A DNA stretch of 64,000 nucleotides from Viridibacillus arenosi. GTDB lineage: Bacteria > Bacillota > Bacilli > Bacillales_A > Planococcaceae. The notes below the pieces were generated by a model. That model was not told where the DNA came from, did not search any database, and saw only the letters and a program-made list of their open reading frames with translations. The stretch lies in the NCBI RefSeq assembly GCF_001955655.1, contig NZ_MSPW01000001.1, positions 1 through 64,000 on the forward strand, given 5' to 3'. The position numbers and the translations under genes are program-made. Below, one piece after another: positions 1 to 64,000 of this stretch; positions within the stretch are counted from its first letter, which is position 1; each line of letters opens with the position of its first letter.

Positions 1-3
1 CTT

Positions 4-78
4 TGGAGCGGAAGACGAGGTTCGAACTCGCGACCCCCACCTTGGCAAGGTGGTGTTCTACCACTGAACTACTTCCGC
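4..78 (-). tRNA. tRNA-Gly (anticodon GCC)
   Basis: On the minus strand the sequence folds as a complete tRNA: acceptor stem GCGGAAG paired with CTTCCGC, anticodon loop TTGCCAA with anticodon GCC, T-loop TTCGAAC, and an encoded CCA end. It carries glycine to GGC/GGU codons. It lies at the very edge of the window, so any neighbouring tRNA or rRNA genes would be to the left and are not visible. Confidence 0.95.
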
Positions 79-79
79 A

Positions 80-477
80 TTTGTTATGTGCTCTTTAGTA
101 CATAAATTAATTTAACACATAATACATTTATCCGTCAACACTTAAATAATATGTTAGAATATTTAATTTTTAAGGTATATTAAAATAACAAATACATATT
201 GATTCCCTTTGTGCTTCCACAAACATATTTTCTCCTAGAATATCGGCATGTTTACTATAGTTCTAGATGGTTTTTCTTTTATTCTATATCTCTATTTTAT
301 TCTTCTCGACGATACTTTTTAGTCTGGTCTTCGCATTTTTACTTATAACTGTATTATTGTTATATAGCAAAACATCTAAATGTATCAATATAAATTTCTG
401 ACTCTATTACTTTGCATGACTACTAAAATGCATTGGCTTTCAACTTTTCACTACATGATGTTCATATATATTAACCA
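80..477. other. AT-rich intergenic stretch, no gene seen
   Basis: About 400 bases of very AT-rich sequence between the tRNA and the terminator of the arginine operon. I see no open frame with a ribosome binding site, no RNA fold I recognise and no repeat. It presumably holds the tRNA promoter, which reads leftward. Confidence 0.5.
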
Positions 478-519
478 CAAAAAAACGTCTCATACATCAA
501 TTTTCTGATGATGAGACGT
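478..519 (-). terminator. Intrinsic terminator of the arginine-type operon
   Basis: On the minus strand the arms ACGTCTCAT and ATGAGACGT pair, extended by CATCA/TGATG with one bulge, and are followed by a run of seven T. It lies just after the amidohydrolase stub that ends the operon starting at 5447. Confidence 0.8.
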
Positions 520-540
520 ATCTTTCATTACGCTATTGCT

Positions 541-720
541 TTAATGAGAAAAGCGATTTGCAAGTTCCTCAAAATACTGCACGCCATAAATTAGCGCTTT
601 TTCATCGACTTTAAATTTAGAGTGATGCAATGGATACGCTTCACCCAATGCCTCGTTATTGACAACTATAAATAGCAGTGATGCAACGCCTTCAAAATCG
701 GCAACAAAATCTATTTCCAA
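541..720 (-). pseudogene. 3' remnant of an M20D amidohydrolase (N-acyl amino acid hydrolase type)
   Basis: The minus strand reads open for about 60 codons without a start and ends at a stop at 541-543. The translation contains YPLHHSKF followed by DEKAL and GVQYFEELANRF, the characteristic last segment of M20D amidohydrolases, where the HH is part of the metal/substrate site. The other ~330 residues of a normal enzyme are absent; immediately upstream is the end of the RocB-like gene. So this is a truncated leftover, probably of a gene that was the last member of the operon and was lost by deletion. The family assignment rests on this short conserved tail only. Confidence 0.75.
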
Positions 721-743
721 ACTAATGTATCTAATTGGATTAT

Positions 744-2348
744 TTAACTATTTATCTTGTTGCTTGAACTTACATACTGTAATAATTTGTATAACAATTC
801 TGGCATTTCTTCAAAAGCACTTTTCACATGTAGACGCTCTGATATTTGATGTGCATCTTTTCCAAACGGCCCTACATTTAACACTGGTGCTGTGAATTGT
901 TCCATTTCTTTAAATGGTATTGAATATGTTTGTCCCCAAACTGGCGTATTTTTTTCATACGTTTTCCAATCTTTATCTGCTGTAAATTGACAATAACTCA
1001 GGTCACAAATTCCATTGAAATAATGAATATGTTCTAATGGAATATCATATTTCTTAGCTTCTCCTAACAATAATGAAATTGCTCCATTAATCAACGGATT
1101 TTCAGAAGAATTCGCCGGCGGATAATATGGTGGTGCAAACAGCAATACAACTGCTGGTGCTAATTCTTGACAGTGAATCATTAATTGGTCTGCAATGCGC
1201 AATGATTTCTCACGATCATCCCACTCTTCTTGACCAATTACTTCATCGATTATTGAAGTCACTTTTGCTTCACCCAGCTTTTCAAGTGCATGGCTTTGCA
1301 ATTCCTCAAATTTGATAACTCGAATGTTACCTACACCGTCAATAGCCTGTTTTTGACAAAGTTCATCGTATCGCTTCTGGCATTTTGCCATCGCTTCATT
1401 TGCAACAGATTCAAAGATCGACATAATTTCACCCGCACTACGTTTCAATAAGAAGACGTTATACATTGCTACTGCACGATAAGGTGTTTGCGTTGAATAT
1501 TGTGTTTTTAAATCTTTTAGCTGTAGCGAAACAGGAAGTGGTGTTTTTTCACCGTAATCTTCTTCACAGAATCGTTCATTCCATTCCATTTCCTGTGTTA
1601 AGAAAGAACTCATATAAGGAGCTGTAATACCTTTTAGTGGTTCTCCAACATGTGTCTCTTTACCATAGAAAAGGGCTGAAGGCATGATTTTACCAATCGT
1701 TCCAGAATAAATATATTCCTGTAAATCTGCCGGTCCTTGTGAAAATGATGGCTCGCTATTTAAAAATAAGACTAATTCTAGATTCTCTTTTTCTTGTAAA
1801 TGTGTAATATGTTTTACCGCCTGACGCATACCAGCAGAGTTCACTTCCTCATCTGGTACAGTTATTAACAGTAAATTCAATTTCCATTGTTCTTCAATTG
1901 CACGCTCCATCAATTGCATATGAAGTGCCAGTCCCATCTTCATATCCATTACGCCTCGACCAAATAAATAATCACCTGATTGTAAATCCTTTTGTGCTGA
2001 TTTAGGTAATAAACTTGGATTTGCTAAAAAGGCTTTTGTTAGCTCTTCAGGCATCGTTGCAAGTGGCATTAATGAACCGTACTCTTCAATCTGTACCGTA
2101 TCAAAATGGCTGATTAAAACTACCGTTTCTTGTACTTCAGGATGCTTATATAAAGCAGATACAACTTGGCGCCCTTTATCGACATCACATAATTCAATAT
2201 TCTCTGGATGCTGTTCAAAATAAGGTAGCTGTTGTAATTTAGCTTGTAACTTCCTTGAAAATTGTTGTTCACCAGTAGTCAATGTCTGGCTTTCCCAACT
2301 GACTAGTTCACATATTAATTCTCGTAACTGCTTGGATGTACCCCACAT
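744..2348 (-). CDS. rocB: RocB-like M20 family metallohydrolase
   Basis: A 534-residue protein of the M20 peptidase clan resembling RocB of the Bacillus arginine utilisation operon, whose exact reaction is not established. Metal and catalytic residues are visible: HFDTV (H81, D83), GRGVMDMK (D135) and PDEE (E167/E168). The length fits RocB (about 560 residues), longer than ordinary M20 peptidases. The start codon overlaps the stop of the permease gene (TAATG), so translation is probably coupled. It sits downstream of two guanidine-group hydrolases and an amino acid permease, which supports a role in breaking down arginine or an arginine derivative. The final substrate cannot be read from the sequence. 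Confidence 0.85.
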   Translation of the reverse strand: MWGTSKQLRELICELVSWESQTLTTGEQQFSRKLQAKLQQLPYFEQHPENIELCDVDKGRQVVSALYKHPEVQETVVLISHFDTVQIEEYGSLMPLATMPEELTKAFLANPSLLPKSAQKDLQSGDYLFGRGVMDMKMGLALHMQLMERAIEEQWKLNLLLITVPDEEVNSAGMRQAVKHITHLQEKENLELVLFLNSEPSFSQGPADLQEYIYSGTIGKIMPSALFYGKETHVGEPLKGITAPYMSSFLTQEMEWNERFCEEDYGEKTPLPVSLQLKDLKTQYSTQTPYRAVAMYNVFLLKRSAGEIMSIFESVANEAMAKCQKRYDELCQKQAIDGVGNIRVIKFEELQSHALEKLGEAKVTSIIDEVIGQEEWDDREKSLRIADQLMIHCQELAPAVVLLFAPPYYPPANSSENPLINGAISLLLGEAKKYDIPLEHIHYFNGICDLSYCQFTADKDWKTYEKNTPVWGQTYSIPFKEMEQFTAPVLNVGPFGKDAHQISERLHVKSAFEEMPELLYKLLQYVSSSNKINS

Positions 2349-3784
2349 TATGTCTCGCTCCCCTTTTCAATAATCACTTTTTGATCTTCAGGTGCAAAGG
2401 ACTTCCCCTTTAGCTTCACTTGATAAAAGATTAAACAAGCTATGAAAAACCCTACCCCGTAAGCTAAACCAACTCTTTGCGTGGAATCCCATGCAAGAAA
2501 CCCTAAAATCAAGGCGCAAAATGCGATACAAAAAAGAGGAATAAATGGATAGTACTTTACTCGATAACCTAAATCCTTTAGTTGCCCACCGTTTTTTAAA
2601 TAATGCTTTCTAAACATTAACTGCGATAGTGCAATACCCATCCATGAAATCGTAACTGAAATTCCAGCAATAGACATGAGCAATACAAACACAGTATCTG
2701 CTTCCATAACACTCGTTAAAAGTGACAACAATGAAAATACCATTGTAAATACAAGAGCATTAAAAGGAATTTTGTTTTTATTGACTTTTCCGAAAATTCT
2801 CGGTGCCATTCCTTCATTTGACATCGCCCATAATAACCGAGTTGATGCATAGAGACATGAATTTCCAACGGATAATATAGCTGTTAATATAATGAAATTC
2901 ATAATATCCGCTGCAAATGGAATTCCTACTAAATCTAACAGCGTTACAAATGGACTCTCTAATAGACCAAGTTCACTAGATGGGAAAATAGCAGATAGAA
3001 CAATAATAGAAGCAATATAGAAAAGTATAATACGAACTAAAATCGTACGAATAGCTCTCGGAATATTCTTTTGAGGGTTTTCCGTTTCCCCTGCTGCAAT
3101 ACCTACTAATTCAGAACCTTGATATGAGAATATTACGTTCATCATCGTGACAAAAATAATAGCAATCCCAGCTGGGAATAACTGTGTTGGCGCTAAATTT
3201 GTTAAATGCGGAGCTGGACGATCTGCAATCGGAACCCAGCCGATGATGACAGCAATACCAATAATAATAAAAATCACAACTGCTACTACTTTAATACCTG
3301 AGAACCAAAATTCTGTTTCAGCAAATCCTCTTGTAGACAAGGCGTTCAAAGAAAACAGAAGTAACATAAAGAGTGCACACCATATCCAAACTGCTACATC
3401 TGGAAACCAATGTTGCATCAATATTCCAGCAGCTGTAAATTCAACACCTGCGGTTGCAGCTGAACCTACAAAGTACATCCAGCCAAGGGAAAAACCTGCA
3501 GATGGATGTATATATTTTGTTGCATACGTTTGGAATGAGCCTGTTACAGGCATATGCACGGCAAGCTCACCCAAACAAGTCATCACCATATACAAAATAA
3601 ATCCACCAATTAAATAACCAATAATGGCACCACCAGCACCTGCTTGATTAATCGTATAACCAACGTTTAAAAACAAGCCTGTACCAATCACTCCCCCAAG
3701 TGAAAGCATCAATAAGTGACGGCTTTTCATGGATCTCTTTAATTGGTTTGACTCATTCACCCCTTGTTGATCGTTCATACCCAT
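2348..3784 (-). CDS. APC-family amino acid permease (RocE/AAT type)
   Basis: A 478-residue integral membrane protein with about twelve hydrophobic segments and the family signature GGVIGTGLF near residue 30 in the first helix. It belongs to the amino acid-polyamine-organocation superfamily, the group that holds RocE, RocC and other proton-coupled amino acid importers. It is third in a four-gene operon: 18 bases after the DDAH-like gene and overlapping the RocB-like gene by one base. The context suggests uptake of arginine or a methylated or otherwise modified arginine. Two in-frame ATGs lie at 3784 and 3778; both follow a G-rich binding site, so the exact start is uncertain by two codons. Confidence 0.88.
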   Translation of the reverse strand: MGMNDQQGVNESNQLKRSMKSRHLLMLSLGGVIGTGLFLNVGYTINQAGAGGAIIGYLIGGFILYMVMTCLGELAVHMPVTGSFQTYATKYIHPSAGFSLGWMYFVGSAATAGVEFTAAGILMQHWFPDVAVWIWCALFMLLLFSLNALSTRGFAETEFWFSGIKVVAVVIFIIIGIAVIIGWVPIADRPAPHLTNLAPTQLFPAGIAIIFVTMMNVIFSYQGSELVGIAAGETENPQKNIPRAIRTILVRIILFYIASIIVLSAIFPSSELGLLESPFVTLLDLVGIPFAADIMNFIILTAILSVGNSCLYASTRLLWAMSNEGMAPRIFGKVNKNKIPFNALVFTMVFSLLSLLTSVMEADTVFVLLMSIAGISVTISWMGIALSQLMFRKHYLKNGGQLKDLGYRVKYYPFIPLFCIAFCALILGFLAWDSTQRVGLAYGVGFFIACLIFYQVKLKGKSFAPEDQKVIIEKGSET

Positions 3785-3802
3785 CCCACCCCATGTATGT
3801 TT

Positions 3803-4564
3803 TTAAAAGCGAAGTGACAAGCAGCTTAAGCCGCCATCTTGTTTTTGGAATTCACTCATCGGTAATTCAATAACGCTATATCCAGCTTGTTCTATTTTTT
3901 GTTTTGTCGCTGGGTAACCTGCAGGAATAATGACAAAATCATTGACTAAAATACAGTTCGCTGAATATTCATCTTCTTTCGGAATAACGATTTTGTCGTA
4001 TGAAGAAAATAGTTTGTCTTCAACAAATTCACCAGCTAAAACCATTTTGTTGTCACCTAAATAAGCAATTCCTGTTTTCAAATGGAAGAACTCTTTAAGT
4101 GGTACAATATGAGCCACGTAATCTTCTTTTTCTAAAATAGCTTTTAATTGTTCAGCACCTTGTTGATTTGTACGCTCTGAAATACCAATGTAAAAAGTAT
4201 TATCTGCTTGCAATACATCGCCACCATCTAATGTGCCAGGATTTTCGATGTAATAGATTTTTTCAAATAAACCTTTTAATACTTGTTCCATTTCGACAAT
4301 TTCACCATTACGACTAGCTGCACCTGGGTTTGATACGACTGCAAAATCTTTTGTTAATACTGCAGTATCTTCTACAAAAGTAGAATCTGGGAATGCTTCA
4401 TCTGCTTCTAAATAAGTAACCTCTACTCCACAAGTTTTTAACGCTTCAACATAAGCTTCATGTTGTACTAATAACCCTTCGTAATTTGGTGTACCTAAAT
4501 CAGAAGTTGTTAACCCCTCTACATAACTTTTACCTGGTTTTTTTACAATAACATTTGAAAACAT
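3803..4564 (-). CDS. Dimethylarginine dimethylaminohydrolase (DDAH)-type hydrolase
   Basis: A 253-residue member of the guanidine-modifying superfamily. All expected residues are present: D60 with FVED (E65, D66), LDGGD (113-116), the catalytic histidine in FFHLKTG (H161) and the nucleophile in DGGLSC (C248) followed by the typical SLRF end. Known DDAHs hydrolyse N-omega-methylated arginines to citrulline and a methylamine; length and C-terminus match bacterial DDAH closely. The gene follows a second superfamily member after 13 bases and precedes the permease. A GGGGG binding site lies nine bases before the ATG. DDAH activity is a family-based inference; the true substrate may be another guanidine compound. 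Confidence 0.85.
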   Translation of the reverse strand: MFSNVIVKKPGKSYVEGLTTSDLGTPNYEGLLVQHEAYVEALKTCGVEVTYLEADEAFPDSTFVEDTAVLTKDFAVVSNPGAASRNGEIVEMEQVLKGLFEKIYYIENPGTLDGGDVLQADNTFYIGISERTNQQGAEQLKAILEKEDYVAHIVPLKEFFHLKTGIAYLGDNKMVLAGEFVEDKLFSSYDKIVIPKEDEYSANCILVNDFVIIPAGYPATKQKIEQAGYSVIELPMSEFQKQDGGLSCLSLRF

Positions 4565-4577
4565 TTTATTATCCCCC

Positions 4578-5447
4578 TTAGTATCTTTCGACTGGGCAAG
4601 TTAAACACGTTGGCCCGCCTGTCCCTTTTACTGTGATTTCATCGCCTTTATACGTATAAACTGTTGCTCCTGACTCTTTCAATAGTTGTTCTGTAACTGG
4701 ATTTCCAGCAGGTAAAACACATACTCTTGGTGCTAGCGCTAAAACATTACAACCAAGTGAATCGTATTCATCATTTGGCACCTCAAGTAGAGTAAAGCCT
4801 TTTTCTAAAAGCCATTGGCGCATGAAGACTGGCATTAGTCTTGAATGTACAACCGCTAAATCCTTGTCCACTATGCTGATGAAAGACATTAAATGCAAGC
4901 AAGCTTCTTCACCTAAATCATGTGGTAAAGGAACAATCATCACTTCATCTACAAAAGGTTTGAAGATTTCTTTAAGTTGACGAATCGCTTCATCATTCGT
5001 ACGGTAGCCTCTCCCTATCGCTACTGTCCGCTCATTTAACCAGACAATATCTCCACCATCTGAAATAGCTTCCCCTTTTAAGCTACCGATGATTGGTATA
5101 TTCTTTTCTGTCAAAAACTCATTAAACACATCTGCTTCAGGTTGTCGCAATTCTTTTCCTGAACGTAAGATGATAGCTCCGTGCGGTGTAAATTTCACTG
5201 GATCATGTGCATATAAAGAATCCAAACCTACAGTTTCGTTTTGTGGCAAGAAATCTATCTTTTCAACATGCTTTCTTAAAATATCTAGAAACGATTCGTA
5301 CTCATTTATAGCTTCTTTAAAATTCGGCTCACTAAGATAAAAATATTTCTCCCAATTCCCTTGAAGATGCTGTTGGTTAATAAACGCAGCATCGGGACTT
5401 TTCACAATGACACGTTTCAAAGGTGCATACATTGAATCACAAAACAT
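4578..5447 (-). CDS. Second arginine deiminase/DDAH superfamily hydrolase
   Basis: A 289-residue protein of the same superfamily as the following gene but from a different branch, near YkgA-type amidinohydrolases. Visible catalytic residues: D76 and D82 (LDSLYAHDP), SDGGD (130-133), H185 in CLHLMS and the nucleophile C281 in GGPTC. It lacks the inserted domain of true arginine deiminases (about 400 residues). It is the first gene of the operon, with a strong AGGAGG site before the ATG, and is divergent from the IclR regulator. Two different guanidine hydrolases in one operon suggest two sequential or alternative substrates. I cannot say which guanidine compound it uses. Confidence 0.8.
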   Translation of the reverse strand: MFCDSMYAPLKRVIVKSPDAAFINQQHLQGNWEKYFYLSEPNFKEAINEYESFLDILRKHVEKIDFLPQNETVGLDSLYAHDPVKFTPHGAIILRSGKELRQPEADVFNEFLTEKNIPIIGSLKGEAISDGGDIVWLNERTVAIGRGYRTNDEAIRQLKEIFKPFVDEVMIVPLPHDLGEEACLHLMSFISIVDKDLAVVHSRLMPVFMRQWLLEKGFTLLEVPNDEYDSLGCNVLALAPRVCVLPAGNPVTEQLLKESGATVYTYKGDEITVKGTGGPTCLTCPVERY

Positions 5448-5462
5448 ACTTCCCCCTCCTTC

Positions 5463-5499
5463 TTTCCGATGAACGGAAAATTTTTCCGTTAAAAGGAAA
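5463..5499. promoter_or_regulatory. Probable operator array of the IclR regulator
   Basis: Four half-sites alternate in orientation in the divergent intergenic region: TTTCCG (5463), CGGAAA (5474), TTTCCG (5483) and GGAAA (5495), with centres about 9-12 bases apart, i.e. near one helical turn. The middle pair makes a perfect palindrome AACGGAAA-att-TTTCCGTT (5472-5490). IclR proteins commonly bind TGGAAA/TTTCCA-like palindromes. The array covers the region just upstream of the operon start at 5447 and near a TATAAT at 5530-5535 that may serve the regulator gene, so it could control both directions. Function is inferred. Confidence 0.65.
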
Positions 5500-5582
5500 C
5501 TATATATTTAGAATATATGAAAAATATATTATAATGTCAATATATTTTAATAAATCTGAAAATAATACTAGAGGTGAATTTT

Positions 5583-6314
5583 ATGCAAACAATCGATCGT
5601 ATAATGCAAGTAATTGGAATTGTTTCCAATGTAAAAGAAGAAGGCATTACCATTACCGAATTAACACAACAAACAAAATTACCACTTGCGACTTTGCACC
5701 GTATGCTCACTTCACTAATTGAACATAGACTAATAGTTCAAGATAACGAAACAAAAAAATACCAACTAGGAAATATTTGGCTAGAGTTCGGTCTTCAACT
5801 TTATGACCGTTTCGATTATGTAGCGTCCATTCGTCCTGAATTAGATCGATTGGCCAATATTGTCAATGAAAGCGTGTATTTAAGTAAACCAATTGGGACT
5901 GAAGCTATGGTGATTGAACGTATTGATGCGCCAAATAATCGAATACGAATTGTCGATCAATTGGGTATGAGAATACCGATGCATATTGGGGCCGCAAATA
6001 AATCGATGCTCGCCTGTATGTCAAAATCTCAAATACATGACTGTGTAAAGAAAGCACTGGCACCAAAGGAAATGGAAGAATTGTTTGAAAAGTTGTTAGT
6101 AATTCAGGCTAATGGTTATGCAATCAGCTATGAGGAGAAAACAGAAGGTACAGCTTCCATCGCAGCACCGATCCGCCAAAGAAATGGTGAAGTACTAGGC
6201 GCAGTAAGTATAGGCGTTCTACAATTTACACTTACAGAGGAACGTATTGAATTTTTAAAACAGGAATTGTTGCAAACTACAACGAGAATTTCACAACAAC
6301 TTGGTTTTTTATAA
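5583..6314 (+). CDS. IclR family transcriptional regulator
   Basis: About 243 residues: an N-terminal winged helix-turn-helix (residues 1-75, with an ITELTQQTKL-type recognition region) followed by the IclR effector-binding GAF-like domain. The start is set at ATG 5583, because the GAGGTG binding site at 5571-5576 overlaps an upstream in-frame GTG. It is transcribed divergently from the guanidine-hydrolase/permease/RocB operon and almost certainly regulates it; in Bacillus subtilis the roc genes instead use SigL and RocR, and I see no SigL-type promoter here. The inducer is presumably a pathway substrate. A shared palindromic terminator follows. Confidence 0.9.
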   Translation: MQTIDRIMQVIGIVSNVKEEGITITELTQQTKLPLATLHRMLTSLIEHRLIVQDNETKKYQLGNIWLEFGLQLYDRFDYVASIRPELDRLANIVNESVYLSKPIGTEAMVIERIDAPNNRIRIVDQLGMRIPMHIGAANKSMLACMSKSQIHDCVKKALAPKEMEELFEKLLVIQANGYAISYEEKTEGTASIAAPIRQRNGEVLGAVSIGVLQFTLTEERIEFLKQELLQTTTRISQQLGFL

Positions 6315-6454
6315 AATTTAATTCTAGAACTAAACCTTTGGCTTCCCTTTTTTTACACAATTGCGTTAACAAGGAAATAAGCATACTTACTATTCTATAG
6401 AAGACATTTCGCTTAAGTTTTATATAAGTCTCTCAATTTAAAAACAACTACAAA

Positions 6455-6484
6455 AAAGCCTGACAATTAATTGTCAGGCTTTTT
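6455..6484. terminator. Bidirectional terminator
   Basis: A perfect 30-base palindrome (AAAAGCCTGACAATT and its complement) lies between the convergent IclR gene and the DUF3817 gene. Each strand ends in a U-rich tail, and the stop codon of the DUF3817 gene lies inside it. Confidence 0.9.
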
Positions 6485-6782
6485 AATAACGCTGTTCAAG
6501 CTTTTTTAATTTGATATCATATATGAAATTTCCAAATGGTATAAATGCTACTGCAAATGCTAGCAATGACCAAACAATATTCCAACGAACACGAATTGTT
6601 ACATATAATATAACTAAAACGTAAGCGACGAAAATGAATCCATGTGCTGCGCCAGCAATACGAACAGCCATCGGAATATCTAACATATACTTCATAGGCA
6701 TCGCTATAAATAATAATATTAATAGCGAAATGCCATCAAAATAGCCAGCTAATCTCAGCTGACCAACAGGGTTTTTTAGCAT
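6483..6782 (-). CDS. DUF3817 family membrane protein
   Basis: A 99-residue protein with three predicted membrane helices (about residues 15-33, 40-60 and 68-90). The opening LAGYFDGISLLILLF and the AAHGFIFVAYV segment are typical of the DUF3817 family (YdzA-like), found alone or fused to transporters. Its function is unknown. It is a single-gene unit, convergent with the IclR gene. A short upstream region contains a GAGAG-type binding site. Confidence 0.8.
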   Translation of the reverse strand: MLKNPVGQLRLAGYFDGISLLILLFIAMPMKYMLDIPMAVRIAGAAHGFIFVAYVLVILYVTIRVRWNIVWSLLAFAVAFIPFGNFIYDIKLKKLEQRY

Positions 6783-6784
6783 AA

Positions 6785-7125
6785 TTTCTCTCCTACAAAC
6801 AATTTACCACGATAAAATCCGAAGGTACTTCTAGCTTATCGAATTTTACAGTACCGTACAATATTGTTTGTTTAAAAAGAAAGTATGTTGTGTCTGATTA
6901 ATGACTAAAGAATATCGATTAGTTTACAGACAAGAATGCGAGTGACTGCAAAAAGATTTGAATCGTTAATTTATTTCTTACACTTTTGCGTAATTTTCCA
7001 AAAAACAACTAACTATGTCTTGATATCATAATTCTACTTATAGTTGTAAACCTTCCACACTTAATAGAATAATTACATTGGATTTTATTTATTATTCAAC
7101 TACATTTAAGAAAAACACTTGTAAC
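6785..7125. other. Intergenic stretch without a recognised gene
   Basis: About 340 AT-rich bases between the DUF3817 gene and the MazG-like gene, both reading left. I found no frame with a convincing start, no hairpin followed by T residues and no known RNA. It should contain the promoter of the DUF3817 gene. Confidence 0.4.
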
Positions 7126-7452
7126 TTATTCATCCTCTACTTCTATTAAATAGATCCCGTCTGAGAATCCACCTCGTTTTTCTTTTTTCGATAAACGAAT
7201 CTGTTCCAGCTCCTCGTAAGAAACCCCATAAACAGCCAATGACGCATGAACTAACTCTAATATATCTGCAAGCTCCTCAACTGCGTCTTTTTGTACTTCT
7301 GCTTCATTAAATTCAAGTGCTTCTTCTGTCATTTTTAATTTCAATTCTAATAAATACTCTTTTGGTGCTAAAACTCTAGTTGAGTATTCTTTCCCAGTCT
7401 CCTCAATTATTTGCGGGATTAAATCTCTTACTAGTTTGTTGTATGTGGGCAC
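7126..7452 (-). CDS. MazG-like nucleotide pyrophosphohydrolase
   Basis: A 108-residue protein beginning MPTYNKLVRD, an opening shared by small MazG/phosphoribosyl-ATP pyrophosphohydrolase-like proteins. The metal-binding helices are visible as EEALEF (E43, E44, E47) and DAVEELADILE (E59, E60, D63). Such enzymes hydrolyse a nucleoside triphosphate to the monophosphate and pyrophosphate, usually to remove non-canonical nucleotides. The substrate cannot be told. It stands alone with a G-rich binding site before the ATG. Confidence 0.8.
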   Translation of the reverse strand: MPTYNKLVRDLIPQIIEETGKEYSTRVLAPKEYLLELKLKMTEEALEFNEAEVQKDAVEELADILELVHASLAVYGVSYEELEQIRLSKKEKRGGFSDGIYLIEVEDE

Positions 7453-7687
7453 TTTTGATCACTCCTTCTATGTTTTGCAATGAAGAAATAATTTCAATTA
7501 CTAATACTGATATAGCAACAATTTTAAATACTTAAACTTACCTATTTTCTGAATTTACGAGAACAAATGAAGAAAGAAAATATCACTATAAAGAGGTTAG
7601 ACCTACTCCAGAAACAATGGGAAAATTATTACCAAACATTATTATTAAATAGAACTTGCATAATGCATAAAAAAAGGTTTCAAATCC

Positions 7688-7980
7688 ACAGTGTATATTG
7701 TGCAGCTACAGTTATCTAAGCTACCAGAGGGTCGTATTCTACATAATGACCAAGGTTCAGTTTATACATCCTATGATTATCAAAAAGCAGTCAAAGAAAA
7801 GGGAATTACCATGAGCATGTCACGGAAAGGCACGCCAGCTGATAATCCCCAATCGAAACGTTCAATCTCGACAATATCTATCTCACACCGAACACATGTG
7901 TGATACAGATTATCGAAGAATACATTACTTATTATTATATTATCCGTATTCAAACGAAACTAAACATTCGACTTTTTTAG
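7688..7980 (+). mobile_element. Remnant of an IS3-family transposase (orfB, 3' part)
   Basis: The first frame holds HNDQGSVYTSYDYQ and SMSRKGTPADNP, the classical DDE core of IS3-family OrfB after the second aspartate. After a frame change near 7850 a second frame continues with LDNIYLTP and IIEEYI, and then RIQTKL, the usual OrfB tail, ending at the TAG at 7978. The N-terminal two thirds and the inverted terminal repeats are not present, and a short segment is missing at the frame change. This is a dead insertion sequence fragment. Confidence 0.85.
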
Positions 7981-8056
7981 GAGAAGTTTCCATCATAAAT
8001 CAACAATGTTACCTAAAAAAAGTATCTAATCTATTGATTATTCTTTTATTACCTCT

Positions 8057-9706
8057 TTACGATCTTATAATTACATTTTCACTACTTCTTGTTTTAAGAA
8101 AAAATTCTAGGTGTTCTTTTAGAAATCCAACATAACGTTCGACCTCTTCTATTGTTGTGTATGGCGAGATTGCAAAAAATTTATGTGCATATACGGATAT
8201 CCGCTTGCTTGAGTTTGCTACTTCCACGAGACGTTGCTTTTTTGTATTTCCAAAGAAGACAGTATCTCGTTCGGCACCAATTACCTCTGCAAACTCGTCA
8301 TTAAATTGATTGATTTCTGTTATTTCTTCTACGGTTAAAAGTCCGTTCAATTCATCATTCCATATTGTCTTTTCAGGATAAAAACGGAATGTTGTAATCG
8401 GCGAAACTTCATTCGTGATCACCACATTCGAAACTTCTTTTATTAACGTCTCTCTAAATGTAATATTGACACGAATATAGTTGGCTAAAAGCTCTTGATA
8501 GCCTTCGATTCCAAATGCCAATAAAGACGCATAAATCGTCAAAGCACTTCCCATTCGCGAACACTCGAGCGTGTAGCCAGTATGATAGCTACCATAACTG
8601 CGATTCCCAACATACGGCGTTTCCTCTGCATCTAAATCAACATACTTAAGATACTCTCTGTTTTTGATTAAAAACAAACTCGTGATATATGGCGTTTGTC
8701 CAAGCTTATGGAAATCAAAGACCATACTATCTGCAAGCTTGATATGTTTAAACTTCTGTTGATAGGATTTCAATACCTCATTAACGTTGTTTTCAAATCG
8801 CAGAGGATTACTTTCAAAGTCGTAATTATTAAAGAAAGTATACATGCCACCCATAGCAGAGTCTGCATGGATATAGATTGGATATATGCCATTAGTGCGT
8901 TCCAATTCTTCTGCTATCCGCTTAATTCCCTCAATGTCATCAACCCCAAATGTATCAGTAGTTCCCATTGTGGCAAGGACATAAAGTGGAATGCCGCCTT
9001 TTGCAATAACATGCTCCATTTTTTCTTTTAAATCTTCTAGATTCATAGAATGATCAGCATTGACTTTCACGCGTATCATGTTTTCTACGCCAATCCCAGT
9101 TGCTTCTACAGATTTATACAAACTGTAGTGTGATAGCTCTGAACAGAAACAATAGAGATTTTGCGGTACACCACTTTGATTAGAGGACGGCGCGTAACGG
9201 GCAATGGCAAGACGTAAAGAGTTAAAGACAGCCCCTTGTCCTCCCCAAGTTGTATATCCTGCACTGATGCTTTCATCGTATCCTATAAGTTTGGATAGCA
9301 TACTAGTTACTTCAATTTCTGCTGTAGCCGCTGCTGGGCCTTCTACATCCCAAATATTGTTCCCATTGACAAGCACCATTACTAAATTCCCGATAATACT
9401 AGCAATATTCGGAAGAGGCGCTGCATTAGCTACATAATTTCTATTGACATACCGGTGTCCTTCTACCAATTTGAGAAGCTTCTGAATCACTTCCTCCATC
9501 GACACACCCGTTTTCGGAACATCAGCCTTTTGAATAACACGATTATAGTAATCCTCTGTGTACTCGGGCATTTCTCCTAGCGTTAGTTTGTTAGGGTCCT
9601 TTAATTCATCTATTTTCGTTAAAATTGTCCTAAAGTAAGACAATATTTCCTCTCTTTGAAAGTCATTCCCGTCCATACTAGGAAACAATTTTTGTACTTT
9701 CTTCAT
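8057..9706 (-). CDS. PLP-dependent group II amino acid decarboxylase
   Basis: A 549-residue fold-type I enzyme. The PLP lysine is K334 in DFHKLG, the aspartate that holds the pyridine nitrogen is D282 in HADSAMGG, and H193 in ELSHYS stacks on the cofactor. Members of this group remove the alpha-carboxyl of glutamate, aromatic amino acids or diaminobutyrate; the substrate is not obvious here. It differs clearly from the enterococcal tyrosine decarboxylase in the N-terminal third. Upstream lies a decayed neurotransmitter:sodium symporter gene in the same direction, a pairing that suggests amino acid import followed by decarboxylation. The gene itself appears intact. Confidence 0.85.
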   Translation of the reverse strand: MKKVQKLFPSMDGNDFQREEILSYFRTILTKIDELKDPNKLTLGEMPEYTEDYYNRVIQKADVPKTGVSMEEVIQKLLKLVEGHRYVNRNYVANAAPLPNIASIIGNLVMVLVNGNNIWDVEGPAAATAEIEVTSMLSKLIGYDESISAGYTTWGGQGAVFNSLRLAIARYAPSSNQSGVPQNLYCFCSELSHYSLYKSVEATGIGVENMIRVKVNADHSMNLEDLKEKMEHVIAKGGIPLYVLATMGTTDTFGVDDIEGIKRIAEELERTNGIYPIYIHADSAMGGMYTFFNNYDFESNPLRFENNVNEVLKSYQQKFKHIKLADSMVFDFHKLGQTPYITSLFLIKNREYLKYVDLDAEETPYVGNRSYGSYHTGYTLECSRMGSALTIYASLLAFGIEGYQELLANYIRVNITFRETLIKEVSNVVITNEVSPITTFRFYPEKTIWNDELNGLLTVEEITEINQFNDEFAEVIGAERDTVFFGNTKKQRLVEVANSSKRISVYAHKFFAISPYTTIEEVERYVGFLKEHLEFFLKTRSSENVIIRS

Positions 9707-9756
9707 TGTTTTAGCTCCTTGATGTTTTACTAAAAGTAGTTTTATTTTTAAAAAAT

Positions 9757-10143
9757 TTAAATCCCATTTGATAGACCTGCTGCATTAAGAACGATGATGA
9801 TGGCAATTGGAACTATATATTTTAAGAGAAAATAACAACTGTAAAAGAATATGTATCTTAACATTCGATCCTTGTTTTAATTTCGGCAAACAAATCTTCT
9901 TTTGAAATATTCCAGGATACAAAAATCGCGATCAATAATGCACCTACCTAAAGGCATCGAGATATCGCTGACTGCATAATCCATCAGGTCAAAGATGATC
10001 TGTTGGACATCTGTTAGCGCACCATACGAAAGACAGGATGGGACTTCAACTATAAAAATGAGAATATCAATAAGCCAAATGGCTTTCATGCGCTTAATCG
10101 AATCATTTTTAGTAACTGCAGCCACACCTTGCCCCTTTTGCAC
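9757..10143 (-). pseudogene. Remnant of a neurotransmitter:sodium symporter (NSS) transporter
   Basis: The first frame encodes AIWLIDILIFIVEVPSCLSYG and ends soon after a segment YAVSDISMPLG, matching the IPSALSYG and LPLGALLIAIFVGW regions of bacterial NSS transporters. The expected continuation GALLIAIFVSWNISKEDLF is found in another frame, and the C-terminal helix (YIVPIAIIIVLN) in a third, ending at 9757. The N-terminal ten or so helices are missing. At least two frameshifts and a large deletion make this non-functional. It lies directly upstream of the decarboxylase and probably once supplied its substrate. Confidence 0.8.
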
Positions 10144-10325
10144 TTTTTATCAGTTTTTGCCCAACATAAAAAAGAAGCTTTCCACAAGTTGAATCAACCT
10201 ATGAGAAGCACTTTTATATTTATCAGAGAGCAAGGTGAAAATCTTTATACTGCTAAACTGACCTTATTTTCAGCATCTTAACCCACTTTAGTTTCCGCAG
10301 CTTCAAAACCATGATTCCATGTAAA

Positions 10326-11447
10326 TTATAATTTGTTTACATCATCTTTTAACTCTACAAGACTCTCAGCTTCCAAAACAAGTTTTTGCATTGTATTTAG
10401 TTCATCATCACTAATTTCTATTAGTTCCTCAAACATTTCAACAGATTCTCGAGAGATAGAAGCTATCTCAACAATTGTTGTCATTATCTGATGAGAAGCA
10501 GAAGATAACTCTTCTGTACTTGCAGATGAATATTCATTATTTTCTGCAATGACCTTTGTAGTAGATAGAATCTCTTCAAACATGGTTCCAACCTCTACAA
10601 TGTTCGTATTTGTATCTTTAAATTCTTCAGTTCCCTGTTGCATTGACTTGACAACTATTTCAGTTTCTTCTTGAATATTCTTTACAATATTTGATACTTC
10701 AGAAGAAGACTGGCGTGATTGTTCGGCTAATTTTCGAACCTCATCAGCAACAACCGCAAATCCTTTACCATGTTCACCCGCACGGGCAGCTTCTATTGCC
10801 GCATTTAATGCCAATAAATTTATTTGTTCTGCAATCCCTGAAATCACTTTTACAATAGTGCCAATTTCGTGAGATTTTTCTCCGAGTTTATTTATTGCAT
10901 CAAATGTTCCATTTATCGTTTGATTAAACTGATCCATTTTCCCTAAGGAATCCTTGAGCTTCTCGTTTCCTTCTTGCGTCAATTCTAAAGTAGTATTTGA
11001 TTGAAATGAAATTTGATTTGATCTCACTGATAGATCTTCGATAGCCTGTGCCATTTCTTCCATAGATTCGGCACTTTCTTCTGTAGCTACTAATTGTTTC
11101 TGTAATCCTCTACCTACCTCATCGATTGCCGCTCTAACAATATCCCCTTTTTCAGAAGCATATTCTCCAATTTCAGCGAGATTTTCTCCTTTTTCATGTA
11201 CATTTTTTGAAAATAAATATTTTTTTTCCCTTGTACTGCTGAAAAACTCAATTAGTTGATTAAATACAGCATGATTAGAACTTTTTTCATCAACTTTACT
11301 TGCGATATTACCTGCTGATATTTCTTTCATTCCATTTATTATTTCTTTATTAATATGAAGATGATGTTTTAGTGAAAAATATCGGTAAGCAAAATACACC
11401 GCTACCACCATTAAGATAACAATTATTCCTAGCATAACAGCTTCCAT
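10326..11447 (-). CDS. Short methyl-accepting chemotaxis protein with one N-terminal helix
   Basis: A 373-residue receptor with a single membrane helix at residues 4-21, no extracellular sensing domain, and a cytoplasmic signalling domain. The universally conserved hairpin tip is at about residues 206-244 ([20 protein letters not shown]). It would couple to CheW/CheA in arrays. Because there is no ligand domain outside the cell, it may sense an internal or membrane-related signal, or rely on the 60-100 region. It is a single-gene unit with a typical binding site upstream. Confidence 0.9.
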
Positions 11448-11504
11448 GATAAATATATCTCCTAACTCCTATTAATTATTGAATAAGACTCAATTATGAT
11501 TATT

Positions 11505-12215
11505 TTAAAGCTCCTTTATAAGGATATATGTTCCATCCGCTACATTTGCAGGAATACCATTCAACTTACTATTATCCAGATATTTATGAACAATATAATT
11601 TCCGTCTATATCTTTATATTTTTTCATATTATGATATTTTTCCATTACACGTATCGACTTCGGATTTGTCGCTTCACCTAAAACGGCCTTCACCCCTTGT
11701 GATGATGCCTTTGTTAGCAATTCATTTCCTAATTGTTGAATAATTTCGTGACGTTCATGTTCAGCTGTCACTCCTAACATGAATAGGTGTAATAACTCTC
11801 CATCTTCAATTTCTTTTCCGTTTCGTTTTTTATAATCTTCCATGAAACGTTTATCCACATCTTCCAGAACACGCAGAATTACATTCATATCATAAAAAGA
11901 ACCTTCAAATATATCTTCTCCGATAATCTCTGGTGCATTTGTATCTCCAGCAAGCACACCAACAACATTATTATTAATATCCAGAGCGACTGCGCAATAT
12001 CCCTGCTCTATTGTAGAGTCTAAATATTCCTTGGTAAACATATAGAAATCTTCATAACCTATATTTAATTGACCTACCATCGGTTCCTGAACCCATTTTC
12101 CTGAAACGTCCACTCCAATAAATGAGCGAGCCAGGCATTCAGCTGCTTTCTGAATTAAAGCTGTTTGTTCCTTCGTTATAATCTCATATGTATACAACTC
12201 TTGTGTTGTTTGCAC
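11505..12215 (-). CDS. GNAT-fold acyltransferase, unknown substrate
   Basis: A 236-residue protein with GNAT features: a central acidic beta strand and the acetyl-CoA-binding motif region HLFMLGVTAEHERHEIIQQL (about residues 145-165), followed by NPKSIRVMEKYH, a typical motif B. The N-terminal part (IIGEDIFEG region) is longer than in ribosomal acetyltransferases. It lies 57 bases downstream of a 122-residue protein in the same direction, so the two probably form one unit. The acceptor substrate is unknown. Confidence 0.75.
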   Translation of the reverse strand: MQTTQELYTYEIITKEQTALIQKAAECLARSFIGVDVSGKWVQEPMVGQLNIGYEDFYMFTKEYLDSTIEQGYCAVALDINNNVVGVLAGDTNAPEIIGEDIFEGSFYDMNVILRVLEDVDKRFMEDYKKRNGKEIEDGELLHLFMLGVTAEHERHEIIQQLGNELLTKASSQGVKAVLGEATNPKSIRVMEKYHNMKKYKDIDGNYIVHKYLDNSKLNGIPANVADGTYILIKEL

Positions 12216-12272
12216 TTATTGATCTTCCTTCCGAATTATAAAATAAAAATTTCTTTTCTATTGGACCTAACT

Positions 12273-12641
12273 TTACATAGAATGAGGTACTTTATCGATA
12301 AATGTACCTGTGAACTCAATTCTTTCAAGTGCATTCCTAATTTGCACTTGAGCAATTTTAGATGAAGGTTTTACTACAAGGATATCCTTAAAACCTAAGC
12401 TAGAATAAAATTGCATCGTTTGCTCCAACTGTGGTACAACCTTTGATGGAACAGTTGTTTGGTGAGTCCCATCGACAACAAACGTATAGTCTTTTCTTGA
12501 TACTTTATTAATCGTATCCTGTAAATCTATCATATAACCTTCTGCATCTTCCTCTTTCATTAATCCATGCACCTGTACATGAACTTCCTTCGAAACCTCA
12601 TGAATTGCCATTTTATATTTCTTTTTATCTACGACTATCAT
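12273..12641 (-). CDS. Unrecognised 122-residue protein, possibly STAS-like
   Basis: I do not recognise a specific family. The sequence alternates strands and helices (VHVQVHGLMKEEDAEGYMIDL, then DYTFVVDGTH) in a way that resembles SpoIIAA/STAS-like small proteins, but no key phosphorylatable serine motif is evident. A GAAGGG binding site lies eight bases before the ATG. It precedes the GNAT gene by 57 bases and is likely co-transcribed with it, so it may act on the same substrate or regulate the enzyme. Confidence 0.6.
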   Translation of the reverse strand: MIVVDKKKYKMAIHEVSKEVHVQVHGLMKEEDAEGYMIDLQDTINKVSRKDYTFVVDGTHQTTVPSKVVPQLEQTMQFYSSLGFKDILVVKPSSKIAQVQIRNALERIEFTGTFIDKVPHSM

Positions 12642-12716
12642 CTTTTAATTCCCTTCTTCTTTATGATCTGCTATACTACATTGTTAACATTTGCACGTTC
12701 TTCTCGTAGGAGTGTA

Positions 12717-12752
12717 ATAAAAAAAGCTATCCCAGATATAGATAAGATAGCC
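12717..12752 (-). terminator. Minus-strand terminator-like hairpin
   Basis: GCTATC and GATAGC flank a 14-base loop, followed on the minus strand by seven T. No intact minus-strand gene ends here; it may be left from a lost gene or stop read-through from the right. Confidence 0.6.
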
Positions 12753-12759
12753 AAATAAT

Positions 12760-13250
12760 CGTTATTATTCTTGGCAACCCGACTATCATTATCCAAGAGG
12801 ATTTTAGATTCGTAGCTTTGCGTCCTTACCTTTCAATAAGTTTGCCTTTTTCAATTTTTATAAATAGTACTAATCTCATGCTCATATATTACTACAACAT
12901 TATATATTACTTGTCATTTTTTGTCGAACTAGAATTACAAGAATTTTTTCTTAGTTTACATACGAAAAATGCCCCCCTCCTTATGCATGTTAAATTCCAT
13001 ATTTTGTAATATTAAAAAATCCATATTTTTCTAGAATAGTGTGTAGCTCTATTACTTATTTATTGTTCCTTTGGTATAGGATTACCTTGTAAATCTGCTC
13101 TACAGTGAGGGCGGATATCTGAACTGTAATCAAATAAATTATTTCCACTGGAAATTAGTAGTATAATCTATGATAAAGAATGAACTTTCGTTTTATAACA
13201 AAAGGGGAAGAGGTAAAATAGCCTTTTTCAACTAACAGGTACGTTAGTTA
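12760..13250. other. Intergenic region with a small inverted repeat
   Basis: Nearly 500 bases without a recognisable gene. At 13230-13249 AACTAAC and GTTAGTT flank AGGTAC, preceded by a GGGGAAGAGG stretch; similar TTCAACTAAC...GTTAGTT elements are scattered between genes in many bacilli. The rest is plain AT-rich sequence. Confidence 0.4.
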
Positions 13251-13270
13251 AATAAGAATTAAACAACTTA

Positions 13271-13308
13271 TAAAAGCCTTACTACAATAAAGTGTAGTAA
13301 GGCTTTTA
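13271..13308. terminator. Strong bidirectional hairpin
   Basis: Sixteen-base arms TAAAAGCCTTACTACA and the exact complement flank a six-base loop, with T-rich sequence following on the plus strand and A-rich before. There is no intact gene on the left for it to end on the plus strand; on the minus strand it follows the SorC-type remnant. Confidence 0.75.
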
Positions 13309-13392
13309 TATTTTTATATCAAAATCAAATAAATTTATTATCACTTTACGGTCTTAAAGCCAATTTGTACTGTTTGAAATAAAGTCGAGATG

Positions 13393-13695
13393 TTATTTAG
13401 CTGTTGTTTTACCAATGTACTTTTTAATTTGCTGTTCTCCATCTATTGGAGGGAATGCTATGGGGACAGCATTCAATTGATATTTTTCTTGTAGTGCTAA
13501 TTCAAGGTTAAAAGACTAATCTCTAGGATCGTTAATAACGATGTTCACGTAATTTTTTTCTTTGGCGTTCTTCAATAACTTCGAAACAGTAGGTCTAGAC
13601 AGATCGAGAGCTTTAGCGATTTCACCTTGAGTCTTATCTAAATCGTAATACATCCTTGCTACATCTACACTAAGTAAATCTTTATCATTGAACAT
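13393..13695 (-). pseudogene. Decayed N-terminal piece of a SorC/DeoR-type transcriptional regulator
   Basis: An ATG at 13695 with an AAAGGAG site begins a frame whose helix-turn-helix reads QGEIAKALDLSRPTVSKLL, typical of SorC-family regulators such as Bacillus DeoR. A stop follows at 13516-13518 after INDPRD. In the same frame the sequence goes on with LALQEKYQLNAV, the normal next segment, until another stop at 13393. The sugar-binding domain (over 200 residues) is missing. The gene is therefore both interrupted and truncated. Confidence 0.8.
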
Positions 13696-13955
13696 AATTA
13701 GCTCCTTTAATGTACTCGTAATAAATAATGATATGCTTCTTCAATGAAAGTCAGTTAAAAACCTTCATAGTATATGGTGTCCGTTGTCATTGGAATTGCA
13801 ATATGAGGGCGTTTCGGAAATCAAAAACAACTTAACGCTTTACTTTATATTATCGTTCAAGCAATACCAAAGAAGTGATTTAATTTCATTATATGGCGAC
13901 CTCAATTTGGAAAATATAATTCATGAAGTTATTGTAAACATCTTTAAAAGTATAC

Positions 13956-14402
13956 TTACTCCACAGTTCTATTAGTTGACATATTAAATTTTTGTAGTTC
14001 ATCAGATCTAAGACTATAAGAAACAACTTTCTTCTTCCACTGCTTAACTACATCAACGTTATTTTCGGGATTATAAACAAAGTAATTAACATCTTTTTTG
14101 CCCCTTTTTAAGTTGATGACAAATGGAGTTACATTAGTCTCTGGATGTAGGAATAATTTTTCATTGCCTGGAAATATATAATGTTTCTTTAAAAAGTTAG
14201 CTTCATTAAAATACTCAATAAATCTAATTTTTTCTTCCTCTTCTAAATGCTTTCCATTAAATGTTACAGTAACATCTTCTGAATCAAGTTTTTGATGAAG
14301 TTCAAATTTATCTAAAAACCATGCCACAAGTGCATTTGGAGGACTCATTAACAATTTGAAAATAATTCCAATCACTATCATAATAGCAACTGTCCATGTC
14401 AT
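13956..14402 (-). CDS. yfmQ: YfmQ family protein
   Basis: A 148-residue protein with one N-terminal membrane helix (residues 3-22) and a soluble domain containing YFNEANFLKKHYIFPGNE and LFLHPE, which I recognise from Bacillus YfmQ. Its function is not known. It is a single-gene unit with an AAGGAG site before the ATG. The 3' end overlaps a 62-codon open frame on the plus strand (from 13784) that has no convincing binding site and that I do not call. Confidence 0.8.
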   Translation of the reverse strand: MTWTVAIMIVIGIIFKLLMSPPNALVAWFLDKFELHQKLDSEDVTVTFNGKHLEEEEKIRFIEYFNEANFLKKHYIFPGNEKLFLHPETNVTPFVINLKRGKKDVNYFVYNPENNVDVVKQWKKKVVSYSLRSDELQKFNMSTNRTVE

Positions 14403-14797
14403 ATTATATCAACTCCTTCAATAATAATATCTGGTTACTATAGGCCAACATTTTAATAGTAAATAATATACTATCACAAAATAGTAATTTGCAAACAAGG
14501 GCTATTTTTAATAAGACACCATTACAACCCTCAAATCGGGCGCTAAAAACGTCCGATATCCCTTTGTATACAAATGTTAAATGAAAATCAATTCACTCAC
14601 ATAGCCACAAATAATTTTTAATTAGCCTATATGGATGTTTCATCAACTACCACTCAATGATAAAGGATTTATATTTTTATTAACCATCCAATTGGATTAT
14701 TTTTTGGCCATCCACTTATCTTAAGAATTAAATTTAAAATAAATGTTAATAACAAATTTTCTTAAAATATACGAGATGCTTCTCCAGAAGGAAATGT
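14403..14797. other. Intergenic region, one hairpin
   Basis: About 390 bases with no gene. ATCGGGCG and CGTCCGAT (14536-14558) can form a hairpin with one mismatch but no T-run follows. The end of the region presumably holds the terminator and trailer of the MocR-type gene, though no clear terminator is visible. Confidence 0.4.
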
Positions 14798-16228
14798 TTA
14801 CAAACAATTAAGAGCTTCTGCAAACCTTTTGATTCCTTCATCAATCGAATCTTCATCTTCTCTTGCGAAAGTAAAACGAACAAATCCATTTTTAGATCCC
14901 ATTGTAGAACCAGGAACATAAATGACGCCTTTTTTAATTGATTCTTCAAGTAATTGGATTTCATTAAAACTTTTAAGGATTTTACACCAAATATGAATAC
15001 CACCTTGAGGAATAGAATATTCCACCTGGTCTTTTAAATAAATATCAAGGCTTTTTATAATTTTATCTCTCCTTTTTTCTAATTCCTTAATTAAACGGTT
15101 TATATGAAAATTGAAATTTTCTGATTCTAAAAAATCATTTGCTATCCATTGTGTATAGCTAGAATGTCCAAAGTCAATTTGTTGCTTTGCATCGGATAAT
15201 CTTTCAATCACCGATGTTGGGCCAATAATCCACCCTATTCTTAATCCTGAGGCAACAATTTTGGACAAAGAACTAATGTATAATACGTTTCCGTTCTTAT
15301 CTATTGATTTAAGGGTAGGTATTTTATCTCCTGAAAAAGCTGTTAAACTATAAGGATCGTCTTCTACTACTGGAATCCCAAGCTTTGAGGATATATCTAA
15401 AATAGCTTCTCTTTTTTTTACATGCATTAAGGAACCCGTTGGATTTTGAAAATCTGGATTTAAAAAAATCATTTTAATACGGTGTTTTTTATATAATGAC
15501 TGCAAATCTTCAGGGTTAATTCCATCCCTATCGACAGGTAGATAATGTATTTGTATACCTGCTGATTTAAAAATCGGAAGATTATAATTGTAAGAAGGAT
15601 CTTCTATTGCTATTGAATCTCCAGGCTTTAACAAACATTGTACAATTAAATGTAATGCTTGTTGCGCTCCTGATGTTATAAGTATTGAAGAAGGATTAGT
15701 TTCGATTCCCCGACTTTTTTTTATATGTTTTGTAAGGGTTTTTCTTAGGATTTCACTCCCCTGTGGATGATCGTATCCTAGGCTTCCAATAAAAGAACGT
15801 GTTGAGGTTATCTCCCTTAAAAAGCTTTTTGGGAAAAGTTCTTCTGACAATTCACCTGTAGCTAAATTTATTAAATTATGTTCAACAGCTTCTTTTCTTA
15901 TTTTTTGTGTCACAGGTAGATTAGGTAAAAAAGAACCTGCCCCAATATACCTATTCCAGCTAGGAATTCGTTTTTTTGTTATACCCCATATATCTTTACT
16001 AATGGTAGTACCACTTCCTCTATTTCTTTCAATTAGCCCATTCGATTCTAATTCGTCATATGCATTTACCACAGTACTTCTATTTATTTCTAAAATATTT
16101 GCTAAATTCCTCTCAGATGGCAATGGTTTATCAGGTGGGAATGTACCATCTGCAATTCCCTTTTCAATATAATCTGCGAGTTGTTTATAGATAGCTTTTT
16201 TTGCTTTTCTATCAGGTTTCCAATCCAT
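14798..16228 (-). CDS. MocR/PdxR-type regulator (GntR HTH fused to aminotransferase domain)
   Basis: A 476-residue fusion: a GntR winged helix at residues 1-78 (PLPSERNLANILEINRSTV) and a fold-type I aminotransferase-like domain. PLP-site residues are present: N262 in QNPTG, D291 in EDDPYS, the Schiff-base lysine K323 in SLSK and R330. Proteins of this type (PdxR, GabR, YdfD) use PLP and an amino compound as effector and often regulate a neighbouring transporter or PLP synthesis gene. Here no divergent partner is nearby; the right-hand side is a 320-base gap and a tmRNA fragment. Its target may have been lost. Confidence 0.9.
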   Translation of the reverse strand: MDWKPDRKAKKAIYKQLADYIEKGIADGTFPPDKPLPSERNLANILEINRSTVVNAYDELESNGLIERNRGSGTTISKDIWGITKKRIPSWNRYIGAGSFLPNLPVTQKIRKEAVEHNLINLATGELSEELFPKSFLREITSTRSFIGSLGYDHPQGSEILRKTLTKHIKKSRGIETNPSSILITSGAQQALHLIVQCLLKPGDSIAIEDPSYNYNLPIFKSAGIQIHYLPVDRDGINPEDLQSLYKKHRIKMIFLNPDFQNPTGSLMHVKKREAILDISSKLGIPVVEDDPYSLTAFSGDKIPTLKSIDKNGNVLYISSLSKIVASGLRIGWIIGPTSVIERLSDAKQQIDFGHSSYTQWIANDFLESENFNFHINRLIKELEKRRDKIIKSLDIYLKDQVEYSIPQGGIHIWCKILKSFNEIQLLEESIKKGVIYVPGSTMGSKNGFVRFTFAREDEDSIDEGIKRFAEALNCL

Positions 16229-16550
16229 ATATACTCACCTCACAATTTCTATTAAACTTGCTTAAAATTTTCCAATTATCTTTTAGCATTGCCATTAAAG
16301 ATAAAAAAATTAATACTAATATAAATTTTACTTGTAATTAACCTTCCACTTTAAAATTCAATACACATTTTCTTATAAGAACCACATTGAAATGACATAG
16401 CCATTATTCAAAATAATAACGTTGTAAACAGGGGGTTCACCAGCTACAATTCAAGACAAGAATTACATGATTTGAACGGATTTTTCTGTTTTGATAAAAA
16501 GCGTAAAACCCTTATATATAAATGGTTAACCGCGTACTGTATGATATTAC
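16229..16550. other. Gap upstream of the MocR gene
   Basis: About 320 AT-rich bases with no recognisable gene. I checked it for the 5' half of tmRNA (the pairing partner of the 3' fragment and the tag reading frame) and did not find it. Confidence 0.45.
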
Positions 16551-16708
16551 GAGTAAGCCACCTGAGTCCCCGGCAAGAGATTTTTAGGTTAGTGTACAGG
16601 ACGCCTGCTTACTGGCTAATGATGTGTGAATCCTAAATAGGCAAGATACTCGCGTAGAAGCTTGAGTATTGGAGTTTCTGGACGAGGGTTCGACTCCCTC
16701 CGTCTCCA
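16551..16708 (+). ncRNA. ssrA: 3' fragment of tmRNA (ssrA remnant)
   Basis: The last part matches the tRNA-like end of Bacillus tmRNA: GTTTCTGGACG, then a T-arm GAGGG-TTCGACT-CCCTC and the acceptor strand CGTCTCCA, preceded by segments like AAATAGGCAAGATAC and GCGTAGAAGCTTGAGTA. The 5' acceptor half and the tag frame are missing, so this cannot be a working tmRNA. The T-stem is still fully paired. Such displaced 3' ends are normally left at the far boundary of an element integrated into ssrA; the 158-base length is more than a typical core, so a larger duplication is also possible. Misleading open frames on the minus strand here should be ignored. Confidence 0.8.
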
Positions 16709-16876
16709 TATTTAAAACTGTTATAAATGCAATTATTATTGTGTGACGTAAAGCATAAATTTCAAAATCAATTAGTGAGGAATGGATATCTGATGATGAG
16801 TTTTTTGTCACCGAATCTGCAATTTAGGAGAATAATAAACTCTTTCATCAATTGAAAAAAAGAACTTCGAATAAGA

Positions 16877-16910
16877 AAAACATAGGGAGGTTTTAGTCTT
16901 CCTATGTTTT
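16877..16910 (-). terminator. Terminator of the 49-residue gene
   Basis: AAAACATAGG.AAG arms pair with CTTCCTATGTTTT around a short loop, with a TTTTTC tail on the minus strand. It lies nine bases after the stop codon at 16919. Confidence 0.8.
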
Positions 16911-16918
16911 CATTCATA

Positions 16919-17068
16919 TTATTTATCTGTTTGTTTTTGCTTTTTTTTCAAATACTCCGCACGTATTTTTTCAAGTTGCTGCTTTTTATCAAATTTGGCA
17001 GGCTTAAGTTTTTCATGATACTTTGCCACAGCCACCTGACCTTTGGTATCCAATTGATATTTCCCCAC
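16919..17068 (-). CDS. Small conserved-looking 49-residue protein
   Basis: A short frame on the minus strand starting with GTG at 17068, with AGGTG six bases before it; another in-frame GTG at 17077 overlaps that site and is less likely. The product is highly charged (about 13 lysines): it begins MGKYQLDTKGQVAV, contains KYHEKLKPAKFDKK and ends in a helix QLEKIRAEYLKKK. The composition and the well-placed terminator argue for a real gene. It resembles small uncharacterised proteins of bacilli; function unknown. No membrane segment. Confidence 0.65.
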   Translation of the reverse strand: MGKYQLDTKGQVAVAKYHEKLKPAKFDKKQQLEKIRAEYLKKKQKQTDK

Positions 17069-17304
17069 TTTGTTCACCTACTTTTCTTGTCTTTAAAGAG
17101 AATCTATTCAACAAATATAATATACATTATTTTACTGAAGTAAACCTTTTTACTTTATTAGTATACTGCCTAACCTTGCATATATCAGTAAAAACTTAGT
17201 AAAATAATTCATAGCCAAATGGTATTCATTATACTTATCTTTACGACCTTAAATTTGCTGATTCATTTTAAAGTCATCAATCAATTCGCTAATTTTAACT
17301 AAAA

Positions 17305-17350
17305 TAAAAAACCTCTTCCAGTTATTTGTTATAAATAACTGGAAGAGAGT
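17305..17350 (-). terminator. Terminator downstream of pbpB
   Basis: Fifteen-base arms CTCTTCCAGTTATTT and the exact complement flank a short loop, followed on the minus strand by TTTTTTATTTT. It closes the displaced ftsL-pbpB unit. Confidence 0.85.
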
Positions 17351-17440
17351 TTAATTTTTGAAATATAAATAGTTGTACGTTAATCATTGATTTAGTTCTT
17401 AACAAACTTCGTAGTCGCCTTATTCTCAATAATTTTTTAA

Positions 17441-19621
17441 CTACTTGTAATGTTCCTCCGGTTTTTTCATTTTCAGAATAATCTTTTTGTTTCCATTTAA
17501 TACACTACCAGCTTTAACACTTTGTTTTTGTACATAGCCTTCGCCGTTAATTTCTATATTAGCACCAGCCATTGTTTGATACGTTAAAACGTTGCGGAGT
17601 GACCAATCTGTAAAATCAGGTACTACTGAATCCCCATCTGTCTTCAAAAATACCAAACCACCAGATAAGACTTCTGATTTTTCTGTAGGATATTGATCCG
17701 TAATTTTATCACCATTACCTATAATGACTGTTTCGATTCCATTTTTTCCAAATTCTTTTTCAACATCCTCAACAAGTTGGCCTTTTAAGTTTACCATCGT
17801 TTGAGATTTCGTTTTCTTAATTTTTTGAGGCTTAATATTTAAGTACTTTAAACTACTTCCCATCACTGTATTAAACACTATTGATGTTGGCTCAGAGCCC
17901 ACTTCTGTTGGCCCAAGTTTCGGTTTTCCCACGGCAATGTACATAACTAACTGAGGATCCTCTACAGGAGCCATGCCTAAAAACGAATACAGAAAATAAT
18001 TTTTTCCCCTTTCATCGTATTTACCCGTTGATGGGTCTGGCATTTGCGCAGTCCCTGTTTTACCTGATACTTCATATTCCTGACTTGCAAAATCTTTAGC
18101 GGTTCCATTTTCAGAAGTAATAGTAGTACTCAAAATCTTTCTAACTTCTTTTGACGTTTTCTTAGAAATTGGTTTACCTTTAATAGTCGGCTTGTTTTCT
18201 TTGACGATTTCCTTCGTATTCGGATTTACAATTTTCTCAATTACATACGGTTGCATCATTTTCCCATCGTTCGCAATGGCTGAAACAGCTTGTATTAATT
18301 GTATAGGTGTGACTGTAGAACCTTGTCCATAAGTTGTTGTTACACGGTTAATAGGATATTTATCTAAGATTTGTCCTGTAGCTTCATTTGGTAAATCTAT
18401 TCCTGTTTTTTCACCAAAACCAAATTTGTTTACATAAGAAATGAATTTATCATCTCCTATTAGTTTTAAAAGATGAGCCATTCCTACATTGGATGAGCGC
18501 TGAATTCCTTCTAAATAGGTGATCGGCCCCCAACCTTGTCTGTCATTATGATCTCCAATTGGTACATTTCCTACCATGTATTGACCAGACTGAAACTTCG
18601 CGTTTGGAAACCATTTTCCTTCTTCTATAGCAGCTGCTAATGTAAAAGTTTTCATTGTTGAACCTGGCTCTATCGTCAACTCGGTCAGTTGGTTTAACCA
18701 ACTATTTTCAAGTCCAGTTCCGTCTTGTGGGTTGTATGTAGGTCTTTGCGACACAGCAAGTATTTCTCCGGTTTTCGGATTGGCAACGACTGCTACCATC
18801 GATTCAGGATTATATTTTTTGTAAACTTTGGACATAGAATCTTCTAAAAAGTTTTGTATAGTCTTATCAATCGTGAGATATACATCCGCACCATCTTTCG
18901 CAGGTTCTACCATCTTATTGCTATTAGGTAGCAAATACCCCCATAAATCACTCTTATATTGAACCCTTCCATCAGTACCGGATAATTCTTTGTTATAGAT
19001 GGATTCTAATCCCATTTTCCCTACCGTTCTAGATTGTCCGTCTTCTTGAGTATCCCTTTGAGCTAAGCCTATTAAATTCGATGCAAAGATACCGTTTGGA
19101 TAAAATCGCTTTGTTTCTTCCATGAAAATGATACCTGGTAGCTTTTCACTACTAATGTTCTCCATTACTAAATGACTAATATTACGACCCGCAGCACCAA
19201 ATTCTACTTGGCGAATTTCATTACCTTGTGCATTCTTCGCCTTTGTATTTAATTTATCAAATATATCTTTTTCGCTAACAGGAAGATATTTTGCTAATAT
19301 ATTAGCAGTCTTCTCTTTATCTGCAACGTGCATAAGAGTTTTAGTTCCTTCAGATGCTTTAGGACTAATTACAGCTACTAAGCGATAGTTAATAGTATCT
19401 TCTGCAATAACTTGTCCTTGCCGATCAAGAATGGTCCCTCTATTAGCTGTAATTACTTTTGATCTTTCGTATTTTGCTGCCGCTTTTGCCGCCAAAGCTT
19501 GCCCCTCTACCTGACCTGAAGCTTGAATAAAAAATATACGGAAAAACATGGCAAAAAAGAGGCCACCGTAAACGATTAGCATTAGAAAAGCTCCCCATTG
19601 AAATCGAAATTTTCTTTTCAT
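17441..19621 (-). CDS. pbpB: Class B penicillin-binding protein PBP2B (division transpeptidase)
   Basis: A 726-residue protein with one N-terminal membrane helix (about 11-32), a class B dimerisation domain and a transpeptidase domain with the active-site serine in EPGSTMK (about 320), RSSN (about 374) and SGKTG (about 520). Two PASTA repeats follow from about 590 to the end. Length and layout match Bacillus PBP2B (716 residues), the septal transpeptidase that works with FtsL, DivIC and FtsW. Its start overlaps the stop of the ftsL-like frame by ATGA. It is not followed by spoVD, murE or mraY as in the normal cluster, so this is a displaced and probably extra copy. The gene looks intact. Confidence 0.9.
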   Translation of the reverse strand: MKRKFRFQWGAFLMLIVYGGLFFAMFFRIFFIQASGQVEGQALAAKAAAKYERSKVITANRGTILDRQGQVIAEDTINYRLVAVISPKASEGTKTLMHVADKEKTANILAKYLPVSEKDIFDKLNTKAKNAQGNEIRQVEFGAAGRNISHLVMENISSEKLPGIIFMEETKRFYPNGIFASNLIGLAQRDTQEDGQSRTVGKMGLESIYNKELSGTDGRVQYKSDLWGYLLPNSNKMVEPAKDGADVYLTIDKTIQNFLEDSMSKVYKKYNPESMVAVVANPKTGEILAVSQRPTYNPQDGTGLENSWLNQLTELTIEPGSTMKTFTLAAAIEEGKWFPNAKFQSGQYMVGNVPIGDHNDRQGWGPITYLEGIQRSSNVGMAHLLKLIGDDKFISYVNKFGFGEKTGIDLPNEATGQILDKYPINRVTTTYGQGSTVTPIQLIQAVSAIANDGKMMQPYVIEKIVNPNTKEIVKENKPTIKGKPISKKTSKEVRKILSTTITSENGTAKDFASQEYEVSGKTGTAQMPDPSTGKYDERGKNYFLYSFLGMAPVEDPQLVMYIAVGKPKLGPTEVGSEPTSIVFNTVMGSSLKYLNIKPQKIKKTKSQTMVNLKGQLVEDVEKEFGKNGIETVIIGNGDKITDQYPTEKSEVLSGGLVFLKTDGDSVVPDFTDWSLRNVLTYQTMAGANIEINGEGYVQKQSVKAGSVLNGNKKIILKMKKPEEHYK

Positions 19622-19806
19622 TGTCCAGACACTACTTTCACAAATTTTTTGTTTCGCTTCAAGCCTAATGAGTTCGTAACTGACAATAATGAAATTAAGA
19701 TTATTATGGCACGGAGAACACTTTCTCCCTTAGACAATATTCTTTTAGAAGGTCTAGGTGTTAGCTGCTGGATGTACTTTTCTTGATACCGATTATGTAA
19801 TGCCAA
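19618..19806 (-). pseudogene. ftsL: Internally deleted ftsL (62 codons)
   Basis: A TTG start with AAGGAAGTGA five bases upstream opens a frame beginning MALHNRYQEKYIQQ, like FtsL of lysinibacilli-type organisms, and ending GLKRNKKFVKVVSGQ, like the FtsL C-terminus. FtsL normally has about 115-120 residues with a membrane helix and a long extracytoplasmic coiled coil. Here the deletion removes most of the helix and all of the coiled coil but keeps the frame and the ATGA overlap with pbpB. It cannot act as FtsL but may still serve translational coupling. Identification rests on both ends plus position before pbpB and after the rsmH end. Confidence 0.75.
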
Positions 19807-19826
19807 TTAATCACTTCCTTTTTTTC

Positions 19827-19910
19827 TTAAATTAATTCTGCTATTCTTATTTTTGCAGAGCGGGCTCGATTACGATTCCATCCTGGTTGAAGCGTAGAAA
19901 CGCTCCTTAT
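19827..19910 (-). pseudogene. rsmH: C-terminal stub of rsmH (16S rRNA methyltransferase)
   Basis: The minus strand encodes WNRNRARSAKIRIAELI before a stop at 19827, the signature end of RsmH (MraW), usually NNRARSAKLRVAEK. An in-frame stop lies about 27 codons upstream, so only the tail remains. It stands immediately before the ftsL-like frame, exactly the gene order of the division/cell-wall cluster. It marks the left junction of the segment that was copied or moved here. Confidence 0.75.
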
Positions 19911-19932
19911 TTAAGATGACTTCTCTTTTTTA

Positions 19933-20088
19933 TTATTGTTTTTCTTCTCCACTTAAAAATCCCAAATTAGAAATACCACCCAAAAAAATAATGACTACTA
20001 AAAGTGAATAGTGTCTATATTCATTAGGAAGAAAAGCAATTAATAGTATAGTAGTTAGTAGAAATGGTGGCGTAAGTATCCAATACTC
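19933..20088 (-). pseudogene. Fragment of a small membrane protein
   Basis: A 51-codon open stretch without a start codon encodes two hydrophobic segments (TPPFLLTTILLIAFL and LLVVIIFLGGI) with a polar end GEEKQ. It is bounded upstream by an in-frame stop. I do not recognise the family. It is probably what is left of the gene into which, or beside which, the rsmH-ftsL-pbpB segment was joined. Confidence 0.35.
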
Positions 20089-20167
20089 TTATTTTGAAAG
20101 TGTTTAATTACAGTTCCCTCTTTTTCATTTGGTTATAATACATTAATTTTAACATATATATCCAATA

Positions 20168-20205
20168 AAAAATCACCTCTTAGAAAAACTAAAGAGGTGA
20201 TTTTA
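20168..20205. terminator. Bidirectional hairpin
   Basis: AAATCACCTCTT and AAGAGGTGATTT flank a short loop with A-rich sequence before and T-rich sequence after. It separates the dpt operon end from the division-gene segment. The flanking 20206-20300 bases hold nothing I recognise. Confidence 0.7.
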
Positions 20206-20304
20206 TCAAACTAGAATAAACGATAAATCATTTCCCATTTATCTCTTAAACCTTACTACATAAAATAATTCTTTTTATCATCAGGAGTTAGTATAGATGT
20301 AGAC

Positions 20305-20342
20305 AAAAAAGGCCAAAATCCTATTTTAAAGGATTTTGACCT
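20305..20342 (-). terminator. Terminator of the dptFGH operon
   Basis: On the minus strand GGTCAAAATCCT pairs with AGGATTTTGGCC and is followed by TTTTTTGTCT. It lies about 80 bases after the dptH stop codon. Confidence 0.8.
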
Positions 20343-20423
20343 TCAATGACATTAACTAGTATCTCTGATTTGATTGATTAAAAAACTTGTCCAATCATAA
20401 AAGTATTTAATCTTTATAAATTT

Positions 20424-23400
20424 TTATTTGATTTCTGGAACTTTCACCTTTAAGGATTTTGGTTCACTTAAATTACCGTCCTCCATAAACTGACCTTGAA
20501 TAATGCATTCGCCCTTTTGCAGGTAACGCAATTCATCCTGATTTGTAATATTCATTTTCCTCGCTACTAAGCTTAATTCACTCTCAGCTGGCTTAAAGAA
20601 AATCGAAGTAGCTGCATTTTCTAAAACTGTACGCTCTGCTTGCGTGAAATTACTAAACGTTTGAGTAGCAAACCATGCCGACAAGCCAAACTTTCTACCC
20701 TCACGTAAAATCTTTTCAGAAGGCGAATTGCTTCCAAAGTCTAGATTTTGCGCTTCATCTAAAACAATTGGTAATGGCTTGTCTACATTACCACTTTGAG
20801 CAAAGGAGAATAAATCCCATAGAATAAATTCAGTCATCAGCTTTTTAATATCATCCTGATCAAATCCTTCAAACTGAATAACGAATACTTTGCCGTCAGC
20901 TGTGAAATAATCGTCCCAAGTAAATTCATTTTCATAATCAAATGGATCAATATCAACAAATACATTCAATTTACTAACGATCGAGGCAACAACAGAGGCT
21001 GACGTGTCAGGTAATTCCTGTAGCACCTCTAGCATTAGCTCCAAACTTGCCTTATCTCCATACATCTCAATGCATTTCTTCGCTGAACGATAAATGGCAC
21101 TTTGCTGCTGATCACCAAATTGTTTGTACACTGATGCAAATACATTTCGAATTCGTGAGGCTGTATCAGTTACCTTTTCCTCAAACTTTTTGCCGGCAAT
21201 GATTTTCTCTCTGCGACGGAATGGATTTATTGGGAAGCCTTCATAATAGACAATACGCTCCTCCAAACGATCTCCTAGTAAATTTAAAAATTTCGGATTT
21301 AGTTGGCTTCTCGTATAACTGCTAGAGAAGTCTACGATTAATGCAGATTGTCCATTTTCCACAAGCTGTTTCAATACCGATTGAATAAAGTATGTTTTTC
21401 CTTGTCCAGAACGGCCACCAATAACTAAATGCCTGTTTGACAGTAATGTAGAACCATACTCCCAATATACCGGCTTCTCTCTATCATAACCAAAGAGTGG
21501 CTCATTTCTTTTTAGTGATTGGCTAAGTGACACCGAATCCGATGATAATACTATTGATTTTTCATCAAATTTCACCTCATTCACTGGTGCACTATCCATT
21601 TGATACAGCTCTTTAGACTCTGCAGCCTCCATGCTATCGCTTTGTATTGCTTGGGGTTCCAGAACAGTACCGTTTATTTCCTCAGTAATTGGTTCTTCTA
21701 CTACTTCCAACTGTTGGGAGCCGTCATCCGCATGAGATTTCTGTTCTACTACTTGTTCCGATTGATCTTCATCTACATCAATAAATGCGGGTAAAGGAAT
21801 AAGCTGAATAGTTTCTTCTTTAAATTCAACTTCAGTCACTAGACTAAAATCATTGTTCTTTAAATCCTCCATCCTAACACCAAGTGAACGATATGCTACA
21901 TTTTCTGGAATTTCATGTATTAGTACCATATTATCTCGATTACGTGTCGGATTAATTAAATTCTTTTTGAAAGAAATAATTGCGCCTACACCGTGTTCAG
22001 CAACCATTTCATCACTAATAGTAAAGTCATCATTCAGTAGCTTTTCTAAAACATCTTCAGCAATTACATATGATTGCTCGGGCCAAAAATCATTTTCCCG
22101 TATCTTATTTGCGTTAATAATAAACATACGAGCAAAGAAATTACGTAAAAACTTAGCATCAAATGTTTGGTCATGAATAAGATTATCTTTAATTCGTGTA
22201 TTTAGTTCCTTCACTTGCTTAATGCCTTTTTCAATTACATCATTACTGTTAATTCCGATTTTCACTTCAACAGGATAAAAATGAAGTTTCAAATTACTTT
22301 CCACCTGCTCAAGCCCAATTAATAATAAATCATCACTACAGTTGCCTGTTTTACCAATTGTTTTTCCCGAGAAAATACCATCTTTACGACTCAATCGAAT
22401 ACTGCCCGCTACACGAACAATTTCCTCCATCGAAATCGGTACCCATAAAATATTCGTTTGGTTAAAGTACAGTAAAGCATGCTTTATTGCTGCAACTATG
22501 CTAATTTTTTCACGCTTATCATGTCCTTGATTTTGAACCGCGCGTAAGAGCCATTCACCATTAAATGTGTTAAATGATTTAATAATATGATCAATATTCT
22601 CTTCTGGTACGCTTACTCCCTGTGTTTGAAGAAATCCATCAATAACATTAAAATACTGCTTAGATTTATCGGTTACTGTGATGGCATCATATTTACTGCT
22701 TGAAGAAAGCTGATCTGAGTAATGGACGATAACTAGATTATCTGAACTTTCTTGGAAATAGCGTAAATCTACAGCAGGATCAATAAATGTCAACCATGTA
22801 GTATTGCTATATAGTTTTTTTAAATAGTGCTCATCATCTTCGTCGATATGAAGGGAAATAACATTATCTTTTTTGTAAGGATCCCTCCCGGCATTTTTCA
22901 TGTTAGCACTTAGCTCATTAATTAAAGCAGTAAATCTTGTTAAAAGCGCTCGATTAATATCCGAAGATCCCACACCAAAGCCAATACGATAGCCACCATT
23001 TTCTGTACTCTGCGATACAGGCGATACAAATAATCCATTTAAATTCATTGCATTTGGGGCATTTTGCATAATTTGCTTAGACATTTGCTCCTTATTTTGC
23101 ATTTTATAGAATGTTAAATGGCTATAGCGTGGCTCCTCTAGTATCGATACTTTTGAGAAACTTAAATGCTTTTGAATTTCTAATAAAACATCCTCTGCGT
23201 CAAATTGCTTTGTCGCACACTCAACATCAAAAATATCCTTCACTTCTGCTGGTGAATTTAGTGTATTAAATAATTCAAATGCACTCATTAAATGTAAGTT
23301 TGGTTCATAGCTTGTTACTTCTAATTCAAACATCGTTGATAATGAACCTGTTTGCGTAATCCAATCCTTGAACCACTTTAAAATACCCTTTAGTATTTCC

Positions 23401-25703
23401 TGATCATTCGTTAAGTTAATAATATTTATATATAATTTAGGCTTACTACTAATCGTAAATAAGTAATCATAATACATTATAAATTGCTTTAGCTTTTCAC
23501 GAATGACATTTGCTAAATATGCATTAGTTTCTCCAATTTGTACCTCCGTTTGTTGCTGGAAGCAATGCCATTCAGAAAGTGCATTTAAGGAGTCTGGCTT
23601 TAAATAGTTGTCATCTATAGGACTAACTAAATACGGTAAGAGGAATGATGGATTCAAACGCTTTAAAATATTTTCATCGACTATTTGACCATCTACTTCC
23701 GCGATTATTTCTAATTGGTACGCTACATTCAACGGAGAAAAAGGCGACATATAAATAGTGCTATCATGTCGTAGTGTACCAAGATATAAAAGATTTTTTT
23801 GAGCGCTTGTTAAATAGTCATTATCCTTAATCGATTGAATCTCTTCTAAATAGGCTTCAATATACGCCTTAGCCGCATTACGAAGCTCTTCATCGTAATA
23901 GGTCAATGATGGAATCGACTTTCTTTTACCTATAGCTTGTAAAAATGCATTATAGGTTTGTTCTATTTTTTCAGGCAAATCCATCGGCATGGCTGTTAAA
24001 GTTTGCAGGTGATACGTTGCTGCTCGCATATTATTTTCTAGCCATTGCTGCTCTATTAAATAAAACATACGCTCTTCATCTGCAATTTTATATGGCTGCT
24101 GACCAATATTTATTTTTTTTGCTTCGTCAGACAAAATAAAAGTCTCTTTAAGATTTATCTTACGCAGCCAAATTTTTTGAGAGGTAATGTCTTTCGTTTT
24201 CAATACTTCATCACTAACGATGACCGGTAACTTACAGCCATTGTGCAAAATGTCGAATTGTATAGAACATGTATCATCATCTAATAAACCTAGATTAAAG
24301 GAGATTTCTACCCCGTCGCCTTCTGCAATTACAATCTCAGCTTCATTTTCAATGACAACTTGGTTCGAACCATCTCCTAAGATGACATTTTCATCAGATA
24401 GATTTAAAGAAAGTCTTCCAGCCGCAGTTAGACCATAAGTTAATTCATAGTGACTTAGCCATTCTTGTTCTTCCTTAAGCACCATAATACGGAAAGTAAA
24501 GGCACTTGAGGTCATATTTTCATGACGATATGAAATATTTTTGAAGGTTATATTCCCTTCCTCTAATGCGATATTTGCGTATAATGATTGCCCTTTTGAC
24601 GAAACAAATTGAGCTGATCTCTTTAATATATAGGAGTCACTTGTATAACGACTAAACGGCAGTTTTACTTCTATCTCTTCTGAAGGCTCATATTCTGGAT
24701 GAAAAATAATTAATTCATACGTACGCTTCTTTGGACTTTTTTGCCAAAACGTTTTGATTTTGGTATTTGTCTTTTTGTGGTGCACTACTATTTCATCTGC
24801 TTTAAGAAAGATATCTTTGCGGTCCGCTACCTTATCCTTTGCTTTTAAAATGTCAGCTAAATCAATACCATCATCATCTTTGTAAAGCTTTTTTCCAAAA
24901 TCATCAAAAAGATCAATTAATCGGTCCTCACCATTGCCAAGTTCTCTAAGGCGAGATACTTCGTCAAACAATTCAACATTTTGCGTTAGTCGCTTTTCAA
25001 TCTCTTTTTGAATTTTTTTGTATTTACCGCTATTCTCCACTTCCATATCACGTGAATCGATTAAATCTGTCAGCACAAAATCTTTAAAATATCCAAGTGC
25101 CTTATAATCATCATCCTGCATTTCAGAACCATTTGTCCAAGTTAATACCTCTTCAAAATCCAAGAATGAAGACTGATTTAAATAGTGCGTACCTTCAGTT
25201 TCAGCTAAATAATATAAAAGAATTTCCTTATCCTTACCTATTAACGCACTATTTTTAACGTGCTCTTCTAAATTATTGACGATTTGACTAACATGCAAAG
25301 GCATACCCTCTGACGTTAAATCCTTACTACCACCCTGAATTGAATCAAGAAGATTGTCGGATATTATAACGAGAGAGGTATTTTTCCATTCACCTTTTTG
25401 TTCACTCATTAAATTTCGCAGTGTCACAAGAAAATCAATATGCGTTCCGTCTAAAGTTGTGGCCAATACATACGTTTGCTTACCATATCGTAATGCATCT
25501 GCAGTATATGATTCGGATGTACCTGGAAGCTTATAAGAAAATGTAGTTGCTGCAGGTAATGTAGCTACTGCATCTAGTACATCCTTTACATATCCCTCAG
25601 AAGGCAATGAAAGAAAATAGCGATTTACAATTCCCTGTTTTGCTTCGCTAGCAAAATAACCAGACAGTTGATCTGCTACATGATTATAAAATGGCTTTGA
25701 CAT
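20424..25703 (-). CDS. dptH: DptH: ATPase of the phosphorothioation-dependent restriction system
   Basis: About 1759 residues. The C-terminal third is a HerA/VirB4-like ATPase: Walker A GGRSGQGKT at about 1430 and Walker B PIVLDEAQN at about 1650, then SAWFATQTFSNF. The long N-terminal part is rich in helices without motifs I can name. Size, domain layout and the dptF-dptG-dptH order identify DptH (DndH), part of the complex that attacks DNA lacking phosphorothioate marks. Start is set at 25703, where GGGGA precedes an ATG; an upstream in-frame start at 25724 is possible. It overlaps dptG by about 20 bases. The reading frame is intact, so the protein is likely made. Confidence 0.85.
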   Translation of the reverse strand: MSKPFYNHVADQLSGYFASEAKQGIVNRYFLSLPSEGYVKDVLDAVATLPAATTFSYKLPGTSESYTADALRYGKQTYVLATTLDGTHIDFLVTLRNLMSEQKGEWKNTSLVIISDNLLDSIQGGSKDLTSEGMPLHVSQIVNNLEEHVKNSALIGKDKEILLYYLAETEGTHYLNQSSFLDFEEVLTWTNGSEMQDDDYKALGYFKDFVLTDLIDSRDMEVENSGKYKKIQKEIEKRLTQNVELFDEVSRLRELGNGEDRLIDLFDDFGKKLYKDDDGIDLADILKAKDKVADRKDIFLKADEIVVHHKKTNTKIKTFWQKSPKKRTYELIIFHPEYEPSEEIEVKLPFSRYTSDSYILKRSAQFVSSKGQSLYANIALEEGNITFKNISYRHENMTSSAFTFRIMVLKEEQEWLSHYELTYGLTAAGRLSLNLSDENVILGDGSNQVVIENEAEIVIAEGDGVEISFNLGLLDDDTCSIQFDILHNGCKLPVIVSDEVLKTKDITSQKIWLRKINLKETFILSDEAKKINIGQQPYKIADEERMFYLIEQQWLENNMRAATYHLQTLTAMPMDLPEKIEQTYNAFLQAIGKRKSIPSLTYYDEELRNAAKAYIEAYLEEIQSIKDNDYLTSAQKNLLYLGTLRHDSTIYMSPFSPLNVAYQLEIIAEVDGQIVDENILKRLNPSFLLPYLVSPIDDNYLKPDSLNALSEWHCFQQQTEVQIGETNAYLANVIREKLKQFIMYYDYLFTISSKPKLYINIINLTNDQEILKGILKWFKDWITQTGSLSTMFELEVTSYEPNLHLMSAFELFNTLNSPAEVKDIFDVECATKQFDAEDVLLEIQKHLSFSKVSILEEPRYSHLTFYKMQNKEQMSKQIMQNAPNAMNLNGLFVSPVSQSTENGGYRIGFGVGSSDINRALLTRFTALINELSANMKNAGRDPYKKDNVISLHIDEDDEHYLKKLYSNTTWLTFIDPAVDLRYFQESSDNLVIVHYSDQLSSSSKYDAITVTDKSKQYFNVIDGFLQTQGVSVPEENIDHIIKSFNTFNGEWLLRAVQNQGHDKREKISIVAAIKHALLYFNQTNILWVPISMEEIVRVAGSIRLSRKDGIFSGKTIGKTGNCSDDLLLIGLEQVESNLKLHFYPVEVKIGINSNDVIEKGIKQVKELNTRIKDNLIHDQTFDAKFLRNFFARMFIINANKIRENDFWPEQSYVIAEDVLEKLLNDDFTISDEMVAEHGVGAIISFKKNLINPTRNRDNMVLIHEIPENVAYRSLGVRMEDLKNNDFSLVTEVEFKEETIQLIPLPAFIDVDEDQSEQVVEQKSHADDGSQQLEVVEEPITEEINGTVLEPQAIQSDSMEAAESKELYQMDSAPVNEVKFDEKSIVLSSDSVSLSQSLKRNEPLFGYDREKPVYWEYGSTLLSNRHLVIGGRSGQGKTYFIQSVLKQLVENGQSALIVDFSSSYTRSQLNPKFLNLLGDRLEERIVYYEGFPINPFRRREKIIAGKKFEEKVTDTASRIRNVFASVYKQFGDQQQSAIYRSAKKCIEMYGDKASLELMLEVLQELPDTSASVVASIVSKLNVFVDIDPFDYENEFTWDDYFTADGKVFVIQFEGFDQDDIKKLMTEFILWDLFSFAQSGNVDKPLPIVLDEAQNLDFGSNSPSEKILREGRKFGLSAWFATQTFSNFTQAERTVLENAATSIFFKPAESELSLVARKMNITNQDELRYLQKGECIIQGQFMEDGNLSEPKSLKVKVPEIK

Positions 25704-27060
25704 ATTGAGCATCCCCACTATCACTTTTTTTATCTAGATAGTTTAAATTATCTAGTATTTTAACAACTTCTTCTTTCGAATATTTATCGAAAAATACGCC
25801 ACGAACCTCTAATTCAATCCATAGCTTATTTAGCTCTAATTGATTACCACGCGGGCCTACTGAAACAGCAATTAATGCAATAATTTGGTCTAAATTTAAT
25901 GCCAAAATATTACCTAAGGAGCCTCCCGCTTTTCGATAAAAACGTGTAGCAATCGTTTCGAAAGCTACACTATAACGTGAATTGATCTCCTCTTTCACAT
26001 TTTTTCGAAGGGTATCATATAAATCTCTAAATGCAGTTTGTAAATCCTGCCCTTCATATGTAATACGCTGCGTTGATGGGAAATATAGTACATACTCTTC
26101 GTTAATCCAATAATAAATGGATTGAATAAACTCTGTCTGTGCATCCGGTCCTTGCTTTTCAAAGAAATCAGCATAATCCTTATAGAACCAATTTCCATCC
26201 TGTATAAATGTATTATTACCTAGCACATTTAAAGTATGTTCATGGGCGAAGAATGTGCGAATTTCCTCACGTAGTAGGCGTAATCCTTCATTGTAAAAAT
26301 CACGTCGTTTCGATCCTTTTTCACTCATATTTAAAAACACAATGCGATGTAATTTATCCGTCTGTGCAAATGTGATCTTATTCGTCTGAATAACTATCTG
26401 CGCCATCGCAATAAAAGTATAATGTAATGCCAAATCAGCAAAGTGCTGAATTAAAAATGCTGGGTTTGAAGCAAGCGTACGAACATCCTGTAAAAATTGT
26501 TCCTTCAAGCCTGGAAAGAGCATTTTATATTTTCTCACAAACGATTTACTTTCCTTTTCAACCGAAATACGGATAATTTCACTGAGTAAATCTTCACTCT
26601 TAAGTTCACTAAAGATCTCTTGGAAATCTTCTTCATTGTCTCTAATATATAAATCATAAAAGAAATGAAAGAAACCAATTTCACCCTTTTTCTCATCTTT
26701 ATGATCAATAAACGGGATATTTTTAAAATGCTCGACTCTCGTAATAGTCGAGTTTTCAATATCCTTCAATTCATTTTCAATAAATAACTTAAACATTTCC
26801 TCGGTTTCAGCAGAATCAAACTTGCCGCCATCAATAATCGAGTCTATTGAATCATCATTCTTCTCGTATTCTAGATTTTCACCATCGAGCACACGTAACG
26901 TTGCCCCAACAATCGCAACATAACCATTTTCAAATTTGGCACGCTCTGGCTTACGTGTAGGTAAGGGTAGCACATACGTATTAGCTCGACGTCGATACGT
27001 ATAGGCACCGTTTTTTTCAACAAAATCTTTTATCTTTTGCGTATCTAATTGAAAAGTCAT
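25684..27060 (-). CDS. dptG: DptG: component of the phosphorothioation-dependent restriction system
   Basis: A 458-residue protein beginning MTFQLDTQKIKDFVE with YRRRANTYVLPLPTR near residue 25, matching the DptG family. It contains no nuclease or ATPase motif. In known Dnd-type systems DptG (DndG) is needed with DptF and DptH for restriction; its biochemical job is unknown. Two moderately hydrophobic stretches (about 385-410) are short of a clear membrane helix. The start lies two bases after the dptF stop and the end overlaps dptH, so the three genes are one translation-coupled operon. Confidence 0.85.
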   Translation of the reverse strand: MTFQLDTQKIKDFVEKNGAYTYRRRANTYVLPLPTRKPERAKFENGYVAIVGATLRVLDGENLEYEKNDDSIDSIIDGGKFDSAETEEMFKLFIENELKDIENSTITRVEHFKNIPFIDHKDEKKGEIGFFHFFYDLYIRDNEEDFQEIFSELKSEDLLSEIIRISVEKESKSFVRKYKMLFPGLKEQFLQDVRTLASNPAFLIQHFADLALHYTFIAMAQIVIQTNKITFAQTDKLHRIVFLNMSEKGSKRRDFYNEGLRLLREEIRTFFAHEHTLNVLGNNTFIQDGNWFYKDYADFFEKQGPDAQTEFIQSIYYWINEEYVLYFPSTQRITYEGQDLQTAFRDLYDTLRKNVKEEINSRYSVAFETIATRFYRKAGGSLGNILALNLDQIIALIAVSVGPRGNQLELNKLWIELEVRGVFFDKYSKEEVVKILDNLNYLDKKSDSGDAQYVKAIL

Positions 27061-27061
27061 G

Positions 27062-29533
27062 TTATACCCTCTTTACATCGAATTTCGCCTTAGAGAACCT
27101 CGGCTTAGAAATTTCATAGTATGAATTTGTTTGAACATGCACAAGCAATAATTTCTTTTCCTTATCCTCAAAATATTTAACAATTTTATTATAGAAATCT
27201 TCAAATTGAATGGCCTGTCCAGCTTCGTATAGATTCGGTCTACGTCCACTACTTACATGCCTTAAAATCTCAAATAGCTTGAGATCCAGTTCAAAATTAA
27301 TGTCATTAAAACCTATCGTAATATAATGATTTGCCGCATGGATATCTCCATCTTCTACACTTCCAAATACTTCTTGATCCAATGTTCTATCTAAATCCAT
27401 CGGTATCGCCATACGAAATTCCTTTTTAAGATTGTTTGTTAGATAAGCATAAGATTCTTTTGGAGAACCCTTCCACTGAAAAACAACCTTTTCAAGTATT
27501 GTAAATACTTCCTCAATTACATCACCATCACCCTTAAAGAATGCATATAAATAACGTATAAAATGACTAAAATCAGTGTTTGCATCCTCTTCATTCAATA
27601 GTTCCTTTAATCGAATAACAAAGCCTGCTACTTCTAAATGCTCGTTAATAGCAATCGCATTTTTCCAATGGTTATCAAAAGGAATTTGATCTTGAATTTG
27701 AAATGCATCCTTTAGGTATATTTCTAAATTTGGATGCATAAAGATGCTTGCAATTAATTCATCATTCAAGCTATTTTTTATTAACACAGGATCTAATTCA
27801 TTAAACCCTAACAAAATAGCAGAGCGCTCTGGATGATTAAATAATAAGTTTGGTAATGAATTATTCAACGAGAAGGCCGTACTCTGAGGACTTAATAAAA
27901 TTTCTGGAGGTACAATTAAATCCACAATTAAATTGTAAAATTCACGCGTAGAAACAATTAATTTATTTCGGATAATTACATGAATTAGCTTTTCTACAAT
28001 ACGCTTTCTTACTTGCTCGTTCATAACGAAAGCATAGTTTTCATGTGCAATCGTCCATTTATTATTCTCTTTATCTAGAAGCCAGGCTTTGTAAATTTCA
28101 TTTGATTCATTTTGAGCTGCAATTTTCTCCAAAATACTAGTGAAAAATACAGAATACACGCCTTTTTCATTAATGCTATAGTACTTCTCTTTCGAAAAAT
28201 CGACTGTATGGAAATTTTCAAAAGTAAGATTTGCTTTAGAATCCTTAACATTTTTAAAGATATTCAGTGAATCGATATAGCTTCTAAAACACTGGAATTT
28301 CTCCTTTTCTTCCTGCATTAAATAAAAATTATGCAGTTTACCATAATTAATAGCTATGACAATGTGTTGTTTTGGTTCTTGACCATCCTCAAAAGGTGCA
28401 AGAATTCTTTCTAATGTTTCCTCTGCAGGGCGTGTACGTGAATGTGATTCCGTAGCATCATTATGAATATATACATTTTCAAAAAGTTCTGGCTTGGTCG
28501 ACTTTAAATAAGCTAAAAGGTGGCTTTTCCCATCCCCTACACTACCAAGAAGCAATAGTAACTGCGGGCTACTTGCGGACTGCATTTCCTTCAGCATTTC
28601 TACCGTATCCCGTTCAATTTTTCTTTCTATATGCATATAGTTTTGAAAATCTCCGAGCTCATTTGCATTAACTACCGTTTCATTCGAAGATTTTTGTAAA
28701 CCTTTTATTTTTTGAAGGAACATCGATCCAAATTTGATTGGCTGGTTTTCAGGCACACTATTCACGATTGTTTCAGGAGTTAAATTTCCACTCATAATAT
28801 TAATCAATTCCGCACTGCGCTCTTCTATCAAAGTAGTCGCTGCACTTTCTTCTAAAACTTCATTTTTTGTCGATAATTGAGACTCTTCTAATTGTAAAGA
28901 TAAAATATGATCTTGGAAGCTTTCATTTTGGTTTGGATTTTGTTTTATCTCTTTTGTGTTTTTTATTTGCAGCTCTTTCACTTCCTGTGAAGCAAAATTC
29001 GAATTAAATATACGCTCTATACTTTGCTGCTTTTTAACAGCATAAAACAATTCAGTAACAAGCTTTTCAAAGGAATTAAAGCCCGCTAATAAAATATTTT
29101 TAGGTACTTGTTCATGCTTTATTAATTTTAGGATTGCCTTTGCCTCTTGATACTCTGAAACTGACAAACCATATATGCTGTACATCGTTTCCCATAGTTG
29201 TTCCGTTGCTACTAGAGCAAACTTTTTATCGTCTATAAACGCCTCATCTATCTCCATAGACTTTTCTTCCGCTAAGTAATTCAGACGTGCTTGGCCTAAA
29301 GCCCTAAATAAAATTTTCATATTTTTTAATGCACCGTCTGGATTATAACGAACCATAGTTTTGATTAACTCGTAGCTAAATTTATGTATTTCTAGTTCGT
29401 AATGAACAATGAAAACTTCCCAAAAGCTTTCTAAAGTAGCTTCATCCATTTTTGTCGGCGTAGATATATTATCGATAGAAGGGAATAGATTATAGCTATG
29501 TTTTTCATCTAAGGTTGTCAACTTAATATCCAC
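27062..29533 (-). CDS. dptF: DptF: P-loop component of the phosphorothioation-dependent restriction system, with a long extra N-terminus
   Basis: 823 residues. The DptF core starts at about 295 (FQNYMHIERKIERD) with the P-loop GSVGDGKSH at 330-338 and YIHNDATES shortly after, typical of DptF. The first ~290 residues are additional compared with the DptF proteins I know (about 500-600 residues): a helical domain (1-180), then a low-complexity, glutamine/glutamate-rich linker (about 185-240). The start is uncertain: the GTG at 29533 overlaps the AGTAGG site, and a TTG at 29521 has better spacing. It is the first gene of the operon. No dndBCDE modification genes are next to it. Confidence 0.8.
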   Translation of the reverse strand: MDIKLTTLDEKHSYNLFPSIDNISTPTKMDEATLESFWEVFIVHYELEIHKFSYELIKTMVRYNPDGALKNMKILFRALGQARLNYLAEEKSMEIDEAFIDDKKFALVATEQLWETMYSIYGLSVSEYQEAKAILKLIKHEQVPKNILLAGFNSFEKLVTELFYAVKKQQSIERIFNSNFASQEVKELQIKNTKEIKQNPNQNESFQDHILSLQLEESQLSTKNEVLEESAATTLIEERSAELINIMSGNLTPETIVNSVPENQPIKFGSMFLQKIKGLQKSSNETVVNANELGDFQNYMHIERKIERDTVEMLKEMQSASSPQLLLLLGSVGDGKSHLLAYLKSTKPELFENVYIHNDATESHSRTRPAEETLERILAPFEDGQEPKQHIVIAINYGKLHNFYLMQEEKEKFQCFRSYIDSLNIFKNVKDSKANLTFENFHTVDFSKEKYYSINEKGVYSVFFTSILEKIAAQNESNEIYKAWLLDKENNKWTIAHENYAFVMNEQVRKRIVEKLIHVIIRNKLIVSTREFYNLIVDLIVPPEILLSPQSTAFSLNNSLPNLLFNHPERSAILLGFNELDPVLIKNSLNDELIASIFMHPNLEIYLKDAFQIQDQIPFDNHWKNAIAINEHLEVAGFVIRLKELLNEEDANTDFSHFIRYLYAFFKGDGDVIEEVFTILEKVVFQWKGSPKESYAYLTNNLKKEFRMAIPMDLDRTLDQEVFGSVEDGDIHAANHYITIGFNDINFELDLKLFEILRHVSSGRRPNLYEAGQAIQFEDFYNKIVKYFEDKEKKLLLVHVQTNSYYEISKPRFSKAKFDVKRV

Positions 29534-29554
29534 CTACTCTTTCATAATTAAAGG

Positions 29555-29960
29555 CTATTTTTCAAGAGGCTCTTTTGCTATTAGAGCTTTAATAACATCT
29601 GCAAAACTTGTGATTGCAGCATATAAGTTACTTGTATTAGGCATTGTCGTTCTATCTAAAAACTTTAGCAATTCAAAAGCCTGCTTATACACTGAAAATG
29701 AAATAAGATAACACCGCTTTAATAACAGAATGTCCCTGCGAGTTGCAAGTATTAATTCAAAAAAACTTCTATTATATTTTTAGTTGTTTAGTTTTAAATT
29801 TGATATCTTCAAAAAACTGATTTTTAATCCCTGTTACCATATCTTTTAATCGTAATATTACTGTAGCATTACTATCCCCTACCGTATTATAGTTTTTTTG
29901 GAAGCTGTACATTATCTTTGATAAATCATGTTGATTGATATAAGAATTCAAATTTTGCAT
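29555..29960 (-). pseudogene. Small gene upstream of dptF, apparently frameshifted
   Basis: An ATG at 29960 with a GGGGGG site gives a 62-residue frame ending ...FKTKQLKI at 29772. Directly after it, in another frame, an open stretch of about 70 codons without a start runs to 29555 (containing SFFELILATRRDILLLKRC and SFADVIKALIAKEP). Together they would make one helical protein of about 130 residues. I do not recognise it. Either a frameshift broke one gene, or the first frame alone is a small protein and the second is residual. It is in the dpt direction and 22 bases from dptF, so it may have been the first member of that operon. Confidence 0.45.
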
Positions 29961-30660
29961 ATGTACCCCCCATCTTAAAACAAACGGTTTCTATTAGATT
30001 ATTAATAATTTTACCCTATATAATCTAATTGGACTATACAAAACTTTAAATTAGTCTCATTAATCACTAGGTATTAATAAATATGTAATTTGTTATTATT
30101 AATTTTTAGTAAAATCATACCTTTATTTTCATTTTTTTATTATATGATTGGGGTTTATTTTTGAATGTTATAAATTCAATGTATAGTTTTCTTGGACTAC
30201 TGATAACGGCTTTTAAACGAACTTTATTTACTACGATGGTTTTCCTTATGTGACCTCACAATTTTTTCAATTTAGAATAGAGAAATTAGAGAATTCTTAT
30301 ACTTACACCGCACTCAATAAATTAGAAAAAATTACAAAAACACTTATGTTGCTTAGGTTAAGATAAACTAATTGTTTGTTTGCTCAGCCTTGAGAGATCT
30401 AAGTTTGAGTATAGACGGAGGGACACAGAATCAATTTCGAGAAATACTTATTTTTTCGTCTCTTGGAGTCCTATTTATTCATTTATTAATCACTTAATCC
30501 TGGGAAAACTTTAAAACAAATGCTTGTGTATCAAATTTATTTTTTATTCAAAGATGAAACCTGCAGAAGATTTAGAAGGAAATAAGAATGCACACGATAC
30601 AATTACAAGATTTAATAAGTCGGTTAGCGACAATTAGGCGCCTCTTTTCATATATGCACA
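29961..30660. other. 700-base region without an intact gene
   Basis: Very AT-rich. A plus-strand stretch around 30250-30365 reads as SQFFQFRIEKLENSYTYT followed by LNKLEKITKTLM, and another near 30553-30636 gives a 27-codon frame, both without binding sites or family resemblance; they may be gene debris. The promoter of the dpt operon is expected near 29970-30100 but I cannot point to it with confidence. Confidence 0.35.
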
Positions 30661-30662
30661 CA

Positions 30663-30712
30663 GAAAAACGTAGTCAAAAGAAACATTAAATCATTTCTTC
30701 ATAACTACGTTT
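30663..30712 (-). terminator. Terminator of the SDR gene
   Basis: On the minus strand AAACGTAGT pairs with ACTACGTTT, extended inside by GAAGAAA/TTTCTTT around a loop, and is followed by TTTTTCTGTG. It lies 21 bases after the SDR stop codon. Confidence 0.75.
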
Positions 30713-30733
30713 TAGTATTTATATCATCGATTG

Positions 30734-31477
30734 TTATTGTGCAGTATATCCACCATCAACTAATAATGTCGTACCTGTTACAAATGAAGAATCTTCACTT
30801 GCTAGGAATAGTACTGCTTTTGCTACTTCTTCTGGTGTGCCAAGGCGGCCCATTGGATGTAGAGCGATTAAATGTTGGTTAGTTGCTTCGTTTCGTCCTT
30901 TAATAAGTGGTGTATCGATGTAACCTGGGCATACTGCATTTACGCGGATACCTTCTTTAGCGTAATCTAGGCTAAGAGATTGGGTTAACAGTTTAACGCC
31001 ACCTTTTGCTGATGCGTAAGCAGTTACGCCCGCTTTACCTGCATGGCTATGAATCGATCCACAGTTAACGATTACGCCTCGATTTTCTTGTTTTAGCATT
31101 TGTTCAATAGCAAATTTATCACTTAAGAAAATACCAGATAAGTTGATGTCGATTGTTTTTTGCCATTTTTCTACTGATAGTTCGTGAATCGGTCCATCCT
31201 GAGCAATTCCCGCATTTGCATACATGACATCTAATGATCCAAAAGTTTCAACTGTTTTAGCTACCATGTTTTTGACGTCTTCTTCACTTGTCACATCTGT
31301 TTTTACAAATAAAGCTTCAAATCCTTGTGCTTTTAAATCCGCAACTACTTCTTCGCCACGTTCAGAGAAATCGGCAATGACTACTTTTGCGCCTTCTTGT
31401 GCAAATAAACGGACAGTTGCTTCACCAATACCACTTGCTCCACCAGTTACTACTGCTACTTTATTTTCTAATTTCAT
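30734..31477 (-). CDS. SDR family oxidoreductase
   Basis: A 247-residue classical short-chain dehydrogenase. Nucleotide site TGGASGIG (11-18) with D36-type acidic residue in VIADFS suggesting NAD preference, NAG (88-90), catalytic S141, Y154 and K158 (YASAK), and the C-terminal TGTTLLVDGGYT. The start is set at 31477, eight bases after GAGGG; the in-frame upstream start at 31498 overlaps that site. The substrate is unknown (such enzymes are often named glucose 1-dehydrogenase or 3-ketoacyl reductase). A LysR regulator is divergent from it and is the likely controller. Confidence 0.9.
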   Translation of the reverse strand: MKLENKVAVVTGGASGIGEATVRLFAQEGAKVVIADFSERGEEVVADLKAQGFEALFVKTDVTSEEDVKNMVAKTVETFGSLDVMYANAGIAQDGPIHELSVEKWQKTIDINLSGIFLSDKFAIEQMLKQENRGVIVNCGSIHSHAGKAGVTAYASAKGGVKLLTQSLSLDYAKEGIRVNAVCPGYIDTPLIKGRNEATNQHLIALHPMGRLGTPEEVAKAVLFLASEDSSFVTGTTLLVDGGYTAQ

Positions 31478-31600
31478 TGTTTTTACCCTCTTCCTCAATT
31501 AGTACTTGTGTAATATGGCATTATTGTAACACTCCTATTGTTTTAGTAAAATTTAATTATATTTAATCTAACTTTAATAATTCTTAAGGATGTGCAGAAT

Positions 31601-32491
31601 TTGAAATTAGAGCAATTGGAGTACATAGTTGAAATTGCGAACTGTGGATCTTTGACAAAGGCTTCAGAGAAACTACATGTGACGCTTTCTGCTGTTAGTC
31701 AGTCGTTATCTACATTAGAAAATGAGCTACAAATTACTATTTTCCACCGTTCTCGCCAAGGTACTGTCCCGACTGAGGAAGGAAAGAAGATACTAGAAAA
31801 AGCAAATCAAATTATTCAGCTTATGAAAGAAATGGAATCAGAAGTGGAAAATCTACAAAATGAGCTTACCGGACAATTGCGTATTGCGACAATTCCAAGC
31901 CCTATGCACCTATTTGTAAGTGCTGTTTCTAATTTTAAGAAGGTGTACCCAAAAGTAGACATAGATATTTTCGAAGGTGGTTCAAAGGATATTCTCTCAG
32001 ATTTACTACAAGATCGAATTGATATTGGCGTCCTCATTTTGTATGAAAAAGTACTCGATAAACTAAATGGTCTTACCATTGAAAAGCTTCGTGATTGTAA
32101 ATTGGTCGTAGGTGTTTCTTCTGATTCACCATTAGCAATGCAAAAAAGCATCACCCCTGAACAGCTGCTTCAATATCCACTCGTTGTTTATCGCGATGAT
32201 TTTATCTTATGGTACTTAAACAACATCATTGCCCGCTATGGTAAACCTGATGTCCTCTTTAATACGAATAATACCGTTGCAATTCATAATGCTGTTAAAG
32301 ACGGTGCACTAACATTTGGCTTGGATTACTCTTTTCAAGATCATGGTGGAATGATTGAATCTTCTATGATTACAATTGATTTGAATATTGCAAACTTTTC
32401 TTTTATCCAATTAGGTATTGTTCATATGAAGAATCGTTATATGTCTCCAGCAGTGAGTAAATTTATAAAATTGCTCCAAGAAAAGATATAA
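31601..32491 (+). CDS. LysR family transcriptional regulator
   Basis: About 296 residues with an N-terminal winged helix (1-60; SLTKASEKLHVTLSAVSQSLSTLE) and a periplasmic-binding-protein-like effector domain (about 90-295). TTG at 31601 is preferred as start because AAGGA ends ten bases before it; the in-frame GTG at 31592 almost touches the site. It is divergent from the SDR dehydrogenase with about 120 bases between, the classical LysR arrangement. The effector is unknown. Confidence 0.9.
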   Translation: MKLEQLEYIVEIANCGSLTKASEKLHVTLSAVSQSLSTLENELQITIFHRSRQGTVPTEEGKKILEKANQIIQLMKEMESEVENLQNELTGQLRIATIPSPMHLFVSAVSNFKKVYPKVDIDIFEGGSKDILSDLLQDRIDIGVLILYEKVLDKLNGLTIEKLRDCKLVVGVSSDSPLAMQKSITPEQLLQYPLVVYRDDFILWYLNNIIARYGKPDVLFNTNNTVAIHNAVKDGALTFGLDYSFQDHGGMIESSMITIDLNIANFSFIQLGIVHMKNRYMSPAVSKFIKLLQEKI

Positions 32492-32516
32492 TGTGCATTT
32501 ATTGAAAAAAATAATT

Positions 32517-32560
32517 TTAAAAGCCCTTTAATCATATACAGTGATTAAATGGCTTTTAGT
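32517..32560. terminator. Bidirectional terminator
   Basis: AAAAGCC..TTTAATCA pairs with TGATTAAA..GGCTTTT between the convergent LysR gene and the DUF3298 gene. A T-rich tail is present on both strands. Confidence 0.8.
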
Positions 32561-32597
32561 TTTAAATAATTCAACATCAATATAAATTTACTAACTC

Positions 32598-33290
32598 CTA
32601 TTCACATGTTGTTTCCATTGGTAATTCTATTTGACCAGATGAATAAGGAGCGATTTCGTATATTTGGAAAATGAGATTAATCCCTGATTTTGAATTCGTC
32701 CAATAATAAGGCGTCAAAGTTAAATTCAAATTTTTATCAGCTAATGGGTATTTTTCTTTATCGGTAAGGATTTTCTTCACTGTGCAAGTAGCCGCTTTTT
32801 TATATGCAGCAGTGGTTTTGAAATTTTGTTTCAGTGTCACTTCTTTACCAGAGTTCGTATTATAATTATAGCTTTCACTGTAATACTCACCATGCGCACC
32901 GCCAGTATAGTAATACTTTGTTTTCACGATACTAACTTTGTTATTCTGATTGTATTTGACTGTAAAAAAAGTTTTGTACTCATATGGAGCATACTCTTTT
33001 TTTGATAACCCAAGTTCTTTTCGATCTTTGTCGTATCTTTTTAGTATCTTCTTTCGTTCTTTATAATCTTGCTTAGCTAATTTTTTGAAGTTTAAATTGA
33101 TTTGTTTTTGTCGTTTTTTATTCTTCATACCACTTATTTGCGGGTATTTTATATTGTTATTAAACATAAATTTGTGAGTCTTTACCGTCACTGCTTTTTT
33201 CGTTTCAGCATGCATTGTTAAAGGACTCAATGTAAATATTAGTACCATCGCAATTAGTAAACTACACACCATAGTAAGTGATCTTTTCAT
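32598..33290 (-). CDS. Secreted DUF3298/DUF4163-like protein
   Basis: A 230-residue protein with a signal peptide (residues 1-28, cleavage after MHA) and a soluble domain. YYYTGGAHGEYYS (about 127-139) is the conserved core of the DUF3298 family, which includes the outer domain of the anti-sigma factor RsiV. It lacks a membrane anchor apart from the signal peptide, so it is probably released or wall-associated. Lysine content is high in the first third. Function unknown; a lysozyme-binding role like RsiV is only a structural analogy. Single-gene unit. Confidence 0.8.
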   Translation of the reverse strand: MKRSLTMVCSLLIAMVLIFTLSPLTMHAETKKAVTVKTHKFMFNNNIKYPQISGMKNKKRQKQINLNFKKLAKQDYKERKKILKRYDKDRKELGLSKKEYAPYEYKTFFTVKYNQNNKVSIVKTKYYYTGGAHGEYYSESYNYNTNSGKEVTLKQNFKTTAAYKKAATCTVKKILTDKEKYPLADKNLNLTLTPYYWTNSKSGINLIFQIYEIAPYSSGQIELPMETTCE

Positions 33291-33392
33291 ACGTCACAGC
33301 CTCTCACGGTTAATGTATTAACAGTATACCCTTATTTATTTTTACGATGATATTCATACAGCCAATTTTATCTATACAATTATGTACATCAA

Positions 33393-33959
33393 TCATTTAT
33401 AATTTATCGCTAAATGGAGTACGGCCTGTTCATCTGTTAAGTTTGTGTAAGAGTGCTTTTCGCTCGCAACAAATTGAATTGAGTCAAACTTATTAAGTGT
33501 ATAGGATGACTCTCCTATCGTTATTTCGACTTCTCCTGCCATAACCGTCGCAATTTCTATAGCTCCTGGATGATGGGCTTCAGGTTCATACTTACAACGA
33601 GGTTTTAAGTATGCACGATACATTTCCGTACTTCCTCTAACGTCATTAAATAAGGGCTCAATTACCCACTCTTGATCATTTCCAAATAATTTTGGTCCTT
33701 GTCCCGCACGTAAAATATTGATATTATTTTCCGGTTTTAATAGCGCCATTAAAGGTACTGAAAGACCATTCGCAACTTTCCATATCATTCCTAATGTAGG
33801 GTTTGTTTCACCACGTTCAATGTTACCTAGTGTTAATTTACTTACTCCTGTTTTAGCTGCCAAGTCCTCTAAACTTAATTTTTGTTCCTTTCTTAGTTCA
33901 CGAAGTTTCGTTCCCACAAATTGAATCAATTGTTGTGTTTCATCCTTATTTGAACTCAT
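33393..33959 (-). CDS. XRE-family regulator with C-terminal cupin domain
   Basis: 188 residues: a helix-turn-helix at about 15-70 (LSLEDLAAKTGVSKLTLGNIERG) followed by a small cupin domain (about 115-185) with PEAHHPGAIEIA and the metal-ligand-type histidines H128/H129. These regulators sense a small molecule in the cupin pocket. The gene is divergent from a DMT-type transporter, which it probably regulates. A 13-base palindrome AGTATA-t-TATACT at 34051-34063 in the shared region is a candidate operator. Confidence 0.88.
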   Translation of the reverse strand: MSSNKDETQQLIQFVGTKLRELRKEQKLSLEDLAAKTGVSKLTLGNIERGETNPTLGMIWKVANGLSVPLMALLKPENNINILRAGQGPKLFGNDQEWVIEPLFNDVRGSTEMYRAYLKPRCKYEPEAHHPGAIEIATVMAGEVEITIGESSYTLNKFDSIQFVASEKHSYTNLTDEQAVLHLAINYK

Positions 33960-34129
33960 ATTTATTCACTCCTTTTATATTTATACTTAACTTTTTATAA
34001 TATTTAATAAATTATAACATACCTTTTCGAGTCAAAATAAACTATATTACAGTATATTATACTTTACTTTATTTAGAAAAAGGTATAGTATTTATCACCG
34101 TGAAAGAATTTAAATTGAGGTGATAAATT

Positions 34130-35095
34130 ATGAAAGCAGTAGTAGTTGGGATTTTGTCTTCCCTATTTTTTTCAGCTACATTTATAATAAATCGAGCAAT
34201 GAATCTTGATGGAACAAGTTGGGCATGGACAGCTTCTTTACGATTTATATTGGCCATTCCATTCCTTCTTCTCATCGTAGCATTCAGAAAAAATTTAGGA
34301 CAATTATTTCGTGAAATGAGAAAAAACCCTTTTCAATGGTTATTATGGGGAACACTCGGTGGAGTAGGTTTTTATTCATTATTAAGTTTTGCAGCCGTTT
34401 ATGGTCCATCGTGGTTAACATCCGGTACTTGGCAAGTTACTATTTTAGCAGGTGCATTACTTTCTCCGTTGTTCTTTGTAACGGTACCTAACGTTGATGG
34501 AGATAAAAAAGTCCGACAAAAGATTCCTTTTAAAAGTTTACGTGTATCTGTCATTATATTAATTGGAGTAATTTTAATGCAAGTAAATCAAGCGGGGCAT
34601 ATAAGTGTTAAAGCATTTATTTTAGGGTTTATACCTGTTGTCATTGCCGCCTTTTTATATCCATTAGGCAATCGTAAAATGATGGAGATGTGTCAAGGAA
34701 GAATCGATACTTTCCAACGTACATTAGGAATGGCCATTAGTAGTTTACCAGTTGCTATTATATTTGGTATTTATGGAACTGTTACAGTTGGATTACCAAC
34801 CGGCTCACAATTTGGACAAGCACTACTATTAGCTTTATCTTCCGGTGTGATTGCAAGTCTTCTTTTCTTCTTAGCTACAGATATGGCAAAAAACAATATG
34901 GGTCTACTTGCAGCTGTTGAATCAACGCAGGCTGGTGCAATGATTTTCACTGTTATAGGTGAAGTGATATTACTAAATGGATCTTTTCCGAAAGGTCTTT
35001 CATTGTTCGGCATGATTCTTGTAATAGTCGGAATGGTTGTAAATAGTTTAGCCAATGGCAAACAGAGAAGTATAAGTAAAAGAAAAATAGGATAG
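34130..35095 (+). CDS. DMT-superfamily transporter (EmrE-like multidrug family)
   Basis: A 321-residue protein with about ten membrane helices in two repeats, starting MKAVVVGILSSLFFSATFI and with WAWTASLRF near residue 27, typical of the multidrug resistance efflux family within the drug/metabolite transporter superfamily. A GAGGTGA site precedes the ATG by seven bases. It is divergent from the cupin-type XRE regulator. The transported compound is not identifiable; export of a small metabolite or drug is inferred. Confidence 0.85.
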   Translation: MKAVVVGILSSLFFSATFIINRAMNLDGTSWAWTASLRFILAIPFLLLIVAFRKNLGQLFREMRKNPFQWLLWGTLGGVGFYSLLSFAAVYGPSWLTSGTWQVTILAGALLSPLFFVTVPNVDGDKKVRQKIPFKSLRVSVIILIGVILMQVNQAGHISVKAFILGFIPVVIAAFLYPLGNRKMMEMCQGRIDTFQRTLGMAISSLPVAIIFGIYGTVTVGLPTGSQFGQALLLALSSGVIASLLFFLATDMAKNNMGLLAAVESTQAGAMIFTVIGEVILLNGSFPKGLSLFGMILVIVGMVVNSLANGKQRSISKRKIG

Positions 35096-35208
35096 TGATT
35101 GAATCTCCTCTTCCATTATTTCAGTCTATCTATATTGATGTTTAATAGATTCAGTTATTAATGTTCAAGTTGGGTGCAGTTATTGGAAGAAAATAATACT
35201 AGTATTAG

Positions 35209-35242
35209 CGAGCGACTCTATTTAGAGTTGGTCGCTTTCTTT
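35209..35242 (+). terminator. Terminator after the DMT transporter
   Basis: AGCGAC.TCT and AGAGT..GTCGCT form a stem followed by TTCTTT. It lies about 115 bases after the stop codon, so a short untranslated trailer is expected. The next 240 bases hold no gene that I recognise. Confidence 0.7.
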
Positions 35243-35485
35243 ATGTTATCCATTCCAATCTCATTTGATAATAATGTTTACTTAAATCTAAAATGGGAAA
35301 TGGAATTGAAATAAGGAACTATCTCACTTTCGAACACGTCCTATTAATTACATGCTCTATGGAAAGATATCTTTGCTTTCCTTTATCTAATTGCTTTACA
35401 ATAGTTAGGAATAGTAAGACTTTAATATTTTTCGATAATATATGGAAGGAGGAAGGTTTTGCAGATTTGCAATACCATTAAATGA

Positions 35486-36256
35486 ATGAAACTACTAGCA
35501 AAATTACTAACAGGTATGATCGTATTTTTCGCAATTATCGGCATAGGGATTTATGTACTAGTGCAGCAATTTGAAAATTCACGTAACGAAGCCAATACTT
35601 CTGAACAAGAATACGTTGAAGAAACAAAAAGTGTCGAAGAGTTTATCGGTTCCATTTCGGAAACTGCTCGGACACTTGCAGCAGAAAATGACCTATACGC
35701 TTCTGTAATGATTGCTCAAGCAACTTTAGAGAGCCAGTATGGACAAAGCGGCCTCGGTTCCTCGCCTAACAATAATTTATTTGGCATTAAGGGAAAATAT
35801 AAAAACGACTCAGTGAAACTTGAAACGTCTGAAGATGATGGCAAAGGTAATATGACAACAGTAATGGCTGATTTCCGCAAATACCCTTCCTACGAAGAAT
35901 CTTTGGAGGATTATGTACGTTTACTACGTAATGGTCTTTCTTGGAATAAAAAGTTTTACACAGGTGTTTTCAAAAGTAATACAAAATCCTTTAAAGATGC
36001 CACAAAGCATTTAACAGGATCTTACGCGACCGATTCAAAATATAACAAAAAACTAAACAAACTCATCGCTGAATATGACCTCACTCAATATGACAAACCA
36101 GTAAAAAATAAAACTACCATTAAAGTAGGAGACGGCGACTCACTGAATCATATTGCAGAAACCTATAATGTTAAAGTTACTTCCATAAAGCAATGGAATA
36201 AATTAAACACAGAAACTATTGAAGCTGGACAAAAGTTAGAAATTTTCCAATATTAA
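35486..36256 (+). CDS. GH73 glucosaminidase (autolysin) with LysM domain
   Basis: 256 residues: a membrane anchor or uncleaved signal (residues 7-26), a glucosaminidase domain of family GH73 (about 50-190) with the catalytic glutamate in QATLESQYG (E82) and NNLFGIKG, and one C-terminal LysM domain (about 205-256, VGDGDSLNHIAETYNV). It cleaves the glycan backbone of peptidoglycan at the cell surface; LytG and FlgJ are relatives. The start is unusual: no binding site lies within 20 bases of the ATG; the nearest GGAGG is about 30 bases upstream with a small TTGCA/TGCAA hairpin between. An in-frame stop directly precedes the ATG, so the start cannot be further upstream. Confidence 0.88.
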   Translation: MKLLAKLLTGMIVFFAIIGIGIYVLVQQFENSRNEANTSEQEYVEETKSVEEFIGSISETARTLAAENDLYASVMIAQATLESQYGQSGLGSSPNNNLFGIKGKYKNDSVKLETSEDDGKGNMTTVMADFRKYPSYEESLEDYVRLLRNGLSWNKKFYTGVFKSNTKSFKDATKHLTGSYATDSKYNKKLNKLIAEYDLTQYDKPVKNKTTIKVGDGDSLNHIAETYNVKVTSIKQWNKLNTETIEAGQKLEIFQY

Positions 36257-36296
36257 AAGAAGTTGATCCCGAATTATGTGGATCATCTTCTTTTTT
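36256..36296 (+). terminator. Terminator of the GH73 gene
   Basis: AAGAAG.TGATCC pairs with GGATCA.CTTCTT and is followed by six T. It begins at the stop codon. Confidence 0.85.
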
Positions 36297-36310
36297 CTTT
36301 ACCCTATAAA

Positions 36311-36505
36311 TTATTTAAGAAGACTTATTTTTAAAAATAACTCCATCTCATTATACTCTCTTGTAGAATTTACAAATATAAGCTCCTCTTCATGAGATTT
36401 GATTTCACCTAATTCCTTTAATAAAGCTAAACGCAAACTAATTACACTTTCAATATTCTCTATAGAAACCTTATAAATCTTGTAATCTCGCTTATTAATC
36501 AACAT
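36311..36505 (-). pseudogene. Truncated N-terminal piece of a GNAT acetyltransferase
   Basis: A 64-residue frame with a good GAAGTGA site before the ATG. Its sequence (VSIENIESVISLRLALLKELGEI, then VNSTREY) is the usual first 55 residues of a GNAT N-acetyltransferase, in which a conserved pocket helix follows. The acetyl-CoA-binding motif is absent because the frame ends after a few unrelated residues. It is a broken gene unless the short form has its own role. Confidence 0.65.
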
Positions 36506-36721
36506 TAAATCACTTCATTTTATTTTTTAAAATTATCATATCCTCGTAATAGATGGTATATTCCATATGAGTAGTTACAATAGTTCAGGTAAAAAGATTC
36601 ATAAACCGAAATAAATTAGGTGAAATTTATATCAATATTCCTTATAATATGTAAAGAGATGTAAGTTAAAAGTATTATAGTCAATTGTTTTCACTAAATA
36701 CAATAGAAAGTAGTGATATTA

Positions 36722-38407
36722 TTGAAGATAGGGAAAAAAATATTATTAGGATTTACGTTGATGGTTATTCTCATAGGTATCTCCTCGATTTTTACGGTAA
36801 AACATACTCGTGAAATTGATAAAAGTTTCGATGAATTGGTAGATAGACGATTTGTTCAAATTAGATTAGTGGATGATATTCAATATGAAATGGCTCTACA
36901 AGGGTCTTATTTACGTGGATATTTATTGCAAAAACATAGTAAATCTTTGGAATCATTACGAGATCATCAAGCCATTTTTGATGAAAAATTAGCCGAACTA
37001 GAAACAATGGTCCGATCTGATACGATGAAAGAATTAGTTGCAGATTCAATCGCTGCTAAACAAGAGTTTGATCGTTATACAAAAGAAACAATTTATGTAC
37101 ATCAAACCGGTAATGTCACTAAAGCAACCCAATTGATGAATGAACAAATACAGCCTATAAATGACAGAGTTTTAACCAATGCTGAAGATATGCTTACATA
37201 CCAAAACGAACAATTAGAGAAAATTCAACTTGATGCAAAAGATAAAACAAGTTACGCAACTCTTTCGGCTATTATTAATTTCATAGTAAATCTAGTTGTT
37301 GCGACAATCATCTGTATCACTATTACACGAATGATTTCTACCCCTGTTCGTAGGTTAAATGAAGGAGTTAAGCTAATAGCAAAAGGCGATTTATCACAGC
37401 CTGAGATCACAATTCGCACTAAGGATGAACTTCGTGAACTAGCAGATTCCTTTAACGAAATGAAGCAGAATTTACGTAATTTAATACTTGCAACGAATAA
37501 TAGTGCAGAACATTTATCTACTTCTGCAGCAGAATTATCGGCAAGTACAGAAGAAGTATCACAATCTTCAGAGAATGTTTCGACTAGCATTGAAACAACC
37601 TCTTTAAATGCTTCTATGTCATCGGCAGCTGCTAAAGAAAGTGTTATTGCTATGGACGAAACAGCTTCTGGAGTTCTACGTATTACTGAATCAACGCAAA
37701 CTTTACACACAACCGCAATTGATACTCTGACTGTTGCAGAAGAAGGTCAGAATAAACTAATTGATGCAAAAGAACAAATGCAAAATATTTACGATGCAAC
37801 TGTACTGGTAACAGAATTAACAAAACAACTCGGATTACAAACTGTGGAAATTGAAAATATTACAAAAGTAATAACAGGAATAACTGAGCAAACGAATTTA
37901 CTAGCTTTAAACGCAGCGATTGAAGCCGCACGTGCTGGAGAACATGGTAAAGGCTTTGCTGTTGTAGCAGATGAGGTTCGAAAACTGGCAGAGGAATCAA
38001 AATTATCAGCCAACAAGATCGTTAACTTAACAGCCACTATTCAACGAGATACAAAAAATGTTGAAAATGGTGTCTCACAAGGATTGATGACTGTTGAAGA
38101 AGGTGTCAAGATTATTGAGCAAGCTGATGTTTCATTCCGCTCCATCACAGGTGCTGTACGTTCAATGACATCCCAAATTGAAGAAATTTCTGCCGCTTCT
38201 GAAGAAATTTCCGCAAGCGCCGAAGAAGTTGCAGCTTCAATATCAGAAATAGCAAACCATTCAGATGGTACTTCAGTTCAAATTGAGGCGGTATCTAGCT
38301 CAATCGAAGAGCAAGTAGCTTCAATGCAAGAAGTCCATAGCATTGCACAAGATTTAAATGCAAAATCGATATCACTTCAAAAAGAAATTCAGCAATTTAA
38401 GTTGTGA
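36722..38407 (+). CDS. Methyl-accepting chemotaxis protein with four-helix sensor and HAMP
   Basis: About 561 residues: membrane helix 1 (8-28), an extracellular four-helix-bundle sensor (about 30-180, 4HB_MCP type), membrane helix 2 (about 183-205), a HAMP linker ([22 protein letters not shown]) and the signalling domain with the conserved tip [21 protein letters not shown]. The start is a TTG at 36722, six bases after AGTAGTGA. The ligand is unknown; such sensors bind small molecules in the bundle. Single-gene unit with its own terminator. Confidence 0.9.
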
Positions 38408-38412
38408 TATTA

Positions 38413-38449
38413 GAGCCCATGGAAATCAAAATTTCCCATGGGCTTTTTT
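38413..38449 (+). terminator. Terminator of the chemoreceptor gene
   Basis: AGCCCATGG.AAAT and ATTT.CCATGGGCT flank a short loop and are followed by six T. Confidence 0.9.
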
Positions 38450-38652
38450 GATATTTGCTAATACTACATTAATAGCTTAAAGCCTTATACTCAAGCCCAC
38501 TTTATTGTAATTTACATGAATACATACGTCTTAGTAGGCAAATTAAATGTTCCTATAACTCCCCTAATTCTTTAGCATCAATCTTTTCCTTTTACATTTT
38601 CTCTCAATCTATTTACACTTAATATAAACTACATATATTGGAGGCGAGTCTG

Positions 38653-39603
38653 ATGGAAAAGATTGAACAGATTAGCGAAGGGTTATTTTGCATCGATACG
38701 TATGATTTAGGACGACCAAATCGGACGAGTTCTTATTTGTTAAAGGATAAAAAAATTGCATTAATCGAAACATCTGCAAGTCCTTCTGTACCTTATATCA
38801 TGCAAGGACTTCAGGCGCTAGGCGTGGCTCCTGAAGATGTAGACTATTTGATATTGACACATATCCATTTAGATCATGCAGGTGGTGCTGGGTTATTTAT
38901 GGAGAAATGCAAAAATGCAGAACTGATTGTGCATCCAAAAGGAGTACGTCATTTAGTAGATCCTAGTCGCCTCATTGCCAGTGCACAATCTGTTTACGGT
39001 GATCAATTTGATACTCTATTTGACCCTATTTTACCTGTAGAAGAAGCACGAATGCGGTCTGTTGAAGATGGAGATCAACTAGTACTCGGTGAAACAACTT
39101 TGACTTTCTATCATACAAAAGGTCATGCTAATCACCATATCTCTATCCATGATAGTAAGAGCAAGGGGATTTTTGTTGGAGATACTACTGGAGTATATTA
39201 TCCGGAACTTTTGGAAGAAGACTTCGACTTAATCCTTCCTTCAACGTCACCAAATCAATTCGACCCTGATGCAATGGAGCAGTCAATTCAGTTATATGAA
39301 AAGCTTGCGCCAAGTCAGCTATACTTTGGCCATTATGGTGTTTACTATGAGCCTAATATGGCATATGAACAAGTTCGTTACTGGTTACCGATTTTCTTAG
39401 AAGAAGGTAAAAAAGCAATGGCGGCAAAAGAGGAGTTTTATGCGAGATCACGAGATTTAGAAAAACGTTTGAATGCAGTTGTAAATGATTATGTGTTACA
39501 ACATGGTTTAATGCTTAATCACCCTGTTTTCAAAGTGATACCGCTAGATACGGCAGTTTCTGCTATGGGAATCATTGATTATTTGGTGAAATTAGAGGGA
39601 TAA
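38653..39603 (+). CDS. MBL-fold metallo-hydrolase
   Basis: A 316-residue metallo-beta-lactamase-fold protein with the metal motif THIHLDH (H70, H72, D74, H75) and later FVGDTTG and HTKGHANHH, all expected ligands. The start is set at ATG 38653, eight bases after GGAGG; an in-frame TTG at 38638 precedes that site. The C-terminal helical extension (about 235-316) is like that of Bacillus MBL hydrolases of unknown substrate. Probably cytoplasmic, as no signal is present. Likely reactions are thioester or lactone hydrolysis, but this is not shown by the sequence. Confidence 0.88.
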   Translation: MEKIEQISEGLFCIDTYDLGRPNRTSSYLLKDKKIALIETSASPSVPYIMQGLQALGVAPEDVDYLILTHIHLDHAGGAGLFMEKCKNAELIVHPKGVRHLVDPSRLIASAQSVYGDQFDTLFDPILPVEEARMRSVEDGDQLVLGETTLTFYHTKGHANHHISIHDSKSKGIFVGDTTGVYYPELLEEDFDLILPSTSPNQFDPDAMEQSIQLYEKLAPSQLYFGHYGVYYEPNMAYEQVRYWLPIFLEEGKKAMAAKEEFYARSRDLEKRLNAVVNDYVLQHGLMLNHPVFKVIPLDTAVSAMGIIDYLVKLEG

Positions 39604-39610
39604 GATTATA

Positions 39611-39650
39611 AAAAGCAGGTTTGCAATTTTAGTTGCAGCCCTGCTTCTTT
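39611..39650 (+). terminator. Terminator of the MBL gene
   Basis: AAAGCAGG pairs with CCTGCTT; inside, TTGCAA/TTGCAG extends the structure; a CTTTATT tail follows. Confidence 0.7.
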
Positions 39651-39736
39651 ATTAGTTTATATTTGTTTACTTTTAGGCAGATGTTTTCTAGTATACTAAT
39701 CTTCATTATTAAATATCTTTTGCTTAAGCTATTCAT

Positions 39737-40021
39737 CTAAAACTCTACTTTATATTTCGCTATTTGTCTGCTTAATTCATCGAACCACTTTTTGTCATTA
39801 GTATCTAACGCTAATTCTTGTAGCGCTAGTAAATCTTGTAGTTGCAATTTGTCTTCGTCATTTAGTTTTAAATTTTCGAATTGAACAATGCGATCTTTTT
39901 GTTGTACACCATCAAAAAATTTAACAACTGCAGCTTTTCCCTCTGCATCAATAGATAAAATATAACCATCAAGATTTTGAGAAATCACCCATTTACCAAT
40001 ATCCTTTTTCATTAATTCCAT
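39737..40021 (-). CDS. IDEAL-domain protein
   Basis: A 94-residue protein ending in an IDEAL domain (about 60-90: LQELALDTNDKKWFDELS), a short element found in small Bacillota proteins such as ComK-interacting and other regulators. The upstream half (KKDIGKWVISQNLDGYILSID) forms a small beta-rich domain. Start is set at ATG 40021, nine bases after AAAGGA; a longer frame upstream to 40108 is not supported. Function unknown; IDEAL domains often mediate protein-protein contact. Confidence 0.7.
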   Translation of the reverse strand: MELMKKDIGKWVISQNLDGYILSIDAEGKAAVVKFFDGVQQKDRIVQFENLKLNDEDKLQLQDLLALQELALDTNDKKWFDELSRQIAKYKVEF

Positions 40022-40454
40022 CTGCATCATTCCTTTCACTAACTCGAATTTGTGTAGATTCATTTGCTGGCTTCTAGAAAATACAAAAAAATCCGCTTGC
40101 ATGTACATGACTTCATATTCAGAATTTTTATCTTCTAAAATGATTTCAATAAGGCTAGCGGATAATTTTAGTTTTTAATATTACTATATTCTATCACTTA
40201 ATTTCTGAATAGTAAATTAATTAATAGGAAATATAATTTTATATTTATGATGAATAAGAAAGAAATATACCTTTAAATTTTCTAAGAAGTTGTAGCTTTG
40301 AAACATAGAAAGAGCATGATTTAAAAAAAGAAGAATCAAAACATACCCTATCCTATTTACTAGGATTGTTCTTATAAAAAATATTGATCATTTTGTATTC
40401 GCTAATCAACTAATTCACCAGTTTTTGAAAGTTCAAATCAAAAAAACAAACGTT
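40022..40454. other. Intergenic region without a recognised gene
   Basis: About 430 AT-rich bases between the IDEAL-domain gene and the DUF402 gene, both reading left. No binding-site-linked frame, no clear hairpin with T-run. It should hold the promoter of the IDEAL-domain gene. Confidence 0.4.
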
Positions 40455-40997
40455 TTAATATTTTCTGTTGTTCAACACAGGAAGGAGTTCTTCATGTTTA
40501 TAGAGATTCTCAGTTTCTGAAATAATTTGAGAAAGAAGCATATCAAGTGACTCTGTTAATGAGTTCAGAGTTTGTTGGACAGATCCATCTTCAAATTGAT
40601 TTAACGGCTCAGGTAACTCATCTTCATCTAAAATAAAATAGTCTCCATTCGGAAGTACCAAAATATCAATAATCAAGTCTTCAAACGATACCAAATTATC
40701 TATCATATATGTATTTTTCACGATATTAAAATAGGAACCTATATAATTCCCTTTATTATCTCTCCATATATATAGATTATACGGACGATTTTTCCAGTAA
40801 TATGCAATTGTATAACTACCTTTAGAAATGGTTAACTTTGTTTGGTTTGCTTTCATCGTGAAGGAATCCATTATTTCATGAAAAAGTACAAAATTTTGAT
40901 TTTGAGCTTTTAACAGGATACAACTATACTCTACAACTGTAGAGTCATACCGTATTTTTCTTTCATTTACTTTATCCCCTCGTTGAATAGGTGACAT
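40455..40997 (-). CDS. DUF402 family protein
   Basis: About 180 residues with the DUF402 signature DILVLPNGDYFILDEDELPEPL, whose acidic cluster binds a metal in structurally known members; some relatives hydrolyse nucleotide diphosphates or oligonucleotides. The N-terminus MSPIQRGDKVNERKIRYD is the usual opening, so the start is set at 40997 rather than the in-frame codon at 41018. It follows the diguanylate cyclase gene closely, so the two are probably one transcript. Whether it acts on a nucleotide linked to the cyclase is speculation. Confidence 0.75.
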   Translation of the reverse strand: MSPIQRGDKVNERKIRYDSTVVEYSCILLKAQNQNFVLFHEIMDSFTMKANQTKLTISKGSYTIAYYWKNRPYNLYIWRDNKGNYIGSYFNIVKNTYMIDNLVSFEDLIIDILVLPNGDYFILDEDELPEPLNQFEDGSVQQTLNSLTESLDMLLSQIISETENLYKHEELLPVLNNRKY

Positions 40998-41026
40998 AAT
41001 TTTAGTTTCCACTCTCAATAAATACT

Positions 41027-42130
41027 CTATTCCGCACCTACAGTTATCGAAATGCGTTTAGTATGAACCTCTGATGCTTCGATTTGATCTCTCCCTTTTT
41101 CCTTTGCGATATACAAGTTCTGATCTGCTCGTTTCACTGCTTCTTGTAAATTCATACCTTTCTTCAATTCCGCAATACCAATAGAGACCGTTACATATGT
41201 TGATAAATCCTCATCAATATAAAATGGGGTAGTACGTATCTCTTTTTGAATTGCCTCAAGGTACTGAACAGCCTGATCAAAATTAGTATGTCCTTGGTAT
41301 ATGATAAATTCTTCGCCACCATATCTCCCAACCTTTACATACTCATTTTCATAGTTTTTAAATATGCTTCCAATCTCACTTAAAATTTGATCACCTACTA
41401 CATGACCATATGTATCATTTAACTTCTTAAAATAATCAAGATCAACCATCGCTAAATAGTGATTTTCATTTGTTGCTTTTCTCTTTTCTTCTACAATTTC
41501 AAAGAACTTATTTCGATTTAATAACTTCGTTAATGAGTCATGCCAAGCTATAAATTCTAGTTGATTATTCAAATTGTATCGTTTTCGTTCCATCAAAACA
41601 AAATAATACAAAACAGATGCTGCTCCTAGCAATGAAGTATATCGTAAAAAAAATATGCTTTTAAATATTTCTAGGCCGTTTGGAATAATAAAAATAATAG
41701 GAAAATCTGAGATAAACCAACATGCCGTAAAAAGAAGAATCTTATCTAAATAACTACTAGAAAATTTGTTGTTTTTATAGACAGCTAATGTTAATAAGGT
41801 AGGACCAATCATACCAAATAAGATACCCGGTATAGTACCCACCCCCCCTATCAAAACACGCCAAACACATACAATCAATAAGATGGGAAGTGTCAATCTC
41901 CAATTACCAAAATAAGCTAAAAAAATTAACGGAATCATTCTTAAATCTACTCGATACCCCTCAAATTCGATTGGTAAATAAAACATTGTGATAACTGATG
42001 CTGAAACTGTCATAACGAGTAAAAAAAGATATAGCATATTCGGTAAGTGTTTTTTGTAATTATTAAGTGCCTGGATGATTAAATGCATTAATAAAATAAT
42101 CGATAGATTCGATAAAATCGATTGAAGCAT
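41027..42130 (-). CDS. Membrane-bound diguanylate cyclase (5TM-type sensor plus GGDEF)
   Basis: About 367 residues: six or so N-terminal membrane helices (about 1-185, LytS/5TMR_5TM type) and a C-terminal GGDEF domain with GGEEF at about 269-273. D in LAMVDLDYFKKLND supplies the metal site. The product would be cyclic di-GMP. No RxxD inhibition site lies ahead of GGEEF. Start is set at ATG 42130, five bases after GGGGTAG. It precedes the DUF402 gene. The signal sensed by the membrane part is unknown. Confidence 0.9.
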   Translation of the reverse strand: MLQSILSNLSIILLMHLIIQALNNYKKHLPNMLYLFLLVMTVSASVITMFYLPIEFEGYRVDLRMIPLIFLAYFGNWRLTLPILLIVCVWRVLIGGVGTIPGILFGMIGPTLLTLAVYKNNKFSSSYLDKILLFTACWFISDFPIIFIIPNGLEIFKSIFFLRYTSLLGAASVLYYFVLMERKRYNLNNQLEFIAWHDSLTKLLNRNKFFEIVEEKRKATNENHYLAMVDLDYFKKLNDTYGHVVGDQILSEIGSIFKNYENEYVKVGRYGGEEFIIYQGHTNFDQAVQYLEAIQKEIRTTPFYIDEDLSTYVTVSIGIAELKKGMNLQEAVKRADQNLYIAKEKGRDQIEASEVHTKRISITVGAE

Positions 42131-42546
42131 ATTTACTACCCCTTTTATAAATAACTGCAAAAAAACGAATGCACAAATATTATTTTTAGCTAAATTAGGT
42201 GTTTATACGACACCATTATTCATATAAAAAATACTGATTCTTCAATAACAAAGCAATAATTTATTTGCATTTCGTTTCACTTTATTAATTAATTGATTTA
42301 TTAAATACTCTTTTAAATAATTGATTTAACTTTTCAATCAACATTATTATGATACCATAACCCCCCTTCTAGCACACTATAAAATTAGTACCTTTGAACT
42401 ATAATTAATTTAAGAACAATTATCACCTTTTTAACTAAAAATAAACTATAAACTTGTCTTCAATCCATAATCGTCGTAAAATTGATTATATAAGCCCATA
42501 AGCACTCGAAGTATCAAAAATATTCTTTCGTATAGGAGATATAGAT
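42131..42546. other. Divergent promoter region without a gene
   Basis: About 415 AT-rich bases between the divergent cyclase and phosphatase genes. No additional frame, known RNA or repeat is visible. It should contain both promoters; a run ATTATAT at 42483 is a weak -10 candidate for the phosphatase. Confidence 0.4.
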
Positions 42547-43020
42547 ATGATTAACGTTTTATTTGTCTGCCTCGGGAACATTTGCCGCTCACCTATGGCC
42601 GAAGCATTATTCCGAGACTTATTAAAGAAAGAAAACTTAGATGACAAAGTGACAGTTGATTCTGCAGCTACAGGATTATGGCATATTGGAGAACCTCCGC
42701 ACGAAGGTACGCTTGCAATTTTAGAGAAAAATAATATTTCTTCTGCTGGTATGGCTGGTCGTCAATTGAAAAAAGAAGATTTTGAGCAATTTGAATATAT
42801 AGTAGGTATGGATAATAGTAATATCATGAATATTTACGAAATGACGGGTCAACCTAATCATCCGAAAATCCTGCGTCTACTCGATCTAACAGATCATAAA
42901 AAAGATGTCCCTGACCCATATTTTACTGGCGACTTCCAGGAGACATATGACCTTGTTACTGAAGGTTGCCACGCATTACTTGAAAAGATTCGTAGTGAAC
43001 ATAATTTAACTTATTCATAA
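42547..43020 (+). CDS. Low-molecular-weight protein-tyrosine phosphatase
   Basis: A 157-residue enzyme with the P-loop VCLGNICRSP (nucleophile C8, R14) and the general acid in DVPDPYF (D123). Length matches Bacillus YfkJ, a tyrosine/arginine phosphatase linked to stress and ethanol response. An AGGAGA site lies before the ATG. It is a single-gene unit with its own terminator. Confidence 0.92.
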   Translation: MINVLFVCLGNICRSPMAEALFRDLLKKENLDDKVTVDSAATGLWHIGEPPHEGTLAILEKNNISSAGMAGRQLKKEDFEQFEYIVGMDNSNIMNIYEMTGQPNHPKILRLLDLTDHKKDVPDPYFTGDFQETYDLVTEGCHALLEKIRSEHNLTYS

Positions 43021-43022
43021 GA

Positions 43023-43054
43023 AAATCCCGCCAATATAGTAGTTGGCGGGATTT
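43023..43054 (+). terminator. Terminator of the phosphatase gene
   Basis: AAATCCCGCCAA and TTGGCGGGATTT pair perfectly around an eight-base loop and are followed by CATTTT. Confidence 0.9.
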
Positions 43055-43171
43055 CATTTTCATTGCAATTTAACGAGAAAGATCATCCAGTATTATTACT
43101 GCACAGTACCCATTTTTTAAAAAATAATTGTTATAATAGATTAATATTTTTTCAACTTAGGAGGATTTCAT

Positions 43172-43993
43172 ATGGATTTTGTAGCCATTGATATTGAAAC
43201 AGCCAACCAATGGCGCGATAGTATTTGTTCGATCGGATTAGTAAAAGTGGTGAACGGAGAAATCCAAGACACCCTATATACATATATCAATCCAGAACAA
43301 CCATTTGATGAGTATCATACACATCAACATGGTTTAACAACTGAAATGGTACAACTTGCGCCGACCTTTAAAGAATTCTATCCAACATTATGTCGTTGGC
43401 TAAACAATCAATATGTTGTTGCGCATTATGTCAAATATGATGAAAATGTCATTCAAGAATCATGCGAGAGTATTCAACAACTTCCCCCTTATTGTCAATA
43501 CGGATGTTCATTCGAATTAGCTCAAAAATCTTTTCCAGATTTACCAAATTATAAATTAACCTCTGTTGCATCTAATTTATCAATCCCATTATCTATGGAG
43601 AATGCTGACTTGATTGCTAGCATTGTACTTACAATTAGTAAGATGAAAAATATTCAACATATAAATAGCTTATTCAATCTTTCTATCGAGAATAGTCAAA
43701 ATGTAACTTCAAGTATAAAGGGGCCTTTTTTCAAAGGAAAAACGGTTGTCTTTACTGGTGGCTTACAAGGCATGACTCGTTCCTCTGCTGCGCAAAAATT
43801 ACGGCAAGTAGGGGGTATCTTTAGCAATGTAGTATCTAAACAGACCGATTATTTAGTCATTAGTCGCAATAGTATTGAACGCTCTGAGTCCGGTCATAAA
43901 AGTAGTAAATTTCTGAAAGCTGAACAACTAATTGCTACAGGACACTCGATTCAGCTTATGCATGAAGAACTTTTTATTGATAAATTGAAATAG
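43172..43993 (+). CDS. DnaQ-like exonuclease domain fused to BRCT domain
   Basis: 273 residues: a DEDDh-type exonuclease domain (about 1-165) and a BRCT domain (about 184-270; VVFTGGLQGMTRSSAAQKLRQVGG). Exo I residues D7 and E9 (AIDIET) and the Exo II aspartate D90 are present. In Exo III, where HxAxxD is expected, the sequence is SMENAD (141-146): D146 is kept but the catalytic histidine and following alanine are replaced. The protein may therefore be weak or inactive as a nuclease and act in binding. BRCT domains of this type bind DNA ends, as in ligase LigA. A strong AGGAGG site precedes the ATG. Confidence 0.85.
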   Translation: MDFVAIDIETANQWRDSICSIGLVKVVNGEIQDTLYTYINPEQPFDEYHTHQHGLTTEMVQLAPTFKEFYPTLCRWLNNQYVVAHYVKYDENVIQESCESIQQLPPYCQYGCSFELAQKSFPDLPNYKLTSVASNLSIPLSMENADLIASIVLTISKMKNIQHINSLFNLSIENSQNVTSSIKGPFFKGKTVVFTGGLQGMTRSSAAQKLRQVGGIFSNVVSKQTDYLVISRNSIERSESGHKSSKFLKAEQLIATGHSIQLMHEELFIDKLK

Positions 43994-44062
43994 AGTTTGG
44001 AATAAGCACTACTGTACAAATCCAATCTAACGAACGAGATATATGTTATTTTCCAGACATAA

Positions 44063-44097
44063 AAGAGCCAACATTAAAATGCTGGCTCTTAGCTTTT
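44063..44097. terminator. Bidirectional terminator
   Basis: AAGAGCCA.CAT pairs with ATG.TGGCTCTT between the convergent exonuclease and GNAT genes, followed by GCTTTTT on the plus strand and TTTTATG on the minus strand. Confidence 0.85.
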
Positions 44098-44114
44098 TGA
44101 TTTTGTAAAATATT

Positions 44115-44618
44115 TCAGAAAAATCTCCAGAAGTAGCAGTATTCCGTTTCCTTATAGATTTCTGCTCCTGATTTTTCTAACACCCTATGCGATGCAATAT
44201 TGTTTTTATCAGTATCTGCTATAACAAACTTAACCTCAGGCTGATTTAACAACCAACTTTTAATATTATTAACGGCTTCAGTCATATAGCCTTTTCCCTG
44301 ATATTGAGGAAGAGTGTAATAACCAATAATTACTTCACCATCTTCATTTGGGCGACCTTTTAACATGATACCACCAACTGTACAGTTTTTATCTCTCGAT
44401 ATAATTAGCCAATTGGTGCACCATATATAATCTTGCTGATTCTCCATTACTTTTGATAGCCTGAATTTCAGAGCTAGTTTAAGCTCTTCATTCAAGAATT
44501 CATCTGATGCATTTAAAGATAACTTTATTTCTACTTCTCTTTGATTATGAATTAGTAACTTCAAGTTTTCTAGATTTAATGGTATTAGTTTTAGTCTTTC
44601 TGTATTTAATTCAACCAT
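44115..44618 (-). CDS. GNAT acetyltransferase of the RimJ/RimL type
   Basis: 167 residues beginning LNTERLKLIPLNLENLKLL, the usual RimJ/RimL-like opening, with the acetyl-CoA motif YTLPQYQGKGYMTEAV (about 108-123) and NIASHRVLEKSGAE. Relatives acetylate ribosomal protein N-termini or antibiotics; the substrate is unknown here. An AGGAGTGG-type site precedes the ATG. Single gene. Confidence 0.87.
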   Translation of the reverse strand: MVELNTERLKLIPLNLENLKLLIHNQREVEIKLSLNASDEFLNEELKLALKFRLSKVMENQQDYIWCTNWLIISRDKNCTVGGIMLKGRPNEDGEVIIGYYTLPQYQGKGYMTEAVNNIKSWLLNQPEVKFVIADTDKNNIASHRVLEKSGAEIYKETEYCYFWRFF

Positions 44619-44794
44619 TCTTCCACTCCTATCATAATTTTCATGTCACTTATATTGACTCTAAAGCAAAATTATAAATAGGTATTTATTATTGGCAGCA
44701 GCCCCCAGTTTAATTATTTACTGTAGACAAACTCGAAAAAATCTAGATTTATCTATAGCTTTTTTATTTTAAATAAATATAAATATATAAGACC

Positions 44795-44866
44795 GTTGAT
44801 TTCCGCTACGGTGGACGCTTTCCGCGGGCGTGCGCCAAGTCGCTTCGTTGCTACGCTCCAATCAAC
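44795..44866. repeat. GC-rich interspersed palindromic repeat (short form)
   Basis: A 72-base block begins GTTGATTTCCGCTACGG and ends CGCTCCAATCAAC, so GTTGAT/ATCAAC are terminal inverted repeats. Its GC content is far above the flanks. Ends like these belong to an abundant non-coding interspersed repeat of Bacillus/Lysinibacillus-type genomes, usually 150-300 bases with the same TTTCCGCGGGC core; the middle is shortened here. It lies in the gap between the GNAT gene and the adenine deaminase gene. No protein is encoded. Confidence 0.75.
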
Positions 44867-44915
44867 TACTCATGTAATAAAACAAATTATTATTCAAACT
44901 AGCTTTTTTGATAGT

Positions 44916-46667
44916 CTACTCTACTTCAACAGCAATGTGTTTGAAATTTACTACATCAAATAATCCGGTATCTGTTAGTTTTATGTCTGGTATTACAGGT
45001 AAGCTAATGAACGATAATGTCAGAAATAGATGAAAGTCTAAATCTGGATTGAGCTGTAATAATGCTTCATGCAATTCGTACAGTTGTTTTTTTGCAATAG
45101 GAGCTGGTTGATCTGTCATTAGCCCTGCAACTGGCAAAGGAAGAGCACTTAATATTTGTCCTTCTGCTACAACAACATAGCCCCCTTGCATATTCTGCAA
45201 TGCTTCAACAGCAAGTAACATGTCCTCGTCATTTGTTCCTAGCACAAGTGCATTGTGAGAATCGTGAGCAACAGTAGTCGCAACAGCTCCCTTTCTAAGT
45301 CCAAAGCCATGTGTGATACCAAGACCAATATTCCCAAGTTGATGATGACGTTCAATAACAGCCAATTTCAACATATCATTTTCTACTGAGGGTATGAAAA
45401 CACCATCTTCAACAGTAACATCAGCTATCAACTTCGTCGTCATAATCTGATTTGGTTGAATTTCAATAACATTCGCTTTTGAGCCTTTTATAAAAGGAAT
45501 CGCCAGATCGGATTCAGTCAATGCGGGAATATTCACAGATTGCATAATAGCAGTTGGAACATAATTTTCTCTTTGCTTCTTTTGTAGTATCTGACCATGT
45601 TCGGCAACCTTTTTGCCATTTTTCCATACAGTTTTTGGCTCACAACTATTGAGATCTTCGAGTAGAATAAAGTCTGCAATAAATCCTTCCGCTAAAGCAC
45701 CCTTATGTAGTAGTTGATAGCAATTGGCTGCATTAAGTGTGGCTAATTGGATTGCTTGTAGCGGTTCCATTCCCTCTTCAATTGCGAGTGCAATGTCATA
45801 ATTAATACTCCCCTCTTGCATGAGTTCGTCAAGATGTTTATCATCTGTACAAAATAGGAAGCGATGTGCATTTGTCGGTGTTACTGCAGGTAGTATTGCA
45901 CGAAGATTTTTGGCTGCAGAACCTTCACGAATGAGTACATACATACCTTGCTTCACACGATTTCTAGCCTCATCTGCCGTTACGCATTCATGATCGGTTT
46001 GAATACCAGCGGCACGATATCCTCGTATTTGCTGGGGGGATAATCCCGCACCATGGCCATCGATAATTCTCTTAGTAGATTCAGTTTGTTCAATTTTCGC
46101 AAGCATCTTTTCATTAGCTTCTAATACGGCTGGAAAATCCATAACTTCAGCTAAACCAAGTACATCTGGATGAGTTAAGAATGGCGCTAAATTCTTAGCT
46201 TCTAACACTGCTCCAGAATTTTCAAATGATGTTGAAGGGACACTCGATGGTAGCATTACATGAATATCCATCGCTGCATTTTCAGCATTATCTAACATGT
46301 ATTGAATCCCATTTACCCCAGAGACGTTAGCAATTTCATGTGGATCTGTAATCACCGTCGTAATTCCATGTGGTAGTAAAATACGGCTAAATTCTGATGG
46401 CGTTAACATCGATGATTCAATATGGATATGACCGTCAATAAGGCCTGGAATAACATATCTTCCTTGCGCATCTTCTTCATGCTCTGCTTCAAATTGACCA
46501 TCAGGATCAATTGCCACAATGTATTCTTCTGAAACAACAACATCAGCCATTCTCCATTGTAAGTTGAATACATCAGCTACCTGAGCATTTCGTAATATAA
46601 AATCAGCTTTCACTTTCTTCTGTGAACATAAAATTCTGCGTTGCCTACTAGTTATTTGGGGATTCAT
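44916..46667 (-). CDS. ade: Adenine deaminase
   Basis: 583 residues of the AdeC family of metal-dependent amidohydrolases: GLIDGHIHIESSM with metal histidines near residue 80, TTVITDPHEIANV, DGHGAGLSP and FCTDDKH. It converts adenine to hypoxanthine and ammonia in purine salvage. Start is set at ATG 46667, six bases after AGGAGG; the longer frame to 46733 is not supported. The length (Bacillus AdeC is 577 residues) indicates a complete enzyme. I see no purine riboswitch upstream. Single-gene unit. Confidence 0.93.
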   Translation of the reverse strand: MNPQITSRQRRILCSQKKVKADFILRNAQVADVFNLQWRMADVVVSEEYIVAIDPDGQFEAEHEEDAQGRYVIPGLIDGHIHIESSMLTPSEFSRILLPHGITTVITDPHEIANVSGVNGIQYMLDNAENAAMDIHVMLPSSVPSTSFENSGAVLEAKNLAPFLTHPDVLGLAEVMDFPAVLEANEKMLAKIEQTESTKRIIDGHGAGLSPQQIRGYRAAGIQTDHECVTADEARNRVKQGMYVLIREGSAAKNLRAILPAVTPTNAHRFLFCTDDKHLDELMQEGSINYDIALAIEEGMEPLQAIQLATLNAANCYQLLHKGALAEGFIADFILLEDLNSCEPKTVWKNGKKVAEHGQILQKKQRENYVPTAIMQSVNIPALTESDLAIPFIKGSKANVIEIQPNQIMTTKLIADVTVEDGVFIPSVENDMLKLAVIERHHQLGNIGLGITHGFGLRKGAVATTVAHDSHNALVLGTNDEDMLLAVEALQNMQGGYVVVAEGQILSALPLPVAGLMTDQPAPIAKKQLYELHEALLQLNPDLDFHLFLTLSFISLPVIPDIKLTDTGLFDVVNFKHIAVEVE

Positions 46668-46822
46668 CAAGATACCTCCTAATTGTTCTGTAGTAACCTT
46701 TTTATATTTATACCATAAATATACTTGCAACAATAATTACTAATGTTAAAAATGGAGTATTTTAGTAATTATTATGAAACTTTCTCTTTCTTCGCTCGTA
46801 AACAAATAAAGGAGGTTATCAC

Positions 46823-47317
46823 ATGTTCAATCAACCTAAGTTAGTTATTCCCCGTTCTGCTGTGAGAACGACATTTGATATTTTGGCTATCGGAATATTT
46901 GTAGTAGCAATTATTTATGGAATTACACAATGGTCTAGTCTACCTTCTGAAGTTCCAACACATTATAATGCATTGGGTGTACCAGATGACTGGGGCCCGA
47001 GATGGATGTTCTTTTTACCACCAATTCTAGGAGTAGTATTATGGTTATTCTGTCATGTACTGGAGCAAAAACCACATTTGCATAACTATAGTACATTAAC
47101 AGCTGACAATACAGAAAGGCTTTATAAGAATTCCATGTTACTATTAAATTTTGTGAAAAATGAAATTCTATTGTTTTTCGCCTTTAATATTTGGAATGAT
47201 GTGCATATAGCTCGTGGTGGTGAAAGTTTACTTGGAGTCTATGAGATGCCACTTTTCCTTGCCATCCTATTTGGTACGATCATTTTCTTTGTCGTACGTT
47301 TTTTCAAGCTCAGATAA
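46823..47317 (+). CDS. DUF1648-domain membrane protein
   Basis: 164 residues with about four membrane segments and the DUF1648 core SSLPSEVPTHYNALGVPDDWGP near residue 40. This domain occurs in small membrane proteins and in SdpI-type immunity proteins; here the C-terminal part does not match SdpI clearly. Function unknown. An AAAGGAGG site precedes the ATG. The gene is followed by a strong terminator shared with the convergent SH3 gene. Confidence 0.8.
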   Translation: MFNQPKLVIPRSAVRTTFDILAIGIFVVAIIYGITQWSSLPSEVPTHYNALGVPDDWGPRWMFFLPPILGVVLWLFCHVLEQKPHLHNYSTLTADNTERLYKNSMLLLNFVKNEILLFFAFNIWNDVHIARGGESLLGVYEMPLFLAILFGTIIFFVVRFFKLR

Positions 47318-47323
47318 TAGATT

Positions 47324-47361
47324 AAAAGCTCAAGCCACGCAAACGTGGCTTGAGCTTTTTT
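47324..47361. terminator. Bidirectional terminator
   Basis: AAAAGCTCAAGCCACG and its exact complement flank a four-base loop and are followed by T residues on both strands, between two convergent genes. Confidence 0.92.
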
Positions 47362-47370
47362 GTACATTCT

Positions 47371-48114
47371 TCACTTTGTATACTTCGCCAATTGGAATTT
47401 TTTCTTACCGTTTAGTTTCCACATAACAATACCTTTCCCAGGTGCAATGTAATAATGGGAATACGTATTATAGATATTGTGATCTATTCGAACTTTGACA
47501 ACTTCATTAATAGAGCCCGCTGCAGTTTTAACTGACATATTTACATCTTGGATTTGAATCTCATCTTGCTCGTTTTTCCATTTTTTCCCTTTTGTTAATG
47601 GGTAGTTCAGTCGAAAACTTGTATGCCCTGTTGGGGATAAATAGGTGAAATGCTTGCTATTTTCCAAATAAGATGTTTCCACTCCATTTTTAGACTTTGC
47701 TTTAACACCTCCTTTTATTTTTACATAAGATTCGGTACTCTTTCCATAATAAATTTCTTCTTCATAATTTTTGTAAGTATACTTCCCTATTTTAGGTAGC
47801 AAATTCCCCGTCACTTTTTGTACAGCTTTTTTTGAGTTTAGATAGGTGGAAGAAACATAAGCTGTTCCTTTTTTATATTGAATTTTTGACCAGCCTTTTG
47901 ATGTGCTAATCACTTTCACTTTCTCATTTTTCTTTAATTGACCCAATTTTTTTGAATTTGTTGTAGCTTTCATACGAATGTTTAATACATCTGCTTGTAC
48001 ATATTGTGTCATTAAACTCGTTTTTGCTTCTATCTTCGGCTGGTTAATGAAACTCACACTACTAATTAAGATTACAATAACAAGTATATATCTATATCGC
48101 TTCATTTTGGACAC
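47371..48114 (-). CDS. Secreted protein with N-terminal bacterial SH3 domain
   Basis: 247 residues: a signal peptide (1-30, ending near IEA), an SH3b domain (about 36-95; VLNIRMKATTNSKKLGQLKKNEKV and YVSSTYL), and a C-terminal domain of about 140 residues rich in lysine and aromatic residues that I do not recognise. SH3b domains bind peptidoglycan, so this is probably a wall-associated protein. It is a single-gene unit. Confidence 0.8.
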   Translation of the reverse strand: MSKMKRYRYILVIVILISSVSFINQPKIEAKTSLMTQYVQADVLNIRMKATTNSKKLGQLKKNEKVKVISTSKGWSKIQYKKGTAYVSSTYLNSKKAVQKVTGNLLPKIGKYTYKNYEEEIYYGKSTESYVKIKGGVKAKSKNGVETSYLENSKHFTYLSPTGHTSFRLNYPLTKGKKWKNEQDEIQIQDVNMSVKTAAGSINEVVKVRIDHNIYNTYSHYYIAPGKGIVMWKLNGKKKFQLAKYTK

Positions 48115-48339
48115 TCCTCCTATTTAGATCAAAAACCTATTAATTCCATACAAACCATTATATAAAACTAAGTACCCGAAAATATCCAATTTAATCATTT
48201 TTTTAAACCTTAAATAAACAGAATTTTCAACCAACTATTAAATTCACTATTTATATTGGTATATTTACTACCTTACTCTCCATATATTAAGTTTAAAGAT
48301 TTACTAGTTATAGCTATTTAATTGAAAGGAGGAGAAAGG

Positions 48340-49173
48340 GTGAAAAAGAGTTTACTAGTATTGCTATTGTTGATGAGTATGATTTTAACAGCATGTGGTG
48401 GAGGTGAGAGTGATAAGGCTGGTAATGCAGGTGAATCCACAATTGATCGTGTAAAGAAGGCTGGAAAATTGGTTGTTGGTACAGCTACAGGATATGCACC
48501 TTTTGAAATGGTCAATTTGAAAGAGGAGTTTGTCGGCTACGATATTGATACCGCGAAAGCAATAGGAAAGGCCTTAGATGTAAAGGTAGAATTTAAAGAA
48601 TATTCATTTGATGGATTAATAGCTGCCTTGCAAGTTGGTGAAATTGATATGATCGTTTCAGGTATGACAATTACTGGTCCCCGAGCATTGTCTGTTAGTT
48701 TCCCTAATCCTTATTATCAAACAAAACAAGTAATGTTATTACCTGATACAGATAAGACGACAAAATCTTGGAAAGAACTGGATCAGAAAGGAAAGAAAAT
48801 TGCAACTATTATAGGAACAACTGGTCAAATTTTTGCAAAAGCAAACTTTAAAAATGCAGAATTCAAAGATTACAGAGAAATGCCCGCTGCGGCTTTAGCG
48901 ATGTTATCAGGTCAGTTAGATGCTGTTATCTATGACGAGTCTTCAGTACGTATTTGGCAAAAGCAAAATGGAAAATCTCATATCTTAGATGAGAATATTT
49001 CTGCTGAAAATTTGGGTATTGCCGTGGCTCACAATGATTTAGTAACAGTCCAATGGCTAAATTCATTCCTTTATAGTTATTTAGGTGGACCACAGGAATT
49101 AGCTTCACGTTCTTACTGGTTTGAAAGTGATGATTGGTACGGAGATATTAATACAAAAGTAGAAGCAGAATGA
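48340..49173 (+). CDS. Amino acid ABC transporter substrate-binding lipoprotein
   Basis: 277 residues: a lipoprotein signal with lipobox LTAC (cysteine at 19) and a family 3 solute-binding domain (KLVVGTATGYAPFEM, YDIDTAKAIGKAL, MTITGPRALSVSFPNPYY). GTG at 48340 is taken as start since AAAGGAGG lies just before it. It delivers a polar amino acid to the permease and ATPase encoded next. The R in GPRALSV fits binding of the amino acid carboxylate. Which amino acid is bound cannot be told. Confidence 0.92.
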   Translation: MKKSLLVLLLLMSMILTACGGGESDKAGNAGESTIDRVKKAGKLVVGTATGYAPFEMVNLKEEFVGYDIDTAKAIGKALDVKVEFKEYSFDGLIAALQVGEIDMIVSGMTITGPRALSVSFPNPYYQTKQVMLLPDTDKTTKSWKELDQKGKKIATIIGTTGQIFAKANFKNAEFKDYREMPAAALAMLSGQLDAVIYDESSVRIWQKQNGKSHILDENISAENLGIAVAHNDLVTVQWLNSFLYSYLGGPQELASRSYWFESDDWYGDINTKVEAE

Positions 49174-49283
49174 TCAGTTAGGTAGAATACATTGAAGATC
49201 TTATTTTATGGATTGTACGTATAAGGTCTTCAATCATTTTAATGCCCTTATATAAGTCATTTCAATGGAGGAGTTCCTACATT

Positions 49284-49946
49284 ATGAGATATCAACCTGA
49301 TTGGAGCGTTATCACAAATAATCTCGATATCTTTTTTAAAGGGATGTATTTGACGCTCGAAATTTCAGCATTATCTTTACTATTTGCTATACCGATTGGG
49401 ATTCTTTTTGGAGTTGGTCGAATATCAAAAAACCCTATCATTCGTTTTATCTCTTCCGTGTATGTTGAAGTTATGCGTGGTGTTCCCCTGCTCGTTATAT
49501 TGATTTGGATTCATCTCGTTCTTGGTCAGTTTTTAAAGCTTGGTGCTTATTGGGGATCGATTGTTTCTCTGGCTATATTCTCTGGTTCATTTATCGCGGA
49601 AATTGTTCGTGGGGGAATCCAATCTGTTCCGAAAGGTCAAATGGAAGCTGCTCGTTCATCTGGCATGTCCAATTTTCAAGCTATGCGTTTGATCATACTG
49701 CCTCAAGCTTTTAGAAAAACATTACCTCCTATGGCATCACAATTCATCATTCTTATTAAAGACTCATCACTTGTTTCAACCATTTCAGCTGTAGACTTAA
49801 CATTAAAGGCGACAAATCTAGCTGCTATCTCTTATCGTTATATTGAAATATGGACATTCGTTGCTCTGTTATATTTTGCAATGACATTTACATTATCACT
49901 AATCATACGACAGTTTGAAAAACATTGGTTAAAAAGCGAGTATTAA
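49284..49946 (+). CDS. Amino acid ABC transporter permease
   Basis: About 220 residues with five membrane helices and the ATPase-contact loop EAARSSGMSNFQAMRLIILPQAFR typical of polar amino acid permeases (HisM/GlnP type). Start is set at ATG 49284 after a GGAGG site; the in-frame upstream start at 49242 lies before that site. It is the second gene of the operon, 110 bases after the binding protein. Confidence 0.92.
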   Translation: MRYQPDWSVITNNLDIFFKGMYLTLEISALSLLFAIPIGILFGVGRISKNPIIRFISSVYVEVMRGVPLLVILIWIHLVLGQFLKLGAYWGSIVSLAIFSGSFIAEIVRGGIQSVPKGQMEAARSSGMSNFQAMRLIILPQAFRKTLPPMASQFIILIKDSSLVSTISAVDLTLKATNLAAISYRYIEIWTFVALLYFAMTFTLSLIIRQFEKHWLKSEY

Positions 49947-49961
49947 GAAAGGGCTGATTGC

Positions 49962-50690
49962 ATGATTTCCATTAACAGTGTCAATAAAAGCTTTGGCAAC
50001 AATCAAGTTTTAGTAGATATCAATTTAGAGGTAGAAAAATCAAATGTAATTGCATTAATCGGACCAAGCGGTGCAGGAAAATCCACGCTCATTCGAGTGA
50101 TCAATGCACTTGAAGAAATTGATAACGGGGAAATTATAGTAGATGGGACGTCAATTCATGATAAAAAAACGGATATCAATAAAGCCCGTACAAATATCGG
50201 TTTCGTATTTCAAAGCTTTAATTTGTACCCATTTCTAACTGCGCTTGAAAATGTCACAATAGCCCCTATTAAAGTAAAAGGAATGACGAAGGCTGAAGCA
50301 GAAAAAATGGGTATTGTGTTACTTAGTTCCCTTGGATTAGCTGACAAAATACACGTCCATCCCTCTCATCTTTCAGGTGGACAACAACAACGTGTCGCCA
50401 TTGCACGAGCTTTGGCGATGGACCCGCAAATCATGCTCTTCGATGAGCCTACTTCTGCACTTGACCCTGAAATGGTTAAAGAAGTATTGGATGCCATTCG
50501 GAAGCTTGCAAAAGAAGGGATGACGATGATTGTTGTGACGCATGAAATGGGATTTGCACGCGAAATATGTGACAAAATTGTTTTTATGGCTGAAGGAAAA
50601 ATTGTTGAAGTCAATTCACCTGATAAGTTTTTCACTGCCCCTGAATCTGAACGTGCAAAGACATTCTTATCAAAAGTTTTAAATCACTAA
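49962..50690 (+). CDS. Amino acid ABC transporter ATPase
   Basis: 242 residues with Walker A GPSGAGKST, Q-loop FQSFNLYPF, signature LSGGQQQRVAIARAL, Walker B IMLFDEPTSALDP and the switch histidine in VVTHEMGF. It is the ATPase of the preceding binding protein and permease, the GlnQ/ArtM type. The GAAAGGGC site lies before the ATG, 15 bases after the permease stop. Confidence 0.95.
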   Translation: MISINSVNKSFGNNQVLVDINLEVEKSNVIALIGPSGAGKSTLIRVINALEEIDNGEIIVDGTSIHDKKTDINKARTNIGFVFQSFNLYPFLTALENVTIAPIKVKGMTKAEAEKMGIVLLSSLGLADKIHVHPSHLSGGQQQRVAIARALAMDPQIMLFDEPTSALDPEMVKEVLDAIRKLAKEGMTMIVVTHEMGFAREICDKIVFMAEGKIVEVNSPDKFFTAPESERAKTFLSKVLNH

Positions 50691-50763
50691 TATCAATAAA
50701 AGTAAAAACTTATGTTATTGTATCCATACACAAAGTAAAATTTGTAATTTATACTAGAAGTAA

Positions 50764-50808
50764 AGAAAGGATAGATAAAGCAAAGAACCTTTATCCATCC
50801 TTTTTATA
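50764..50808 (+). terminator. Terminator of the ABC operon
   Basis: AAAGGAT.GATAAAG pairs with CTTTATC.ATCCTTT around a short loop, followed by TTTTTATAAT. Confidence 0.85.
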
Positions 50809-50843
50809 ATAAAGCTGACATTATTTGAATCTATAAGTACTGT

Positions 50844-51350
50844 TTAGACATAAAGTTTCTTACTATTTTCAACAGCCAAATCAAAAAGGAATATTATTTC
50901 CTCTCCGTAATCACCCACAAATCTAAATTCTTGTTCTATGAATCCAGCTTTTATGTATAAATTAATTGCTGCGATATTCGTATGATGAACAGTTAATATA
51001 ATCTCATTCTTTTCAGGGAAGTGTTGCTTTGTTATTTTCGGCAATAATTTTAACACAGTAAGAGCAAATCCTTTTCTCTGGAACCGTGAGTCAATGGAGA
51101 ACGATTTGAAAATAATACTATTCTCATTATTTGTATATATATTTTCACTTTTATTCGTATATAGGGCAAAACAGCCCACCAAATTTCCATCATAAATTAC
51201 AACGAATGGCTGATTATATTGATCCTTCTTAAATGCAGCAATAACGTTAATAGGTAACTAAGTATAAATTGCTTGCTCTTCAGGTAAACAGTATTTACTG
51301 ATAGCTGTAAAGTCACTTTCTTCAAAAGGCTTTATAACTAATTCACTCAC
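50844..51350 (-). pseudogene. GNAT acetyltransferase interrupted by one in-frame TAG
   Basis: A GTG at 51350, seven bases after AGGAGG, opens a frame VSELVIKPFEESDFTAISKY that runs to a TAG at 51258-51260 (codon 31). The same frame then continues without break to 50844 through a normal GNAT domain: VIYDGNLVGCFALY, DSRFQRKGFALTVLKLL and NIAAINLYIKAGF. Total length would be 168 residues, normal for the family. Thus a single base change has broken an otherwise intact gene, or the sequence has an error there. An internal start giving the last 112 residues would lack the N-terminal pocket. Confidence 0.8.
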
Positions 51351-51465
51351 CTATTTATCCTCCTATATTCTATTATTTATTTTCCAAGTATTACTTTTTG
51401 TATTTTAACATAGAGATTAGTTTTAATTTTTCGATTTTATATTCATTGAAAGATTTTTAGAGTAC

Positions 51466-51503
51466 AAAAAAGCACACCACAACTAGAATTGTGATGTACT
51501 TTC
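51466..51503 (-). terminator. Minus-strand terminator
   Basis: TACATCACAA pairs with TTGTGGTGTGC, followed on the minus strand by TTTTTTGTAC. It follows the 51-residue membrane protein gene. Confidence 0.7.
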
Positions 51504-51560
51504 TAAAAAAATCTATACCATATTAAACATGAAAATTAACTATTCAGTTTGTTTTTTCTT

Positions 51561-51716
51561 TTATTTTTTATCAACAAGAACTAATATAAGGGTAGCTATT
51601 GGACCTAAAAATAAAGATAGTAGAAACCAGTTGAATCCTGAACGATTCTTCCCCTGCGCAATACCTGCATTTATGAGCATAAGAGTACCCCAACCGACTA
51701 CATATTGATTATCCAT
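51561..51716 (-). CDS. Small 51-residue membrane protein
   Basis: A short minus-strand frame starting with ATG at 51716. It contains WGTLMLINAGIAQGKNRSG, then FNWFLLSLFLGPIATLILVL, i.e. two membrane segments with a charged link, and ends VDKK. Similar short proteins with a GRSGFGWFLLSLLLGPIATL pattern occur widely in bacteria without known function. The binding site is weak (GTGATAA), which lowers confidence. It lies downstream of the methyltransferase gene with a terminator beyond. Confidence 0.6.
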   Translation of the reverse strand: MDNQYVVGWGTLMLINAGIAQGKNRSGFNWFLLSLFLGPIATLILVLVDKK

Positions 51717-51791
51717 TATTTATCACGGCTTTCTTTTTTTATTACTATTTATACGGATAAAAAGGATTGTTGGTTTCAGAATAACACCTAA

Positions 51792-53774
51792 CTATATTAC
51801 TAGAACTTTTTCTACACCATTTTGCTTTAATATTTGCTGTGCCTTGTTGCGTATTGCTTCATTATGAAAACAATCTTCGTAGAATATCATACGACTAGGT
51901 TTTTTACTTGCTAAGATATTAATTTGGTCTAGTGATAGGTCCTCTTCAAGACAAATGAATACTGTACCTCCATTGACTGTAAAAACGGTACATCCCCCTA
52001 GTATGAATCGTTCAATTGGTAGTGCTATATCTATTCCTTGCTTGAGAAGTATTTCAAATAAAACGTCCTCTTCATTTCTTCCCTGTTTCACAGGTTGAGC
52101 TAAATTTAAAGGCATCTGTTCTACATTTGATAGGTATTCTTCCCATATTTTTAAATTCGTCGTATCTAGTTTGAAATTTTTAAAACCTAAATCATGGTGA
52201 GTGGAATGTTGTACCTCCCTTTTCATACATACCAAACGCTCTTTTCCAAGTTCTGATAATAACGGCTTTCTACCAACACTTTTTAAATAATCAATTAGTT
52301 TCTTTGTATCTTTTTTAGCTTCACTTGATAATTTCTCTTGTATTTGCTCAAGGTTTTCATTAATTTGCACCAGTATATAACGGAGTGATAGATTACTTTC
52401 AATATTGTATCGAACAGTCGCTTCGCCAAACGTCCCTGATCCAGCGAAAAAATCCATCACTATATCATCGTCTTTTAAAGCGACCATACTTAATAATCTT
52501 TTTATTAATTTTAAAGGTTTTTTACCGTTTCGATAATCCACAAATCCCTCTTTATCTAAACCGGTTGTTTTAATATCTGCCCAGAAATCACATGGATGTA
52601 CGGTCAAATAATCATCAGCAAAAAGTATTTTAATACGTGGTGAATCCACAGCTGTATTATAGTGATTATTAATAAAATACAGCTTGTTATTTGGCGTGGT
52701 CATAACAAATGCTTGATTTCGATTTGTTTTTCTCTTTTCATCAGCAATAGCTTTGACACTAGCCGCTACTGAAACGGTTCTAATTATTCTCCAAGCATTA
52801 GAAAACAAGAATCCTTCAAAATCTTTTTTTTCAATGTTGTTCCTTTTTGCAAATTCAAAAACAGGGACTAATTGAATGTTTGCTAAAATGACATCACTTC
52901 TTTTAATGTCCTCTATAGTTCGATCTTCATTATCACGAATCTCTTTTAATTCTTCTATTTCTTTTTTATTTATATTTGTGAGAATTGTTTTATATTCATT
53001 ATCCCATGTACTTTTAGGGATTCTTATTTTTTCAAATGTAGCATCTCTTTTTTTATAGCAAAGTACATATTCCTTTAATTTAGGAATTTTTCTTTTAACA
53101 TGCGTCATTTTTACACCTGTTGGTTCAGACATCTTGACAACAATGGTCGTGACAAAATTCTCTTCCCCAAATATCTCATTGCAAATACGTTTTAAATTAT
53201 CCACTTCATTATCGTCGATGGAGATAAAGATTACCCCTTCATCTGACAATAAGTTACGGGCGATTTTCAATCTCGGATACATCATATTTAACCATTCTGT
53301 ATGAACTCTTCCGCTAGTCACTGCATTCGATTCTAAACTTTCATTCGTATGTTCTTTATAGTTTTTCATCGGGCCACGGAAGTTATCTTTATAAACAAAA
53401 TTATTTCCAGTATTGTATGGAGGATCAATATAGATAAGCTTTACTCGATTATGATAACTATTTTGAAGTACTCGCAATACTTCTAAGTTATCCCCTTCAA
53501 TATAAAGGTTTTTCGTTGTTTCCCAATCTAAACTCCCTGCAATATCAGGTCTTAAGGTTCCTGTCGTTTGCTTTTGGGCTGATTGTATCGCCTCTGTTTT
53601 ACCATTCCATGTAAAATCAAACCGTTCTTTTTCAGTTTCTATCTGTTCACCTAATATCAATTGAAGCTTAGCAAAATCTATTTTGTTTTCTGTACAAATT
53701 TCCGGAAAAAGCTCTTTCATTTTTTCAATATTGTGCTGTACCGTATGAAAAGATTGACCAGCTAGTTTATCCAT
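51792..53774 (-). CDS. Orphan type III-like adenine-specific DNA methyltransferase (Mod)
   Basis: 660 residues, beta-class amino-methyltransferase: the catalytic motif DPPYNTG at about 117-123 comes before the AdoMet motif FFAGSGTFGEAT at about 441, the order found in type III Mod proteins. It also has WADIKTTG and KPLKLIKRLL. It would methylate N6 of adenine in an asymmetric site. Start is set at ATG 53774 after AAAGGAG. No res gene for the helicase-nuclease subunit is adjacent: a small membrane protein follows and a divergent gene precedes. It may be an epigenetic regulator or the survivor of a lost restriction system. Confidence 0.88.
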   Translation of the reverse strand: MDKLAGQSFHTVQHNIEKMKELFPEICTENKIDFAKLQLILGEQIETEKERFDFTWNGKTEAIQSAQKQTTGTLRPDIAGSLDWETTKNLYIEGDNLEVLRVLQNSYHNRVKLIYIDPPYNTGNNFVYKDNFRGPMKNYKEHTNESLESNAVTSGRVHTEWLNMMYPRLKIARNLLSDEGVIFISIDDNEVDNLKRICNEIFGEENFVTTIVVKMSEPTGVKMTHVKRKIPKLKEYVLCYKKRDATFEKIRIPKSTWDNEYKTILTNINKKEIEELKEIRDNEDRTIEDIKRSDVILANIQLVPVFEFAKRNNIEKKDFEGFLFSNAWRIIRTVSVAASVKAIADEKRKTNRNQAFVMTTPNNKLYFINNHYNTAVDSPRIKILFADDYLTVHPCDFWADIKTTGLDKEGFVDYRNGKKPLKLIKRLLSMVALKDDDIVMDFFAGSGTFGEATVRYNIESNLSLRYILVQINENLEQIQEKLSSEAKKDTKKLIDYLKSVGRKPLLSELGKERLVCMKREVQHSTHHDLGFKNFKLDTTNLKIWEEYLSNVEQMPLNLAQPVKQGRNEEDVLFEILLKQGIDIALPIERFILGGCTVFTVNGGTVFICLEEDLSLDQINILASKKPSRMIFYEDCFHNEAIRNKAQQILKQNGVEKVLVI

Positions 53775-54017
53775 ATAAGCGCACTCCTTTATATATGTAA
53801 AACTATACCAATTGTAAAAACTTCTTATTTGATAGTATATTCCCATTATCATAATAACTATTCAATCATTGTTCATTTATTATTTTCTCTATTTGTTGCA
53901 ATTTTTTGGTATTAGCTAACATTTTGTAAACATATAGGTTAAAATAGTTCTTAAGTACCTTTTCTCCTGACCTTTGTTCTATTTTTATAAAGAATTAATA
54001 TAAAGGTGGTTGTGTAA

Positions 54018-55436
54018 ATGCTGTTAACAATTGACGAATTAAAAAATACAACGCACGCTACTTATTTATCCGGAAACCTCCAAGAGACTATTAAATTTGG
54101 GCATGAGCTAGTTGAAAAAGCTATGTTACAACAAGATAGGATTAGTATTCGTTCTGGCTATATGTACCTTGCAATTTCATACCATGCATTAGCTGATTTA
54201 AAAAACGCATTCCACTATATCTTTTTATACGATGAGTACTGTCAACAAAACAAAGAGGATTTGAGTGATCAAGAAAAAGAGAACCTTTATCTTCTTCTAT
54301 TTTTTCTTTATGAATATAATGAAAACTGGGAAAAAGCAAGAGAAACAATAATTTTAAATATGGACCTATCCAAAAAACTTTATGCTACTGATATGATGTG
54401 CAATTGTTTTTGTAATTTAAGCAAGGTAGCTATTGCGGAGCAAAAATTTGACGAAGCACATGAATTTGCTTTGCATGGGTTGGATTTAGCATTATCAAAA
54501 CATGCCGATATTCCCCAGCTTACGTTCCAGGCATTATGTAACCTTGTTGAGGCATCGTTAAAACTTAATCTACTAAATGATGCTACCAAGTATTTAAGTA
54601 CATTATCAGCTTGTTTGGATGATTCTAACTCTATTAAGTGGCAAATCCTTTATTATCAATATGTCGGAGAGTTGTATTATTTGAAAGGTCAATTCGAAGT
54701 AAGTTATAAAGCAGCAACTACTTGCAAAGAACTAACGTCCAAAGCAGGGAATTTAGCTTCTAAAATAAGAATTATCTCACTGCTAATAGAGCTTTGTGAA
54801 CGGTTAAATCACTTTGAAGACGGTTATTATTATTACAAAGAATATGTTGATATTTTACAAGAACTGAAACAAGCCGCTATCTATAAAACAACCCTCCAGC
54901 TAGAAATTCAACATCGTGTGGCAGCTATTCAAGAACGGTCAAACTTAGATGGCTTAACGAATATTTACAATCGTTATCATTTAGAAAATGTAGCAGCAAA
55001 GTGGTTATTAGAAGCAGCAAATGAAAAAACGAATGTTACTTGTCTAGTATTTGATATCGATAAATTCAAATCAATTAACGATCAATACGGACATTTAATT
55101 GGCGATGATGTCATCAAGCTAGTCGCAAACACTTGCAAAGAATTGTCCAATCTAGAAACAACCTTCGCAGCTCGTTTTGGTGGTGATGAATTTGTTATTT
55201 TACTCCGTCACCTAACATCAACTGAGGTAATGAAATTTGCAAATACTCTTAATCATACATTGGCTGCAATGAAGATACCTTTAGAAGATACTATACTAAC
55301 ATTTACAGTTAGTATGGGCATGGCAACAAACCTAAAAGGCGAAATAAATTCTTTCCACGAGATCTTCAAAAATGCCGATATCGCTTTATATAATGCAAAA
55401 GAAAATGGACGAAATCAGATTAGGCAGTATGAGTGA
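54018..55436 (+). CDS. TPR-repeat diguanylate cyclase
   Basis: 472 residues: an N-terminal helical TPR-like sensor (about 1-295), a linker, and a GGDEF domain with RFGGDEF at about 386-392. Metal site D in VFDIDKFKSIND is present, so it should make cyclic di-GMP. No RxxD inhibitory site lies ahead of GGDEF. It has no membrane segment and is probably cytoplasmic, responding to a peptide or protein through the TPRs. AAAGGTGG precedes the ATG. It is the second diguanylate cyclase in the window. Confidence 0.9.
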   Translation: MLLTIDELKNTTHATYLSGNLQETIKFGHELVEKAMLQQDRISIRSGYMYLAISYHALADLKNAFHYIFLYDEYCQQNKEDLSDQEKENLYLLLFFLYEYNENWEKARETIILNMDLSKKLYATDMMCNCFCNLSKVAIAEQKFDEAHEFALHGLDLALSKHADIPQLTFQALCNLVEASLKLNLLNDATKYLSTLSACLDDSNSIKWQILYYQYVGELYYLKGQFEVSYKAATTCKELTSKAGNLASKIRIISLLIELCERLNHFEDGYYYYKEYVDILQELKQAAIYKTTLQLEIQHRVAAIQERSNLDGLTNIYNRYHLENVAAKWLLEAANEKTNVTCLVFDIDKFKSINDQYGHLIGDDVIKLVANTCKELSNLETTFAARFGGDEFVILLRHLTSTEVMKFANTLNHTLAAMKIPLEDTILTFTVSMGMATNLKGEINSFHEIFKNADIALYNAKENGRNQIRQYE

Positions 55437-55569
55437 TCTATTATTAAAGGAATCACTACTTTATACCACTTTTCAAAATAAGGTATACTTAAACTTCTAA
55501 TTCAGTAATGAGTCAGAAGTTTATTTTTTTATAGAAAGTATTATCTTTTTTAAAGGAGTAAAAAGAATT

Positions 55570-56670
55570 ATGGCAGAACTACTAAAAGATGTTTTTAATA
55601 AAGCGTTTTTTGAACAATTTTGTAAGAAGGTAACAAGCGTCTATCCAGAATTTAACGAACAGCAGTTCATGACTCTATTATTTGATGAAGAATGGGAACA
55701 ACGTGAGTTAAAACAACGAACTCGACATATTACTCATACACTAAGAGCTACCTTACCCACTTCTTATCCGGATGCCATTGCTGTACTAAGTCAACTTGTT
55801 CCTGATTGCAAAGGTTTTGAGTACTTATTTTTCCCTGATTTTATAGAAGCTTATGGCTTATCAGATTGGGAAACTTCTATTGAAGCATTAAAACTCTTTA
55901 CACTTACATCCAGCTCCGAATTTGCTGTACGCCCATTTATTGAAAAAGATCCGAAGAAAATGATGTCTATTATGGAAAAATGGGCAAGAGATGAAAATGA
56001 GCATGTGCGTAGATTGGCGAGTGAAGGGTGTCGACCGCGTCTTCCGTGGGGTCCTGCTTTGAAGATGTTTAAAAAAGACCCTACACCAATTATCCCTATT
56101 TTAGAGTTATTAAAAGCAGATGAAAGTGAATATGTCCGTAAAAGTGTGGCAAATAATTTAAATGATATAACAAAGGATCATCCTGAATTAGTGAAGTCCT
56201 TAGGTAAGAGTTGGATGGGTCATAACCCTAAAACAGATTGGATTATCAAACATGCTTGTAGAACCCTACTTAGACAAGCAGACCCGACTACACTCACATT
56301 GTTTGGATTCCATAACAATCCTATTGTTAAAATAAATGAGTTTGACCTTTCAACAGATCAACTAGCTATTGGTGAATCATTAACATTTAAGTTCACTTTT
56401 GCCAACCCCACTATAGATGCAGCAAAACTTCGGATCGAATATGGCATTGATTTTATGAAAGCAAATGGTATAACAAGAAGAAAGCTCTTTAAGATAACAG
56501 AAAATACGTATCTACCTGGAGAATATACTTATACTAGAAGTCATTCTTTTAAACAGTTATCTACTAGAAAACACTATCCAGGTGAACATCGAATAGCCAT
56601 TGTCATTAATGGAGTAGAAATGGCTGGAATCGAGTTTGTATTGACTGAAGAAAAAAACAACGATAAATAA
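55570..56670 (+). CDS. DNA alkylation repair protein, YhaZ/AlkD-like
   Basis: 366 residues with HEAT-like repeats (about 100-245) related to AlkD and YhaZ of Bacillus: HVRRLASEGCRPRLPW and EYVRKSVANNLNDI are distinctive. AlkD-type proteins excise alkylated purines by wrapping the duplex. The C-terminal ~110 residues form a beta-rich domain seen in YhaZ-like members. AAAGGAG precedes the ATG by about nine bases. Single gene followed by a shared terminator. Confidence 0.85.
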   Translation: MAELLKDVFNKAFFEQFCKKVTSVYPEFNEQQFMTLLFDEEWEQRELKQRTRHITHTLRATLPTSYPDAIAVLSQLVPDCKGFEYLFFPDFIEAYGLSDWETSIEALKLFTLTSSSEFAVRPFIEKDPKKMMSIMEKWARDENEHVRRLASEGCRPRLPWGPALKMFKKDPTPIIPILELLKADESEYVRKSVANNLNDITKDHPELVKSLGKSWMGHNPKTDWIIKHACRTLLRQADPTTLTLFGFHNNPIVKINEFDLSTDQLAIGESLTFKFTFANPTIDAAKLRIEYGIDFMKANGITRRKLFKITENTYLPGEYTYTRSHSFKQLSTRKHYPGEHRIAIVINGVEMAGIEFVLTEEKNNDK

Positions 56671-56776
56671 ATTCAATGATTTTATGTTTTTTTCAATTCT
56701 TTCATATGCTCATTGTAGATTATTAATACGACAAGCCAACTATACTTTAGGCTCATAATACTTCTTTCTAATAAAG

Positions 56777-56813
56777 CAAAAACAGACTCTCGAATATGAG
56801 AATCTGTTTTTTT
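56777..56813. terminator. Bidirectional terminator
   Basis: CAAAAACAGA.TCTC pairs with GAGA.TCTGTTTTTTT between two convergent genes. Confidence 0.85.
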
Positions 56814-56819
56814 GCTCAT

Positions 56820-57677
56820 TTATATATTTAAAAAAGCCTTTAATTCATCCATTTGTTTCGCGGCTTGCTGATAGCCCATATCATAATTTGCTCGCATTTG
56901 GGTTAAATCTTTTTCGAAACTATTTAAGGGTGCATCTGGTCTGAAGATAAAGACTCTTCCTTCTTTTTCCAATCGTTCACAATAATCGAGCGAGGCATTG
57001 TAATGATCCACACGCTGTTCCATGCTTTTTACTAAATTGGGATATCGTTTACGAAGGAGCTTCATAACTAATTTACTTTGACGATCTTTTACTTTTCTAT
57101 AGCCTTTAGGTCGGGTTAACACAAGCACATGCTTTTCAAAACCTTCATCTACTAAATGCTGAATAGGAATTGGATCTGCTAATCCCCCATCATAGTATGG
57201 TGTATCATTTATTTTAATCTCTGGAAACAATACAGGGATTGCACAGGTAGCGCGCAGTAACGTACATTCCTTATCCATATCAAGTGCGTCCTTATATTCT
57301 ATATCCCCTGTATACGCATTTGTTACACCAAACTTTACAGTTCCCTCGAATTGTTGGAATCTATCCCAATCAAATTTATCTAGCTCGTTTGGAATTATAT
57401 TGTAAGCAAAGTTTAATCCAAATAAACTTCTTTCTCGCAAAAAATTACGAACGCCTATATAGCGTTTGTCATGACGATAATTAACAAGGACGCGAAGTGA
57501 ACGCTCTTTTTGCTCTGACACATAAGAACAGGCATTAATAGCCCCTGCTGAAATACCGACAACATGTGGCATCATAATCTCTTCATCTAAAAAAGCATCG
57601 AGGACACCTGACGTAAATAACGTACGGAATGTTCCGCCCTCAAGTACTAAACTTGTATCCTTCACATTGACCTGCAT
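56820..57677 (-). CDS. Patatin-like phospholipase
   Basis: 285 residues with the catalytic dyad S43 in GISAG and D163 in YYDGGLADP, plus the oxyanion loop LEGGTFRTLF near residue 12. Patatins release fatty acids from phospholipids or other acyl lipids. No signal peptide, so cytoplasmic or membrane-associated. It matches the YqhO/RssA-like bacterial group. GTG/ATG choice: ATG at 57677 with a GAAAGAG-type site. Single gene. Confidence 0.88.
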   Translation of the reverse strand: MQVNVKDTSLVLEGGTFRTLFTSGVLDAFLDEEIMMPHVVGISAGAINACSYVSEQKERSLRVLVNYRHDKRYIGVRNFLRERSLFGLNFAYNIIPNELDKFDWDRFQQFEGTVKFGVTNAYTGDIEYKDALDMDKECTLLRATCAIPVLFPEIKINDTPYYDGGLADPIPIQHLVDEGFEKHVLVLTRPKGYRKVKDRQSKLVMKLLRKRYPNLVKSMEQRVDHYNASLDYCERLEKEGRVFIFRPDAPLNSFEKDLTQMRANYDMGYQQAAKQMDELKAFLNI

Positions 57678-57958
57678 TAAATCACTCTTTCACTATATTT
57701 CTATTATTATTTTATCATATCACTTGCACCTAGAAAAAAGCTAAAACAGTATATTAATGCTTGGATTCAAATTTCTTTTCATCCGCTTTTCTTTAGTTTT
57801 ATCAACATATGTTAAAATTCATTGTTGTTTTTACATAAAAAATAGAGTTGTACCTAATATATTGGCCAACTCCGATATCTATACCTTTTATCGTGATTTG
57901 AATGTTTAAATAAACTCGTTCTTTTGTTAAATTAACGAATACGATCGTACAGCATATT

Positions 57959-58156
57959 TTATGTTCCAAGAAGGAGAATAAAATAAGTAATTGCGTACAT
58001 TGGAAGTGCAATTGAAGTAATTATATACATTGTCATTTCGCCTTTAGAAAGTCTTCTTTTCCACTTAGTTAATTTAAGATGCCTACAATAAATTGCGCTA
58101 GAAATGAATATTAATAAGAAAGCTAATTCCATAATGTTCTCTAAAATGGTAATCAA
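57959..58156 (-). CDS. Small two-helix membrane protein (65 residues)
   Basis: TTG at 58156 lies eight bases after AAAGGAG and is the best start; the open frame extends upstream to 58258 but without a binding site. The product has a first hydrophobic helix (MELAFLLIFISSAIYC), a basic loop (LKLTKWKRRLSKGE) and a second helix (IALPMYAITYFILLL). I do not recognise the family. Single gene in a gene-poor stretch (57678-58440) where I see nothing else. Confidence 0.6.
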   Translation of the reverse strand: MITILENIMELAFLLIFISSAIYCRHLKLTKWKRRLSKGEMTMYIITSIALPMYAITYFILLLGT

Positions 58157-58440
58157 ATACTCAACTCCTTTTAGGTATTGCACTAAGAGAACTATTCTAT
58201 AAAATTTTTCAAAAACCTTTATATTTAGGTAATTCAAACTTCTTTCAATCAAAAACATTTTTAGGCTTTGTTCATCTGTATCAAATGCAATTGTATCACT
58301 TTAATAATTTCGAAGATATTTCGTTGCGATCAATTTCTCATTATCTATAGAGATCAAGCCAAATAAGCTTTAAGTTGAATATGCTTCTTAATTAGCCAAA
58401 AACAACAATCAAGTTAAACAGATTCAATTATAAAGAAATA

Positions 58441-58488
58441 GGGCTACCCTCAAAGGCCGGTATTCACCGACTTTCTGGACAGCCCCTT
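58441..58488 (-). terminator. Terminator of the riboswitch-controlled gene
   Basis: On the minus strand a nested stem GGGCT..C..AAAG.CGGT / ACCG.CTTT.GGG..AGCCC is followed by TATTTCTTTAT. It begins about a dozen bases after the stop codon. Confidence 0.7.
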
Positions 58489-58500
58489 TTCATACTACCG

Positions 58501-60312
58501 TTACTTCACTTTCACGCTAAGTTTGCTACTTTTATTTCCTGCTAGATCCTTCGCATAAATTGATAGTTTAGTATTTGCTTTTTGTTTTTTGATTTTCACA
58601 CTGAAATTTCCTTTGCTTGATGCTTTAGCTGAGCCAATTTTTTTATGTTTACTATTGTAGATTGTAATTGTTGCTTTTGCTTCAGTTTTACCTTTTACTT
58701 TTGTAGTTTTCGATGTGATTTTAGATACTGTTGGTTTTTTTGGTGCAATTTTATCTTTTACAATAATTGTTTTTGATACGCCTTTATTACCTACTGTATC
58801 TTTCGTTTTTACGACTAATTTTACGTTTGCTTTTTGTTTTGTAATCTTCAGCGTATAGTTACCTTTGCTACTTGCCTTTGTTGATGTAAGTAGTTTAGAG
58901 CCTTTATAAATAGAAACTGTTGCTTTAGCTTCTGTAGTCCCTTTTACAGTAGTTGCTTTGTTTGAAATTGTTCCTACTATAAGTTTTGTTGGTCCAATTT
59001 TATCTAGTACAGTAATTGTTTTTGTTACACCAGCATTGCCAGTTTCATCTGTAGTCTTTACTACTAATTTCACATTCGCCTTTTGTGCAGGAATCTTTAA
59101 CGCGAAAGTTCCTTTATTGTTAGCTTTTGTTGATGTTAGAAGTTTAGTTCCATTGTATATTGAGACTGTTGCATATGCTTCTGTTGTTCCTGTTACTGAT
59201 GTTGTTTTGTTTGAAATTGTTCCCACTGTAAGTTCAGTTGGGCCCTCAGTATCTGGATTTTCCACTGGTGGATTAGTATCTGGTATTTCACCAGCTGCTA
59301 ATCTCGCAAATGTTGATTTTCCATTCAATGCGTCTGCTAACGCAATGATTACTTGTTCAGTAGCCATTAAGTTTGTTTTAGAATCTTTAATCATCCATTT
59401 AAACGAACCATCTTCTAATTGATAATCATCAATCATTTTTTCAAGAATGTTAACTTTTTTACCGTCTTTTTCATAGCTCCATTTGTCAGCTGTTAAATCT
59501 TCTCCAGCTGTAGCTAGTCCCATAATAATACTTGCCATTGAGTTTGAATTATCTACAAAACCATCTTTTTGATATTTTGCATGAATACCATCTACTGCTT
59601 TTTTAATAGACTCGTTAATTGTTTCATTGGACTTATCAGTATTATTTAATAACGTTAATGCAGTTAAATTCCAACCTGTTACATCTAAGTCATCAGATGA
59701 ACCAAATCCAGAGAATAATCCTGAATTATTTTGTTTCTTTAAAATTACTTCTAAATGTTTGGCTTTATCATAGTCTGCATTTGCTAAGCCTAGCGCAATT
59801 GATGCCCAAGATTCACCGTATGCTGTGAAAAAACTACCATCAGCCTTTTGTTTGTTTTGTAAATCTTCAACAATGTTGCGTTGTCCAAGATTTGTTGGAT
59901 CTAATCCTAGAATATATGCACCAATAATAGTACCTGCGTCTTCATTTGAAGTGCTTGAAGTAGCCGCTTTTGGTTTCATCCAATAAGATTGTTCACTAGT
60001 AACTTCTGAGCCCTCTGCCCACTTGTAGTTTTTAATATCCATGCCTAGTGCATACATTGCTGATAATGACCAGTAGCCACTGTGGGAACTGATTACTCTA
60101 GAACTAATAGTTTGGTTGTTTATAATATAATATTGTTTTGCCTTCTCTAAAGAGTTCACTAGTTTTTCTTTGATTACTTGTGGTGATGTTGTTTGAGAAG
60201 TATGGTCTTCATTGTTTACTACCATATTATTTTCAGCTTGAGCTGTAAACGGCGATAATAGTGATAGTAGCATAACAAAAGCTAACACCATACTAGATGA
60301 ACGTTTTAACAT
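58501..60312 (-). CDS. Secreted alpha/alpha-toroid protein with three Ig-like repeats, cobalamin-regulated (probable B12-binding surface protein)
   Basis: 603 residues. Signal peptide 1-27 (cut after AQA). Residues about 45-345 form a helical-repeat toroid of the squalene-cyclase/transcobalamin type (KADGSFFTAYGESWASIALGLA, SSDDLDVTGWNLTALTLL, EDGSFKWM). Then three homologous Ig-like repeats of about 82 residues (about 355-440, 441-522, 523-603), each with VKGTTEAKATVSIY and QKANVKLVVK patterns, rich in lysine. A cobalamin riboswitch and terminator precede it. The vertebrate B12 carriers have the same toroid, and bacterial relatives use a DUF4430 second domain; here Ig repeats take its place. 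A role in capturing cobalamin at the wall is inferred. Confidence 0.75.
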   Translation of the reverse strand: MLKRSSSMVLAFVMLLSLLSPFTAQAENNMVVNNEDHTSQTTSPQVIKEKLVNSLEKAKQYYIINNQTISSRVISSHSGYWSLSAMYALGMDIKNYKWAEGSEVTSEQSYWMKPKAATSSTSNEDAGTIIGAYILGLDPTNLGQRNIVEDLQNKQKADGSFFTAYGESWASIALGLANADYDKAKHLEVILKKQNNSGLFSGFGSSDDLDVTGWNLTALTLLNNTDKSNETINESIKKAVDGIHAKYQKDGFVDNSNSMASIIMGLATAGEDLTADKWSYEKDGKKVNILEKMIDDYQLEDGSFKWMIKDSKTNLMATEQVIIALADALNGKSTFARLAAGEIPDTNPPVENPDTEGPTELTVGTISNKTTSVTGTTEAYATVSIYNGTKLLTSTKANNKGTFALKIPAQKANVKLVVKTTDETGNAGVTKTITVLDKIGPTKLIVGTISNKATTVKGTTEAKATVSIYKGSKLLTSTKASSKGNYTLKITKQKANVKLVVKTKDTVGNKGVSKTIIVKDKIAPKKPTVSKITSKTTKVKGKTEAKATITIYNSKHKKIGSAKASSKGNFSVKIKKQKANTKLSIYAKDLAGNKSSKLSVKVK

Positions 60313-60430
60313 TTGAATTCCTCCGATTTTATTTAGATTTGTTGGATTCGGAATTCGGCTTTTTCATGCTAGTCGACTATTTAACTCTTACTCATATATT
60401 AAACGTTGGAAATTAAAAGTTCTTAACAAT

Positions 60431-60462
60431 GAAAAAAGCTATTTCTCCATAGAGAAATAGCA
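60431..60462 (-). terminator. Riboswitch expression-platform terminator
   Basis: GCTATTTCTC pairs with GAGAAATAGC around TATG and is followed by seven T on the minus strand. It stands between the cobalamin riboswitch and the gene at 60312, so it is the likely off-switch. A smaller hairpin GACAA/TTGTC lies between aptamer and terminator (60481-60497). Confidence 0.85.
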
Positions 60463-60555
60463 TAAATACAAAGAAATATAGGACAACAGTATTGTCTAAT
60501 ATAGATTGTTTTGCCGTAATCTCACTTTATTCCGAAGAGTAGATATACGCTATGA

Positions 60556-60712
60556 ATTAGATAGGTCTCCTGGCTTATGCATCAATTTACTTTAAGGACC
60601 TTCCCGTATAAAACAGTGGTATTTCCTTATTTCATCAGCATTTACAGTTGCGGATACAGCTTCGGCATTTCACCGAATTCCCTTTTATGTATGTACTACA
60701 TCTAATTCTGGC
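60556..60712 (-). promoter_or_regulatory. Cobalamin riboswitch
   Basis: The minus strand shows the conserved order of elements: AAGGGAA, CGGTGAAATGCCG, AGCTGTATCCGCAACTGTAA, AAATAAGG.AA, CCACTG, GGGAAGG, and the closing B12 box AAGCCAGGAGACC. This is the adenosyl-/methylcobalamin aptamer, which normally turns off B12 uptake or synthesis genes when the cofactor is abundant. It lies about 240 bases upstream of the toroid gene with a terminator between. A pairing between part of the aptamer and the leader presumably forms the antiterminator. Confidence 0.93.
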
Positions 60713-60964
60713 ATACAATATTCACTTAATATAAACTTATCATAATATTGGAAATTAATCTATCGCATTTTGATTAGTTTTTGATATTTTACTCATAACA
60801 CATCAAATAATTATACAAATAAAGAAAGAAACGTATGTATATTTATTTCAAAATTGTATTTATCGATGAATCTTTTAATATGTTAATCACATAATTCCTG
60901 TTACACATGTTAAAATTGAATTAATATCCTTTTTAAAAGCATGTATGGTTGAAGGAGGGATGAA

Positions 60965-61144
60965 TTGTTTAATGTTGGAGATATGCTAATAATTATTGTC
61001 ATTGCTTTAATGATATTAGGTACGATTTCTTTTATGCTATTTATTAGAAGAATCATTATAAATACAACTCCTAAGAATGAATCTACCGAACTAAATGAAA
61101 AATTGGATAAGATTATCATGTTATTGGAAAAGCAGTCTAAATAA
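60965..61144 (+). CDS. DUF4083 family small membrane protein (59 residues)
   Basis: TTG at 60965 with a strong GAAGGAGGG six bases before it opens a frame MFNVGDMLIIIVIALMILGTI with one membrane helix (7-27), a short linker (FIRRIIINTTPKNE) and a C-terminal helix (ELNEKLDKIIMLLEK). This matches the DUF4083 family of small proteins in bacilli, function unknown. It lies between a cobalamin riboswitch (other strand) and an ABC ATPase gene (other strand), with a terminator directly after it. Confidence 0.85.
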   Translation: MFNVGDMLIIIVIALMILGTISFMLFIRRIIINTTPKNESTELNEKLDKIIMLLEKQSK

Positions 61145-61156
61145 TTATTATTCAAA

Positions 61157-61206
61157 ATACAAAACTAGCTGTTGTATCTAATACTAAATTCAACAGTTAG
61201 TTTTTA
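61157..61206 (+). terminator. Terminator of the DUF4083 gene
   Basis: AACTAGCTGTTG pairs with CAACAGTTAGTT across a larger loop, followed by TTTAAGTT. It may also serve the convergent ATPase gene. Confidence 0.75.
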
Positions 61207-61213
61207 AGTTCAT

Positions 61214-61993
61214 TTAATCCTGCTTTGATAATAATGGACGATTATTGTACCAAATAACTTCTACTGGAATATCGAAAAATGAAGAAAGCTTTTCACTTGT
61301 TAGCATATCGATTGTACTTCCAGAAGCAAATACTTGGCCCTTTTTTAATAATAATGTTTTCTGAAAAACCGGTAGAATTTCTTCAATATGATGTGTGACA
61401 TAGATTATTGTTGGTCCGCTTTCTAAAGCTGCAATTTCACCAATTGTTTTTAACAATTGTTCTCTAGCTATGAAGTCAAACCCAGTAGCAGGCTCGTCTA
61501 ATATGAGTAACTCTGGATCATCCATTAAGGCACGACCAATCAATATTCTTTGCTTTTCTCCTTGCGATAAAGTTTGATAATCACGATCGGCGTATTCAAT
61601 ACTCCCTAGTTTTTTCAATATACTTATTGCCTTTTCCCGAATAACCGGTGTTGGCTTTTCATATAGACCAATCGAAGCAAAAGCACCTGAAAGAACGATT
61701 TCAAATGCACTATCATTGGGATTTAATTTTTGTTGAAGTCCTGATGATACGAGGCCAATCTTCCTTCTAAGCTCTTCTCCTAAAACGGATTTCCCAAATG
61801 TTCTTCCTACTACCTTTAAATCACCCTTTGTCGGAAAATAATAAGAACATAGCATATTCAACAAAGCTGATTTGCCGGCTCCATTTAAACCGTACAATAC
61901 CCAATGCTCCCCTTTTTCTATTTGCCAATTAATATTTTCTAGAATCCATTGCCCTTCTCGTTTCAAACATACCTCTTTCATATGTAATACCAT
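61214..61993 (-). CDS. Solitary ABC ATPase, YlmA/ModF-like
   Basis: 259 residues with Walker A GLNGAGKSA, signature LSQGEKQRILIGRAL, Walker B LLILDEPATGFD and switch VTHHIEEI. It resembles YlmA of Bacillus and the ModF-type ATPases that stand alone without permeases. Start is set at ATG 61993, eight bases after AAAGGGG; the frame upstream to 62020 lies before that site. The transported substrate or partner is unknown. Single-gene unit; no permease in the window. Confidence 0.85.
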   Translation of the reverse strand: MVLHMKEVCLKREGQWILENINWQIEKGEHWVLYGLNGAGKSALLNMLCSYYFPTKGDLKVVGRTFGKSVLGEELRRKIGLVSSGLQQKLNPNDSAFEIVLSGAFASIGLYEKPTPVIREKAISILKKLGSIEYADRDYQTLSQGEKQRILIGRALMDDPELLILDEPATGFDFIAREQLLKTIGEIAALESGPTIIYVTHHIEEILPVFQKTLLLKKGQVFASGSTIDMLTSEKLSSFFDIPVEVIWYNNRPLLSKQD

Positions 61994-62089
61994 TTCAAAA
62001 ACCCCTTTATAGATATTCATTTCATTATAACTGAATATTCACTAAACAAGAGGTTGAGAGTGAGAAAATTGTTAAGAAGTTCTCCAAAT

Positions 62090-62124
62090 AGAAAACCCCT
62101 CATGTGGTTAGACAAGAGGGGGTT
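62090..62124 (-). terminator. Terminator after the CAP-domain gene
   Basis: AACCCCCTC and GAGGGGTTTT pair on the minus strand, followed by CTATTT. It follows the stop codon of the CAP gene within a few bases. Confidence 0.8.
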
Positions 62125-62128
62125 ATAG

Positions 62129-62980
62129 CTATTTTGCAAAAATTTGAGTTCCATATGTTGGATATTGAGCATTTTTACCTGAAACAACAATACCTATTCC
62201 AACTTTTTGATAATTAGGTGATAGTATATTTGCTCTGTGACCAGGGGAATTCATCCAACCATTCATAAAGCTTGTTGCAGTTGAATAACCTGCTGCAATA
62301 TTCTCACCTGATGCATATGTGTTATAACCTGACCCTTTCAGGAGGTTAGACCAGCTTCCATAAGTTGGACTTGTATGACTAAAATAGCGATTTTTCTCCA
62401 TATCTAATGAACGAATGATCGCTAGCTTTGTAAGCTTAGGATCTTGTTTTAAAGGTTTCAGTTTCTTTTTTGCACGTTCTTTATTTAAAATAGTAACTAT
62501 TTGATCTTGCATTTTTTTATTTCCTAAATCAATGTAACTGTCGACAAATTTACCAGATTTAATCCAGTATGTCTTGCTACCTTTTTTGACTTTGATCCAA
62601 CCATTTGTATTTGCAACACTCACTTTATAAATTCCAGCTGCAAGTTTCTTTGCTGATTTCGATCCTTTTTCTTTTTTATAAGTCGTTGTTTTTTTCGATA
62701 GATAGATATAATCACCAGTAAAACCGTCTTTTATCCACTTTTTATCTTTTGTTTGCATCCATTTATCTTTAGTTGTTTTTATAATCGTTACTTTCTTTTT
62801 TGCAGCTACTGTTGATTTTCTTCCATATCCGCCTTGCTTAGTAAACAATCTACTCTTTTCAGTTAGTGTTACTTTTTTTGTTTTTGGCGTACTTGCTTTA
62901 GCATAAATTGGACTTGCTAAACTGCCTAAAAAGATTATCGCCATGAAAAGGACGCTTAGTTTTTTTAGCATTTTCTTCAA
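62129..62980 (-). CDS. Secreted CAP-domain (YkwD-like) protein
   Basis: 283 residues: signal peptide (1-27, cut near YAK), a long SH3-like or repeat region (about 45-155) with many lysines, and a C-terminal CAP domain (about 160-283) with the conserved histidines in SHTSPTYGSWSNLL and HRANIL, plus SGENIAAGY. CAP proteins (SCP-like) are secreted; bacterial members are often spore- or wall-associated and of unknown activity. Single gene. Confidence 0.87.
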   Translation of the reverse strand: MKKMLKKLSVLFMAIIFLGSLASPIYAKASTPKTKKVTLTEKSRLFTKQGGYGRKSTVAAKKKVTIIKTTKDKWMQTKDKKWIKDGFTGDYIYLSKKTTTYKKEKGSKSAKKLAAGIYKVSVANTNGWIKVKKGSKTYWIKSGKFVDSYIDLGNKKMQDQIVTILNKERAKKKLKPLKQDPKLTKLAIIRSLDMEKNRYFSHTSPTYGSWSNLLKGSGYNTYASGENIAAGYSTATSFMNGWMNSPGHRANILSPNYQKVGIGIVVSGKNAQYPTYGTQIFAK

Positions 62981-63291
62981 CTTAATTCCTCCGAATCTAA
63001 TTTTTAAAACGGTATATTTTCAATGTAAGCAACACTCTCAATAGTTTTTTCGGAGAGTTCCACATTAAATATAGTCGTTTTATTAATATCAATAAAAAAA
63101 GAATCGTATAGACTACAATTTTTTATCACTATATCATATTATCAAATATTTATGGTCTCAAAGACCAAAAATAGTTTTATATTATTAATTTTTCAACCTT
63201 TCACAGATACTTAGACCTACTCTTTAAAACTGTTCATATATATTCCATCTGTTGTATACTAGTTTCATATAGCAATAGAAAGAGAGAATGT
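62981..63291. other. Divergent promoter region, no gene
   Basis: About 310 AT-rich bases between the divergent CAP and channel genes. A TATACT at about 63253 is a weak -10 candidate for the channel gene. Nothing else is recognisable. Confidence 0.4.
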
Positions 63292-63657
63292 ATGATTTCA
63301 TTTATATTAACTACAAAACGTCTTTTAAAGGCTTTAATCCGTGCTTTTAAGCAACCGTTATTTATTTCATTGTTTACAACCTTATTTTTTATCCTTTTGT
63401 CAGGAACGATGTTTTATACAAAAGTAGAAGGATGGTCTATACTTGATGCCATATACTTTTGTGTTGTCAGTCTGATTCCGAGTGGTGTAGATACTTCGCT
63501 CACACCAACTACAAATCTGGGTAAAGTATTTACGATGTTTTATTTAGCAGTTGGTGTTGGAGTTATGTTTCTTACTTTATTGACTCTTGGTAAGACCATG
63601 ATTAAGTCTACAGATGAACCGACTACTGATTTAAAAAAAAGAAGATCATCAAAATAA
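63292..63657 (+). CDS. Two-helix potassium-channel-like protein with a non-canonical filter
   Basis: 121 residues in the layout of a minimal ion channel: helix 1 (about 22-44), a pore region (about 50-72) and helix 2 (about 80-102), with a charged tail. It belongs to the Ion_trans_2 type. Where potassium channels have TVGYGD, it has SLIPSGVDTSLTP (60-72): the filter glycine-tyrosine-glycine is replaced by GVD. Ion selectivity is therefore uncertain. GAGAGA lies before the ATG. Single gene followed by its own terminator. Confidence 0.75.
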   Translation: MISFILTTKRLLKALIRAFKQPLFISLFTTLFFILLSGTMFYTKVEGWSILDAIYFCVVSLIPSGVDTSLTPTTNLGKVFTMFYLAVGVGVMFLTLLTLGKTMIKSTDEPTTDLKKRRSSK

Positions 63658-63688
63658 AAAGGTTGTCTTAAAAGACGACCTTTTTATT
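63657..63688 (+). terminator. Terminator of the channel gene
   Basis: AAAAGGT.GTCTT pairs with AAGAC.ACCTTTTT and is followed by TATTTTTT. Confidence 0.9.
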
Positions 63689-63722
63689 TTTTAATTGCTC
63701 AATACTCTATCAGTATTAACAC

Positions 63723-63827
63723 TTACTTATAAAAGGATTTTTTTGTTACACGAATTGAAATTGAGATTTTTTTAGAAGTAGTCTCATTTCTCCCTTTAAT
63801 TTTTGTCGATACTAAGTATTTTTTCAC
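63723..63827 (-). CDS. Small lysine-rich 34-residue protein
   Basis: GTG at 63827 with GAAAGGGGG five bases before it opens a 34-codon frame beginning MKKYLVSTKIKGR and ending KKSFYK, with ISISIRV in the middle. It is strongly basic (11 lysines or arginines) and has no membrane segment. A promoter with 17-base spacing lies upstream. The combination argues for a real small gene; I know no homologue. Confidence 0.5.
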   Translation of the reverse strand: MKKYLVSTKIKGRNETTSKKISISIRVTKKSFYK

Positions 63828-63867
63828 AATTTCCCCCTTTCGAATAATCGAAATATTTACTCTATAT

Positions 63868-63896
63868 CTAATATACGCTATTATAAATATAGTCAA
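63868..63896 (-). promoter_or_regulatory. SigA-type promoter for the 34-residue gene
   Basis: On the minus strand TTGACT (63891-63896) and TATTAG (63868-63873) are 17 bases apart, a standard vegetative promoter. Transcription would begin near 63861, leaving a leader of about 30 bases before the GTG at 63827. Confidence 0.55.
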
Positions 63897-63974
63897 TTTT
63901 ATCTATACACGAAATAATTGTAGATACAAAGCACTTATATCAGATGACTAGAATATAGAAGAGAGGTTTTTTGT

Positions 63975-64000
63975 TTGAGTTTATTAGAAGTCTTAAAACA
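63975..64000 (+). CDS. Start of a gene cut by the window edge
   Basis: TTG at 63975 follows GAGAGG with eight bases between and opens a frame MSLLEVLK that runs off the window. Eight residues are too few to name it. A TTG at 63971 in another frame is closer to the site and less likely. Confidence 0.4.

What the first reader, a model, noticed from the sequence alone, without database searches (positions are those of the whole stretch)
58501..60712. Cobalamin riboswitch controls a secreted transcobalamin-like toroid with Ig repeats in place of DUF4430
A textbook B12 riboswitch and expression-platform terminator precede a signal-peptide protein with an alpha/alpha toroid. The vertebrate B12 carriers use the same toroid, and some bacterial surface relatives pair it with a DUF4430 domain. 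Here that second domain is replaced by three lysine-rich Ig-like repeats, and there is no B12 ABC transporter beside it. This suggests a wall-anchored or released cobalamin scavenger of a type I have not seen described.
Basis: partly seen in the sequence, partly recalled or inferred. Interest (0 to 1): 0.75.

Follow-up and report, generated by a model that had tools for sequence, protein, structure and literature searches.

The report
Riboswitch-controlled bacterial transcobalamin-like surface protein
A soil bacterium appears to make, only when vitamin B12 is scarce, a surface protein built like half of the human B12 carriers (transcobalamin, intrinsic factor), and its relatives encode such proteins next to a B12 importer, which suggests a way for Gram-positive bacteria to catch B12 outside the cell.

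Summary
A full-length cobalamin riboswitch (RF00174, 101 bits), a terminator and a ribosome-binding site precede a secreted 603-aa protein: signal peptide, alpha/alpha toroid, three lysine-rich Big_6 repeats. The genome is a Viridibacillus.

The same genome has a second B12 riboswitch heading toroid-Big_6 protein, DUF4430 lipoprotein, EcfT, EcfA1A2 and an S-component whose family profile matches the proven B12 transporter subunit CbrT (6fnp, E=3e-21). Across the family, 19 of 20 fetched toroid loci have this riboswitch at most 225 nt upstream, and 14 carry the ECF genes.

The interpretation needs one correction. Ig repeats do not replace DUF4430; they sit where relatives carry a surface anchor (SLH, LPXTA-like or transmembrane). 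SLH domains are nearly absent from Viridibacillus (1-2 hits, against 60-87 in SLH-using relatives). DUF4430, the domain of the transcobalamin C-terminus, is lost from this polypeptide but encoded once, on the ECF lipoprotein.

Most likely role: a B12-repressed, wall-retained cobamide-capture protein feeding the ECF/CbrT or BtuFCD importer. Cobalamin binding and hand-over are inferred. The model matches intrinsic factor and transcobalamin best, but only marginally over other toroids.

The parts
60542..60720 (-). cobalamin riboswitch aptamer (RF00174)
   Evidence: cmscan 101.3 bits, full model
60438..60461 (-). intrinsic terminator of the expression platform (10-bp stem, T6)
   Evidence: unchanged in V. 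arvi while the flank diverges
60320..60325 (-). ribosome-binding site CGGAGG
   Evidence: sequence; unchanged in V. arvi
58501..60312 (-). CDS, 603 aa secreted toroid-Big_6 protein
   Evidence: 94% identical orthologue of the N-terminal 339 residues in V. arvi
60235..60312 (-). signal peptide (residues 1-26, AQA cleavage site by inspection)
   Evidence: sequence
59296..60180 (-). alpha/alpha toroid (about residues 45-339), relative of the transcobalamin alpha domain and of squalene-hopene-cyclase-like toroids
58996..59247 (-). Big_6 repeat 1 (about residues 356-439)
   Evidence: PF17936, three stretches; exact border by inspection
58747..58995 (-). Big_6 repeat 2 (about residues 440-522)
   Evidence: PF17936; exact border by inspection
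58507..58746 (-). Big_6 repeat 3 (residues 523-602)
   Evidence: PF17936 best stretch
58441..58486 (-). stem-loop terminator downstream of the gene, making it a single-gene unit
   Evidence: fold -30.3 kcal/mol for the 81-nt stretch; similar stem-loop after the V. arvi orthologue

Best explanation
The gene encodes a cell-surface cobamide-capture protein that is made when B12 is scarce. When the cofactor is plentiful it binds the leader RNA and transcription stops at the terminator; when it is scarce the gene is read. The protein is exported and its transcobalamin-alpha-like toroid binds cobalamin or related corrinoids. The strongly basic Big_6 tail (about +37) keeps it in the negatively charged wall, taking the place of the SLH anchors of its relatives. 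The ligand is passed to membrane importers of the same B12 regulon: the ECF transporter with the CbrT-like S-component and its DUF4430 lipoprotein, or BtuFCD. Shown here by computation: riboswitch, secretion signal, fold class, domain make-up, the sister operon, family-wide linkage to B12 riboswitches and CbrT-type ECF genes, and the anchor exchange. Inferred: cobalamin binding, direction of switching, wall retention and hand-over.
For: Riboswitch and terminator. Paralogue with the same architecture in a B12-riboswitch ECF operon of the same genome. Nineteen of 20 fetched relatives' loci have RF00174 19-225 nt upstream of the first toroid/DUF4430 gene; in the 20th the contig ends just upstream. 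The S-component family profile matches CbrT 6fnp at E=3e-21, with the next chain at 0.51; CbrT is an experimentally shown B12 transporter (PMC5997447). Toroid: weak PF01122 Cobalamin_bind match in the window protein and in 5 of 17 family members. Best structural matches are intrinsic factor and transcobalamin, Z about 15. DUF4430, the other half of transcobalamins (PMC4350170), is fused to the sister toroids. No cysteine anywhere, which argues against zinc prenyltransferases and thioester proteins. The anchor exchange follows the SLH content of the host genomes.
Against: No binding data. Structural Z for transcobalamins (14.6-15.1) is tied with drimenyl diphosphate synthase and glycosidase toroids (14-14.7); the model is of middling confidence (pLDDT 63.7, two near-identical sequences). 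Profile matches to solved toroids favour squalene-hopene cyclase over intrinsic factor (E 6.5e-7 against 0.8). In vertebrate carriers cobalamin sits between the alpha and beta domains (own knowledge), and this protein has no beta (DUF4430) domain. The organism also encodes a cbi/cob synthesis operon, so scavenging is not its only source.
Confidence: 0.72

Rival explanations
1. The toroid has lost or never had cobalamin binding and serves as a structural or docking module of the surface B12 system, for example holding the DUF4430 lipoprotein or the partner toroid in place.
For: Vertebrate carriers need both domains (own knowledge), and this protein has only the toroid. Many relatives carry several toroids and DUF4430 copies per protein, so some may be structural.
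Against: The window-class toroid is well conserved (41-46% identity with the nearer toroids of other genera, with invariant polar residues N225, N227, E241, Q290 in the numbering of the alignment's first row) and keeps its own riboswitch in two species.
Confidence: 0.15
2. The protein is an enzyme of the alpha/alpha-toroid superfamily (terpene cyclase, prenyltransferase or polysaccharide-active enzyme) that happens to be controlled by B12.
For: Profile matches to squalene-hopene cyclases and structural matches to drimenyl synthase and unsaturated glucuronyl hydrolase near the top.
Against: No cysteine, so no zinc-ligand set or thioester. The class II cyclase DxDD motif is not complete: the window has DDLDVTG and relatives mostly xDxTG or DxDMTA. 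Secreted, and family-wide beside a B12 importer and DUF4430.
Confidence: 0.05
3. It is a cobalt or other metal/corrinoid-precursor capture protein rather than a cobalamin one.
For: A cobalt importer (CbiMNQO type, C33) is also behind a B12 riboswitch in this genome.
Against: The linked S-component is CbrT-like, not CbiM/NikM-like. Toroid plus DUF4430 is the transcobalamin domain pair.
Confidence: 0.05

Closest known systems
Vertebrate transcobalamin / intrinsic factor / haptocorrin (PF01122 plus DUF4430-like C-terminal domain)
   Same: Secreted alpha/alpha toroid; best structural matches (Z 14.6-15.1); weak PF01122 profile match.
   Different: No C-terminal DUF4430 (beta) domain in this polypeptide; Big_6 repeats added; riboswitch control; about 10-15% identity.
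Toroid-DUF4430-SLH proteins of the B12-riboswitch ECF operons in the same bacterial family (fetched here; no paper found that describes them)
   Same: Same toroid class (100/100 support), same riboswitch position, secreted.
   Different: They carry DUF4430 and SLH anchors and most lie in the ECF operon; the window gene has neither and stands alone.
ECF-CbrT B12 importer of Lactobacillus delbrueckii (PMC5997447)
   Same: S-component of the sister operon is a CbrT relative (E=3e-21).
   Different: The held paper reports transport by ECF-CbrT and, in the passages read, no toroid or DUF4430 partner.
BtuG / BtuH surface B12-binding proteins of Bacteroides (PMC6143338, PMC8941943, abstracts)
   Same: Surface-exposed B12 capture feeding an importer.
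   Different: Gram-negative, different folds and TonB-dependent transport (own knowledge).

Membership tests
Cobalamin riboswitch (RF00174) | match above the curated gathering score over the full model | tested here: met
   101.3 against 31.5 bits, positions 1-189
Cobalamin riboswitch (RF00174) | corrinoid-dependent control of the downstream gene | not testable with these tools
   terminator present and conserved; no assay possible; antiterminator pairing not resolved
Transcobalamin/intrinsic factor family (PF01122) | match above the Pfam gathering score | tested here: not met
   16.4 bits for the whole protein and 18.1 for the domain alone, cut-off 25
Transcobalamin/intrinsic factor family (PF01122) | alpha/alpha-toroid alpha domain | tested here: met
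   AF2 model matches 2pmv, 3kq4, 8ixu over 247-260 residues, Z about 15, tied with other toroids
Transcobalamin/intrinsic factor family (PF01122) | C-terminal beta domain (DUF4430-like) on the same chain | tested here: not met
   no DUF4430 match; about 16 residues of linker between toroid and Big_6; sole genomic DUF4430 is on the ECF lipoprotein
Transcobalamin/intrinsic factor family (PF01122) | cobalamin binding | not testable with these tools
   needs an assay
CbrT-type ECF B12 transporter (sister operon) | S-component homologous to CbrT, with EcfT and EcfA beside it | tested here: met
   6fnp E=3e-21; CbiQ-type EcfT and double ABC ATPase
Class II terpene cyclase | DxDD motif | tested here: not met
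   DDLDVTG in the window, xDxTG or DxDMTA in most relatives
Zinc prenyltransferase beta subunit | Asp-Cys-His zinc site | tested here: not met
   no cysteine in the protein
SLH-anchored proteins | SLH repeats | tested here: not met
   no PF00395 match in the window protein; the relatives scanned have three each

The most novel reading that the evidence does not exclude
Viridibacillus has a split transcobalamin: free-standing wall-held alpha toroids (this gene and the one in the ECF operon) that close over cobalamin together with a separate DUF4430 beta lipoprotein on the membrane, which then passes it to a CbrT-type ECF importer. This would be a bacterial counterpart of, and perhaps a model for the origin of, the two-domain vertebrate B12 carriers.
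Probability: 0.3. Interest if true: 0.8.

Novelty: new variant of a known kind. Interest (0 to 1): 0.6.

Why it matters
How Gram-positive bacteria catch scarce B12 outside the membrane is poorly described; the ECF importers are known, the extracellular part is not. The family found here links a transcobalamin-like domain pair to a proven type of B12 importer under B12 control. That makes both the bacterial capture step and the bacterial kinship of vertebrate B12 carriers directly testable.

Tried and rejected
(1) Single-sequence search of solved structures found only Big_6 relatives, not the toroid. (2) The DUF4430 family profile found no solved relative, so its kinship with the transcobalamin C-terminal domain rests on the Pfam name and PMC4350170. 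(3) Viral contigs: no relative. (4) genome contigs with a single protein gave only V. arvi. (5) Literature: searches for DUF4430 with cobalamin, transcobalamin-like bacterial proteins, CbrT with lipoprotein and transcobalamin, and SLH with B12 gave no paper describing this system; Rodionov 2009 is not held. (6) A clear antiterminator partner for the terminator was not found by inspection: a possible 5-bp ATAGC/GCTAT pairing is broken in V. arvi, so the switching details are left open. (7) The flanking patatin gene was not found in the third Viridibacillus genome, so loss or gain of the window gene there could not be dated. (9) NCBIfam NikL and Blp2 matches come from the Ig repeats and are far below their cut-offs; rejected as names.

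Full report
What is there. The window comes from a Viridibacillus: the toroid-bearing half of the protein (residues 1-339) is 94% identical in V. arvi. On the minus strand a cobalamin aptamer (60542-60720, RF00174, 101.3 bits, full model) is followed by a terminator hairpin with a T-run (60461-60438), an RBS and an ATG at 60312. Aptamer, linker and terminator are nearly identical in V. arvi, while the stretch between terminator and RBS has diverged. The ORF runs to 58501 and encodes 603 aa: signal peptide with AQA site, toroid, a linker of about 16 residues and three Big_6 repeats (154.9 bits). A strong stem-loop follows the stop codon, and a similar one follows the V. arvi gene, so the gene is probably a single-gene unit.

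The toroid. Single-sequence Pfam matches are sub-threshold: PF00432 Prenyltrans at 19.9 bits and PF01122 Cobalamin_bind at 18.1 bits. A profile of 17 family members reaches squalene-hopene cyclase (6.5e-7) and, only weakly, gastric intrinsic factor (0.8). VIA-align places intrinsic factor (2pmv, Z 15.1) and transcobalamins (14.6-14.9) at the top, but drimenyl diphosphate synthase (14.7) and glycosidase toroids (14.4 and lower) are tied. Foldseek E-values are all above 0.001. So the fold class is shown, and the kinship to transcobalamins is favoured but not proven by structure alone. There is no cysteine in the protein and no complete DxDD motif, against zinc prenyltransferase, thioester and class II cyclase functions.

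The regulon. The genome carries nine RF00174 riboswitches. From the genes behind them (domain checks; names of the rest by inspection) they head CbiMNQO and a cbi operon, a btuF-like binding protein with cob genes, metE (two riboswitches in a row), a ribonucleotide reductase, an SBP_bac_5 ABC transporter, the window gene, and a decisive sister locus at C33:229000-236136. That locus encodes riboswitch, a 549-aa toroid protein with two Big_6 repeats, a lipoprotein with the genome's only DUF4430, a CbiQ-type EcfT, a double ABC ATPase and an ECF S-component. A profile of 16 such S-components finds one strong match among all solved structures: 6fnp, E=3e-21, the next being 0.51. 6fnp is ECF-CbrT, shown to transport cobalamin (PMC5997447).

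The family. Of 261 genomes in the family, 45 have a relative of the window toroid. Twenty loci were fetched. Nineteen have RF00174 19-225 nt upstream of the first toroid/DUF4430 gene on the same strand; in the other the contig ends just upstream. With 3-14 such riboswitches per genome this cannot be chance. Fourteen of the 19 have EcfT, EcfA and EcfS in the stretch with a short DUF4430 lipoprotein, and L075 has the ECF genes without one; the usual order is toroid/DUF4430 protein(s), DUF4430 lipoprotein, EcfT, EcfA1A2, EcfS. The ECF-less loci are L056 (the V. arvi orthologue) and L065, L068, L069, which keep DUF4430 on the toroid protein. Two toroid classes exist, each with 100/100 support. The window toroid belongs to the class that in other genera is fused to DUF4430, often in the ECF operon, while the toroid of the Viridibacillus ECF operon belongs to the other class. 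The two classes are homologous by profile comparison (100% probability).

What the Ig repeats replace. In the eight relatives' proteins scanned the C-terminus carries three SLH repeats; one other (L074) has an LPKTA motif with a transmembrane tail and one (L073) a transmembrane tail, while L065, L068 and L069 end in other sequence. SLH counts are 60-87 per genome in SLH-using relatives but 1-2 in the three Viridibacillus genomes, 3 in the host of L073 and 0 in the host of L074. So the C-terminal module follows the anchoring system of the host, and in Viridibacillus it is the Big_6 array: pI 10.3 and net charge about +37, against pI 5 for the toroid. Similar Big_6 tails occur on other proteins of this genome. 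The Ig repeats are therefore best read as the anchor substitute. DUF4430 is a separate loss: every Viridibacillus genome has a single DUF4430.

Mechanism. Low B12 leaves the leader unbound, the gene is read, the protein is exported and held in the wall, cobamide is caught and then handed to the ECF-CbrT-like or BtuFCD importer. The riboswitch, export signal, fold class, linkage and anchor exchange are shown by computation. Switching direction (from the terminator architecture), binding, wall retention and hand-over are inferred. Because vertebrate carriers hold cobalamin between the toroid and the beta domain (own knowledge), the separation of toroids and DUF4430 on different chains raises the possibility of a split carrier; this is not shown.

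Novelty. No held paper describes the toroid-DUF4430-ECF system, though the library is incomplete. The window protein is a DUF4430-less, Big_6-tailed, stand-alone variant of a family that probably works like a transcobalamin. It fails two tests of membership in the vertebrate family (Pfam threshold and beta domain), so it is filed as a new variant of a known kind.

Noticed in passing
window 12770-12856 (-): A c-di-GMP-I riboswitch (RF01051, 86.5 bits) elsewhere in the window; target gene not examined.
   Followed up: no
L012 6805-7807: Two complete cobalamin riboswitches in a row upstream of metE, with a possible 76-aa ORF between them (7251-7481); V. arvi (G001:C15:1935097-1936097) also has two riboswitches about 800 nt apart.
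   Followed up: partly
L011 4945-6576: An SBP_bac_5 (peptide/nickel type) ABC transporter behind a cobalamin riboswitch, perhaps a cobalt or corrinoid importer.
   Followed up: no
L062, L067, L069, L072 (large ORFs): Relatives' proteins of 1467-1973 aa with several toroids and/or DUF4430 domains on one chain, a modular expansion of the B12 surface proteins.
   Followed up: partly
L065, L068, L069: Stand-alone B12-riboswitch toroid-DUF4430 genes without ECF genes beside them, in other members of the family.
   Followed up: partly
window 62129-62980 (-): Secreted CAP/YkwD-type protein near the riboswitch; no B12 link seen.
   Followed up: no
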